DNA of 36,706 bases from Clostridia bacterium (GTDB lineage: Bacteria > Bacillota > Clostridia > Oscillospirales > CAG-272). A program made the translations under genes and the position numbers. The stretch covers positions 1 to 36,706 of the forward strand of contig JAFUOQ010000028.1 of NCBI GenBank assembly GCA_017472695.1, read 5' to 3'. Positions 1 through 36,706 of the stretch are shown here, in pieces (the stretch's first letter is position 1; every line of letters begins with the position of its first letter). The notes under the pieces were generated by a model. That model saw nothing but the letters and a program-made list of their open reading frames with translations, ran no database searches and was not told the origin of the DNA.

Positions 1-60
1 GAGGTGTAAGTACAGTAATGTATTCAGCTGACCGATACTAATAGACCGAAAGCTTGAACT
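1..60 (+). rRNA. 23S ribosomal RNA, 3' end (partial)
   Basis: The first ~60 bases match the conserved 3' end of bacterial 23S rRNA: the stretch around ACCGATACTAATAGACCG (about 31-48) corresponds to the helix that closes domain VI just before the mature 3' terminus. The 5' part of the gene lies outside the window. The exact mature end is uncertain and could be a few bases either side of 60. TTGAAC (about 54-59) can pair with GTTCAA (71-76), which may be part of the precursor processing structure. No 5S rRNA follows before the terminator at 152-178. Confidence 0.9.
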
Positions 61-151
61 ACTTTTTACGGTTCAATCATTCAAGACATAATCGTTGAGT
101 TTTCATTAATCTTCCTTTGTTCGGTTTTTAATGAGCATTTTGTATAAATTT

Positions 152-178
152 AGCACACCAAAAGGTGTGCTTTTTTTT
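152..178 (+). terminator. Rho-independent terminator after the 23S rRNA gene
   Basis: A perfect 8-bp stem AGCACACC/GGTGTGCT (152-159 with 164-171) has an AAAA loop and is followed by a run of eight T. It ends the rRNA transcript about 95 bases after the 23S 3' end. No 5S-like or tRNA-like sequence lies between, so this appears to be the real end of the operon. Confidence 0.92.
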
Positions 179-199
179 AAAAAAATTTTTTAATAAAAA

Positions 200-263
200 T
201 GTAAATAATACTTGACATTTTTGTTTTTATGGTATATAATAAAAATGTAAAGTAAACTTGACA
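200..263 (+). promoter_or_regulatory. Sigma-A promoter with two candidate operator palindromes
   Basis: TTGACA (212-217) and TATAAT (235-240) are separated by 17 bases, a full-consensus promoter that would start transcription near 247. Two similar 23-base copies beginning AAAAATGTAAA and ending CTTGACA occur at 195-217 and 241-263 (20 of 23 identical). Each contains an imperfect dyad of the form TGTNAAGT...ACTTNACA (200-217 and 246-263). The first overlaps the -35 box and the second the start site. They are natural candidate operators for the XRE repressor encoded at 654-860; that binding is an inference. Confidence 0.75.
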
Positions 264-321
264 AAATTAAGTCCGGAATAATTTTCATGTTTATTTTACA
301 AAAAACAAGGAGGAATTATTT

Positions 322-654
322 ATGGAAAGAGAAGAAATTTTAAAGAAAGCACAAGGAAATAAAGATAAAATAGGAGAAATGGAGCGCAAAAAGGTATCTA
401 AGGCTAACTGGATAGCGATAATTTCGACAGGCTTATTAGCAGTTGTATTTATGTTTACAGAAGGCTTTCAAGGCAATAGAACCGCAGTTTATGCCTTTGC
501 AGGTCTTTGCTTTACTTGGGCTAGTGTATTTTATTTCTGCCAATATTTCGTTGCTAAAAGACCTTGGCAGGTGCTTATAGGTGCTACATTAGAAGCAATA
601 GGTGCTATTACTATGATAACCCTATATATTCTTTTTAGTATAGGAGTATTATAA
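322..654 (+). CDS. Small three-helix membrane protein, DUF6442-like
   Basis: This is a 110-residue protein with a charged N-terminus (residues 1-27, rich in Lys and Glu) and three predicted membrane helices at about 29-49, 54-78 and 81-109. No catalytic motif is visible. It resembles small integral membrane proteins (DUF6442-type) commonly encoded immediately upstream of a short XRE regulator in Clostridia; the family name is from memory and tentative. The start is set by AAGGAGG eight bases upstream of ATG. Its stop overlaps the start of the regulator (TAATG), so the two are translationally coupled and share the promoter at 212-240. Function is unknown. The gene pair is probably autoregulated by its own XRE protein. 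Confidence 0.75.
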   Translation: MEREEILKKAQGNKDKIGEMERKKVSKANWIAIISTGLLAVVFMFTEGFQGNRTAVYAFAGLCFTWASVFYFCQYFVAKRPWQVLIGATLEAIGAITMITLYILFSIGVL

Positions 655-860
655 TGTACAACGAGCTCATATTAAAAAACAATATCCAAGCAATTAGAAA
701 ATCAAAAAAACTCTCTCAAGATGAGCTTGCTAAAATGGTTGGTACAACACGTCAAACAATAATTTCTATCGAAAAAGGAATCTTTAATCCATCAGCAAAA
801 TTGGCGCTATTAATATCAATCGCTCTTGATGTAAAATTTGAAGATTTGTTCTATTTTTAA
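654..860 (+). CDS. XRE-family helix-turn-helix regulator (68 aa)
   Basis: This is a compact single-domain DNA-binding protein made almost entirely of one HTH_3/Cro-CI domain. Residues about 11-65 carry the typical pattern IRKSKKLSQDELAKMVGTTR (14-33), followed by QTIISIEKGIFNPS and the LFY end of helix 5. There is no ligand-binding or dimerisation extension. The ATG overlaps the TAA of the upstream membrane-protein gene, so expression is coupled. Small XRE proteins of this type usually repress their own operon. The paired palindromes at 200-217 and 246-263 are the obvious candidate sites. No phage genes lie nearby, so a phage repressor role is unlikely. Confidence 0.9.
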   Translation: MYNELILKNNIQAIRKSKKLSQDELAKMVGTTRQTIISIEKGIFNPSAKLALLISIALDVKFEDLFYF

Positions 861-865
861 TAAAA

Positions 866-894
866 AACACCCGAGGCTTCGTGCCTCGGGTGTT
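866..894. terminator. Bidirectional terminator between the XRE gene and nahK
   Basis: A perfect 12-bp stem AACACCCGAGGC/GCCTCGGGTGTT (866-877 with 883-894) has a 5-base loop. It is flanked by A6 on the left, which gives U-rich RNA for the minus-strand transcript, and by TTAACTTTTAT on the right. It can end both the plus-strand XRE operon and the minus-strand kinase gene. It is a stronger terminator for the minus strand. Confidence 0.9.
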
Positions 895-899
895 AACTT

Positions 900-1979
900 T
901 TATAGATATTTTTTAATAATAGCCTTCATATTATCAACATTTTTTTCCATTTCAGCAACAAGCTTGAATTGAGTTCTAGCTCTATCGAGATTATGTCCTT
1001 CGCGATGAATTCTGAAATATGTATCTCCATTAATGTGGTCGCCAAGAAAACGCATACCACATTCTAGTGTTAGCATAATTGAAGCATAGGGAAGAAGCTC
1101 AATTTCAACCTTGGTAAGGGAATCCTTACACATAGATAGATATCCTTTTGTAAATGCTTCATAAAGACCGAGGTCAAAATCTACAAGGCTTAAATCCTTT
1201 TCATCCTCTGCTGCATGAGTAGAGCCTGAACGCATAGCATCACCAAAGTCATATAAATATGAGCCTGGCATAACAGTATCAAGATCAATAACAGTTGTTG
1301 GCAAGCCCGTGTCATTATCAAATAGAACGTTGTTTAATTTTGTATCGTTATGAGTAACACGAACAGGTAATGAACCATCCTCAAGCTTATCTACAAACAT
1401 ATGAGTAAATTCTTTTCTTGCTCTTGCAAATTCAATCTCCTCTTTAACATCGTCGGCTCTGCCAGAAATATTATCACTAACAGCCTTTTCAAAATCATTA
1501 TATCTTGAAACAGTGTTGTGGAAATTTTTAATGGTTTCAGTCAAAACACTTGCATCAAAACTTGATAGGTCTTTAGCAAACTTTCCAAAAGCAATACCTG
1601 ATTGATAAAAATGCTCTGGATTTTCCATCTTTTCGATAGTAAATGCGTTATCAATGTAAATATATGCACGATAAACATCGCCGTTATATTTTAGGTATCT
1701 GTTGCCATCAGGGGCTGACATAAAGTGAAGTGTTGCACGTTCAGGATCGAGCCCCTCGTCACGTGCCTTGTCTCTTATATGGTGAGTAACAGCCTGAACG
1801 TTTGCCATAAGACCATCAACATCTTTAAAAATATTTGTGTTTATTTTTTGTAAGGTGTATTGATTCCTATCTGTTTTAACTAAAAAAGTAGAATTAATAT
1901 GTCCGTTTCCAAGAGGTACGACGGAAATAAGTGTTTCGCTTGGAAAATAAGCCTCAGCGACCTTTTCAATTTCGTGCAT
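900..1979 (-). CDS. Aminoglycoside-phosphotransferase-fold sugar kinase, N-acetylhexosamine 1-kinase (NahK) type
   Basis: The protein has 359 residues, the same length as I recall for bifidobacterial NahK, which phosphorylates GlcNAc/GalNAc at C1 in the lacto-N-biose/galacto-N-biose pathway. The N-lobe has PLGNGHINSTFLV (22-34) and YTLQKINTNIF (41-51), strongly NahK-like. The catalytic loop is HNDTKLNNVLFD (210-221) with D212 as likely base, and the metal-binding motif is IDLDTVMPGS (231-240). It stands alone on the minus strand with its own terminator. No lacto-N-biose phosphorylase or galT/galE partner is adjacent, so the exact sugar cannot be fixed. A choline or homoserine kinase-like substrate is a less likely alternative. 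Confidence 0.85.
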   Translation of the reverse strand: MHEIEKVAEAYFPSETLISVVPLGNGHINSTFLVKTDRNQYTLQKINTNIFKDVDGLMANVQAVTHHIRDKARDEGLDPERATLHFMSAPDGNRYLKYNGDVYRAYIYIDNAFTIEKMENPEHFYQSGIAFGKFAKDLSSFDASVLTETIKNFHNTVSRYNDFEKAVSDNISGRADDVKEEIEFARARKEFTHMFVDKLEDGSLPVRVTHNDTKLNNVLFDNDTGLPTTVIDLDTVMPGSYLYDFGDAMRSGSTHAAEDEKDLSLVDFDLGLYEAFTKGYLSMCKDSLTKVEIELLPYASIMLTLECGMRFLGDHINGDTYFRIHREGHNLDRARTQFKLVAEMEKNVDNMKAIIKKYL

Positions 1980-2132
1980 CTCAAACTCCTAAAATTAATT
2001 TATAATTATTTATTACATTTTAACATAAATAATGTTAAAAGTAAAGAAAAATATTGAAAAATTGTCAATAATGTAGTAAAATTGATATGTCTATTTGAAA
2101 AAAGCAATTAATTTAAAATAAAAGGAGCAAAT

Positions 2133-3401
2133 ATGATTACAAAATCCTTTAATATTGCAAATGGAGTAAATCTTCATTATATAGAAACTGATAAATTTAA
2201 AACAAACTATTTTTCATTTAATTTTTTAGCACCAATATCAAAAGACACGGTTCATTATAATGCAATGATACCACTAATTTTGATGCGTGCATGCGAAAAA
2301 TATCCATCACAAGCAGAAATAAATAAGCGCTTACAATATCTTTATTCTGGCGATATTTGTTCAAGAAATGATTCCTTTGGTGAGTATCAAATCTTTGGTT
2401 TAAAGGTTAATATGCTAAATGATAGATACACCGTGGGTACAGATGTAACAGGCGAAATGGTGGATCTTGTCTGTGAAATGGTATTCAATCCGTATCTTGT
2501 AAACGGCGCTTTTGACGAGGAGTTCACAAGAGGAGAGAAGATAAACCTAATTGATACAATTGAGGCAGAGGTGAATAATAAAGGACAATACGCGATAAAA
2601 CGCCTGATGAGCGAAATGTGCAAGGACGAGGTATTTGGCGTATCCAAGATGGGCGAGGTGGCCGATGTTGAAAAAATCACCACTAAATCTCTTTATAATG
2701 CATATAAGGACGCTCTTGCAAATGATAAAATAGAGATTTATTTTGTTGGAAAAACCGATATTACCAAGGTCGTTGATGCTTTTAAAACTAGATTTGCTAG
2801 CGTTGAAAGAGCACCGAAGGAAATTTTGCCAGTTGAAATAAAAATGACAGCAGGCGAAGTAAAGCAAGTGGTTGATACCGAAAAGGTAAACCAAGGTAAG
2901 CTCGTTTTAGGCTTTAGAACCGGTTATCACTATTCACAAAATGAGTACCATTTAATTCAGCTTTTTAACGAAATTTTTGGTGGCTCTCCAACTGCAAAGC
3001 TTTTTACAAATGTAAGAGAGAAAATGAGCCTTTGCTACTATTGTCGTTCAATGATTAACCAAAGAACGGGTATAATGATAGTAAGCTCTGGAATTGAATC
3101 TAAAAATAAGGAAATTGCTGAAAAGGCAATTTTAGACCAGCTTGAAATAATTAAAAATGGTCAAATTTCCGATGAGGAGTTTTCAAGCGCTAAAAAGTCC
3201 ATCAAAAACGGATATCTTTCTATTTATGATGGTGCAGAGGCCATGGAGGCATGGGCTTTCTTTAGAGGAATTTGCGGTATTGATACCACACCAATTATAG
3301 AAGGCGAAAAAATAGAAGCTGTAACGATTAACGAAATAAAAGAGGTTGCTAAAAAAATCACACTTGATACAGTATATTTCTTGAAGGGAGAGGACGCATA
3401 A
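2133..3401 (+). CDS. yfmF: M16-family peptidase-like protein YfmF (non-zinc subunit)
   Basis: This 422-residue protein of the M16B (insulinase/processing peptidase) fold lacks the inverted zinc motif HxxEH: the equivalent N-terminal segment (about 40-70) reads ILMRACEKYPSQAEINKRL. It does keep the C-terminal substrate-binding signature, KLFTNVREKMSLCYYCRS at about 289-306, with the Arg and Tyr typical of M16. It therefore looks like the partner subunit of the catalytic protein encoded immediately downstream. In Bacillus the homologous pair yfmF/yfmH has been linked to modification of elongation factor P. AAAGGAG lies five bases before the ATG. The stop overlaps the downstream start (TAATG), indicating a coupled operon. 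Confidence 0.88.
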   Translation: MITKSFNIANGVNLHYIETDKFKTNYFSFNFLAPISKDTVHYNAMIPLILMRACEKYPSQAEINKRLQYLYSGDICSRNDSFGEYQIFGLKVNMLNDRYTVGTDVTGEMVDLVCEMVFNPYLVNGAFDEEFTRGEKINLIDTIEAEVNNKGQYAIKRLMSEMCKDEVFGVSKMGEVADVEKITTKSLYNAYKDALANDKIEIYFVGKTDITKVVDAFKTRFASVERAPKEILPVEIKMTAGEVKQVVDTEKVNQGKLVLGFRTGYHYSQNEYHLIQLFNEIFGGSPTAKLFTNVREKMSLCYYCRSMINQRTGIMIVSSGIESKNKEIAEKAILDQLEIIKNGQISDEEFSSAKKSIKNGYLSIYDGAEAMEAWAFFRGICGIDTTPIIEGEKIEAVTINEIKEVAKKITLDTVYFLKGEDA

Positions 3402-4699
3402 TGAGTAATATAGTAGTTAAAGAAAACAAAATGCTTGGCGAGAGGCACTACAGCTTTACTCATAAAAGTGGACTTGAGGTGTTTGTTTTTCCTAAAAAAA
3501 TGAGCACATCCTACGCAATTTTTGCAACAAGATATGGCGCTGTTGATAATAAGTTCAAGCATGCAAGCGATAAGGATTATACAATAGTTCCTGATGGAAT
3601 TGCACACTTTTTGGAGCATAAGATGTTCGAGTGTGAGGACGGCGTTGACGCATTTGAAAGATATGCAAAGACAGGTGCAAATGCAAACGCTTTTACTGGT
3701 AATAATCTTACAGGATATATATTTTCATGTACTGAAAATTTCTACGAGTCCCTTGAAATTCTGCTCGATTTTGTAACTCATCCGTATTTTACAGAGCAAA
3801 CTGTTCAAAAGGAGCAAGGAATTATTGGTCAAGAAATAAAAATGTATGAGGACCATCCAGGTGTTAGAATGCATAGAGAGCTTATGAAGGCTCTTTATAA
3901 GAAAAACAAAATGCGTATAGACATTGCAGGCACTGTTGAATCAATTGCTGAAATAACCGCCGAGGTGCTCTATAAATGCTATAATGTTTTCTACAACCTT
4001 CGCAATATGACTCTTTGTGTTTGTGGCGATGTAGATATTTCAAAGGTTGAGGCAGTTTGCGATAAGGTTTTAAAGGAGGCAGAGCCTTTTACTATCGTAA
4101 GAGATACAGAGGATGAAGACGAGCCAAAAGAGGTTTACAAAAAGAGAACAGTATGTCAGCTTGATGTTGCAAAGCCACTTTTCTCAATTGGAATTAAGGA
4201 TTCAAATATCCCAGCTGATCCAAAGGAGAGAACAAAGAAAGCATACGCAACTGAAATTCTAGACGAGATGCTTTTTTCACAATCATCTGAATTTTATAAC
4301 GACCTATACTCAAAAAATTTAATAGCACAGGACCTTTCCAGTGGTTGTGAAATAGGCAAAAGCTATTCGTTTAATGTTATTTCCTCGGAGTCAAGTGATC
4401 CTGATAAGGTTTATAAGCTATTCCTTGACTATATTGAAAAAACAAAGAGAGATGGACTAAATAAAGAGGATTTTGAGCTTTCAAAGAGAACAGTTTATGC
4501 CTCTAATATAAAATCCTTTGATTCTGTTGAGGATATAGGAAACAACTTTATTTTCAACTATTTTGATGGTGCTGATATTCTTGATACATCTGATATAATC
4601 AATTCTATTACCTTTGAATATGTTACAGAGCTTCTAAACGACACATTCAAAGAGGAGTATTATGCTATTAGTATAGTTGAGCCTAACAAAAAAGCATAG
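3401..4699 (+). CDS. yfmH: M16-family zinc metallopeptidase YfmH (catalytic subunit)
   Basis: This 432-residue M16B peptidase carries the inverted zinc motif HFLEH at 69-73 (H69, E72, H73); a further Glu about 75 residues on would complete the site. Sequence around it (GIAHFLEHKMFE, then GANANAFTG) is typical of the family. It lacks the Arg/Tyr substrate signature seen in the upstream protein, so the two genes seem to encode complementary halves of one peptidase. The start overlaps the yfmF stop by one base. It is followed after 21 bases by lgt in the same operon. It has no signal peptide, so it is probably cytoplasmic. Confidence 0.9.
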   Translation: MSNIVVKENKMLGERHYSFTHKSGLEVFVFPKKMSTSYAIFATRYGAVDNKFKHASDKDYTIVPDGIAHFLEHKMFECEDGVDAFERYAKTGANANAFTGNNLTGYIFSCTENFYESLEILLDFVTHPYFTEQTVQKEQGIIGQEIKMYEDHPGVRMHRELMKALYKKNKMRIDIAGTVESIAEITAEVLYKCYNVFYNLRNMTLCVCGDVDISKVEAVCDKVLKEAEPFTIVRDTEDEDEPKEVYKKRTVCQLDVAKPLFSIGIKDSNIPADPKERTKKAYATEILDEMLFSQSSEFYNDLYSKNLIAQDLSSGCEIGKSYSFNVISSESSDPDKVYKLFLDYIEKTKRDGLNKEDFELSKRTVYASNIKSFDSVEDIGNNFIFNYFDGADILDTSDIINSITFEYVTELLNDTFKEEYYAISIVEPNKKA

Positions 4700-4720
4700 G
4701 CTTTTTAAGGAGATAATAAA

Positions 4721-5734
4721 ATGAACACTACACATACTTTATCATTTCCAGGCTTAGGGATTGATGATTTTGAGGTAAACGAGGTTGCATTTAAGATATT
4801 TAACACACCTATTTACTATTATGCAATTATAATTGCAATAGGTATGACATTAGCAGTCGGTTATGCATTTTGGCGCTTTTATGAGAACAAAATCAAGATT
4901 GACACAGTAATTGACTATGCAATTTGGATTTTGCCAATGTCAATTGTAGGCGCTCGTCTTTACTATGTAATATTTGATATGATCGATCGTCCACAAAACT
5001 ATTTTAATGTCACACATATTAACGGCGAGGAGGTTAATACCTTTGTCGGCTTCCTGTATAGCATTGTATCAGTTTGGGAGGGCGGACTTGCAATTTATGG
5101 TGGAGTTATCGCTGGTGGTATTACAATTTTGATCGTTTCTAAAATCAAAAAAATGAATACCTTTAAAATATTAGATATTGCTGTTCCATCTGTTCTTTTT
5201 GCGCAGACGCTTGGTAGATGGGGTAACTTCTTCAATGCAGAGGCATACGGAGAGGCAACAACTCTTCCTTGGAGAATGTGCTCACCAGAGTTTCCATCAA
5301 GGCTTTTTGAAAACTTTACATCAGAGCAAATTGTAAATAAAGAGGTAGGAGTACACCCAACCTTCCTATATGAATCACTTTGGAATCTTATTGGTGTTGC
5401 ATTAATGATAGGCACACTTATTGTAGCAACGAAGATAATTAAGGTTTCAAAGAAGAAGCATATCGACGGATTTTTCTTTGCATTTTATATGATGTGGTAC
5501 GGCTTTGGCAGAATGTTAATAGAGGGCTTGAGAACAGATAGCCTATGGCTAATCCCAGGTGTAATTCGTGTTTCTATTTTTGTCGCTGTTATTACACTTT
5601 TGGCAGGAATACTGCTAATGACATTCCTTGTTGCTCGCAGAGTTGTGCTTATAAAGAAAAATATAGACATTTGGGAAAGCTTTAAAAATCGTTTCAAGAA
5701 AAGCAAAGAGGTAAAAAATGGCACAGATAATTAA
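4721..5734 (+). CDS. lgt: Prolipoprotein diacylglyceryl transferase
   Basis: Lgt transfers the diacylglyceryl group from phosphatidylglycerol to the lipobox cysteine of prolipoproteins in the cytoplasmic membrane, the first step of lipoprotein maturation. The 337-residue polytopic protein has the family signatures GARLYYV (77-83), GGLAIYGG (121-128) and GRWGNFFNAEAYG (165-177), and a late EGLRTDSLW motif. It is somewhat longer than typical Lgt because of a basic C-terminal tail (about 305-337, IKKNIDIWESFKNRFKKS). AAGGAG precedes the ATG. The 3' end overlaps folD by 17 bases, so the two are co-translated. Confidence 0.96.
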   Translation: MNTTHTLSFPGLGIDDFEVNEVAFKIFNTPIYYYAIIIAIGMTLAVGYAFWRFYENKIKIDTVIDYAIWILPMSIVGARLYYVIFDMIDRPQNYFNVTHINGEEVNTFVGFLYSIVSVWEGGLAIYGGVIAGGITILIVSKIKKMNTFKILDIAVPSVLFAQTLGRWGNFFNAEAYGEATTLPWRMCSPEFPSRLFENFTSEQIVNKEVGVHPTFLYESLWNLIGVALMIGTLIVATKIIKVSKKKHIDGFFFAFYMMWYGFGRMLIEGLRTDSLWLIPGVIRVSIFVAVITLLAGILLMTFLVARRVVLIKKNIDIWESFKNRFKKSKEVKNGTDN

Positions 5735-6566
5735 TGGTAAGCTCGTTTCCGCTAGCGTGAGAGCAGATATCAAGAGGGAAACAGAGGAGCTATTTAATAA
5801 ATATGGCAGACGCGCAGGACTTGCTGTAATTATAGTTGGTGAGGATCCTGCCTCAAAGGTTTATGTGGCAAATAAAGAAAAGGGCTGTGCAGAGGTAGGC
5901 TTTTATTCCGAGCTTTATAGATTGCCTGAAGACACTCAAATGGAGGAGCTTCTAGAGCTAATTGATAAACTAAACAAGGACGACAAAATAAATGGTATTC
6001 TTTGTCAATTACCATTGCCAAAGCATTTAGATGAGGAAAAGGTAATTTTGGCAATTGACCCAAGCAAGGATGTTGATGCCTTCCATCCTGTAAATACAGG
6101 TAAAATTATGATAGGTAATCATAGCTTCCTTCCTTGCACACCTGCGGGTGTTATGAAGCTCATCGAATCAACAGGTGTTGAGATTTCTGGTAAAGAATGT
6201 GTTGTAATTGGTAGAAGCAATATTGTCGGCAAGCCACAAGCAATGCTACTTTTACAAGCGAATGGTACAGTTACAATTTGCCATTCAAGAACCAAGAATC
6301 TAAAAGAGGTAACAAAGCGCGCAGACATACTTGTTGTTGCTATCGGCAAGGCTGATTTTATAACAGGAGACATGATTAAAGAGGGCGCGGTTGTTATTGA
6401 CGTTGGTATGAACCGTCGCGCAGATGGAAAATTAACGGGTGATGTTGATTTTGAAAGTGCGGAGAAGGTTGCAGGATACATAACCCCGGTTCCTGGCGGA
6501 GTTGGCCCTATGACCATTTCAATGCTACTACAAAACACATTGACAGCATTTAAACAAACCTTATAA
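5718..6566 (+). CDS. folD: Bifunctional methylenetetrahydrofolate dehydrogenase / methenyltetrahydrofolate cyclohydrolase
   Basis: FolD interconverts 5,10-methylene-, 5,10-methenyl- and 10-formyl-tetrahydrofolate in the cytoplasm. The protein has 282 residues, normal for the family. It shows the N-terminal substrate site (VYVANKEKGC near 48-57 with the catalytic Lys), QLPLPKHLDE, the Rossmann motif GRSNIVGKPQAMLL, and the C-terminal signature PVPGGVGPMTISMLLQNT. The start lies inside the 3' end of lgt (17-base overlap); AAAGAGG sits seven bases upstream of the ATG. It is the last gene of the yfmF-yfmH-lgt-folD run. Confidence 0.97.
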   Translation: MAQIINGKLVSASVRADIKRETEELFNKYGRRAGLAVIIVGEDPASKVYVANKEKGCAEVGFYSELYRLPEDTQMEELLELIDKLNKDDKINGILCQLPLPKHLDEEKVILAIDPSKDVDAFHPVNTGKIMIGNHSFLPCTPAGVMKLIESTGVEISGKECVVIGRSNIVGKPQAMLLLQANGTVTICHSRTKNLKEVTKRADILVVAIGKADFITGDMIKEGAVVIDVGMNRRADGKLTGDVDFESAEKVAGYITPVPGGVGPMTISMLLQNTLTAFKQTL

Positions 6567-6686
6567 TGGCATTAAAAGTGCAAATTCTCCGCTAAAAACA
6601 TTGCCTAACGACGGAGCCTTTATTTCGGAGTGGAAATAGAGCTTGATGCTCTAGCTCTGTGAAATATATAAAATCGCATATGATTA

Positions 6687-6715
6687 TTGGCAAATCTATG
6701 TTGATACTGTATAAT
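6687..6715 (+). promoter_or_regulatory. Strong sigma-A promoter with no ORF downstream
   Basis: TTGGCA (6687-6692) and TATAAT (6710-6715) have a 17-base spacer. The expected start site is about 6722. No plus-strand ORF with a ribosome site follows before the convergent minus-strand symporter gene, so this promoter would make a non-coding or very short transcript. Confidence 0.6.
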
Positions 6716-6721
6716 AAAATT

Positions 6722-6800
6722 AAGAGAGAATAGATTGGTAAGACAATGTTGAGATGTTGCGATTCGTTCGCAACATCTCCTCTTCTTTATGTCTGTTTTT
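6722..6800 (+). ncRNA. Candidate small RNA in the folD-symporter gap
   Basis: Downstream of the promoter at 6687-6715 the predicted transcript contains a perfect 12-bp stem GAGATGTTGCGA/TCGCAACATCTC (6751-6762 with 6768-6779, 5-base loop), followed by a pyrimidine-rich tract ending in TGTTTTTT near 6791-6799. This would suit a short stable RNA ended by a non-canonical terminator. No known RNA family is recognised. The 3' end is a guess. Confidence 0.3.
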
Positions 6801-6881
6801 TAGGCGCGACCTCGCACTCTACCGTACAAAGTACGCCGACGTGTACGAGTTCACACCTTCTGCACTCATTTCACTATCCCA

Positions 6882-6920
6882 TAAGAAAGGGGCGTTGCTA
6901 ATGCAACAGCCCCTTTCTTA
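6882..6920. terminator. Long hairpin, likely terminator of the symporter gene
   Basis: A 12-bp stem TAAGAAAGGGGC/GCCCCTTTCTTA plus an inner 5-bp stem GTTGC/GCAAC encloses a TAAT loop, with a single bulged A at 6908. It lies 17 bases beyond the stop of the minus-strand symporter gene and is the obvious end of that transcript, although no clean U-run follows outside the stem. It could also be one copy of a dispersed palindromic repeat. Confidence 0.6.
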
Positions 6921-6936
6921 ACTTTATACTGTCGCA

Positions 6937-8202
6937 TTAAACTGCGACCTTTTTGTTTAAATATAGTAAAAAGACAAGATTAAAAATAGTCATAACACCA
7001 AGAATAAGGTCGGAAATTTGCCACATAAGACTCATTGGAATTATAGCACCTATTACTGTGACTAAAAAGAAGAGTGCTGTAAAAATATTTCTCGCTTTTT
7101 TTGATTTTGAAATAAACTTTAATGATTCAACACCATAAAAGTATTGTGTGCATATTGTGGCAAAGGCGAAAAGCACACAAGAAATAATAACTCCCCATTT
7201 TCCAAAAGAGCCTAAATTTGTTTCAAATGCCGATAAAACCAACTCAAGAGGAGAGAGGGCATGCTTTGGTGCGGAAACGATTATTACAAGTGCAGTTAAG
7301 GTGCAAAGCACTATCGTGTCAAAAAACACCTCAAAAATCCCTAAACAAGCCTGATTGTGTGCGCTCTCTGTATTTGAAGATGCGTGTGCGCAGGGAGATG
7401 TGCCACAGCCTGCCTCATTTGAGAGTAGCCCTCGGCTTGTTCCGTATCGTATAGCCTGAGCTATTGTAAAGCCCATAGTGCCGGAAAGAAACGATCGAGG
7501 AGAAAAAGCAGAAACGAAAATTTTATAAAATGCATTAGGGATTAAATTAATGTTTTTTAATATAATGAACAAACAAAGCGCTATATAGAAAATGCTCAAT
7601 ATCGGAATCAATATCGAGTTAAATCTGCTTATCCCTGTTATTCCCTTGATAACCACTAAAAAGCCAAGGAGAGAAAAGAGAATACCAAAAACAAGAGGTG
7701 TAACAGGCAAAAGAGTAGATACAGCATTAGTTTGTACTAAATTTCCCGTTGAAAAGGAGTTAAGGACACACAAAATGGCAAAAATTGCTCCAAAAATAAA
7801 AGCTACACATTCACTATGCTTTGATTTAATGCCGTCATATATATAAAATGGAGCACCGCCGTAATATTTGCCGTTAGCCTTTCTTCTGCTTTTTATTCCA
7901 AGATATACCTCTACGTATTTTAGCCCCATCGCTAAAAAAGCACTTATCCACATCCAAAAAATACTGCCATATCCACCCATTAAAATAGCGCTAGCAACTC
8001 CAACAATGTTACCAATACCAAGCGTGCCTGCCAAGGCAACACAAAGCGAGGAAAAGCCACCGTGAGAGCCGAGAATCTCTTTAAACACTCTAATAGGATG
8101 TAGTATATAAAAAAGCTTCAAACGAAAAGCAAAAAATATACCTGCTAAAATAAGAAACGTGGGCAAAAGCATACCACATAAAATACCGTTGATTTTCTCC
8201 AT
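6937..8202 (-). CDS. Sodium:alanine/glycine symporter (AGCS family, AlsT-like)
   Basis: This is a 421-residue polytopic inner-membrane transporter that couples Na+ to uptake of small neutral amino acids. The AGCS signatures are clear: GTLGIGNIVGVASAI near residues 60-75, the GGAPFYI segment near 115, and GTSRGLLSNEAGCGTSPCAH around 255-275. The latter covers the conserved NEAGxG region that lines the substrate site. The ATG at 8202 is chosen because AGAGGTG lies six bases upstream; an in-frame start 19 codons earlier has no such site. The family is usually 440-480 residues, so this one is slightly short. It is monocistronic and divergent from groES. Substrate (alanine, glycine, possibly glutamine) cannot be read from the sequence. 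Confidence 0.93.
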   Translation of the reverse strand: MEKINGILCGMLLPTFLILAGIFFAFRLKLFYILHPIRVFKEILGSHGGFSSLCVALAGTLGIGNIVGVASAILMGGYGSIFWMWISAFLAMGLKYVEVYLGIKSRRKANGKYYGGAPFYIYDGIKSKHSECVAFIFGAIFAILCVLNSFSTGNLVQTNAVSTLLPVTPLVFGILFSLLGFLVVIKGITGISRFNSILIPILSIFYIALCLFIILKNINLIPNAFYKIFVSAFSPRSFLSGTMGFTIAQAIRYGTSRGLLSNEAGCGTSPCAHASSNTESAHNQACLGIFEVFFDTIVLCTLTALVIIVSAPKHALSPLELVLSAFETNLGSFGKWGVIISCVLFAFATICTQYFYGVESLKFISKSKKARNIFTALFFLVTVIGAIIPMSLMWQISDLILGVMTIFNLVFLLYLNKKVAV

Positions 8203-8302
8203 AAATTCACCTCTTATAAGGTAAATATATTCTTTAAAAACCGTTATAATTACTGACAATTTTGGAATTTGTTAACATTTTGTGAACAATGGTCTATAAC
8301 CC

Positions 8303-8369
8303 TTGATTTTTAATATAATAGAGGGTAGAATATATTTTGTAATTAGCACTTGGAGTTAAAGAGTGCTAA
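8303..8369 (+). promoter_or_regulatory. groESL promoter with CIRCE operator (HrcA site)
   Basis: TTGATT (8303-8308) and TAGAAT (8326-8331) have a 17-base spacer, giving a start near 8338. Directly downstream is the CIRCE inverted repeat TTAGCACTT-N9-GAGTGCTAA (8343-8351 and 8361-8369). It matches the consensus in every position but one (T for C at 8351). CIRCE is the binding site of the heat-shock repressor HrcA, so the chaperonin operon is under HrcA control. hrcA itself is not in this window. Confidence 0.96.
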
Positions 8370-8399
8370 AATTATTCAAATTAGCGGAGGTTAAGTAAA

Positions 8400-10330
<1,931 letters not shown>

Positions 10331-10346
10331 TTCCAAACTGAATATA

Positions 10347-10379
10347 AAAAGAGATTTTGCAATTTGCAAAATCTCTTTT
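10347..10379 (+). terminator. Rho-independent terminator of groESL
   Basis: A 14-bp perfect stem AAAAGAGATTTTGC/GCAAAATCTCTTTT (10347-10360 with 10366-10379) has loop AATTT and is followed by GTTTTTATTT. It lies 16 bases after the groEL stop. It also sits just beyond the stop of the convergent minus-strand gene at 10384 and, read the other way (A-rich on the left), may end that transcript too. Confidence 0.93.
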
Positions 10380-10383
10380 GTTT

Positions 10384-11850
10384 TTATTTATTTGTACTTT
10401 TAGGGATCTTGATTACAACCTTTTGAGTTGGCTTTTGAGTAGGTGACTCTGCATTCTCTTTTGTAGCAGGCTTAATTACAGGCTTTGCAACTGGCTTTGG
10501 TATAGGCTTTGGAGTCGGTTGTGTAGCCATTGCACCTTTCTCTGAAACAGGCTTTGGAGTCGGATTCGGAACTGGTTTTGGAATCGGCTTTGCAACAGGC
10601 TTTGCTACAGTTTTTGGAGCAGTTTCATTTGTAACTGGTTTTTGCGCAGTTGTTAGTTTAACAGTGTTATTATATGCCTCTTCCGCTGGTTCGTCACAAT
10701 AAGAAACAGATCTTTTGTTTCTGAATATTGCCGAAACAACGATAAGAGCTACAGAGAAAAATAGAACAAAAACGCCTTGAACCAAAATATCATATGGCAT
10801 TATTGTAAATAGATCAGAATTAAAGATAGTCGCAGTTATAACTGTGGTAAGAAAGATAGAAACGGTCATAACAATTGAGTCTTTCAAAGGACTGAATTCC
10901 ATTACCTTTGGCAACGCTTCCTTCTCGTCGAGGGAAAGCATATGTCTGAATGAATTTTTAAGAGCACTACTTAATGTAGAGAAGCATACAGAGAAAGCAA
11001 CACAAATTAAAACCATTACAAGCTTTGTTATTTCATTGTCGTCAAAGTAGTAGTTGCCTGTGTTATATAAGAAATCAAATCCGATATAAACAACATTACC
11101 AAGCTTTGAGCTTCCTAAAATAGCAAGGATAAGAGCTCCTAATGAAGCAAATGTTATATTTGCAATCCACAATTTTTTGTTAACTGATTCAAGCCTTCTC
11201 TTGGATATAAACAAAGCAACGCTACTGCCTATAAGCACAAGAGTAAGAAGAACCAAACCGAAGGTTGTAGCTCCGCTAATCTTATATCCTAAATATAAGC
11301 TATCTTTTAGGCTGTAACTGGCTCCACCAAAGATGCAAATCACCATATAAGAGCCAACAATTGAACCAAAATAACGAGTTACAATATTAATTAGCTTAAG
11401 AGAATTTCTGGTTGAAAAATGAACGATAGCAACAATGAAGCAAACAAGAGTAGTTATAGCAATTTCTATTGCAGTTATGCATAATACAAGATTGCTAATA
11501 AGCTCTGGAATATATATCTCTGGATACGATTGAGCGTAGCTTAATGCATCAGAAATGCTTTCAACCTCTGAAATTGTGTGGAATATAAATGCTAAAATAC
11601 CATAGGATGAGGATCCATAAGTGTTGTAATGAGTAGCAAATGAAGATGTCACAAGTAAAATGAAAAATATAAATGTGACGAATATAACAATATCACAAGC
11701 AAGTCTTGCAGGTGTTCTTTTCTGTCTGGTATAATAGCTGTCAAAGCCTGGCGTTGCTTGGGATACATCACTTGAGGTTTCAAGAGGATATTTTCTTAAA
11801 TATTTATGGCGAAGCTCCTCAATCGGTACGTCTTTTTCAAAATCTGACAT
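10384..11850 (-). CDS. Polytopic membrane protein with a Pro-Lys repeat tail, function unknown
   Basis: This 488-residue protein was not recognised as a member of a named family. After a ~45-residue hydrophilic N-terminus there are about eight or nine membrane segments between residues 49 and 385 (for example ACDIVIFVTFIFFILLVTSS and ILVQGVFVLFFSVALIVVSA). A soluble tail of about 90 residues (397-488) has a 417-464 core built of repeated KP, IPKP, VAKP and TPKP units. The tail is basic and likely extended. ACAAGGAG lies eight bases before the ATG. It is the second gene of a unit with the TM2/zinc-ribbon gene (33-base gap), under the promoter at 12661-12689. A role in envelope or cell-surface organisation is only a guess. 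Confidence 0.75.
   Translation of the reverse strand: MSDFEKDVPIEELRHKYLRKYPLETSSDVSQATPGFDSYYTRQKRTPARLACDIVIFVTFIFFILLVTSSFATHYNTYGSSSYGILAFIFHTISEVESISDALSYAQSYPEIYIPELISNLVLCITAIEIAITTLVCFIVAIVHFSTRNSLKLINIVTRYFGSIVGSYMVICIFGGASYSLKDSLYLGYKISGATTFGLVLLTLVLIGSSVALFISKRRLESVNKKLWIANITFASLGALILAILGSSKLGNVVYIGFDFLYNTGNYYFDDNEITKLVMVLICVAFSVCFSTLSSALKNSFRHMLSLDEKEALPKVMEFSPLKDSIVMTVSIFLTTVITATIFNSDLFTIMPYDILVQGVFVLFFSVALIVVSAIFRNKRSVSYCDEPAEEAYNNTVKLTTAQKPVTNETAPKTVAKPVAKPIPKPVPNPTPKPVSEKGAMATQPTPKPIPKPVAKPVIKPATKENAESPTQKPTQKVVIKIPKSTNK
10462..10614 (-). repeat. Imperfect repeat encoding the Pro-Lys tail
   Basis: Within the 3' end of the membrane-protein gene, plus-strand units of the type GGCTTTGG-A-T/A-CN recur about every 12 or 24 bases (GGCTTTGGTATA, GGCTTTGGAGTC, GGTTTTGGAATC and others). 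They encode KP/PKP dipeptide repeats. Such arrays expand and contract easily. Confidence 0.75.
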
Positions 11851-11883
11851 ATTTATCTCCTTGTAGGAATGAATTATTTAGGT

Positions 11884-12630
11884 TTAGTTGTTCTTAACAA
11901 CGTTTTTGTATGGGAAAATTGTTGAGCACTTTGGACAACAATATTTTGAAGCAACGGTTGTTATTCTCATTTTTTGTGAGCATACAGGACAAGTAAAGAT
12001 AACATCTATGTCTGTATTTTTTATTGCTATAGGCTCAGCAATATCATTATTTGATGCTTTGTCGTCACTTGTTTCGGTGCTTTCTGTTCGATTTGAGGTG
12101 TTTTCGTTAGTCTTATTTACGTAAACAGGCTCATAATTAGAAACTAATGGAGTATACTCCTCGTTGGTTCTTTTTTCTTCATCTCTTTGATCGTAAGAGT
12201 AATTTGGAGTCCATCTGTTCTTTTGGTGAGTAGTTAAGTACCCAGATAATGTGTGATAATTGTATCTTTTGGCATCTCTGAATACTAAAAATATATCAAC
12301 AAATTTCCAAATACCAATTCCTAAAGAAGCAAGGCCTCCAATTAGCCAGCCAATAACAGGTATAAATGAAATGAGAGAAGCAACAAATGGTAAAACTATT
12401 TTTGCAACTCCAATGGATTTATCTCCCAAATAAAACCTGTCGACACCAATACCTCCTAAAAATATCGAAAGGAGAAGCGCTGTAATTGGGCTTTTTGTCT
12501 TTAAAAACATAAATTCATCCATGCAGTCATTATCAGCATCCTTAAGATGCTTCTTAAAGGATGAAACTGAATCAGCAGGGATTCTTTTTCCATACTTTTC
12601 AAGTGCGACCTGCACTCTGTTAGGTGTCAT
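11884..12630 (-). CDS. TM2-domain membrane protein with C-terminal zinc ribbon
   Basis: This is a 248-residue protein. Residues about 46-80 form a TM2 domain, SPITALLLSIFLGGIGVDRF followed by YLGD, in which two short membrane helices are joined by the conserved G-x-D-R-F-Y turn. A second hydrophobic stretch lies at about 82-118. A hydrophilic Thr/Asn/Glu-rich linker (140-205) leads to a C-terminal zinc ribbon with C214-x2-C217 and C232-x2-C235. The ATG at 12630 is chosen because GGAGG lies six bases upstream; an earlier in-frame start 36 codons upstream would overlap the promoter. It is the first gene of the unit with the Pro-Lys protein. Function is unknown; TM2 proteins are widespread and mostly uncharacterised. 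Confidence 0.88.
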   Translation of the reverse strand: MTPNRVQVALEKYGKRIPADSVSSFKKHLKDADNDCMDEFMFLKTKSPITALLLSIFLGGIGVDRFYLGDKSIGVAKIVLPFVASLISFIPVIGWLIGGLASLGIGIWKFVDIFLVFRDAKRYNYHTLSGYLTTHQKNRWTPNYSYDQRDEEKRTNEEYTPLVSNYEPVYVNKTNENTSNRTESTETSDDKASNNDIAEPIAIKNTDIDVIFTCPVCSQKMRITTVASKYCCPKCSTIFPYKNVVKNN

Positions 12631-12660
12631 ATAAACCTCCAAAATAAAAAAGATATAATA

Positions 12661-12689
12661 ATTATACCACATTATAAAAAAATTGTCAA
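12661..12689 (-). promoter_or_regulatory. Consensus sigma-A promoter of the TM2/Pro-Lys unit
   Basis: On the minus strand TTGACA (12689-12684) and TATAAT (12666-12661) are separated by 17 bases, a perfect consensus match. Transcription would begin near 12654 and give a leader of about 24 bases before the ATG at 12630. The unit is therefore probably strongly and constitutively expressed. Confidence 0.85.
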
Positions 12690-12774
12690 TTTTGAAAATA
12701 ACAAGGTTGCATTTTTTTAAAAAAGTATTATTAAACATATTATCATATGTACATAAGTTTAGATGAAATGCGTC

Positions 12775-12812
12775 AAAAAAGCACGGTTCACTTCATTTTA
12801 CCGTGCTTTTTT
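12775..12812 (-). terminator. Terminator of the lon-to-GNAT cluster
   Basis: A perfect 13-bp stem AAAAAAGCACGGT/ACCGTGCTTTTTT (12775-12787 with 12800-12812) has a 12-base loop. It lies just downstream of the stop of the last minus-strand gene of the large cluster (12819), separating it from the TM2 promoter. Confidence 0.92.
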
Positions 12813-12818
12813 CTATCT

Positions 12819-13193
12819 TTAGTGGCAATGTCCATAAAACCTGTCTAAATCAACTGTATAAACACCATTTTCATTTTTTATATAACCACTCATTGTTAAT
12901 AGACTATTTGGGGCAGCGTTTTCACATATCACTGACGTTTTAATCCCGCACCTGTGCATAAAGCTCATGGTGGCACGAAGCATAATAATCATAGCCTCGG
13001 AGTCTTGCATGTTAGGAGCATAAGCTAAATTTTTTATGTATCCCGTTCCGTTTTCAAAGTAAAACTGACAAATTCCGATCAAATCGCCATCATCTGCGCG
13101 ATATGCAAAGGCTTCAACATCAAAGTCAGCTCCACAAATCTGACACAGCTCCTTTTGTTCTTCTTTTGATTGTATTGGTACTACTGTTAGCAT
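12819..13193 (-). CDS. Small GNAT-like N-acetyltransferase fold protein
   Basis: This is a 124-residue protein. The order of elements fits the later part of a GNAT domain: DLIGICQFYF (beta strands 2-3), GYIKNLAYAP (beta 4), a helix AMIIMLRATMSFMHRCGIKT, then SVICEN and a terminal strand after MSGYIKNENGVYTVDLDRFY. The pyrophosphate-binding loop that normally reads Q/RxxGxG/A is replaced by NMQDSEAM, so acetyl-CoA binding is doubtful. The ATG at 13193 has AAGGAG seven bases upstream; an earlier in-frame start would overlap rluB. It is the last gene of the cluster. Substrate is unknown. Confidence 0.65.
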   Translation of the reverse strand: MLTVVPIQSKEEQKELCQICGADFDVEAFAYRADDGDLIGICQFYFENGTGYIKNLAYAPNMQDSEAMIIMLRATMSFMHRCGIKTSVICENAAPNSLLTMSGYIKNENGVYTVDLDRFYGHCH

Positions 13194-13203
13194 ATTTTTC
13201 TCC

Positions 13204-13932
13204 TTAAATTGTTTCACTATCGCCTTTTAGATAGGCAATTTCATTTGGTGTTAGCTCTCTGTATTTTCCTCTTTCAAGCTCACCAAGCTTTAATTTTCCA
13301 ATAGAAATACGTGTCAAGCGCATAATTATCAAGCCACATTGCTCGCACATTTTTCTAATTTGTCTGTTTCTACCCTCGTTTAAGGTGAATAGAGCATTTG
13401 TATTTCCATTTTTTATAGATACAACTCTCACCTTAACAGGCTTTAGCTTGTAGCCGTCTATTTCCATTGGAGAATTTAATTTATGTAAGGTGTCGGGAGA
13501 AAGCTCTCCCTTAATAACCACACTGTACACCTTGCTCATATTATGCTTTGGATGGGTAAGACGATTGGTTAATTCGCCGTCGTTTGTTAAAATTAAAAGT
13601 CCTTCTGAATACATATCAAGTCTGCCAACTGGATAAACACGCTCACCAAGGTCGGCAACAAGAGAGAGAACAGTTTCGCGTCCCTTTTCGTCATTTGTTG
13701 TTGTAACATAACCAAGAGGCTTATTAAGCATAATATAGCGCTTTTCCTCAAAAATAGGCTTAATTACCTTGCCGTTATAAACAACAGTGTCATTTTGTGG
13801 GTCAACCTTGTCGCCTAGCTGCGCGGTTCTACCGTTTATTTTTACATTCCCGGCTAGTATAACCTTTTCGCTAGCTCTGCGCGACATAATTTTATTATCG
13901 GTAAAGAATTTTTGTAGTCTGATTTTTTCCAT
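13204..13932 (-). CDS. rluB: 23S rRNA pseudouridine synthase, RsuA/RluB family
   Basis: This is a 242-residue protein with an N-terminal S4 RNA-binding domain (1-60, RLQKFFTDNKIMSRRASEKV) followed by the pseudouridine synthase domain. The family II signature PVGRLDMYSEGLLILTNDG (101-119) contains the catalytic Asp D106; the later NEGRNRQIRKMCEQCG matches the RluB/RsuA C-terminal motif. In Firmicutes this position downstream of scpAB and dac genes is occupied by RluB, which modifies U2605-type uridine in 23S rRNA. RsuA or RluF activity cannot be excluded. The start overlaps the dacF stop by one base, so translation is coupled. Confidence 0.9.
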   Translation of the reverse strand: MEKIRLQKFFTDNKIMSRRASEKVILAGNVKINGRTAQLGDKVDPQNDTVVYNGKVIKPIFEEKRYIMLNKPLGYVTTTNDEKGRETVLSLVADLGERVYPVGRLDMYSEGLLILTNDGELTNRLTHPKHNMSKVYSVVIKGELSPDTLHKLNSPMEIDGYKLKPVKVRVVSIKNGNTNALFTLNEGRNRQIRKMCEQCGLIIMRLTRISIGKLKLGELERGKYRELTPNEIAYLKGDSETI

Positions 13933-15035
13933 TATTTAAAAAGTCCCTCAAATAGTGATTTTTTATAGTTGATTTTGTTTACTGTGCTTGTTGCGTATAA
14001 ATTTAATGACGCAATTTCATTTTCGTAATTATAAAAAACTATTTTTCCAACTAGCTCACCTTCGTTTATTGGAGCATAGAGAGGTCTGTTATATATAATT
14101 TTTGCACTTATATCTTTTTCACCCTTTGGAAGAGTGATTTTTAATGAGTCAAGATTGGTTGCATAAAATGAACTAGCTTCACCGTTTTGCACATTTAATT
14201 CAATAAGATAGTCAAGCTCGTTAGCCAAAAGAACAGATTCATATTTTGTAAAGCCATAATCTAGAAGTGATTTGTGGTCATTCCAGTCATTCGGCGCGTT
14301 TAAAGAAACACAAATTAGTCTAACGCCATCGCGTTCAGCACAAGAAACAAAGCATCTGCCGCTTTTTCTTGTAAATCCAGTCTTTACACCGATTGTTCCA
14401 TCATAGGAGCGGAGAAGCTTGTTGTGGTTTATAAGAACCCTTGTGCCAGCTCCATTGTTTAAGGAAATATTTTTTTTGTATGTCGAGGTGATTTGACTAA
14501 AAACTGGATTTTTCATAGCATAAGCGGTTATTTTAGCAAGATCGTAAGCACTAGTATAATGGTTCTCGCTATCAAGTCCATGTGGGTTATCAAAATGAGT
14601 GCTTTTAAGCCCTAGCTCGTCCGCCTTTTGATTCATTAAGATGGCAAATTCGTCCACTCCCCCTGCCGTAATATAGGCAAGAGCAACCGCAGCATCGTTC
14701 GCACTTTCAAGTAAAAGTGCATACAAAAGCTCTTCAATTGTAAGCTTTTCGCCCTCGTTTAAATAAATGCTTGAGCCTTCAATTCCGACAGCCTCCTTAG
14801 GGATTAAAGCTTCCTTTTTAAGGTCGCAATTTTCAATTACGACAAGTGCAGTCATAATTTTAGTTGTACTTGCCATTGGCATAGGCGCAAACGCATTTTT
14901 TTCGAATATTATTTCACCTGAATTGGCTTCTATTAAAACAATTCCTTTAGCAGATACATCCATTGAATATACTAAAGGTGAAAATGAAGCAAAAAGGACA
15001 ATAAAAGAGAATAAAAAACAAATTTTTTTACACAT
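13932..15035 (-). CDS. dacF: D-alanyl-D-alanine carboxypeptidase (PBP5/DacF type, peptidase S11)
   Basis: This secreted penicillin-binding protein of 367 residues removes the terminal D-Ala from peptidoglycan stem peptides. It has a signal peptide (about 1-24, hydrophobic core FLFSFIVLFASF). The three active-site motifs are S56-T-T-K59, S111-A-N113 and K218-T-G220. A C-terminal beta-rich domain follows from about 260. AAGGAG precedes the ATG. Its place next to gerW, DUF2953 and scpAB matches the dacF neighbourhood of many Clostridia, where a sporulation role is often assumed. Whether it is vegetative (DacA) or sporulation-linked (DacF) cannot be settled from sequence; the symbol is chosen from context. 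Confidence 0.92.
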   Translation of the reverse strand: MCKKICFLFSFIVLFASFSPLVYSMDVSAKGIVLIEANSGEIIFEKNAFAPMPMASTTKIMTALVVIENCDLKKEALIPKEAVGIEGSSIYLNEGEKLTIEELLYALLLESANDAAVALAYITAGGVDEFAILMNQKADELGLKSTHFDNPHGLDSENHYTSAYDLAKITAYAMKNPVFSQITSTYKKNISLNNGAGTRVLINHNKLLRSYDGTIGVKTGFTRKSGRCFVSCAERDGVRLICVSLNAPNDWNDHKSLLDYGFTKYESVLLANELDYLIELNVQNGEASSFYATNLDSLKITLPKGEKDISAKIIYNRPLYAPINEGELVGKIVFYNYENEIASLNLYATSTVNKINYKKSLFEGLFK

Positions 15036-15121
15036 AATTTCTCCTTATTCTTTAAAATTATTATGTGCAAAAAAACTATATATAAAGAAACAATATTTTC
15101 AAAAAATGTTTATTTATTTAA

Positions 15122-15535
15122 TTAATTATTTTGAGTATCGTTTTGATCATTACCTGAACCAAAAACCTGCTTGATTTTATCAAAAAGCTCGGGGGAGTGT
15201 TCGATAAATTCAAAAAATTGTGAAAAAATGTCCTTTTGACCTTGACAAAAATCAAGTAGCTCAACTCGGCCATCGGGCTTTGCAACCAAAAAGCCAATTG
15301 GGGAAACGGTAAGACCAGTGCCACCACCACCTCCAAAGTTAGTACTTGAGATGTTGAACTTACCAAAATAGTCAACGCCTCCACTAGCAACTCCAATGTA
15401 AATTTTAGACACAGGGATGATTAAAACACCATTTTTTAATTCAATAGGTGTTCCTGTTATCGTATTTGAATCAAACATACTTTTAACGTTTTCGAGCGAT
15501 GCTTTAATTAGCTCGCTTTGCTTTGAACCACTCAT
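15122..15535 (-). CDS. gerW: GerW family sporulation protein (YtfJ)
   Basis: This is a 137-residue protein of the GerW/YtfJ family, which in Bacillus is made in the forespore and needed for normal spore germination. Typical are the LIPVSKIYIGVASGGVDY segment (about 45-62), a Gly-rich loop GGGGGTG (about 74-80), and SPIGFLVAKPDGRVELLDF (about 84-102). The ATG at 15535 is used, with GGAGG eight bases upstream; a TTG two codons earlier is too close to that site. The 5' end overlaps the DUF2953 gene by about 32 bases. The neighbour order DUF2953-gerW is conserved in spore formers. Confidence 0.92.
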   Translation of the reverse strand: MSGSKQSELIKASLENVKSMFDSNTITGTPIELKNGVLIIPVSKIYIGVASGGVDYFGKFNISSTNFGGGGGTGLTVSPIGFLVAKPDGRVELLDFCQGQKDIFSQFFEFIEHSPELFDKIKQVFGSGNDQNDTQNN

Positions 15536-16151
15536 TACCAATCCTCCGTTTTATAAAAGAAAATATAAAAGAGAATATCATTTTAAAGAATGCATATGTG
15601 CCTACCGCCATAAGCGGAGCTAAATGAGTATATATCAAAAAGTGAGCCCTGAAATGTGATTTTTGCTTTAAAAAATCTGCTCGCACATATATTTGTGAGT
15701 CCTTTTTTATTTCAAATTTGGAAAAGGATTTTATATATTCACTAATATAAGTAAGCGCTTGACAAACAAAAGAGAAGGTGAGCGCCGTGCAAGCGGCATT
15801 TTTTGTAGCAATTAAAATGTCCAAATTTATAACTTTAAAGTGGAGAGCGCGAAAATAAAAGGAAAATATGGATTTTGTAAGCTCTTTATACCTGTCAATT
15901 TCCGCAATAATGTTTTGGATTTGTTGAAACTCGTCCAATTGATTTGGGCTTGTCCCTTTCTTTTTCTTGCTCTTTTTCTTATTTGATTTTGCAGGCTTTG
16001 TAAAAGGATAAATTGGGATTTTAATAAAAAGAATTTTATAGTAAATTTTCAGCTTTTTGTCGTAATAAATTATTAAATTCACTCGTGCAAAAAATAAAAA
16101 AACTATAAAAAGCACAAGCAAAAAAACTAAAGGATAAAACCAATGTGGCAT
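15504..16151 (-). CDS. DUF2953 membrane-anchored protein (YtfI-like)
   Basis: This is a 215-residue protein with one strong N-terminal membrane helix (about 4-24, FYPLVFLLVLFIVFLFFA), then a short strand-rich segment, a very basic linker (KKKSKKKKG, about 60-68), an amphipathic middle and a hydrophobic segment near 185-205. It matches the general form of DUF2953/YtfI, encoded immediately upstream of gerW in many endospore formers. Function is unknown; a spore-related role is inferred from conserved linkage. GGAGGAG lies just before the ATG. It is separated from scpB by 103 bases with no clear terminator, so read-through from scpAB is likely. Confidence 0.8.
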   Translation of the reverse strand: MPHWFYPLVFLLVLFIVFLFFARVNLIIYYDKKLKIYYKILFIKIPIYPFTKPAKSNKKKSKKKKGTSPNQLDEFQQIQNIIAEIDRYKELTKSIFSFYFRALHFKVINLDILIATKNAACTALTFSFVCQALTYISEYIKSFSKFEIKKDSQIYVRADFLKQKSHFRAHFLIYTHLAPLMAVGTYAFFKMIFSFIFSFIKRRIGNEWFKAKRAN

Positions 16152-16254
16152 AACTCCTCCGATATAAAATTAGATATTTAGTGCCACCCTGTGTTTAAAA
16201 TCAGGATGTTAATAATTCTAAATATGTATCGTGTTATACCACATTAATTAATAA

Positions 16255-16941
16255 CTATTCTATTGGTAGCTGTGCCCCTTCAGCTTTAGCCATTTCGTCA
16301 ATAGCCTTATTTTCCTCGATTAGCTCGTCAATTATTTCCTTGTTTGGAGAATCCGCCTCTGGGATTTCAATATCAAGAGGAATAATCTCACCCTCGGCTG
16401 GTGAACGGGGTAAATCAACATAAGGCAATTGCTCTAGCGATTCAATGCCAAAGCATCTTAAAAATGTAGGGGTTGTCCTATATAGATTTGGTCTACCTGG
16501 AACATCAAGTCTACCACACGCTTCGATTAGATTTTTTTCACAAAGAGAAGAAACAACATAGGCACTATCAACCTTTCTAACTGTGTCAATAAAGGCACGA
16601 GTAACAGGCTCATTGTAAGCAACAATAGCCAAAACCTCCAACGATGAAGCGGAGAGGTTTCCACCCTTTCTTATGCCTAATGCCTCCTTGATGAATGGAA
16701 TATATTGCTCTTTTGTGCAAAGCTGACAGGAGTCGTTAAACACCAAAAGCATAATGCCCCTTGATTTATCTGCATTATATTTTTCAGCAAAGGCAGCAAC
16801 CTTCTTTTTTACTTGTGATTCAAATAAGTCTAGTGTTTCACCGAGAGTAGCATAGCTAACAGGGTGACCGGCAGCAAAAAGAATTGCTTCAATAGCGCTC
16901 TCAATGTCCTTGCTTTCAAGCTTTAATTGGTCCTTATCCAT
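16255..16941 (-). CDS. scpB: Segregation and condensation protein B
   Basis: ScpB dimerises and binds ScpA within the SMC-ScpAB condensin complex that organises and segregates the chromosome. The 228-residue protein has the tandem winged-helix layout with conserved IEAILFAAGHPVS (about 16-28), the LEVLAIVAYNEPVTRAFID block (about 102-120) and GRLDVPGRPNLYRTT (about 143-157). A ~60-residue acidic C-terminal tail follows. Its ATG overlaps the end of scpA by eight bases, giving translational coupling and balanced expression. Confidence 0.97.
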   Translation of the reverse strand: MDKDQLKLESKDIESAIEAILFAAGHPVSYATLGETLDLFESQVKKKVAAFAEKYNADKSRGIMLLVFNDSCQLCTKEQYIPFIKEALGIRKGGNLSASSLEVLAIVAYNEPVTRAFIDTVRKVDSAYVVSSLCEKNLIEACGRLDVPGRPNLYRTTPTFLRCFGIESLEQLPYVDLPRSPAEGEIIPLDIEIPEADSPNKEIIDELIEENKAIDEMAKAEGAQLPIE

Positions 16942-17716
16942 TGTTTTCCTCCCTTGCTTGTCTTATTTTGCCTGTAAATAGGTTAATATATACATTATTT
17001 TCAAGATTTATTACGCCATCACCCTCGTTCATTATTTCCTCATCAAGAGTGATTCTGCCTGCACGTAGCATTTCCAAAATGGCCATAAAGGTAGCAACTG
17101 CCTCGTGCTTGGTCCTAACGCCCTCAAAGCAGTCAATAACATTGACATGCCCACCGTGAACAACCAAAAGACGGAGAACTGCAAAAACCTTTTCACCAAC
17201 GGAAACGGTTTTGGTGCTAATAAGTGGCTTGATTTTTTCAGATGCCACTTCGTCGCTGACCTCAATTGTGCTCATTATTCTTAATAAAGCCGAGGAGAGA
17301 AGCTCGACCTTGTGCTCGGCAACATAAGAACGGTCAGGTGGGATTTCGTCAGTATCCTTTTCAAATCTACCGCTATAGGTAGAATACATATTGCTTAATT
17401 GTTCGGATGCTTCCTTTGCACGCTTATACTCTAAAAGTGCACGTGCAAGCTCTTCAGCAGGGTCCTCCTCGTCATCTTCTTGTTGGCGAGGTAAGAGGGT
17501 TCTGCTCTTAATAAGCATAAGTTGAGATGCCATAACGATAAATTCAGAGGAAAGCTCTATATCAAGTGATTGCATTGTTTTGATATAGTCCATATACTGG
17601 TCGCATATTACTGATATTTTAATATCCTCAATGCTCATTTTATTTTTTGAAATCAGATTGAGAAGCAAGTCAAGGGGACCCTCGAATAGCTCCATCTTAT
17701 AAATAATTTGTTCCAT
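16934..17716 (-). CDS. scpA: Segregation and condensation protein A (kleisin)
   Basis: ScpA is the kleisin that bridges the SMC head domains. The 260-residue protein begins with the diagnostic FEGPLDLLLNLISKNKMSIE (11-30), then SSEFIVMASQLMLIKSRTLL (61-80). It has an acidic middle and a C-terminal winged helix (about 175-245) that contacts the second SMC head. GGGGAC lies a few bases before the ATG, a moderate ribosome site. It is followed directly by scpB and preceded by the M50 protease gene (nine-base gap). Confidence 0.97.
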   Translation of the reverse strand: MEQIIYKMELFEGPLDLLLNLISKNKMSIEDIKISVICDQYMDYIKTMQSLDIELSSEFIVMASQLMLIKSRTLLPRQQEDDEEDPAEELARALLEYKRAKEASEQLSNMYSTYSGRFEKDTDEIPPDRSYVAEHKVELLSSALLRIMSTIEVSDEVASEKIKPLISTKTVSVGEKVFAVLRLLVVHGGHVNVIDCFEGVRTKHEAVATFMAILEMLRAGRITLDEEIMNEGDGVINLENNVYINLFTGKIRQAREENNG

Positions 17717-17725
17717 TTTGTCCCC

Positions 17726-18448
17726 TTAAATAAAGAATAAAATCAAGTCAAAAAGCGGAATAAACAGGTCGTAAATAAAGAAATTAACAACAAAGGAAAG
17801 AGCCCAAGTTATATATCCGCCAAGGAAATATGAGTCAACAAGCAATACAATCATAAATCCTATGCCAATGTGTCTTTCGTATCTCATCATAGCAAAATAT
17901 GCCTTTTGTGGCAAAAATATTGATAAAATTCTTGAGCCGTCAAGTGGTGGCAAGGGAATTAAATTGAATATTGCGAGCGACATATTAAGTATTGCAAATA
18001 TAGCAAAGAATTGGCAAACATACATTAGAGGTGTATATAGCGCCGTAATTCCTGTGCTAATTAAAATTAAATTACCAAGCCTTATCGATAAAACATATAA
18101 AAACGTGCCGATAAAGGAGAGGATTACATTTGATACTGGCCCAGCCAAGGAAGAGAGCGCCATACCAACCTTTGGATTCTTAAAATACATCGGGTTGATA
18201 GGCACAGGCTTTGCCCAACCAAAGCGGAACAAAAGCATACAAATAGCGCCGAGAGGATCAATATGCTTTAATGGATTTAGTGTCAGCCTGCCCATTCGCT
18301 TGGCAGTAGGGTCGCCTAATTTATATGCAATAAATCCGTGCGCACATTCGTGTACAACGAGCGCTATTATAACGACAGGTAACCTGAGCAAAAGCTCTAA
18401 AAGCTCGTTAAGTAATGTGCCTATTGATGGCAATAATCCTTCTAGCAT
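17726..18448 (-). CDS. Site-2 protease family (M50) membrane zinc metalloprotease
   Basis: This is a 240-residue polytopic intramembrane protease-like protein. The zinc motif H33-E-C-A-H37 sits in the second hydrophobic segment, and the third ligand motif is NLIPLPPLDGSRI near residues 170-182 (Asp in LDG). Its compact, PDZ-less form matches the YwhC/YdjP-like group frequently found beside scpA in Firmicutes. Substrate is unknown. The ATG at 18448 is preceded by AAAGGAG; a TTG five codons earlier overlaps this site. It lies between engB and scpA in the cluster. Confidence 0.92.
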   Translation of the reverse strand: MLEGLLPSIGTLLNELLELLLRLPVVIIALVVHECAHGFIAYKLGDPTAKRMGRLTLNPLKHIDPLGAICMLLFRFGWAKPVPINPMYFKNPKVGMALSSLAGPVSNVILSFIGTFLYVLSIRLGNLILISTGITALYTPLMYVCQFFAIFAILNMSLAIFNLIPLPPLDGSRILSIFLPQKAYFAMMRYERHIGIGFMIVLLVDSYFLGGYITWALSFVVNFFIYDLFIPLFDLILFFI

Positions 18449-18481
18449 AAATCTCCTTTCCAAATATTATCGTGATAATAT

Positions 18482-19081
18482 TTATTCAGCGTATTTTAAT
18501 ATTGCATCCCAAACATCTCCCTTTCCTTCCTTGCTTTCGGATGAAAAGAGAATTATTTGAGTACTGGGTGCAAGAGAAGGCTCGCTAACTAGTGTGCGAA
18601 CAGCCTTTTCTCTTTCGGTTTTGTTTAGCTTGTCAGTTTTTGTAGCCACGATAATATAGGGAATACCTGTTTCGTTCAAAAAGCTGACCATATTTTTGTC
18701 GTCCTCGGTTAAGCCGATTCTGGAATCTACAAGCTGAACAACAAGCCTTAAAAGGTCTATGTTTGGATTGCTTGTAAAATATCCGTCAACCAAAAGTGAC
18801 CACTTTTTCTTATCCTCAAGAGTGCGTTTCGCGTAGCCATAGCCAGGGAGGTCAACTAAAAATAGCTTTTTGTCAACATCATAAAAGTTAATAGTAATTG
18901 TTTTTCCTGGTGAGGAGGATACTCTCGCCATAGATTTTCTATTTAAAAGAGTATTGATTAGTGAACTTTTGCCAACATTACTTCTACCAGAAAATGCAAT
19001 TTGAGGCAATGGCGAGCGCACAAATTGCGATGGCACACCAGCGCTGATTTTGAGAGAAACATTATTTACATTTACTTTCAT
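18482..19081 (-). CDS. engB: Ribosome biogenesis GTPase EngB (YsxC/YihA)
   Basis: This is a 199-residue TrmE-Era-EngA-EngB-Septin class GTPase needed for late 50S subunit assembly. Motifs: G1 GRSNVGKSS (32-40), G2 region SSSPGKTITINFY, G3 DLPGYGYAKR (77-86), G4 TKTDK. The ATG at 19081 is preferred because GAGGAG lies about ten bases upstream; a TTG six codons earlier lies within that site. The start sits inside the 3' end of lon (20-base overlap). Lon-EngB adjacency is a conserved Firmicutes arrangement (lonA-ysxC in Bacillus). Confidence 0.96.
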   Translation of the reverse strand: MKVNVNNVSLKISAGVPSQFVRSPLPQIAFSGRSNVGKSSLINTLLNRKSMARVSSSPGKTITINFYDVDKKLFLVDLPGYGYAKRTLEDKKKWSLLVDGYFTSNPNIDLLRLVVQLVDSRIGLTEDDKNMVSFLNETGIPYIIVATKTDKLNKTEREKAVRTLVSEPSLAPSTQIILFSSESKEGKGDVWDAILKYAE

Positions 19082-21458
19082 TTTTTGTAAGCTCCTCAAC
19101 GTGTCTTATTATAGCAATAATCTCCTCATCGGAAAGCGCAATTTCGAGCACCTCAAAAATATTTGAGCAAGGAATGAACTTAACATTTGCTAAAACCTCC
19201 TTGTCAAGGTCGCAAATATCCTTTTCATTCTTTTTAGGGATTATTATTGTTGTAACGCCAGCCATATATGCAGAGAGAGTTTTTTCTTTAAGTCCACCAA
19301 TAGGCAATACCTTTCCGCGCAAGGTGATTTCGCCGGTCATTGCAACATCGCGTCTTACAGCACGACCAGTCAAAACGCTCACAAGAGCAGTGGTTATAGT
19401 GATTCCTGCGCTTGGACCATCCTTGGGGACAGCCCCCTCTGGCACGTGAATGTGAATATCGCTATCCTTGTAAAAATCAGGATCAATTCCTAGCTTTTTC
19501 GCATTTTCGCGAATGAAGCTAACTGCAATCTCGCAAGATTCCTTCATAACCTCGCCAAGCTTACCAGTGAGCTGCAATTTGCCGGTACCCTTCATTATGG
19601 ATGCCTCAATTTTTAATAAATCTCCACCCACAGAGGTGTAAGCCATTCCATTTACAACACCAACTTGGTTTTCATCGTCGATTTTTTCGCTCTCAAATTT
19701 GTAAATTCCGAGATATGCAGAAAGATTGCTCTCATTTACAGAAACAGACTTACATCCGTCCTCAATTATGGACTTTGAAGCCTTTCTGCATAAGGAAGCG
19801 ATTTCTCTTTCAAGATTACGCACACCCGCTTCTGCTGTGTATGAATCAATAATTTTGTAAATTGCATCGTCACTGATTTTGAGCATACGCTTGGTCATAC
19901 CATGGCGCTTTAATTGTTTTGGAATCAAGTGGTTTTTTGCAATATGAAATTTTTCTGTCTTTGTGTATGAGGAAAGCTCTATAATCTCCATTCTGTCAAT
20001 GAGCGGAGTAGGAATGGAGTCGAGAGTATTTGCAGTGGCGATAAACATACAACGTGATAAATCAACATCCATTTCAACAAAATGGTCACGGAAGGAATTG
20101 TTTTGCTCGCTATCAAGAACCTCTAGCATAGCTGATGCAGGATCACCTCTCATATCAGAGGTCATCTTGTCAATCTCGTCAAGAACCATTAATGGATTGG
20201 ATGTTTTTGCTTCGCAAAGTGCGTTAATAATTCTACCTGGCATAGCACCAACATATGTTTTTCTATGACCTCTGATTTCTGCCTCATCACGTATACCACC
20301 TAAAGAAACTCGCACATATTTGCGCTTTAAAGCCTTGGCAATAGATGCGCAGAGAGAGGTCTTACCAACACCAGGAGGGCCAACAAGACAGATAATTTGA
20401 TTTTTTATATTGGGGTTTAGCTCTTTAACCGCAATGAACTCCAAAATGCGCTCCTTGACCTTTTCAAGGCCGTAGTGGTCGCGCTCAAGTATCCTTCTTG
20501 CATTTTTTACACTAGTTTCATCATTTGAATACTTGCCAAATGGGATTTCAAGACAGGTTTCCAAATAAGTGCGCAAAACTGCTGATTCGGGTGAGCCAAA
20601 TGGTGACTTGTTGAATTTAACAAGCTCCTTTAATAGCTTATCCTCCACATGCTTTGGAAAATGCTTTGACATTATCTCGTCATAAAGCTCCTCGCTCTCG
20701 CTTTGAGAATCGTTTCCAAGCTCGCTTTGAATAACCTTTAATTGCTCACGTAAATAATATTCCTTTTGGTTTTCATCAATTTTCGCACTCGTTTTTTTCT
20801 TTATTTGACCTTCAAGCTTTAAAATCTTGATTTCCTTATCCATAAGGGTAATGGCGAGCTCGGTTCTTCTGAACTTATCATATTCGTGTAAAATAGCATA
20901 TTTATGCTCGATTTCTGATAAAATGAGAGAACCACAAAGGTCGGAAAGAAAATCAATATCGTCAAGAACCTTGAATTGCATCATAAGATCCTTCGAAGGG
21001 GAGGCAAAAAGGGAAATGGCTTCCTTTGCCTTCTCCTGTAGTGCACGCAAAAGTGCTTCAACTCTTATTTCATTTTCTCCCTCGTATTCAAGTGTTTTTA
21101 CGACAACATCGGCACTATAATACCCGCTAGCCATAAAAATATTGATATGCTCTGCACGGCAAATGCCCTCAAAGGTAGCAAGGTATGCATGCTCACCACG
21201 CTTTGTCAGTTGTTTAACTCTTGCTACAGTTCCAACCTCAAATAAGGAGCTTACCTCAACCTTGTCAGAAAAGGGGTTTTTTTGTGTAACTAAATAAACA
21301 GGTGAGCTTGTTTTTTGTGCACTCTCAACCGCACCCAATAAAACTGGGTTTGAAATATCTACAGTAACTGAAATGTTAGGAAAAGCAAAAACTGCGCCCA
21401 TAAGAGGGACCAAAGGAAGTGTAAAGTTTTCGCATTTTTCTGTGTGTTTAATAGCCAT
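19062..21458 (-). CDS. lon: ATP-dependent protease Lon
   Basis: This is a 798-residue LonA protease. The N-terminal substrate-binding domain spans about 10-200 and a helical region follows. The AAA+ domain has Walker A GPPGVGKT (360-367) and Walker B LDEID (426-430). The C-terminal serine-lysine protease domain has PKDGPSAGITITTAL with catalytic Ser about 683 and GGLKEK with catalytic Lys about 726. It degrades misfolded and regulatory proteins in the cytoplasm. The ATG at 21458 follows AAAGGA by six bases; a TTG five codons earlier overlaps that site. It is the first gene of the ten-gene cluster, behind the promoter at 21501-21529. No CIRCE or CtsR-like repeat is obvious upstream. Confidence 0.98.
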   Translation of the reverse strand: MAIKHTEKCENFTLPLVPLMGAVFAFPNISVTVDISNPVLLGAVESAQKTSSPVYLVTQKNPFSDKVEVSSLFEVGTVARVKQLTKRGEHAYLATFEGICRAEHINIFMASGYYSADVVVKTLEYEGENEIRVEALLRALQEKAKEAISLFASPSKDLMMQFKVLDDIDFLSDLCGSLILSEIEHKYAILHEYDKFRRTELAITLMDKEIKILKLEGQIKKKTSAKIDENQKEYYLREQLKVIQSELGNDSQSESEELYDEIMSKHFPKHVEDKLLKELVKFNKSPFGSPESAVLRTYLETCLEIPFGKYSNDETSVKNARRILERDHYGLEKVKERILEFIAVKELNPNIKNQIICLVGPPGVGKTSLCASIAKALKRKYVRVSLGGIRDEAEIRGHRKTYVGAMPGRIINALCEAKTSNPLMVLDEIDKMTSDMRGDPASAMLEVLDSEQNNSFRDHFVEMDVDLSRCMFIATANTLDSIPTPLIDRMEIIELSSYTKTEKFHIAKNHLIPKQLKRHGMTKRMLKISDDAIYKIIDSYTAEAGVRNLEREIASLCRKASKSIIEDGCKSVSVNESNLSAYLGIYKFESEKIDDENQVGVVNGMAYTSVGGDLLKIEASIMKGTGKLQLTGKLGEVMKESCEIAVSFIRENAKKLGIDPDFYKDSDIHIHVPEGAVPKDGPSAGITITTALVSVLTGRAVRRDVAMTGEITLRGKVLPIGGLKEKTLSAYMAGVTTIIIPKKNEKDICDLDKEVLANVKFIPCSNIFEVLEIALSDEEIIAIIRHVEELTKNESKCK

Positions 21459-21500
21459 TGGAAATCCTTTCAAGTAAATAAAAATAAATCGCTAACCTAG

Positions 21501-21529
21501 ATTATAGCACAAAATATTTATAATTTCCA
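21501..21529 (-). promoter_or_regulatory. Extended -10 promoter of the lon cluster
   Basis: On the minus strand TGCTATAAT provides a full TATAAT (21506-21501) with the TGN extension. A weaker -35, TGGAAA (21529-21524), lies 17 bases upstream. The start would be near 21494, giving a leader of about 35 bases before lon. Confidence 0.65.
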
Positions 21530-21558
21530 CATTTATTTTTAATATTATAAAAAATTAT

Positions 21559-21587
21559 TTGACTTAGTGCAAAAAGTATAGTAAAAT
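21559..21587 (+). promoter_or_regulatory. Promoter of rqcH
   Basis: TTGACT (21559-21564) and TAAAAT (21582-21587) have a 17-base spacer, five of six matches to consensus in each box. It is divergent from the lon promoter, about 30 bases away. The start would be near 21594. Confidence 0.7.
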
Positions 21588-21621
21588 AAGCATATAAATG
21601 CTTGATAAAGGAGGGGATAAA

Positions 21622-23370
21622 ATGGCTTTTGATGCAGGCTTTTTAAGATGCATAATGTCGGAAATTAACGAGCTAAAGGAATCAAGAATTGAAAAAATAT
21701 ATCAGCCATCTAATGATGAAATTGTGATTTTTCTTCATTCAGCATCTCAAAAAACAAAAATTTTGATAAACGCAGGATCAAATTATCCAAGAATCTCCTT
21801 GACAGAAGCAACAAGTGAGAACCCAACTAAAGCACCAAATTTATGTATGCTTTTAAGAAAGCACCTAAATGCGGGAAAGCTAACAGGTGCATACACTCTT
21901 GAATTCGAAAGAGTTGCCGTGCTTGAATTTGAGGCTTATGATGAAATGGGCTTTAAATCTAAAAAGTATTTGATTTGTGAAATAATGGGTAAATATTCCA
22001 ATATTATCTTGACCGACCAAAGCAAAAGGATTTTAGCTCTTTTGAAAACGGTAGATTTTTCGGTGAGCTTACAAAGACAGCTTTTGGTTGGTATGATTTA
22101 TGAATTACCACCGAAGCAGGATAAATTAAACCCATTAGAAATTGACGCGGATGCGTTTTTTGATGTATATGATAGCGCTTCACCTGAAATGAGGGCTGAT
22201 AAATTTATCACCTCTAATTTCCAAGGTATAGCTCTTTCAACAGCAAGGGAGATGGTTTATTCCATAACAAATGATGTTGATTCCCGTCTTGAAAATGTCG
22301 AAAAACGTACACTTTGTCGCGTGTTTTTTAAAATAATGACAGAAATTAATGAGTGTAAGGCAACTCCATATATGGTGCTAAATCCACAGGGAGCACCACA
22401 AGAATTTTCGTATATTCCACTAAATTATTTTGGCTCCGGATTTGTAAATGAAAAATATTCTTCATTTTCAAAGCTCGTCGATGCTTATTACTCAAAAAAG
22501 GGTAGTGATGAGCGCATACGTCAAAAATCAGGTGATATTTTCAGGCTTCTTACAAACGCAGAAAACAGAATAGTGAAGAAAATAGCTTTACAAGAGGAAG
22601 AGATTGCAGAATGTAAAAAAGCAGAGGAATATCGTCAAATGGCAGACCTCATTACAGCAAACCTATTTGCTATAAAAGCGGGAAGAGATTTTGTAGAGGT
22701 GATAAATTATTATGACGAAAATATGCCTACAATTAGAATTCCTATTGATAAAAAGCTCTCTCCTCAAAGTAATGCACAAAGGTACTATAAGAAGTATTCA
22801 AAGCTCAAGAAAGGAAAAATTGAGCTGGCAAAGCAAATTGAGCTTTCAAAAGTTGAGCTTGAGTATATTTCTACCGTTTTTGACGCCTTGACCAAGGCAG
22901 AGGGAGAGAACGACCTTGCACAAATTAGAAACGAGCTATACCAAAGTGGATACGCTTCCAGAATGAAGAATTATAGCATTCAAAAGGCACAAGCACCTAA
23001 GCCTCTTAAGTTTATTACAAGTGGTGGTTATATAGTTTATTGTGGAAAAAACAACACCCAAAACGACTATATCACAACCAAGCTTGCGGAAAAAACAGAC
23101 TGGTGGTTTCACATCAAGAACCTTGCAGGCTCTCACGTTTTAATGAAATGCAATGGAGAAGAGCCAGGCGAAAAGGACTTTACTGAGGCTGCAGAGATTG
23201 CTGCATATTATTCAAAGGGCGATGGAGATAATATCGAGGTTGACTACACATTAGCAAAGCATGTAAAAAAGCCGGCTGGAGCCAAGCCTGGATATGTTAT
23301 TTATCATATTAATTGGAGCGCAATAGTTACTCCAAACGAAAAGAAAATCAAGGAAATGCAAATAAAATAA
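21622..23370 (+). CDS. rqcH: Rqc2/NEMF homologue RqcH (NFACT family; formerly fibronectin-binding protein A)
   Basis: RqcH binds 50S subunits carrying stalled peptidyl-tRNA and recruits tRNA-Ala to add C-terminal alanine tails that mark the chain for degradation. The 582-residue protein has NFACT-N (about 1-200), helix-hairpin-helix and coiled-coil segments (about 290-430), and the C-terminal NFACT-R domain with TDWWFHIKNLAGSHVLMK (about 491-508). The ATG at 21622 has AAAGGAGG nine bases upstream; an earlier in-frame ATG at 21598 lies too near the promoter start. At the position where Bacillus RqcH has Asp97-Arg98, this protein reads E96-R97, a conservative change. It lies divergent from lon, so both flanking genes concern protein quality control. 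Confidence 0.94.
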   Translation: MAFDAGFLRCIMSEINELKESRIEKIYQPSNDEIVIFLHSASQKTKILINAGSNYPRISLTEATSENPTKAPNLCMLLRKHLNAGKLTGAYTLEFERVAVLEFEAYDEMGFKSKKYLICEIMGKYSNIILTDQSKRILALLKTVDFSVSLQRQLLVGMIYELPPKQDKLNPLEIDADAFFDVYDSASPEMRADKFITSNFQGIALSTAREMVYSITNDVDSRLENVEKRTLCRVFFKIMTEINECKATPYMVLNPQGAPQEFSYIPLNYFGSGFVNEKYSSFSKLVDAYYSKKGSDERIRQKSGDIFRLLTNAENRIVKKIALQEEEIAECKKAEEYRQMADLITANLFAIKAGRDFVEVINYYDENMPTIRIPIDKKLSPQSNAQRYYKKYSKLKKGKIELAKQIELSKVELEYISTVFDALTKAEGENDLAQIRNELYQSGYASRMKNYSIQKAQAPKPLKFITSGGYIVYCGKNNTQNDYITTKLAEKTDWWFHIKNLAGSHVLMKCNGEEPGEKDFTEAAEIAAYYSKGDGDNIEVDYTLAKHVKKPAGAKPGYVIYHINWSAIVTPNEKKIKEMQIK

Positions 23371-23403
23371 AGCTAAAAACAGACACAGGGTGAGGAAAAA
23401 TAA

Positions 23404-25086
23404 ATGTTAGATTTTGCAAAGGATAAAGCATTTTGGGAAAATGTTCGCACAAGCGACGAGTTTAAATGGCACAGAGAAGAGATTAAAGCTCTATATGATG
23501 ATGCTTTTAAGGAAGAACCAAGATCGCACAGCGCAGAGGATATTTTAGGTAATGATGATAAAGGACTTTGGAGAAGGCAATTTGACCATTTGCAATCTTC
23601 AGCCTTAATGGCGCTTATTTATCCCGAAAACGAGGAGTACTACAACAATTTAATAAAGATTGTTTGGGCATATTTGAACGAATATACATGGGCACCACTT
23701 GGACACTATACGGAATATTATTATCAAAGAACACCAAAGGATTTTGACTATGGCCTTTTAGATATATTCGCGTGTTCTGCAGCTCTTGCTCTTACTGAAA
23801 TTAAAAATCTATTTAAAGATCGCTTTCCAAAGCTTTTAACTGATAGAATCACCTATGAAATAAGACGCAGAACTATTGAGCCATATCTAACACGTAAATT
23901 CTTTTGGGAAAGCCATGACAATAACTGGACAGCGGTTTGTACAGGAGCCGTCGGTAGCGTTTTAATGTACGAGGCCCCCGAGCTTTACTATGAAAATCAA
24001 GAAAGACTCCACAAATCAATGGAATGCTACTTGGATAGCTACAAGGACGATGGTATGTGTGTTGAAGGCGCCGGCTATTGGGCATTCGGATTTGGCTTTT
24101 TTACTACCTTTGCCTTGCTTGAAAAAGAGTTCACAAATGGAAAAATTGACTGGTTTAAACGCCCAAAGGTTAAGGAGATTTCAAAATACCTTCAAAAAAT
24201 GTTCCTAACCAAGGATGTTATAGTTAGCTTTGGTGATTGTAGCGTTGAAGAATACTATGCAATTGGTTTGCCAAGTATGCTACGATATATTTATGGTGAC
24301 GAGGTTGAAAGATTACCTAAAGAGCGAGCAATAGTTTCAAAAAACAACACGCATTTTAATTTTCTTTTACGTGCGGTTTTGTACTATAGCGAGGATAACT
24401 ATACTGATAAAATGAATACCGACGTTACATATACAATGACAGATTCAGCGTATTTAGTAAAGCGCACCAAGTCATTTGGATTTGCTTGCAAGGGCGGAAA
24501 CAATGGAGAAAGTCATAACCATATAGATGTTGGTACATTTATTCTTGCAAGAAAAGATAAGCAAATCATTGCCGATATAGGTTCAGGACCATATCTTGAG
24601 GGATATCACGGCGACAAAAGATATACATATTTCCATCCAAGTGCTTATGCACACAACCTGCCAATCATTAATGAAACACCACAATGTCAGTATAGACAGG
24701 AGGATGTTATAGTTCATTATGATAGTGACAGCTCGAAAGCATATATGGATATGGGCTGTGCATATGCTCTTGATTATATGCCAAGCGCAAAAAGGTCATT
24801 TGTTTTTAATGATTATTCTGTAATCTTAAATGACGAATTTACTTTCACAAAAGAGTCACAGGTGACCGAACGATTTGTTTCTCTAATTGAACCAAGAGTG
24901 GAGGGAAGCATTGTAATAATTGATGATGTTGCTCTATTGCAAAAGGATAATATACTACCTGAAATTACAACGAAAGAGGTAATAGCACACATTGGAAATC
25001 GTCCGCATAATGTATATATTCTAGATTACATTTTGCCAAAGGGCGAACCCAAGTTTGAGCTTAAATTCCAAGCCCAAAACAAATAA
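23404..25086 (+). CDS. Heparinase II/III-like polysaccharide lyase family protein
   Basis: This is a 560-residue protein with the two-part layout of heparinase II/III-type lyases. An alpha-helical toroid (about 50-340) has HDNNWTAVCTGAVG (171-184) and EGAGYWAFGFGFF (221-233). A beta-sandwich C-terminal domain (from about 350) has ESHNHIDVGTFILA near 367-380. The Asn/His/Tyr residues in these motifs are typical active-site positions. There is no signal peptide (it starts MLDFAKDKAFWENV), so it probably acts on imported uronic-acid oligosaccharides in the cytoplasm. No transporter, regulator or uronate genes are adjacent. GAGG lies eight bases before the ATG, and it may be read from the rqcH promoter (33-base gap). 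The exact substrate is unknown. Confidence 0.85.
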   Translation: MLDFAKDKAFWENVRTSDEFKWHREEIKALYDDAFKEEPRSHSAEDILGNDDKGLWRRQFDHLQSSALMALIYPENEEYYNNLIKIVWAYLNEYTWAPLGHYTEYYYQRTPKDFDYGLLDIFACSAALALTEIKNLFKDRFPKLLTDRITYEIRRRTIEPYLTRKFFWESHDNNWTAVCTGAVGSVLMYEAPELYYENQERLHKSMECYLDSYKDDGMCVEGAGYWAFGFGFFTTFALLEKEFTNGKIDWFKRPKVKEISKYLQKMFLTKDVIVSFGDCSVEEYYAIGLPSMLRYIYGDEVERLPKERAIVSKNNTHFNFLLRAVLYYSEDNYTDKMNTDVTYTMTDSAYLVKRTKSFGFACKGGNNGESHNHIDVGTFILARKDKQIIADIGSGPYLEGYHGDKRYTYFHPSAYAHNLPIINETPQCQYRQEDVIVHYDSDSSKAYMDMGCAYALDYMPSAKRSFVFNDYSVILNDEFTFTKESQVTERFVSLIEPRVEGSIVIIDDVALLQKDNILPEITTKEVIAHIGNRPHNVYILDYILPKGEPKFELKFQAQNK

Positions 25087-25121
25087 AGAAAAGCACCACA
25101 TTGTGGTGCTTTTCTTTATTT
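25081..25121. terminator. Bidirectional terminator shared by convergent genes
   Basis: A 19-bp perfect stem (25081-25099 with 25103-25121) has a 3-base loop. The core is AAAAGCACCAC/GTGGTGCTTTT with A-rich and T-rich outer arms. It includes the stop codons of both the heparinase-like gene (plus) and the SLH gene (minus), so a single hairpin ends both transcripts. Confidence 0.93.
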
Positions 25122-26378
25122 ACCTCTATATTTTATAAGTGACATTAAAATTTGCGCTACCTGTGCCTTGGTAAGAGGAGCATTTGGAGAAATTTCACCA
25201 TCATTTTTCTTTAAAATGCCCGCCTCGCAAAGAGCTTCGATATCGTGTCTTGCCCAGTTGGGAATTTCGTCGTCATCGGCAAAAACAGTCAGAGAAGTGG
25301 TTGTTTTTCTGCCAATTATATTGTTTATTATCACCGCAGCATCCGCCAAGGTAATAGGATCCTTGGGGTTGAAATGTATGCCGTCATTTTCTGTTTTTCC
25401 TTTTACTATACCAAGTGAAAACGCGCTTTCTATATATCCCTTGTATTGTGGTGAAATTTCGTTGTCATCAGCAAAGCGGGTTTTTTCAATTGTGGGGGCA
25501 CTTTCTGCTCCCATTGCCCTCATTATCATAACAACAAATTCTTCTCGGGTTACTTCTGCGTTTGGCTCGAAGCATAAAACTCCATCATCACTTTTGCTCC
25601 AGGTCATAAGCTCATTTTCGCAAGCAATAGATGTGGCACATATGTATTTTTCCTCAACATCTGAAAATACCATTGATGGTGCATTTTTTTCTATTTTTAT
25701 ATTTACTGTGCATGTTTCGGAATAATTACCATATGAGTCACGCACACGATAAGAAAAGGCATCCGTGCCCTTGGCATTTTCATATGGAGTGTATAAAAAG
25801 TCACCTGTTTTATTATTTGATATTGTTAAAAGCCCTTTTTTAGGGAGAGAAGCTGCCTCAAATTTTAATTCGTCTCCCTCTGGGTCATATCCAAGCAGTG
25901 TTCCAAAGCATGAAACGTTTTTCATTGTCCATGCTGAAATTCCTGCACCGTTTGAAGCAACAGGAGAAAGATTTACACTTTCTAAAGAAATAAGAGAGCA
26001 TTCTATTTCATAATCAAATCCGTTTGGCTTGAATTTGAACACAGGTGACTCGGCACTATTGGTGCTTACAAATTTTAATAAAGAAAAATCATCTCTATAA
26101 ATTACTTGATTTTCAACAACATATAAATTATCTAGCATAAGCCTGCCAGAGCTAACTTCTGGCAAAGCAGTTACCTTGATTGATTTTACATTAGTGCCTA
26201 GGGTGTTATCAAAATCGCTGGTGTCAAAGCATAGCTCTCCGTCGTTTAAAACTCCACTTTTTATCATATTGCTTTCATTGGCAATAACATCAATAGCTGG
26301 TGAAATCTTTTCACTTGCTAGCGCTACTCCTGTAAAAAGAAAGATAAAAACGATAGAAAAGAAAAAAATCCTTTTCAT
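25116..26378 (-). CDS. Secreted protein with Ig-like domain and three SLH repeats
   Basis: This is a 420-residue exported protein. It has a signal peptide (1-21, core IFFFSIVFIFLFTGVALA). An N-terminal beta-rich region spans about 22-125. A cadherin/bacterial Ig-like domain spans about 130-235, with GYDPEGDELKFEA and later DAFSYRVRDSYGNYSETCTV. Three S-layer homology repeats follow (about 238-420), the second and third opening FADDNEIS and FADDDEIP. SLH repeats normally anchor proteins to pyruvylated cell-wall polymer. No enzymatic domain is seen, so a structural or adhesive surface role is likely. The ATG at 26378 follows AGGAGG by four bases; earlier in-frame codons lack a ribosome site. 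It is divergent from mecA. Confidence 0.88.
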   Translation of the reverse strand: MKRIFFFSIVFIFLFTGVALASEKISPAIDVIANESNMIKSGVLNDGELCFDTSDFDNTLGTNVKSIKVTALPEVSSGRLMLDNLYVVENQVIYRDDFSLLKFVSTNSAESPVFKFKPNGFDYEIECSLISLESVNLSPVASNGAGISAWTMKNVSCFGTLLGYDPEGDELKFEAASLPKKGLLTISNNKTGDFLYTPYENAKGTDAFSYRVRDSYGNYSETCTVNIKIEKNAPSMVFSDVEEKYICATSIACENELMTWSKSDDGVLCFEPNAEVTREEFVVMIMRAMGAESAPTIEKTRFADDNEISPQYKGYIESAFSLGIVKGKTENDGIHFNPKDPITLADAAVIINNIIGRKTTTSLTVFADDDEIPNWARHDIEALCEAGILKKNDGEISPNAPLTKAQVAQILMSLIKYRGK

Positions 26379-26538
26379 AATACCTCCTAAATTTGTTCCA
26401 AAAAAGTAAGAAAAATCTAAAAAATTTAAGTATTTACCAATTAAATGAAGAAATGTAAAAACATTATCCTTGCACAAAAAATTTAAAATTTTATATAATG
26501 CTTATAAAGGCATAAATCACAAGAAGGGAGGCAAGGAA

Positions 26539-27117
26539 ATGGAAATAGTTAAGATAAGCGATAAGTCAATAAAATTTTGTTTGACACGCGACGAGGTTAG
26601 AGAATACGATCTTTACGAAGGTAGAGAGCTTGATACAAATGAAATGAAAAAGATTTTTTCAAGACTTTTATTGCAAGCGAAAAAAGAAGTTGGATTCAAA
26701 TATGCAAAAGAAAACATCGTAGCGGAAATATTCTCCTCAAGAGACGGTGGATGTGAAATATTTGTAAGCTGTCTTTTAGGGGAGGAAAAAATGTACAAGG
26801 ATAAAAGAGAAGAGAATTTACCACCCAAAGCAAAGGCGCAGAACCAAATATATATGTTTGAAAATTTGGAAAGCTTAGTTCACATATTGAAGGAAATAAG
26901 CGAAAGGTCGATATCCAAGCTCACCTCTGTTTACTATGACAAGGAAAACAAGAAGTATTACCTTATCCTTGAGGACGTGTCTAAAAAAGGGCTCAAATTT
27001 GCTTTTATAGTAGAGTTTTCAAAGCCGGTAAGGTCGTCAGCATTTCAATACATAGTTGAATATTGTGATTTAATTTGTGACAAAAACGCGCATATTGTAC
27101 TGCCAGAGCTTTTTTAA
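26539..27117 (+). CDS. mecA: Adaptor protein MecA-like
   Basis: This is a 192-residue protein with the MecA layout. The N-terminal substrate-recognition part is MEIVKISDKSIKFCLTRDEV, with predicted beta-alpha order and a variable linker (about 85-110). A C-terminal domain (about 112-192) contains YMFENLESLVHILKEIS, YYDKENKKYYLILED and an ending HIVLPELF, like the ClpC-binding domain of MecA. MecA delivers substrates such as competence or sporulation regulators to ClpC/ClpP. The ATG at 26539 follows GGGAGG by seven bases. A TATAAT box at 26494-26499 with a weak -35 may drive it. Sequence identity to Bacillus MecA is low, so the exact targets are unknown. Confidence 0.78.
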   Translation: MEIVKISDKSIKFCLTRDEVREYDLYEGRELDTNEMKKIFSRLLLQAKKEVGFKYAKENIVAEIFSSRDGGCEIFVSCLLGEEKMYKDKREENLPPKAKAQNQIYMFENLESLVHILKEISERSISKLTSVYYDKENKKYYLILEDVSKKGLKFAFIVEFSKPVRSSAFQYIVEYCDLICDKNAHIVLPELF

Positions 27118-27119
27118 AG

Positions 27120-28295
27120 CTAATCAGATATGTATTCATAAATCAATTGCGCAAATAGCTCGGCACTCCTTCTTGCTTCCTCAAATGAGTTTGAATAATC
27201 ACCAATGTCTACATTAGCTACTAATGGTGATATGTTTTGCGCTAATGGATAGCGCGAAATTACATTTTCTTTTACAAAATTTTGAGTGTTTTTATTTATG
27301 AATTTAGAAAAATCAAATGCAAAGCGTACATTTTCGATTTGTTCACTTGAGGCAGTGTCCCAGTTTGTTCCACTGGTTAATGAAATTTGTGCATATTTTT
27401 CACCATTTTTAGTTATATAGGATTTATTCATTGTAAGGTCGTCGTTAATAGATGTGCCACGGGAAATATTAAATACATAAGAAATGCTCGGGTATTTTTT
27501 TAGTGTTTCTTCAAGAGATTTTTTGTATTCCGCTTGTGAGGAGTGAATTGCACCTGATGCATAAAGCTCGTTTAATTGAATAGCTCCTATGCCTAGTGCA
27601 TTTAATCTTTCGCAAATAACCTCTCCAATGTCACCAACATTTTCGTTTTCTGCATAAAAGTTGTCGTCTGTGCTATAAGATTTTCCGTTTGAATAGGCTT
27701 CTGTGACCAAGGAATGAGTAATTAGAACAACAGGGGAGTCATTGCCGTATTTTCTATAAATTTCATCTAATGTCGTTTTTGAAAACTTGATAGAAAAATC
27801 AAATTCGCAACCACTTTCATTTATAGCAACGTATTTTGATGCGCCAACCTCATTGATTTTATAATATCCTTCTTTTGTTGATTCATCATTTGAATTTTCA
27901 TCGTCAGTGCTTGTGTCAACGTTATCTTCGTTAGATTTTGTATCTGTTTCAGTATCTGTGCTTCCCTCATTTTTTTCAGGGAGAGTGTCTGTATTTGTGT
28001 CTATTATACCATTGTCGGTGCCGTTTTGATTATTTCCCTCATTTCCATTTTGCCCATTGTTGTCTGTGCTTGGAGTGGTAGTGCTATTTTTTGCTTCAAA
28101 GAAATCTACAACAAGCTCTTTCATATATGGAAAAAGCTTTATAGCACCAAATATTAATACCAATAACAGAGCTAGTGCAACTACTCGTTTTAAAGCCTTC
28201 CTTTGTCTTTCCTTCTGCCTTTTTTTGTTTTTCTCGACTAGAACAAAGCTTTGTGAATTATCGTAATCAAGAAAAATCATGTCCTTTTCTTCCAT
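27120..28295 (-). CDS. spoIIP: Stage II sporulation protein P-like protein with altered catalytic motifs
   Basis: SpoIIP is a membrane-anchored amidase/endopeptidase that thins septal peptidoglycan during forespore engulfment. This 391-residue protein has the expected layout: cytoplasmic basic N-terminus, one membrane helix (about 37-55), an acidic Thr/Asn/Asp linker (70-140) and a SpoIIP domain (about 165-390). The first motif, HTHxTESY in typical members, reads HSLVTEAY (194-201), keeping H194 and E199. The second, D-I/V-HRD, reads NISRG (276-280), losing the His. The final acidic LLxE-x-G motif reads NVDIG, with Asp for Glu. The fold is kept but activity is doubtful. The ATG at 28295 follows AAGGAGG by six bases. 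It lies downstream of gpr, the normal Firmicutes order. Confidence 0.85.
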   Translation of the reverse strand: MEEKDMIFLDYDNSQSFVLVEKNKKRQKERQRKALKRVVALALLLVLIFGAIKLFPYMKELVVDFFEAKNSTTTPSTDNNGQNGNEGNNQNGTDNGIIDTNTDTLPEKNEGSTDTETDTKSNEDNVDTSTDDENSNDESTKEGYYKINEVGASKYVAINESGCEFDFSIKFSKTTLDEIYRKYGNDSPVVLITHSLVTEAYSNGKSYSTDDNFYAENENVGDIGEVICERLNALGIGAIQLNELYASGAIHSSQAEYKKSLEETLKKYPSISYVFNISRGTSINDDLTMNKSYITKNGEKYAQISLTSGTNWDTASSEQIENVRFAFDFSKFINKNTQNFVKENVISRYPLAQNISPLVANVDIGDYSNSFEEARRSAELFAQLIYEYISD

Positions 28296-28350
28296 TTTTT
28301 CCTCCTTAAAATATGCTATTTGCATTAGTACATTCTATGAAGGACAACCA

Positions 28351-29178
28351 CTAAATATTACTAAACTCGGAAATTGCTTTTTCTATCCCCTTTGAAATTA
28401 TTTGAGAATATTTTTCTACCATAATATCCACATCGTAAGGCGAGAAAAAAATTTCATCTTTATCAAGCTCATTTTCACTTTCAAAAGCTATGGCAAATGG
28501 AACACCAATGGCAATTACAGGAAGAGCCAATAGCTCACTTGTTATTTCCTTTTTGATATACCTTAAAGCACCTGGGACTATGCCCGTATTTGAAACTTGT
28601 ACGGTTTTACAAAGACGTAATCGACTATTTGATAAAAGGGAATCAATAAGAATAACACACGCGCATTTTGTGAGCCTGCTAATTTCCAAAACCAACTCGC
28701 TGCTGTCTTGCCCACTTATAGCACTTACTTTTGGCTCAAATAAGGAAAGCGAGTACCCAAATTTGTTGAAAAGAGACCTGTCAAGCTCAAATAAATGTGC
28801 GGTTGGCGTCATTTTTTCTATGGTTAAAGGACCTAACGCATCTGAAATAATTCTTTTGTTACCTAGCCCAACCACTAGAAAGCTTCTTTTCTTAAGATTG
28901 GCATCTGAAAATAATTTTTTTAGTGAAAAGGCTATTAAATCTACTGCTTTTTCCAACTCAATCTCGCTATGTTGCCATATCTTACCTAAACACAGGGTGA
29001 GGTATTTTCCTTGCTTTTTACCTGTTATTGATTCACCGTAAGAGTTTAAAATTTCAGTTTCAATAGCTTGATAATTGGAAATTGAATGGAGTGTAGTTTT
29101 TATTCCGTTTTTTAAATTTTGCTCGTCGTCAAGTAAATACGATTCGCACGCAAGGTCGCTTCTTTGAATATTTTTCAT
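28351..29178 (-). CDS. gpr: Germination protease GPR-like (peptidase A25), shortened
   Basis: GPR degrades small acid-soluble spore proteins on germination. This 275-residue protein has the N-terminal RSDLACES (6-13, equivalent to RTDLAxE), FLVVGLGNKRIISDALGP (100-117) and VILIDSLLSNSRLRL (175-189). The two Asp equivalent to the catalytic pair, D113 and D179, are both present and 66 residues apart, as I recall for the Bacillus enzyme. It is about 50-90 residues shorter than usual. Two conserved Gly/Pro-rich loops are changed: the PGVMGQTG region reads GQDSS, and PGSGVGN reads PGALRY. It may be active but divergent, or decaying together with the altered spoIIP downstream. AGGAG lies four bases before the ATG. 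Confidence 0.83.
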   Translation of the reverse strand: MKNIQRSDLACESYLLDDEQNLKNGIKTTLHSISNYQAIETEILNSYGESITGKKQGKYLTLCLGKIWQHSEIELEKAVDLIAFSLKKLFSDANLKKRSFLVVGLGNKRIISDALGPLTIEKMTPTAHLFELDRSLFNKFGYSLSLFEPKVSAISGQDSSELVLEISRLTKCACVILIDSLLSNSRLRLCKTVQVSNTGIVPGALRYIKKEITSELLALPVIAIGVPFAIAFESENELDKDEIFFSPYDVDIMVEKYSQIISKGIEKAISEFSNI

Positions 29179-29196
29179 ATAGCTCCTAAAAAATTA

Positions 29197-29225
29197 TTGA
29201 TAAATTTTTAAAATTGTGATATCAT
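29197..29225 (+). promoter_or_regulatory. Promoter of the DUF4364 gene
   Basis: TTGATA (29197-29202) and TATCAT (29220-29225) are separated by 17 bases, with a start near 29232 and a leader of about 30 bases. Confidence 0.6.
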
Positions 29226-29262
29226 TATTTTACATTCCTTAAAAACTAAAGGAGAGAAGAAA

Positions 29263-29808
29263 ATGACAGATAAAAGTGAAATCAAGGTTTTTATTCTTCA
29301 CTTGATGGATAGGATAGGTTATCCTGTCAATTGTAATGATATATGCTCAATTTTGTCACAGGAAAATATCGCAGGATATTTCGAATGTGGAGATTGCTTT
29401 ACAGAGCTTGTAGAGGGCAAGCATGTAATTGATTCAGGATATCTGGACGAAAAAGAGGAGATTACATATATTGTTTCCGAATCTGGAAAGAAAATTGCAA
29501 GTGCCTTGTCCGATCAAATTTCCAGCTCAATAAAAGAAGCAAGCTATCGTAGTGCGATTAGATACCTTTCTTTTGAGAAAAGAGGGGCAAATGTCAATTG
29601 CGAAAAAACAAAGCTTCCAAATGGTAAATTCAGTGTTCATTGTGAAATTGTTGAAAAGGGAAGACGTGTTCTTGAGATAAACATCGATGTCGATACCGAA
29701 AAAGAGGCTGATACGATGCTTTATAATTTCCGTCGTCGCCCGGAGGTCGTTTACCAAGGAACAATGGCGTTGGTTTCTGGAGAGAAAAATTACATTTTCG
29801 AAAAATAA
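29263..29808 (+). CDS. DUF4364 family protein (winged-helix-like, Clostridia)
   Basis: This is a 181-residue soluble protein of the DUF4364 type. The N-terminal ~80 residues, starting KVFILHLMDRIGYPVNCNDI and including YFECGDCFTELVEG, look like a winged-helix DNA-binding domain of the PadR/DUF4364 group. The rest forms a beta-rich domain (about 95-175) with CEIVEKGRRVLEINIDVDTE. It is probably a transcriptional regulator, but no target is known. GGAG lies nine bases before the ATG. It is divergent from gpr-spoIIP and upstream of sigH, separated from it by a strong promoter. Confidence 0.8.
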   Translation: MTDKSEIKVFILHLMDRIGYPVNCNDICSILSQENIAGYFECGDCFTELVEGKHVIDSGYLDEKEEITYIVSESGKKIASALSDQISSSIKEASYRSAIRYLSFEKRGANVNCEKTKLPNGKFSVHCEIVEKGRRVLEINIDVDTEKEADTMLYNFRRRPEVVYQGTMALVSGEKNYIFEK

Positions 29809-29894
29809 AGTTAGAATTCCGAGAAAAATTTTGTAAAACTGCACAAAAAAATCTAAAAAAAATGTCGAATTTAGTCAAAACTCACAAAAAACAC

Positions 29895-29923
29895 TTGACA
29901 AACGAAAAAAATAAGATTATAAT
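29895..29923 (+). promoter_or_regulatory. Full-consensus promoter of the sigma factor gene
   Basis: TTGACA (29895-29900) and TATAAT (29918-29923) have a 17-base spacer, identical to sigma-A consensus. Transcription would start near 29930 and lead into the sigma factor gene about 40 bases downstream. Confidence 0.85.
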
Positions 29924-29971
29924 TAAATTATCACGTTATATTTACTAGGATAATTGGAAGCGCGAGGGATT

Positions 29972-30502
29972 ATGGACAAGAGCAATATACTTGTTATCAA
30001 TGCTAAAAATGGTGATGAGTCCGCTTTTTCAGAGTTGTCTTTAATTTATGCTCCACTAATCAATAGTATTTCACGAAGGTATTTTAATATGTGTGAGGGC
30101 GCATCACTTGATGATTTTGTGCAAGAAGCACAAATGGCGCTCTACGATGCCGTTAAAACGTATAACGTTGATGGTAAGGTTACGTTTGGTGCATATGCAA
30201 AAGCATGTGTTAGAAATAGGCTTGTTTCTTGTGTTAGACGCATCAAGTCAAAAAAGAGAAACAAGAGTGACCTTGAAATTTCTTGTGAGGGTGCATCCTT
30301 ACAGGATACTGTCGTTTGGCGAGATCGAAAACTTTTAACCCTTGCGGAAAATACTCTTTCTTCTTATGAAAAAAGAATATTTCAGCTTTATGTCAAAGGA
30401 TGTAAGGTTAGAGAAATATCAAAGAGTGTCGGTAAGAGCGAAAAATCTGTAAATAATGCTATTTATAGAATTAGGTCAAAGCTTCGTGACACAGTTAAAT
30501 AG
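29972..30502 (+). CDS. sigH: RNA polymerase sigma-70 family factor, SigH (Spo0H)-like
   Basis: This is a 176-residue two-domain sigma factor. Region 2 spans about 15-85, with YAPLINSISRRYF, the core-binding DDFVQEAQMALYDAVKTYN and the -10 recognition segment FGAYAKACVRNRLVSCVRR. Region 4 spans about 125-175, with LSSYEKRIFQLYVKGCKVRE and SVGKSEKSVNNAIYRIRSKL. Length and the VNNAIYRIRSKL helix resemble SigH, the transition-state and early sporulation sigma factor. Nearness to rlmB, as in Bacillus (rlmB-yacP-sigH), supports this. The ATG at 29972 has GAGG close upstream; a TTG six codons earlier, preceded by AGGA, is an alternative start. A different alternative sigma factor remains possible. 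Confidence 0.85.
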   Translation: MDKSNILVINAKNGDESAFSELSLIYAPLINSISRRYFNMCEGASLDDFVQEAQMALYDAVKTYNVDGKVTFGAYAKACVRNRLVSCVRRIKSKKRNKSDLEISCEGASLQDTVVWRDRKLLTLAENTLSSYEKRIFQLYVKGCKVREISKSVGKSEKSVNNAIYRIRSKLRDTVK

Positions 30503-30549
30503 TTTACCTAGCGCGAGCTATGTATAAAAAAATTTAGAGGAGAGAAAAA

Positions 30550-30828
30550 ATGTTTGAGGACAAGACATTAGTTTGCAAGGACTGCGGTGCTGAGTTTATC
30601 TTTACAGCAGGTGAGCAAGAGTTTTATGCTGAAAAGGGACTTGAAAACGAGCCAAAGAGATGCAAAACATGTAGAGACGCGAAGAAAAATGCTGCTAAAG
30701 CACCAAGAGAGCTCTTTACAACCGTATGTGCAGAGTGTGGAAAAGAAGCAAAGGTTCCTTTCCAACCTAACAACGAAAAGCCTGTTTATTGTAGCGAGTG
30801 CTATGCAAAGAAACAAAGTCAAGAATAA
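30550..30828 (+). CDS. Double zinc-ribbon protein (92 aa)
   Basis: This small cytoplasmic protein has two four-cysteine zinc ribbons: C9-x2-C12 with C38-x2-C41, and C60-x2-C63 with C81-x2-C84. The first ribbon, CKDCGAEFIFTAGEQEFY with RCKTCRDAKK, matches a widespread 'probable zinc-ribbon' domain of unknown function. The second, CAECGKEAKVPFQP with YCSECYAKK, is of the type found in many Clostridia and environmental bacteria. Spacing suggests nucleic-acid or protein binding rather than catalysis. GGAGAG precedes the ATG. It is 47 bases after sigH and ended by the hairpin at 30841-30870. Confidence 0.88.
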   Translation: MFEDKTLVCKDCGAEFIFTAGEQEFYAEKGLENEPKRCKTCRDAKKNAAKAPRELFTTVCAECGKEAKVPFQPNNEKPVYCSECYAKKQSQE

Positions 30829-30840
30829 TTGATTTTAGAT

Positions 30841-30870
30841 AAAAAAGAGTCTTATTTAAGGCTCTTTTTT
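30841..30870 (+). terminator. Terminator after the zinc-ribbon gene
   Basis: AAAAAAGAGTCTTA pairs with TAAGGCTCTTTTTT across a TT-centred loop, with one T-G wobble, followed by ATTTTTT. It separates the sigH unit from rlmB. Confidence 0.88.
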
Positions 30871-30955
30871 ATTTTTTGAAATTCAAATAAGGCTAAAATT
30901 TCTTTCTGAGTAAAAAAGCGCACCTATAATTTTGCGCAAAATTTTAAAATTTAAC

Positions 30956-30984
30956 TGTACAAATTTAAATATATATGTTAAAAT
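30956..30984 (+). promoter_or_regulatory. Extended -10 promoter of rlmB
   Basis: TGTTAAAAT gives a TAAAAT -10 (30979-30984) with TGN extension. TGTACA, four of six matches to the -35, lies 17 bases upstream. The start would be near 30991, about 25 bases before the chosen ATG. Confidence 0.55.
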
Positions 30985-31015
30985 ATATATAACTATGCCA
31001 AATGGGAGTTTTAAA

Positions 31016-31885
31016 ATGGCTTTTAATCAAAAAAACAATTTTAAGAAAACAAATTTCAAAAACAACAATAAAAGTGAATATAAGGGAAATCGTCATTCTA
31101 TAAGTGGTGATTACTCAAGAAGCGCAGAGGTGCCCTTTGAGGAAAAAGAGGACAATGGTGTTGTCGTTGGACGCAACGCCGTTCGTGAGCTTTTAAAAAG
31201 CGAAAGAAATATAGAAAAAATATATGTTAAAAAGGGTGGTAGCCACGAGGGCTCTATTACAGTTTTAGTTGCCGAGGCTATTGAAAGAGGCATTCCAATA
31301 GTAGAGGCAGAGGCTCAAAGGCTAGATTCAATTGCCGAGGGGACAAATCATCAAGGCATTGTTGCAATAGCTTCAATGAAGGAGTATTCAACTATTGATG
31401 ATATGCTTGAATTGGCAAACCAAAGGGGAGAAAAGCCACTTATTGTTATTGCTGATTCAATCGAGGATCCACATAATCTCGGTGCTCTTATAAGATGTGC
31501 TGAATGTGCAGGCGCTCACGGAATAGTAATTCCTAAAAGACGTGCGGTTGGTATAACTCCTACCGTTTATAAATCCTCCGCGGGCGCAATTGAGCATATG
31601 CTAATTGCCAAGGTTTCAAATATTGCAACAACAATAGAGCGATTGAAGAAAAAAGGACTTTGGATTTTCACCTCCGAGGCTGGAGGCACTCCATATTATG
31701 AAACAGACTTCAACTGTGCTTGTGCAGTCGTACTCGGCTCGGAAGGAAATGGAGTATCAAGAATAGTAAAAGAAAATAGCGATTATATAGTTTCCATTCC
31801 AATGTATGGAAAGGTAAACTCGTTAAACGTATCAACTGCAGCATCGGTCATTCTTTGCCACGTGGCAAGAATGCAACGAGGCTAG
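31016..31885 (+). CDS. rlmB: 23S rRNA (guanosine-2'-O-)-methyltransferase RlmB (TrmH/SpoU family)
   Basis: RlmB methylates the 2'-O of a guanosine (G2251 in E. coli numbering) in the peptidyl-transferase region of 23S rRNA using AdoMet. The 289-residue protein has a basic, Asn/Lys-rich N-terminal extension (1-40), then a substrate-binding domain VVVGRNAVRELLKS (about 48-61). The knotted SPOUT domain has NLGALIRCAECAGAHGIVIP (motif 1), VLGSEGNGVSR (motif 2) and IPMYGKVNSLNVSTAASVIL (motif 3). The ATG at 31016 is chosen because GGGAG lies seven bases upstream and the promoter overlaps the earlier in-frame codons. Tandem location near sigH is conserved in Firmicutes. Confidence 0.95.
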   Translation: MAFNQKNNFKKTNFKNNNKSEYKGNRHSISGDYSRSAEVPFEEKEDNGVVVGRNAVRELLKSERNIEKIYVKKGGSHEGSITVLVAEAIERGIPIVEAEAQRLDSIAEGTNHQGIVAIASMKEYSTIDDMLELANQRGEKPLIVIADSIEDPHNLGALIRCAECAGAHGIVIPKRRAVGITPTVYKSSAGAIEHMLIAKVSNIATTIERLKKKGLWIFTSEAGGTPYYETDFNCACAVVLGSEGNGVSRIVKENSDYIVSIPMYGKVNSLNVSTAASVILCHVARMQRG

Positions 31886-31897
31886 AAGGGAGTAATA

Positions 31898-34009
31898 ATG
31901 GACGAAAGATTTGAAAATGATTTAAATGACACAGAAAAAGATGCTTCTGATATAAAGACTGATAATATTATAGTTGATGATACCGAGGATCTTGTTACTC
32001 CCGATAAGGATGTCTTTTCAATGGCTGTTGATGGCAATGTTGTTAAAAAGTCCAAGCGTAAAAAGGGCTTTGCAGCAACCTGGCACGGCGAAGAGGACGA
32101 TAAGGACAAATTTGATGTTGACGAATCATATACAAGCTCTGCAACTGCAGATAAGAGCTTTATGAAGGCGTTTGGCTTGTCGGAAACTGGCAATCATAGA
32201 ACTATATCTGACCTTGATAAGACTCAAAAAACAACGGAGTTTGTAAGCAATGACGAATATACAGATGTTAGCGAAAGACAACAGATTAGAGAAAACTACA
32301 AGATTCTAAAAAGAAAAAATATAAGAAAAATAGTAATTTCTGTTATTTTTGCAATCATTCTTTTCTTACAGGAGAATGTTTTTAGATTTATTGAGATAGA
32401 GGGCTTTGACTATTTTAATATGAGCGCTCATCCGTATATACATATAATTATAAGCTTTGTTGCTTTATTTACATGTGCAATTTGTGCAAGAGACCAAATT
32501 GTTCAAGGAACACGTTCGATTTTTAAAAAAGACTATACACCAGATTCCGTGGCTCCTATTGCCTTGATTGCTGGCGTTTTGCAAACATTAATTACTCTTT
32601 TATTTGTTGCTATAAGCTATGGCACACATATTATGCTTTTCAATTTTCCGGTTGCCGCTGTGTTGATTGGCTCAATAATTTATTTCCATTTAAATATAAA
32701 AAGGGAAAGATATGGCTTTGCGGTTGTTTCCTTCGACCATCCAAAATTTGTACTTGAAAAGGTACAAGAAAATAACGCAGAAAGTGAATTTGATACATTT
32801 ACTACTACAACAACTAGCGGTGGTGATTATATTGGAGAAATTGCACGCACTGCAAAAACACCATTTGTTAAGAATTTCTTTTACAATACCAACACAACCG
32901 TTGATATTAGAAAGTATTTGAAGTTTTATTATATCTTTGCATTTGCAATTCCACTAGCTTTGGCAATAGTATCTATGTTCATTGACAAAACTGATTTAAA
33001 TGTTTATATGGCATTTACTTACTTCTTTGTAGGGCTATTTTGTGTATTGCCAGTTGGAATTTTATTTTCTTATAGCGTTCCATTCTTGATTGCTAATACT
33101 CGTCTTTATACAAGCGATAAGGTTTCTATAATTGGAGAGGAAGCAATTGTTAACTTCGCGGGTATTGATGCAGTGGTAGTAAATGATACTGCGGCGTTCC
33201 CATACAAAAATGTTAAGGTTTCTCCAATTAATTTATACAATAGCTTCACCTTCGAGCAGGTTGCATACTATGCTGCAAGTGGATTTTCCGTCGTTGGTGG
33301 ATCTTTGGCACAGGTATTCAATAATATGCTTGATGGATCAATGTCAAAAAGCTCTAAGGTCAAATTCGTTTGCGCGGGCAGAAACTATTTAAGAGTTACT
33401 GTTGATGGACACGCAATTATTTTCGCTGATAAAAATGGTATGACCATTCAAAATATCGAGGTCGGTGGAGAACATGAGGACAACAAGGGCTTGAGCATTA
33501 TGTATATGGCATGCGATGGTGAACTATGCTCCAAAATGTATATTGATTATAGAATCAACAAGGAGTTCTTGCAGACTACAAAGTATGTAAACTCCAAAAA
33601 TATGATAGTAGGAATTAGAACCTTTGATCCGAACATAAGCAATGATTTGATTAACAGGATAACAGGCTTTACTAAAAAGCAGGTTAAGGTTATTAAGCTA
33701 ACATCAATATCAGACATTCCTTCAACCACACAAAGAAGAGATGGACAAATCGTTTCAAAGGGCTCATCCTGTGCACTTTTAAGGGCTATACCTATGTGTA
33801 GAAGGATTTTAAAAACAAGAAAGGTTATCAAGGCGATAAAAATAATATCATCAGTCTTGGGACTTGCATATTTGGGTGTTTGTATTTTTAGTCCGTTCAG
33901 CTTCGGACCACTCAATGTTCTCCCATCAGGCTCGATTGTTCTATTACATATGGTATTTGCATTTATTATGTATATAGTAACATGTATGATATTGCCAAAG
34001 AAAAAATAA
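31898..34009 (+). CDS. Large membrane protein with P1B-type ATPase layout but no phosphorylation site
   Basis: This is a 703-residue protein. An acidic N-terminus (1-130) precedes eight predicted membrane helices in a 4+2+2 pattern: about 143-160, 181-197, 218-240, 246-264; then 342-362, 372-398; then 645-664, 679-699. That is the topology of P1B metal ATPases. After helix 6 the text SDKVSIIGEEAIVNFAGIDA (406-425) continues as VVVNDTAAFP (426-435). It aligns with the GxLIKGGxALE...VVFDKTGTLT region, but the catalytic Asp is Asn (N429) and KTGT is DTAA. LPVGILF (384-390) stands where CPC(A)L would be; TFDPN (575-579) may replace TGDN; no TGE actuator motif is visible. It is probably a non-pumping pseudo-ATPase. 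GGGAG precedes the ATG. Confidence 0.7.
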   Translation: MDERFENDLNDTEKDASDIKTDNIIVDDTEDLVTPDKDVFSMAVDGNVVKKSKRKKGFAATWHGEEDDKDKFDVDESYTSSATADKSFMKAFGLSETGNHRTISDLDKTQKTTEFVSNDEYTDVSERQQIRENYKILKRKNIRKIVISVIFAIILFLQENVFRFIEIEGFDYFNMSAHPYIHIIISFVALFTCAICARDQIVQGTRSIFKKDYTPDSVAPIALIAGVLQTLITLLFVAISYGTHIMLFNFPVAAVLIGSIIYFHLNIKRERYGFAVVSFDHPKFVLEKVQENNAESEFDTFTTTTTSGGDYIGEIARTAKTPFVKNFFYNTNTTVDIRKYLKFYYIFAFAIPLALAIVSMFIDKTDLNVYMAFTYFFVGLFCVLPVGILFSYSVPFLIANTRLYTSDKVSIIGEEAIVNFAGIDAVVVNDTAAFPYKNVKVSPINLYNSFTFEQVAYYAASGFSVVGGSLAQVFNNMLDGSMSKSSKVKFVCAGRNYLRVTVDGHAIIFADKNGMTIQNIEVGGEHEDNKGLSIMYMACDGELCSKMYIDYRINKEFLQTTKYVNSKNMIVGIRTFDPNISNDLINRITGFTKKQVKVIKLTSISDIPSTTQRRDGQIVSKGSSCALLRAIPMCRRILKTRKVIKAIKIISSVLGLAYLGVCIFSPFSFGPLNVLPSGSIVLLHMVFAFIMYIVTCMILPKKK

Positions 34010-35862
34010 TGCAAAAGGATATTAGCACAATTCTTAAGTCCGTTTCCAAGCCTGCAAGATATACAGGTGGTGAATTTGGACAGATTATAAAGGATAAGGA
34101 AAAGATAAAGACAAGAGTTGCCTTTTGTTTTCCGGACACATATGAGATAGGTATGTCAAACCTCGGTATGAAAATCCTTTATGGCGCAATAAACGAGCTT
34201 CCGTATGCTTGGTGCGAGAGGGCATTTGCCCCTTGGCCAGATATGGAAGAAAAAATGCGTAAAAATCAAATTCCTCTTTTCACTCTGGAAAGCAAGGATG
34301 AAATAAAGGATTTTGATATAATGGCGATTTCAATGCAGTATGAGCTTTGCTATACTACTGCAATTAATATGATTGATTTAGCGGGTATACCTGTATTTTC
34401 AAGGGACAGGGGAGAAGACTGCCCAATAATTCTAGGTGGTGGGCCTTGCGCTTATAACGCAGAGCCTATTGCTGACTTCTTTGATATTTTTAGTATAGGA
34501 GAGGGAGAGGAGGCTCTTTGTGAGCTAGTCGAGCTCTATACTAAAATGAAGGATAATGGTACATACACAAAAGCTGAATTTTTAAGAGAGGCATCTCATC
34601 TTGAGGGCTTCTACGTTCCATCACTATACGAGGTGGAATACAATGAAGATGGCACTATAAAGTCATTTGAGCCTAAATTTGACGATGTTCCTAAAAAGGT
34701 TGTTAAGAGGGTAGTGGCTGATTTAAACACCTCATATTTTCCCTTAAGGCCTGTTATGCCATATATTGAAACTGTGCATGATAGAATAATGCTCGAAACC
34801 TTCCGTGGTTGTATAAGAGGCTGTCGCTTCTGTCAAGCTGGTATGGTTTATCGCCCCGTGCGTGAAAAGAGCGCAGAGGTTCTAAATTCACAGGCAAAGG
34901 CAATTTATAAAAACACAGGCTATAATGAAATATCATTGACCTCACTTTCAATTAGCGACTACTCATGCTTACATGATGCTACTGACATGCTTCTTTCGTG
35001 GACAAATGATAAAAAGATTAACCTATCATTGCCATCATTGCGTGCAGACAGCTTCACCCGAGAGCTTATGCGTAAAATTTCAGGCGTTCGCTCGAGTGGT
35101 CTCACATTTGCTCCAGAGGCGGGCACACAACGACTCCGCGATGCTATAAATAAGAATTTATACGAAAAGGACCTTTTAAATGCTGTTCGTCTTGCTTTTG
35201 AGGGGGGTAAGAGCCAAGTGAAGCTCTATTTTATGAACGGCTTGCCAACAGAAACCTATGAGGATATTGAGGGCATTGGTACTCTCGCAAAAACAGTAGT
35301 AGATGAATATTATAATACGCCAAATCGTTCAAGAAAGCCTGTTTCGGTTACAGTTTCTGTTTCGTGCTTTGTGCCGAAGCCTCATACACCATTTCAATGG
35401 GAGCCACAGGATTCCTTGGAATCTCTACGCTCAAAGCAAATGTTTTTAGCGGAAAAAATCACTGACAAAAAGATACGATATAACTGGCATGAGGCAAAGG
35501 TTTCTCGCCTTGAGGCAGTATTTTCCAAGGGTGATAGACGCCTTTCACGTGCTATTTATTTGGCACAGCAAAAGGGTATGAGATTTGACGCATGGGATGA
35601 ATATTTCGATTATCACAAGTGGATGGAAGTATTTGAGGAGTGCGGAATCGACCCTGATTTCTATGCTAATCGTAAAATGTCATATGATGAGATTTTACCT
35701 TGGGATGTTATTGATATTGGAGTTTCTAAAAGCTTCTTAATAAGCGAAAGCAAAAAAGCTTACCAAAGCCAAACCACACCTAACTGTAAGGAAAAGTGCT
35801 CTGGCTGTGGAGCAAATAAGCTTGGAAGGGAGCATACATGGTGTCCGAAGAAAAACAAATAA
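34009..35862 (+). CDS. TIGR03960-type B12-binding-fold radical SAM protein
   Basis: This is a 617-residue radical SAM protein of the TIGR03960 group. The N-terminal region (about 1-200) resembles a cobalamin-binding-type domain, with KPARYTGGEFG, FPDTYEIGMSNLGMKILY and ILGGGPCAYNAEPIADFFD. The [4Fe-4S]-binding motif is FRGCIRGCRFCQAG near residues 264-277 (C-x3-C-x2-C). The C-terminus ends in a Cys-rich CSGCGANKLGREHTWCPKK. The reaction is not established; linkage to DUF2344 and usually to ribosomal or RNase G genes suggests RNA or ribosome modification. The ATG at 34009 overlaps the upstream stop (TAATG). An in-frame ATG nine codons earlier is possible, but family N-termini resemble MQKDISTILKSVSKPARY. 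Confidence 0.92.
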   Translation: MQKDISTILKSVSKPARYTGGEFGQIIKDKEKIKTRVAFCFPDTYEIGMSNLGMKILYGAINELPYAWCERAFAPWPDMEEKMRKNQIPLFTLESKDEIKDFDIMAISMQYELCYTTAINMIDLAGIPVFSRDRGEDCPIILGGGPCAYNAEPIADFFDIFSIGEGEEALCELVELYTKMKDNGTYTKAEFLREASHLEGFYVPSLYEVEYNEDGTIKSFEPKFDDVPKKVVKRVVADLNTSYFPLRPVMPYIETVHDRIMLETFRGCIRGCRFCQAGMVYRPVREKSAEVLNSQAKAIYKNTGYNEISLTSLSISDYSCLHDATDMLLSWTNDKKINLSLPSLRADSFTRELMRKISGVRSSGLTFAPEAGTQRLRDAINKNLYEKDLLNAVRLAFEGGKSQVKLYFMNGLPTETYEDIEGIGTLAKTVVDEYYNTPNRSRKPVSVTVSVSCFVPKPHTPFQWEPQDSLESLRSKQMFLAEKITDKKIRYNWHEAKVSRLEAVFSKGDRRLSRAIYLAQQKGMRFDAWDEYFDYHKWMEVFEECGIDPDFYANRKMSYDEILPWDVIDIGVSKSFLISESKKAYQSQTTPNCKEKCSGCGANKLGREHTWCPKKNK

Positions 35863-36527
35863 TTCCTGTTAGAATTAAATTTTCAAAGACAGGAGATTTA
35901 ATGTATATCTCACATCTTGACCTTGCTCGTACAATGCAAAGGATAATCTTGCGTTCTGGACTTGATATTTGGTATAGCGAGGGCTTTAACCCACAACCAA
36001 AGATGGTTTTCGCACTGCCTTTACCGACAGGAGTTGAGAGTGAATGTGAGCTTATGGATATTAAGATAAACTCTTATATGCCAAACGAGGAAATTATGGA
36101 TAGATTATCACGCAATTTCCCGCCTAATATGAAGGTTTTGGCAGTTTATCAACCCGAGCAAAAATTTAAAAATATCGCTTTTGCAAAATACAAAATAGAC
36201 TTATATTCCCCTAAAATTTCAGAAAAAGCTTCAAATGATATTTTGGAGCTCTTTAGTGGCGAGTGTCTAATCGAGAAAAAGACAAAAAGCGGTGTAAAAG
36301 AAATCAATATCTGTGATTACATCAAAGAAATTTCAACACAGAATGGCGAAAATTCTATATCAATCGAGGCAGTTTTGTCCGCCGATAATGAAAAAAATTT
36401 AAACCCAGAGCTTTTAGTCGAGGCTATAAGAAGAAACCTCGGCATTATGAATACCGAGGGCACAGAGGAATACTACAAAATTCTTCGTCAATCGCTTTTG
36501 ACAGACGAGCTAAAAGAATTTAACTAA
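35838..36527 (+). CDS. TIGR03936/DUF2344 radical SAM-associated protein
   Basis: This is a 229-residue protein of the DUF2344 family, the regular partner of the TIGR03960 radical SAM protein; in some bacteria the two are fused. The diagnostic start is VRIKFSKTGDLMYISHLDLA (11-30), then GFNPQPKMVFALPLPTGVES (about 49-68). It has no iron-sulfur motif of its own and probably positions substrate. Its ATG overlaps the end of the radical SAM gene by 25 bases, showing tight coupling; GGAGGG-like GGAAGGGAG lies upstream. In many Clostridia RNase G follows next. Here a terminator and an IS30-type element follow instead. Confidence 0.93.
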   Translation: MVSEEKQIIPVRIKFSKTGDLMYISHLDLARTMQRIILRSGLDIWYSEGFNPQPKMVFALPLPTGVESECELMDIKINSYMPNEEIMDRLSRNFPPNMKVLAVYQPEQKFKNIAFAKYKIDLYSPKISEKASNDILELFSGECLIEKKTKSGVKEINICDYIKEISTQNGENSISIEAVLSADNEKNLNPELLVEAIRRNLGIMNTEGTEEYYKILRQSLLTDELKEFN

Positions 36528-36530
36528 ATA

Positions 36531-36557
36531 AAAGCACTTCAATTGAAGTGCTTTTTT
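36531..36557 (+). terminator. Terminator after the DUF2344 gene
   Basis: A perfect 24-base palindrome AAAGCACTTCAA/TTGAAGTGCTTT (36531-36554) with T6 at its 3' end lies four bases after the stop codon. It ends the rlmB-to-DUF2344 run and lies just upstream of the insertion element. Confidence 0.9.
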
Positions 36558-36569
36558 ATATAAAAAGGT

Positions 36570-36706
36570 GAATTATACTATCAAGTGCAACACTTTTAAG
36601 AAAAAAGAACACTCATATTGAATCCTGTGTTATAATGAAGTTACCACACAAACATTAAACAAAAGGAGAATTCAATATGAGCTATACTCATTTTACCATA
36701 GAAGAA
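36570..36706 (+). mobile_element. Left end of an IS30-type insertion sequence (partial)
   Basis: The last ~135 bases look like the left end and transposase start of an IS30-family element. A short dyad AAGTG-CAA-CACTT (36583-36595) lies in the expected inverted-repeat zone, and an extended -10 TGTTATAAT lies near 36629-36637. AAAGGAG then precedes the transposase start. The outer boundary is uncertain by about 15 bases because the right end and target duplication are beyond the window. Confidence 0.65.
36677..36706 (+). CDS. IS30-family transposase, N-terminal fragment (cut by window end)
   Basis: Ten codons are visible, reading MSYTHFTIEE. This matches the highly conserved start of IS30-family transposases (typically MSYTHLTIEER or similar, the beginning of the N-terminal helix-turn-helix). 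AAAGGAG lies nine bases upstream. The DDE catalytic core is outside the window, so intactness cannot be judged. Confidence 0.75.
   Translation, partial: MSYTHFTIEE

Follow-up and report, generated by a model that had tools for sequence, protein, structure and literature searches.

The phosphorylated aspartate is the defining feature of P-type ATPases. Among these enzymes, the families P1 to P6 have been described and undescribed prokaryotic diversity is said to remain, and the P6 ATPase CtpE has been characterized as a Ca uptake pump; an inactive bacterial family is not mentioned in the portion of the article considered here (PMC10654040). Outside bacteria, guanylate cyclase beta of Plasmodium carries a degenerate P4-ATPase domain, in which the authors were unable to identify most of the signature residues, according to the excerpt used here (PMC6592433). 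No report of a bacterial pseudo-P-type ATPase was found in a literature search of open-licence PMC papers.

The DNA analysed here, referred to as the window, is a whole stretch of 36,706 nucleotides from a Clostridia bacterium (contig JAFUOQ010000028.1). One of its genes had been described in a first-pass annotation as encoding a P1B-derived pseudo-ATPase of an undescribed family, a description that is supported by the profile and motif evidence presented below. Judged from its sequence, the window protein is, together with its relatives, almost certainly a pseudo-ATPase of P1B descent. The features of the locus are the following:

30932..31885, + strand: rlmB, gene of the 23S rRNA Gm2251 methyltransferase, the constant upstream partner; the ORF start may be over-extended
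31898..34009, + strand: putative pseudo-P1B-ATPase gene, 703 amino acids plus stop; family homology by profiles
31898..32287, + strand: acidic N-terminal tail, residues 1-130, poorly conserved and without HMA domain (33 D/E, 18 K/R)
32312..32695, + strand: predicted transmembrane helices 1-4, residues 139-266, from hydropathy and colinear with CopA in hhalign
32696..32920, + strand: putative remnant of the actuator-domain loop, residues 267-341, without TGE in the window protein, from loop length
32921..33100, + strand: predicted helices M3-M4, residues 342-401, from the CopA alignment
33101..33823, + strand: putative remnant of the P/N-domain, residues 402-642, with conserved D430, Y551, D577 and N579 and with the GDGxND segment deleted
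33134..33208, + strand: degenerate phosphorylation block GEEAIVNFAGIDAVVVNDTAAFPYK, residues 413-437, with N429 on the phospho-Asp in the alignment
33824..33994, + strand: predicted final two transmembrane helices, residues 643-699, from hydropathy
34009..35862, + strand: TIGR03960 radical SAM gene with overlapping start (TAATG), a neighbour within the window's family

The pseudo-ATPase ORF (31898-34009) is preceded by AAGGGAG 5 nt ahead of its ATG start, and its stop overlaps the ATG of the radical SAM gene in the sequence TAATG, the coupling noted in the first pass. Eight helix-like segments in a 4+2+2 layout are predicted for the window protein from hydropathy only, and this claim of the annotation is borne out by the relatives, in which each of the eight helices is hydrophobic in 125 to 137 of 137 sequences; a further weak hydropathy stretch (409-428) is the strand of the phosphorylation block. 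Residues 413-433 read GEEAIVNFAGIDAVVVNDTAA, with N429 at the position of the phosphorylated Asp and DTAA at D430-A433 exactly as claimed, so that NDTAA (residues 429-433) stands at the site of the P-type DKTGT. None of the motifs CPC, TGE, DKTGT and GDGxND is present in the window protein, in which P385 is aligned on the Pro of CPC and both Cys are substituted. The statement that neither CPC nor TGDN is visible needs one correction, in that the Asp of the latter motif is kept (TFDPN, D577). The acidic character of the 130-residue N-terminus was confirmed by the counts listed above. Searches of Pfam, NCBIfam and PDB with the single sequence gave no meaningful match to the window protein, and a Pkr1 match at 0.042 was taken as chance. 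Elsewhere in the window, no Pfam match at 1e-5 was obtained for the ORFs at 10384-11850 (- strand, 488 aa) and 23404-25086 (+ strand, 560 aa); the sole match at 1e-5 of the ORF at 2133-3401 (+ strand), which is directly followed by a 432-aa ORF (3401-4699), was the inactive-domain model of M16 peptidases.

Relatives of the window protein were identified in 45 of the 57 related genomes searched, the weakest near E 1e-4. A family profile of 32 rows (A1) matched the Legionella CopA (LpCopA, 3rfu) with E 3.2e-31, and a core profile of 117 rows (A3) matched it with E 4e-40 and the Cd and Zn ATPases with E 1.7e-14 and 1.1e-12, respectively. On account of this difference in profile scores we use the label CopA-like, and descent from CopA in particular appears quite probable. 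The alignment of A3 with a profile of five intact CopAs (A4) by hhalign yielded 99.9% and E 1.7e-34; its 512 columns run colinearly from the first helices as far as M5. A control with an unrelated window protein yielded 0.1%. Scanned singly, 18 of the 32 A1 members matched TIGR01525 at E<=0.01 (best 1.1e-11), with scores far below the curated cut-off of this model (346 bits), nine matched the CopA model PRK10671 (best 2.9e-16), and one matched Pfam E1-E2_ATPase, at 0.005. From G413 through the phosphorylation block, 21 of 22 pseudo-ATPase rows align with CopA free of gaps, so that the phospho-Asp is matched by N429 and the Lys by D430.

For the residue counts, 174 family ORFs were reduced to 138 by removal of exact duplicates and to 137 by removal of L079, a misfiled CopA; the interrupted copies L035 and L045 and the contig-edge fragments L116 and L117 had been excluded before counting. 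The gene is split into two ORFs in the interrupted copies (L035:4164-6560 and L045:5221-7448), by either a sequencing error or a real interruption. Nineteen ORFs representing 18 distinct genes served as comparators, all of which possess DKTGT, CPC and GDGxND. The question raised by the first-pass annotation, whether N429 is fixed among orthologues, is answered in the negative, as position 429 is occupied by D in 32, N in 29, T in 17, S in 15, A in 13, R in 10 and E in 8 of the 137 members, and by other residues in the remainder. At position 430, D was found in 111 members, A in 14, S in 7, E in 4 and V in one, but K in none. What is fixed is the loss of the whole motif rather than the N429 substitution: Lys never follows position 429, even with D429 present in 32 of 137 members, in which lineages some chemistry is conceivable. 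DKTGT is absent from the phosphorylation site of all 137 members, which retain none (53 members), one (79) or two (5) of its letters at 429-433; an intact DKTGT elsewhere in the chain, named in the annotation as a finding that would speak against it, was sought in all 137 chains, and only two DKTGS strings were detected, both in N-terminal tails.

Further catalytic and metal-binding elements are missing. Neither GDGxND nor CPC occurs in any of the 137 whole chains, CPx variants are absent from the M4 regions of the family members, and no member has His at the HP site. In the 22 pseudo-ATPase rows aligned with CopA the GDGxND segment is a gap throughout, and the conserved P-domain Lys is substituted. 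The actuator-domain loop, correctly described in the first pass as short and lacking TGE in the window protein, has a median length of 71 residues (138 rows, one being the misfiled CopA) compared with 136-137 in 16 CopAs, and the letters TGE occur within the loop in six of 137 members. An HMA-type CxxC was found in 0/137 members versus 17/19 comparator ORFs, and in no helix does Cys, His, Met or an acidic residue reach half of the 137 members. With these parts missing, the protein can neither be phosphorylated and dephosphorylated nor bind metal in the manner known from P1B ATPases, and the absence of the metal ligands tested for makes the metal-linked role at which the annotation had hinted less likely.

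Other positions are conserved. D577, the counterpart of the D in TGD, is present in 135 of 137 members (T at the first position of this motif in 97, G at the second in none), Y551 in 131, where CopA rows carry an invariant Asp, G413 in 126 and P395 in 118, and the second G of the N-domain motif GxG is retained in 104. D430 is shared by 111 members and D or E at 432 by 100; since D429 is found in 17 of the 22 members with a non-acidic residue at 430, an acid at 429 or 430 is present in 132 of 137. The tail preceding the first helix has a median length of 275 residues (range 105-617 in 134 members, with mechanically called ORF starts) and is net negative in 122 of these 134. A motif in this tail, [DES][DEN]IL.E, was considered as a docking motif shared by a network of proteins and looks like a family feature instead: it occurs in the first 110 residues of 32/137 family members versus 6/1196 other ORFs of at least 200 aa, the latter possibly including duplicates of family members. 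A stricter DNA pattern of this motif yielded 29 sites in 12 genomes; nine of them fall within residues 1-25 of a long ORF, which in each case is the pseudo-ATPase gene. A tenth copy of this gene has the motif at residue 45, and in other long ORFs it lies at residue 28 or later.

With respect to the genomic neighbourhood, rlmB was located upstream on the same strand in 126 of 138 rows, at a spacing between -60 and 200 bases. In eight of the remaining 12 rows the spacing is -62 to -226 or +206 bases, for which misjudged ORF starts are the probable reason; the last four comprise three without upstream sequence and the misfiled CopA. Accordingly, rlmB is the next upstream gene in all 134 testable rows. 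The genes beyond the pair vary: 44 clusters were counted in 56 loci beyond rlmB (at most 4 loci per cluster; on the same strand in 31 loci), and the 108 loci with a gene downstream of the pseudo-ATPase gene gave 50 clusters (same strand in 86), numbers that are inflated by spurious neighbours as the clusters derive from mechanical ORFs. The commonest downstream cluster is the TIGR03960 radical SAM gene (40/108 loci), followed by an EF-G-like gene (17/108 loci; one member, L036, identified by Pfam); in L035, which lies outside the 108-locus set, the downstream gene is EF-G-like too. We discarded the idea that the radical SAM gene is a partner of the family at large, as it is adjacent in 42 rows only, 39 from the window's own family and three being named records of unspecified family code. 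Of the context emphasized in the first pass, the link to rlmB is thus general and the one to the radical SAM gene is not. The pair of rlmB and the pseudo-ATPase gene is held together while its surroundings change. The close spacing suggests co-transcription, and the linkage may reflect a shared promoter only.

The pseudo-ATPase gene is under purifying selection, with dN/dS values of 0.037-0.125 in 12 close pairs; the estimate is rough in five of these pairs, in which silent sites are saturated (dS above 1), and the other seven span the same dN/dS range. The median identity between families in 21 loci was 0.18 for the pseudo-ATPase core versus 0.49 for RlmB, and the low value for the core also fits a loose constraint. 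A match below 1e-50 was obtained in 241 of 247 genomes of the window's order (counted by eye from the table), in a survey that gives coverage only for the stronger matches and in which approximately 20 matches are flagged with one internal stop. In five of the six genomes without a match, RlmB was not matched at 1e-30 either, and in the sixth, rlmB lies 0.4 kb from a contig end; assembly gaps therefore explain these absences at least as well as gene loss. In the phylum search, two of 149 genomes matched at 1e-45, both from the window's order, and the gene was not seen in the 147 other genomes at this threshold. The class search covered 293 genomes, 278 of them outside the order, and among the matches listed, those outside the order have their best stretch from profile column 404 on, like ordinary P-type ATPases. 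The gene is near-universal in one bacterial order.

A possible origin of the family is indicated by another small order of the same class, in which an intact CopA gene lies directly 3' of rlmB in five of 14 genomes matched by rlmB (L205, L206, L225, L226 and L227). These CopAs carry CPC, TGES, DKTGT, HPL and GDGIND, and an HMA domain was detected by Pfam on L205 and L226. The other nine genomes have no CopA after rlmB (eight loci read, one judged by coordinates), and in other families a P-type gene downstream of rlmB was found in 0/18 loci, two of which are too short to tell. In a quick tree the pseudo-ATPase family forms one clade (SH-aLRT 100) on a stem of about four changes per column, and in the best tree it falls on the zinc/cadmium-type side of the branch with a support of 75. 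Trees constrained to join the family with the rlmB-linked CopAs or with other CopAs were hardly any worse, with p-AU values of 0.486 and 0.494, respectively. An rlmB-operon CopA as the ancestor is a possible and attractive scenario, which the tree neither confirms nor rejects.

We hypothesize that the pseudo-ATPase is a non-transporting membrane receptor or scaffold, a role that its sequence makes reasonably likely; the sensor or partner function proposed in the first pass is plausible as well. On this view, a P1B-type ATPase, probably CopA-like, would have turned into a non-transporting membrane protein, the retained scaffold of which, eight helices with a P/N-domain head, may act as the receptor or scaffold. 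The former catalytic pocket, in which D430, D/E432 and Y551 are newly conserved and D577 is ancestral, could bind a ligand without chemistry, as suggested by this new conservation in the head and by the selection on the gene, and the long acidic tail may reach a cytosolic partner. The protein would be expressed together with rlmB, and its function may be connected with growth or the supply of ribosomes. A more far-reaching scenario starts from a copper ATPase in an rlmB operon that changed, a single time and in the order's common ancestor, into a non-catalytic membrane receptor; together with RlmB, this receptor would link a signal from the envelope or the cytosol to the production of ribosomes, and as such it would have become a core gene. 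This scenario is speculative and as a whole rather unlikely.

Several other explanations have to be considered. HAD phosphatases are characterized by a DxD sequence as motif I, a Lys and an acidic motif IV. It is conceivable that chemistry of the HAD type persists with the nucleophile shifted by one residue, D430-x-D/E432 then resembling this DxD, and D430 (111/137), the acid at 432 (100/137) and D577 in the motif II loop (135/137) are compatible with such a site. However, the GDGxND segment is missing in 22/22 CopA-aligned rows and the motif in all 137 chains, the P-domain Lys is substituted, and of the members with no acid at 430, 17 carry D429 and five do not. As the family commonly has the D430-x-D/E432 arrangement yet has lost the Lys and the GDGxND segment, we regard persisting HAD chemistry as improbable. 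Least probable by far is a decaying pseudogene or neutral leftover: the lost catalytic motifs, the fast divergence between families and the two loci with interrupted copies would be expected of such a gene, but not dN/dS values of 0.04-0.13, a near-universal retention and new, nearly invariant residues.

Two alternatives assign a specific partner to the protein. Pseudoenzymes often bind their active relatives, and with this general precedent the protein might serve the intact CopA encoded in its own genome as a chaperone or regulatory subunit; the window's genome does encode such a CopA (L076, with CPC, TGES, DKTGT and GDGIND). Against this, the metal ligands are lost and the pseudo-ATPase loci (stretches of up to 16 kb) contain no second P-type match at 1e-5, so that the chances of this explanation appear slim. 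An unlikely role, yet a slightly better candidate, is that of a membrane anchor for RlmB or the ribosome, in which the acidic tail would bind RlmB or nascent large subunits and thereby couple rRNA modification to the membrane. It is consistent with rlmB as the only constant neighbour and with TIGR03960 radical SAM (40/108) and EF-G-like genes (17/108) as the top downstream clusters, but linkage of the genes is its sole basis, conservation of the tail is poor, and Pfam and NCBIfam searches revealed no RNA-binding domain in the window protein.

The receptor or scaffold role, which we favour, provides a starting hypothesis on the function of a core gene unrecognised by Pfam and NCBIfam in the window. 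If a lineage devoid of the motifs is truly kept under selection in almost all sampled genomes of an order, the scaffold of a P-type pump would be useful without pumping, and the family offers a way to ask what such a scaffold can do alone.

In comparison with known systems, the pseudo-ATPase shares with CopA (TIGR01511/TIGR01525; 3rfu) a colinear 4+2+2 core and the P/N domain, with a phosphorylation block aligned free of gaps in 21 of 22 rows and the Asp of TGD common to both. Unlike CopA, it lacks DKTGT, GDGxND, CPC, the His of HP and the HMA domain, its A-domain is reduced, and it carries a long acidic tail. The rlmB-linked CopAs (L205, L206 and L225-L227) occupy the same place 3' of rlmB and belong to the same superfamily, but have intact motifs and, by Pfam in L205 and L226, an HMA domain; a sister relation to the pseudo-ATPase family is possible. 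The P6 family with CtpE resembles the present case as a bacterial P-type family that was recognised late, and differs from the pseudo-ATPase, which is devoid of the catalytic motifs. The degenerate domain of the Plasmodium guanylate cyclase beta is eukaryotic, of the P4 type and fused to a cyclase, whereas the protein described here is bacterial and, in all likelihood, of P1B descent.
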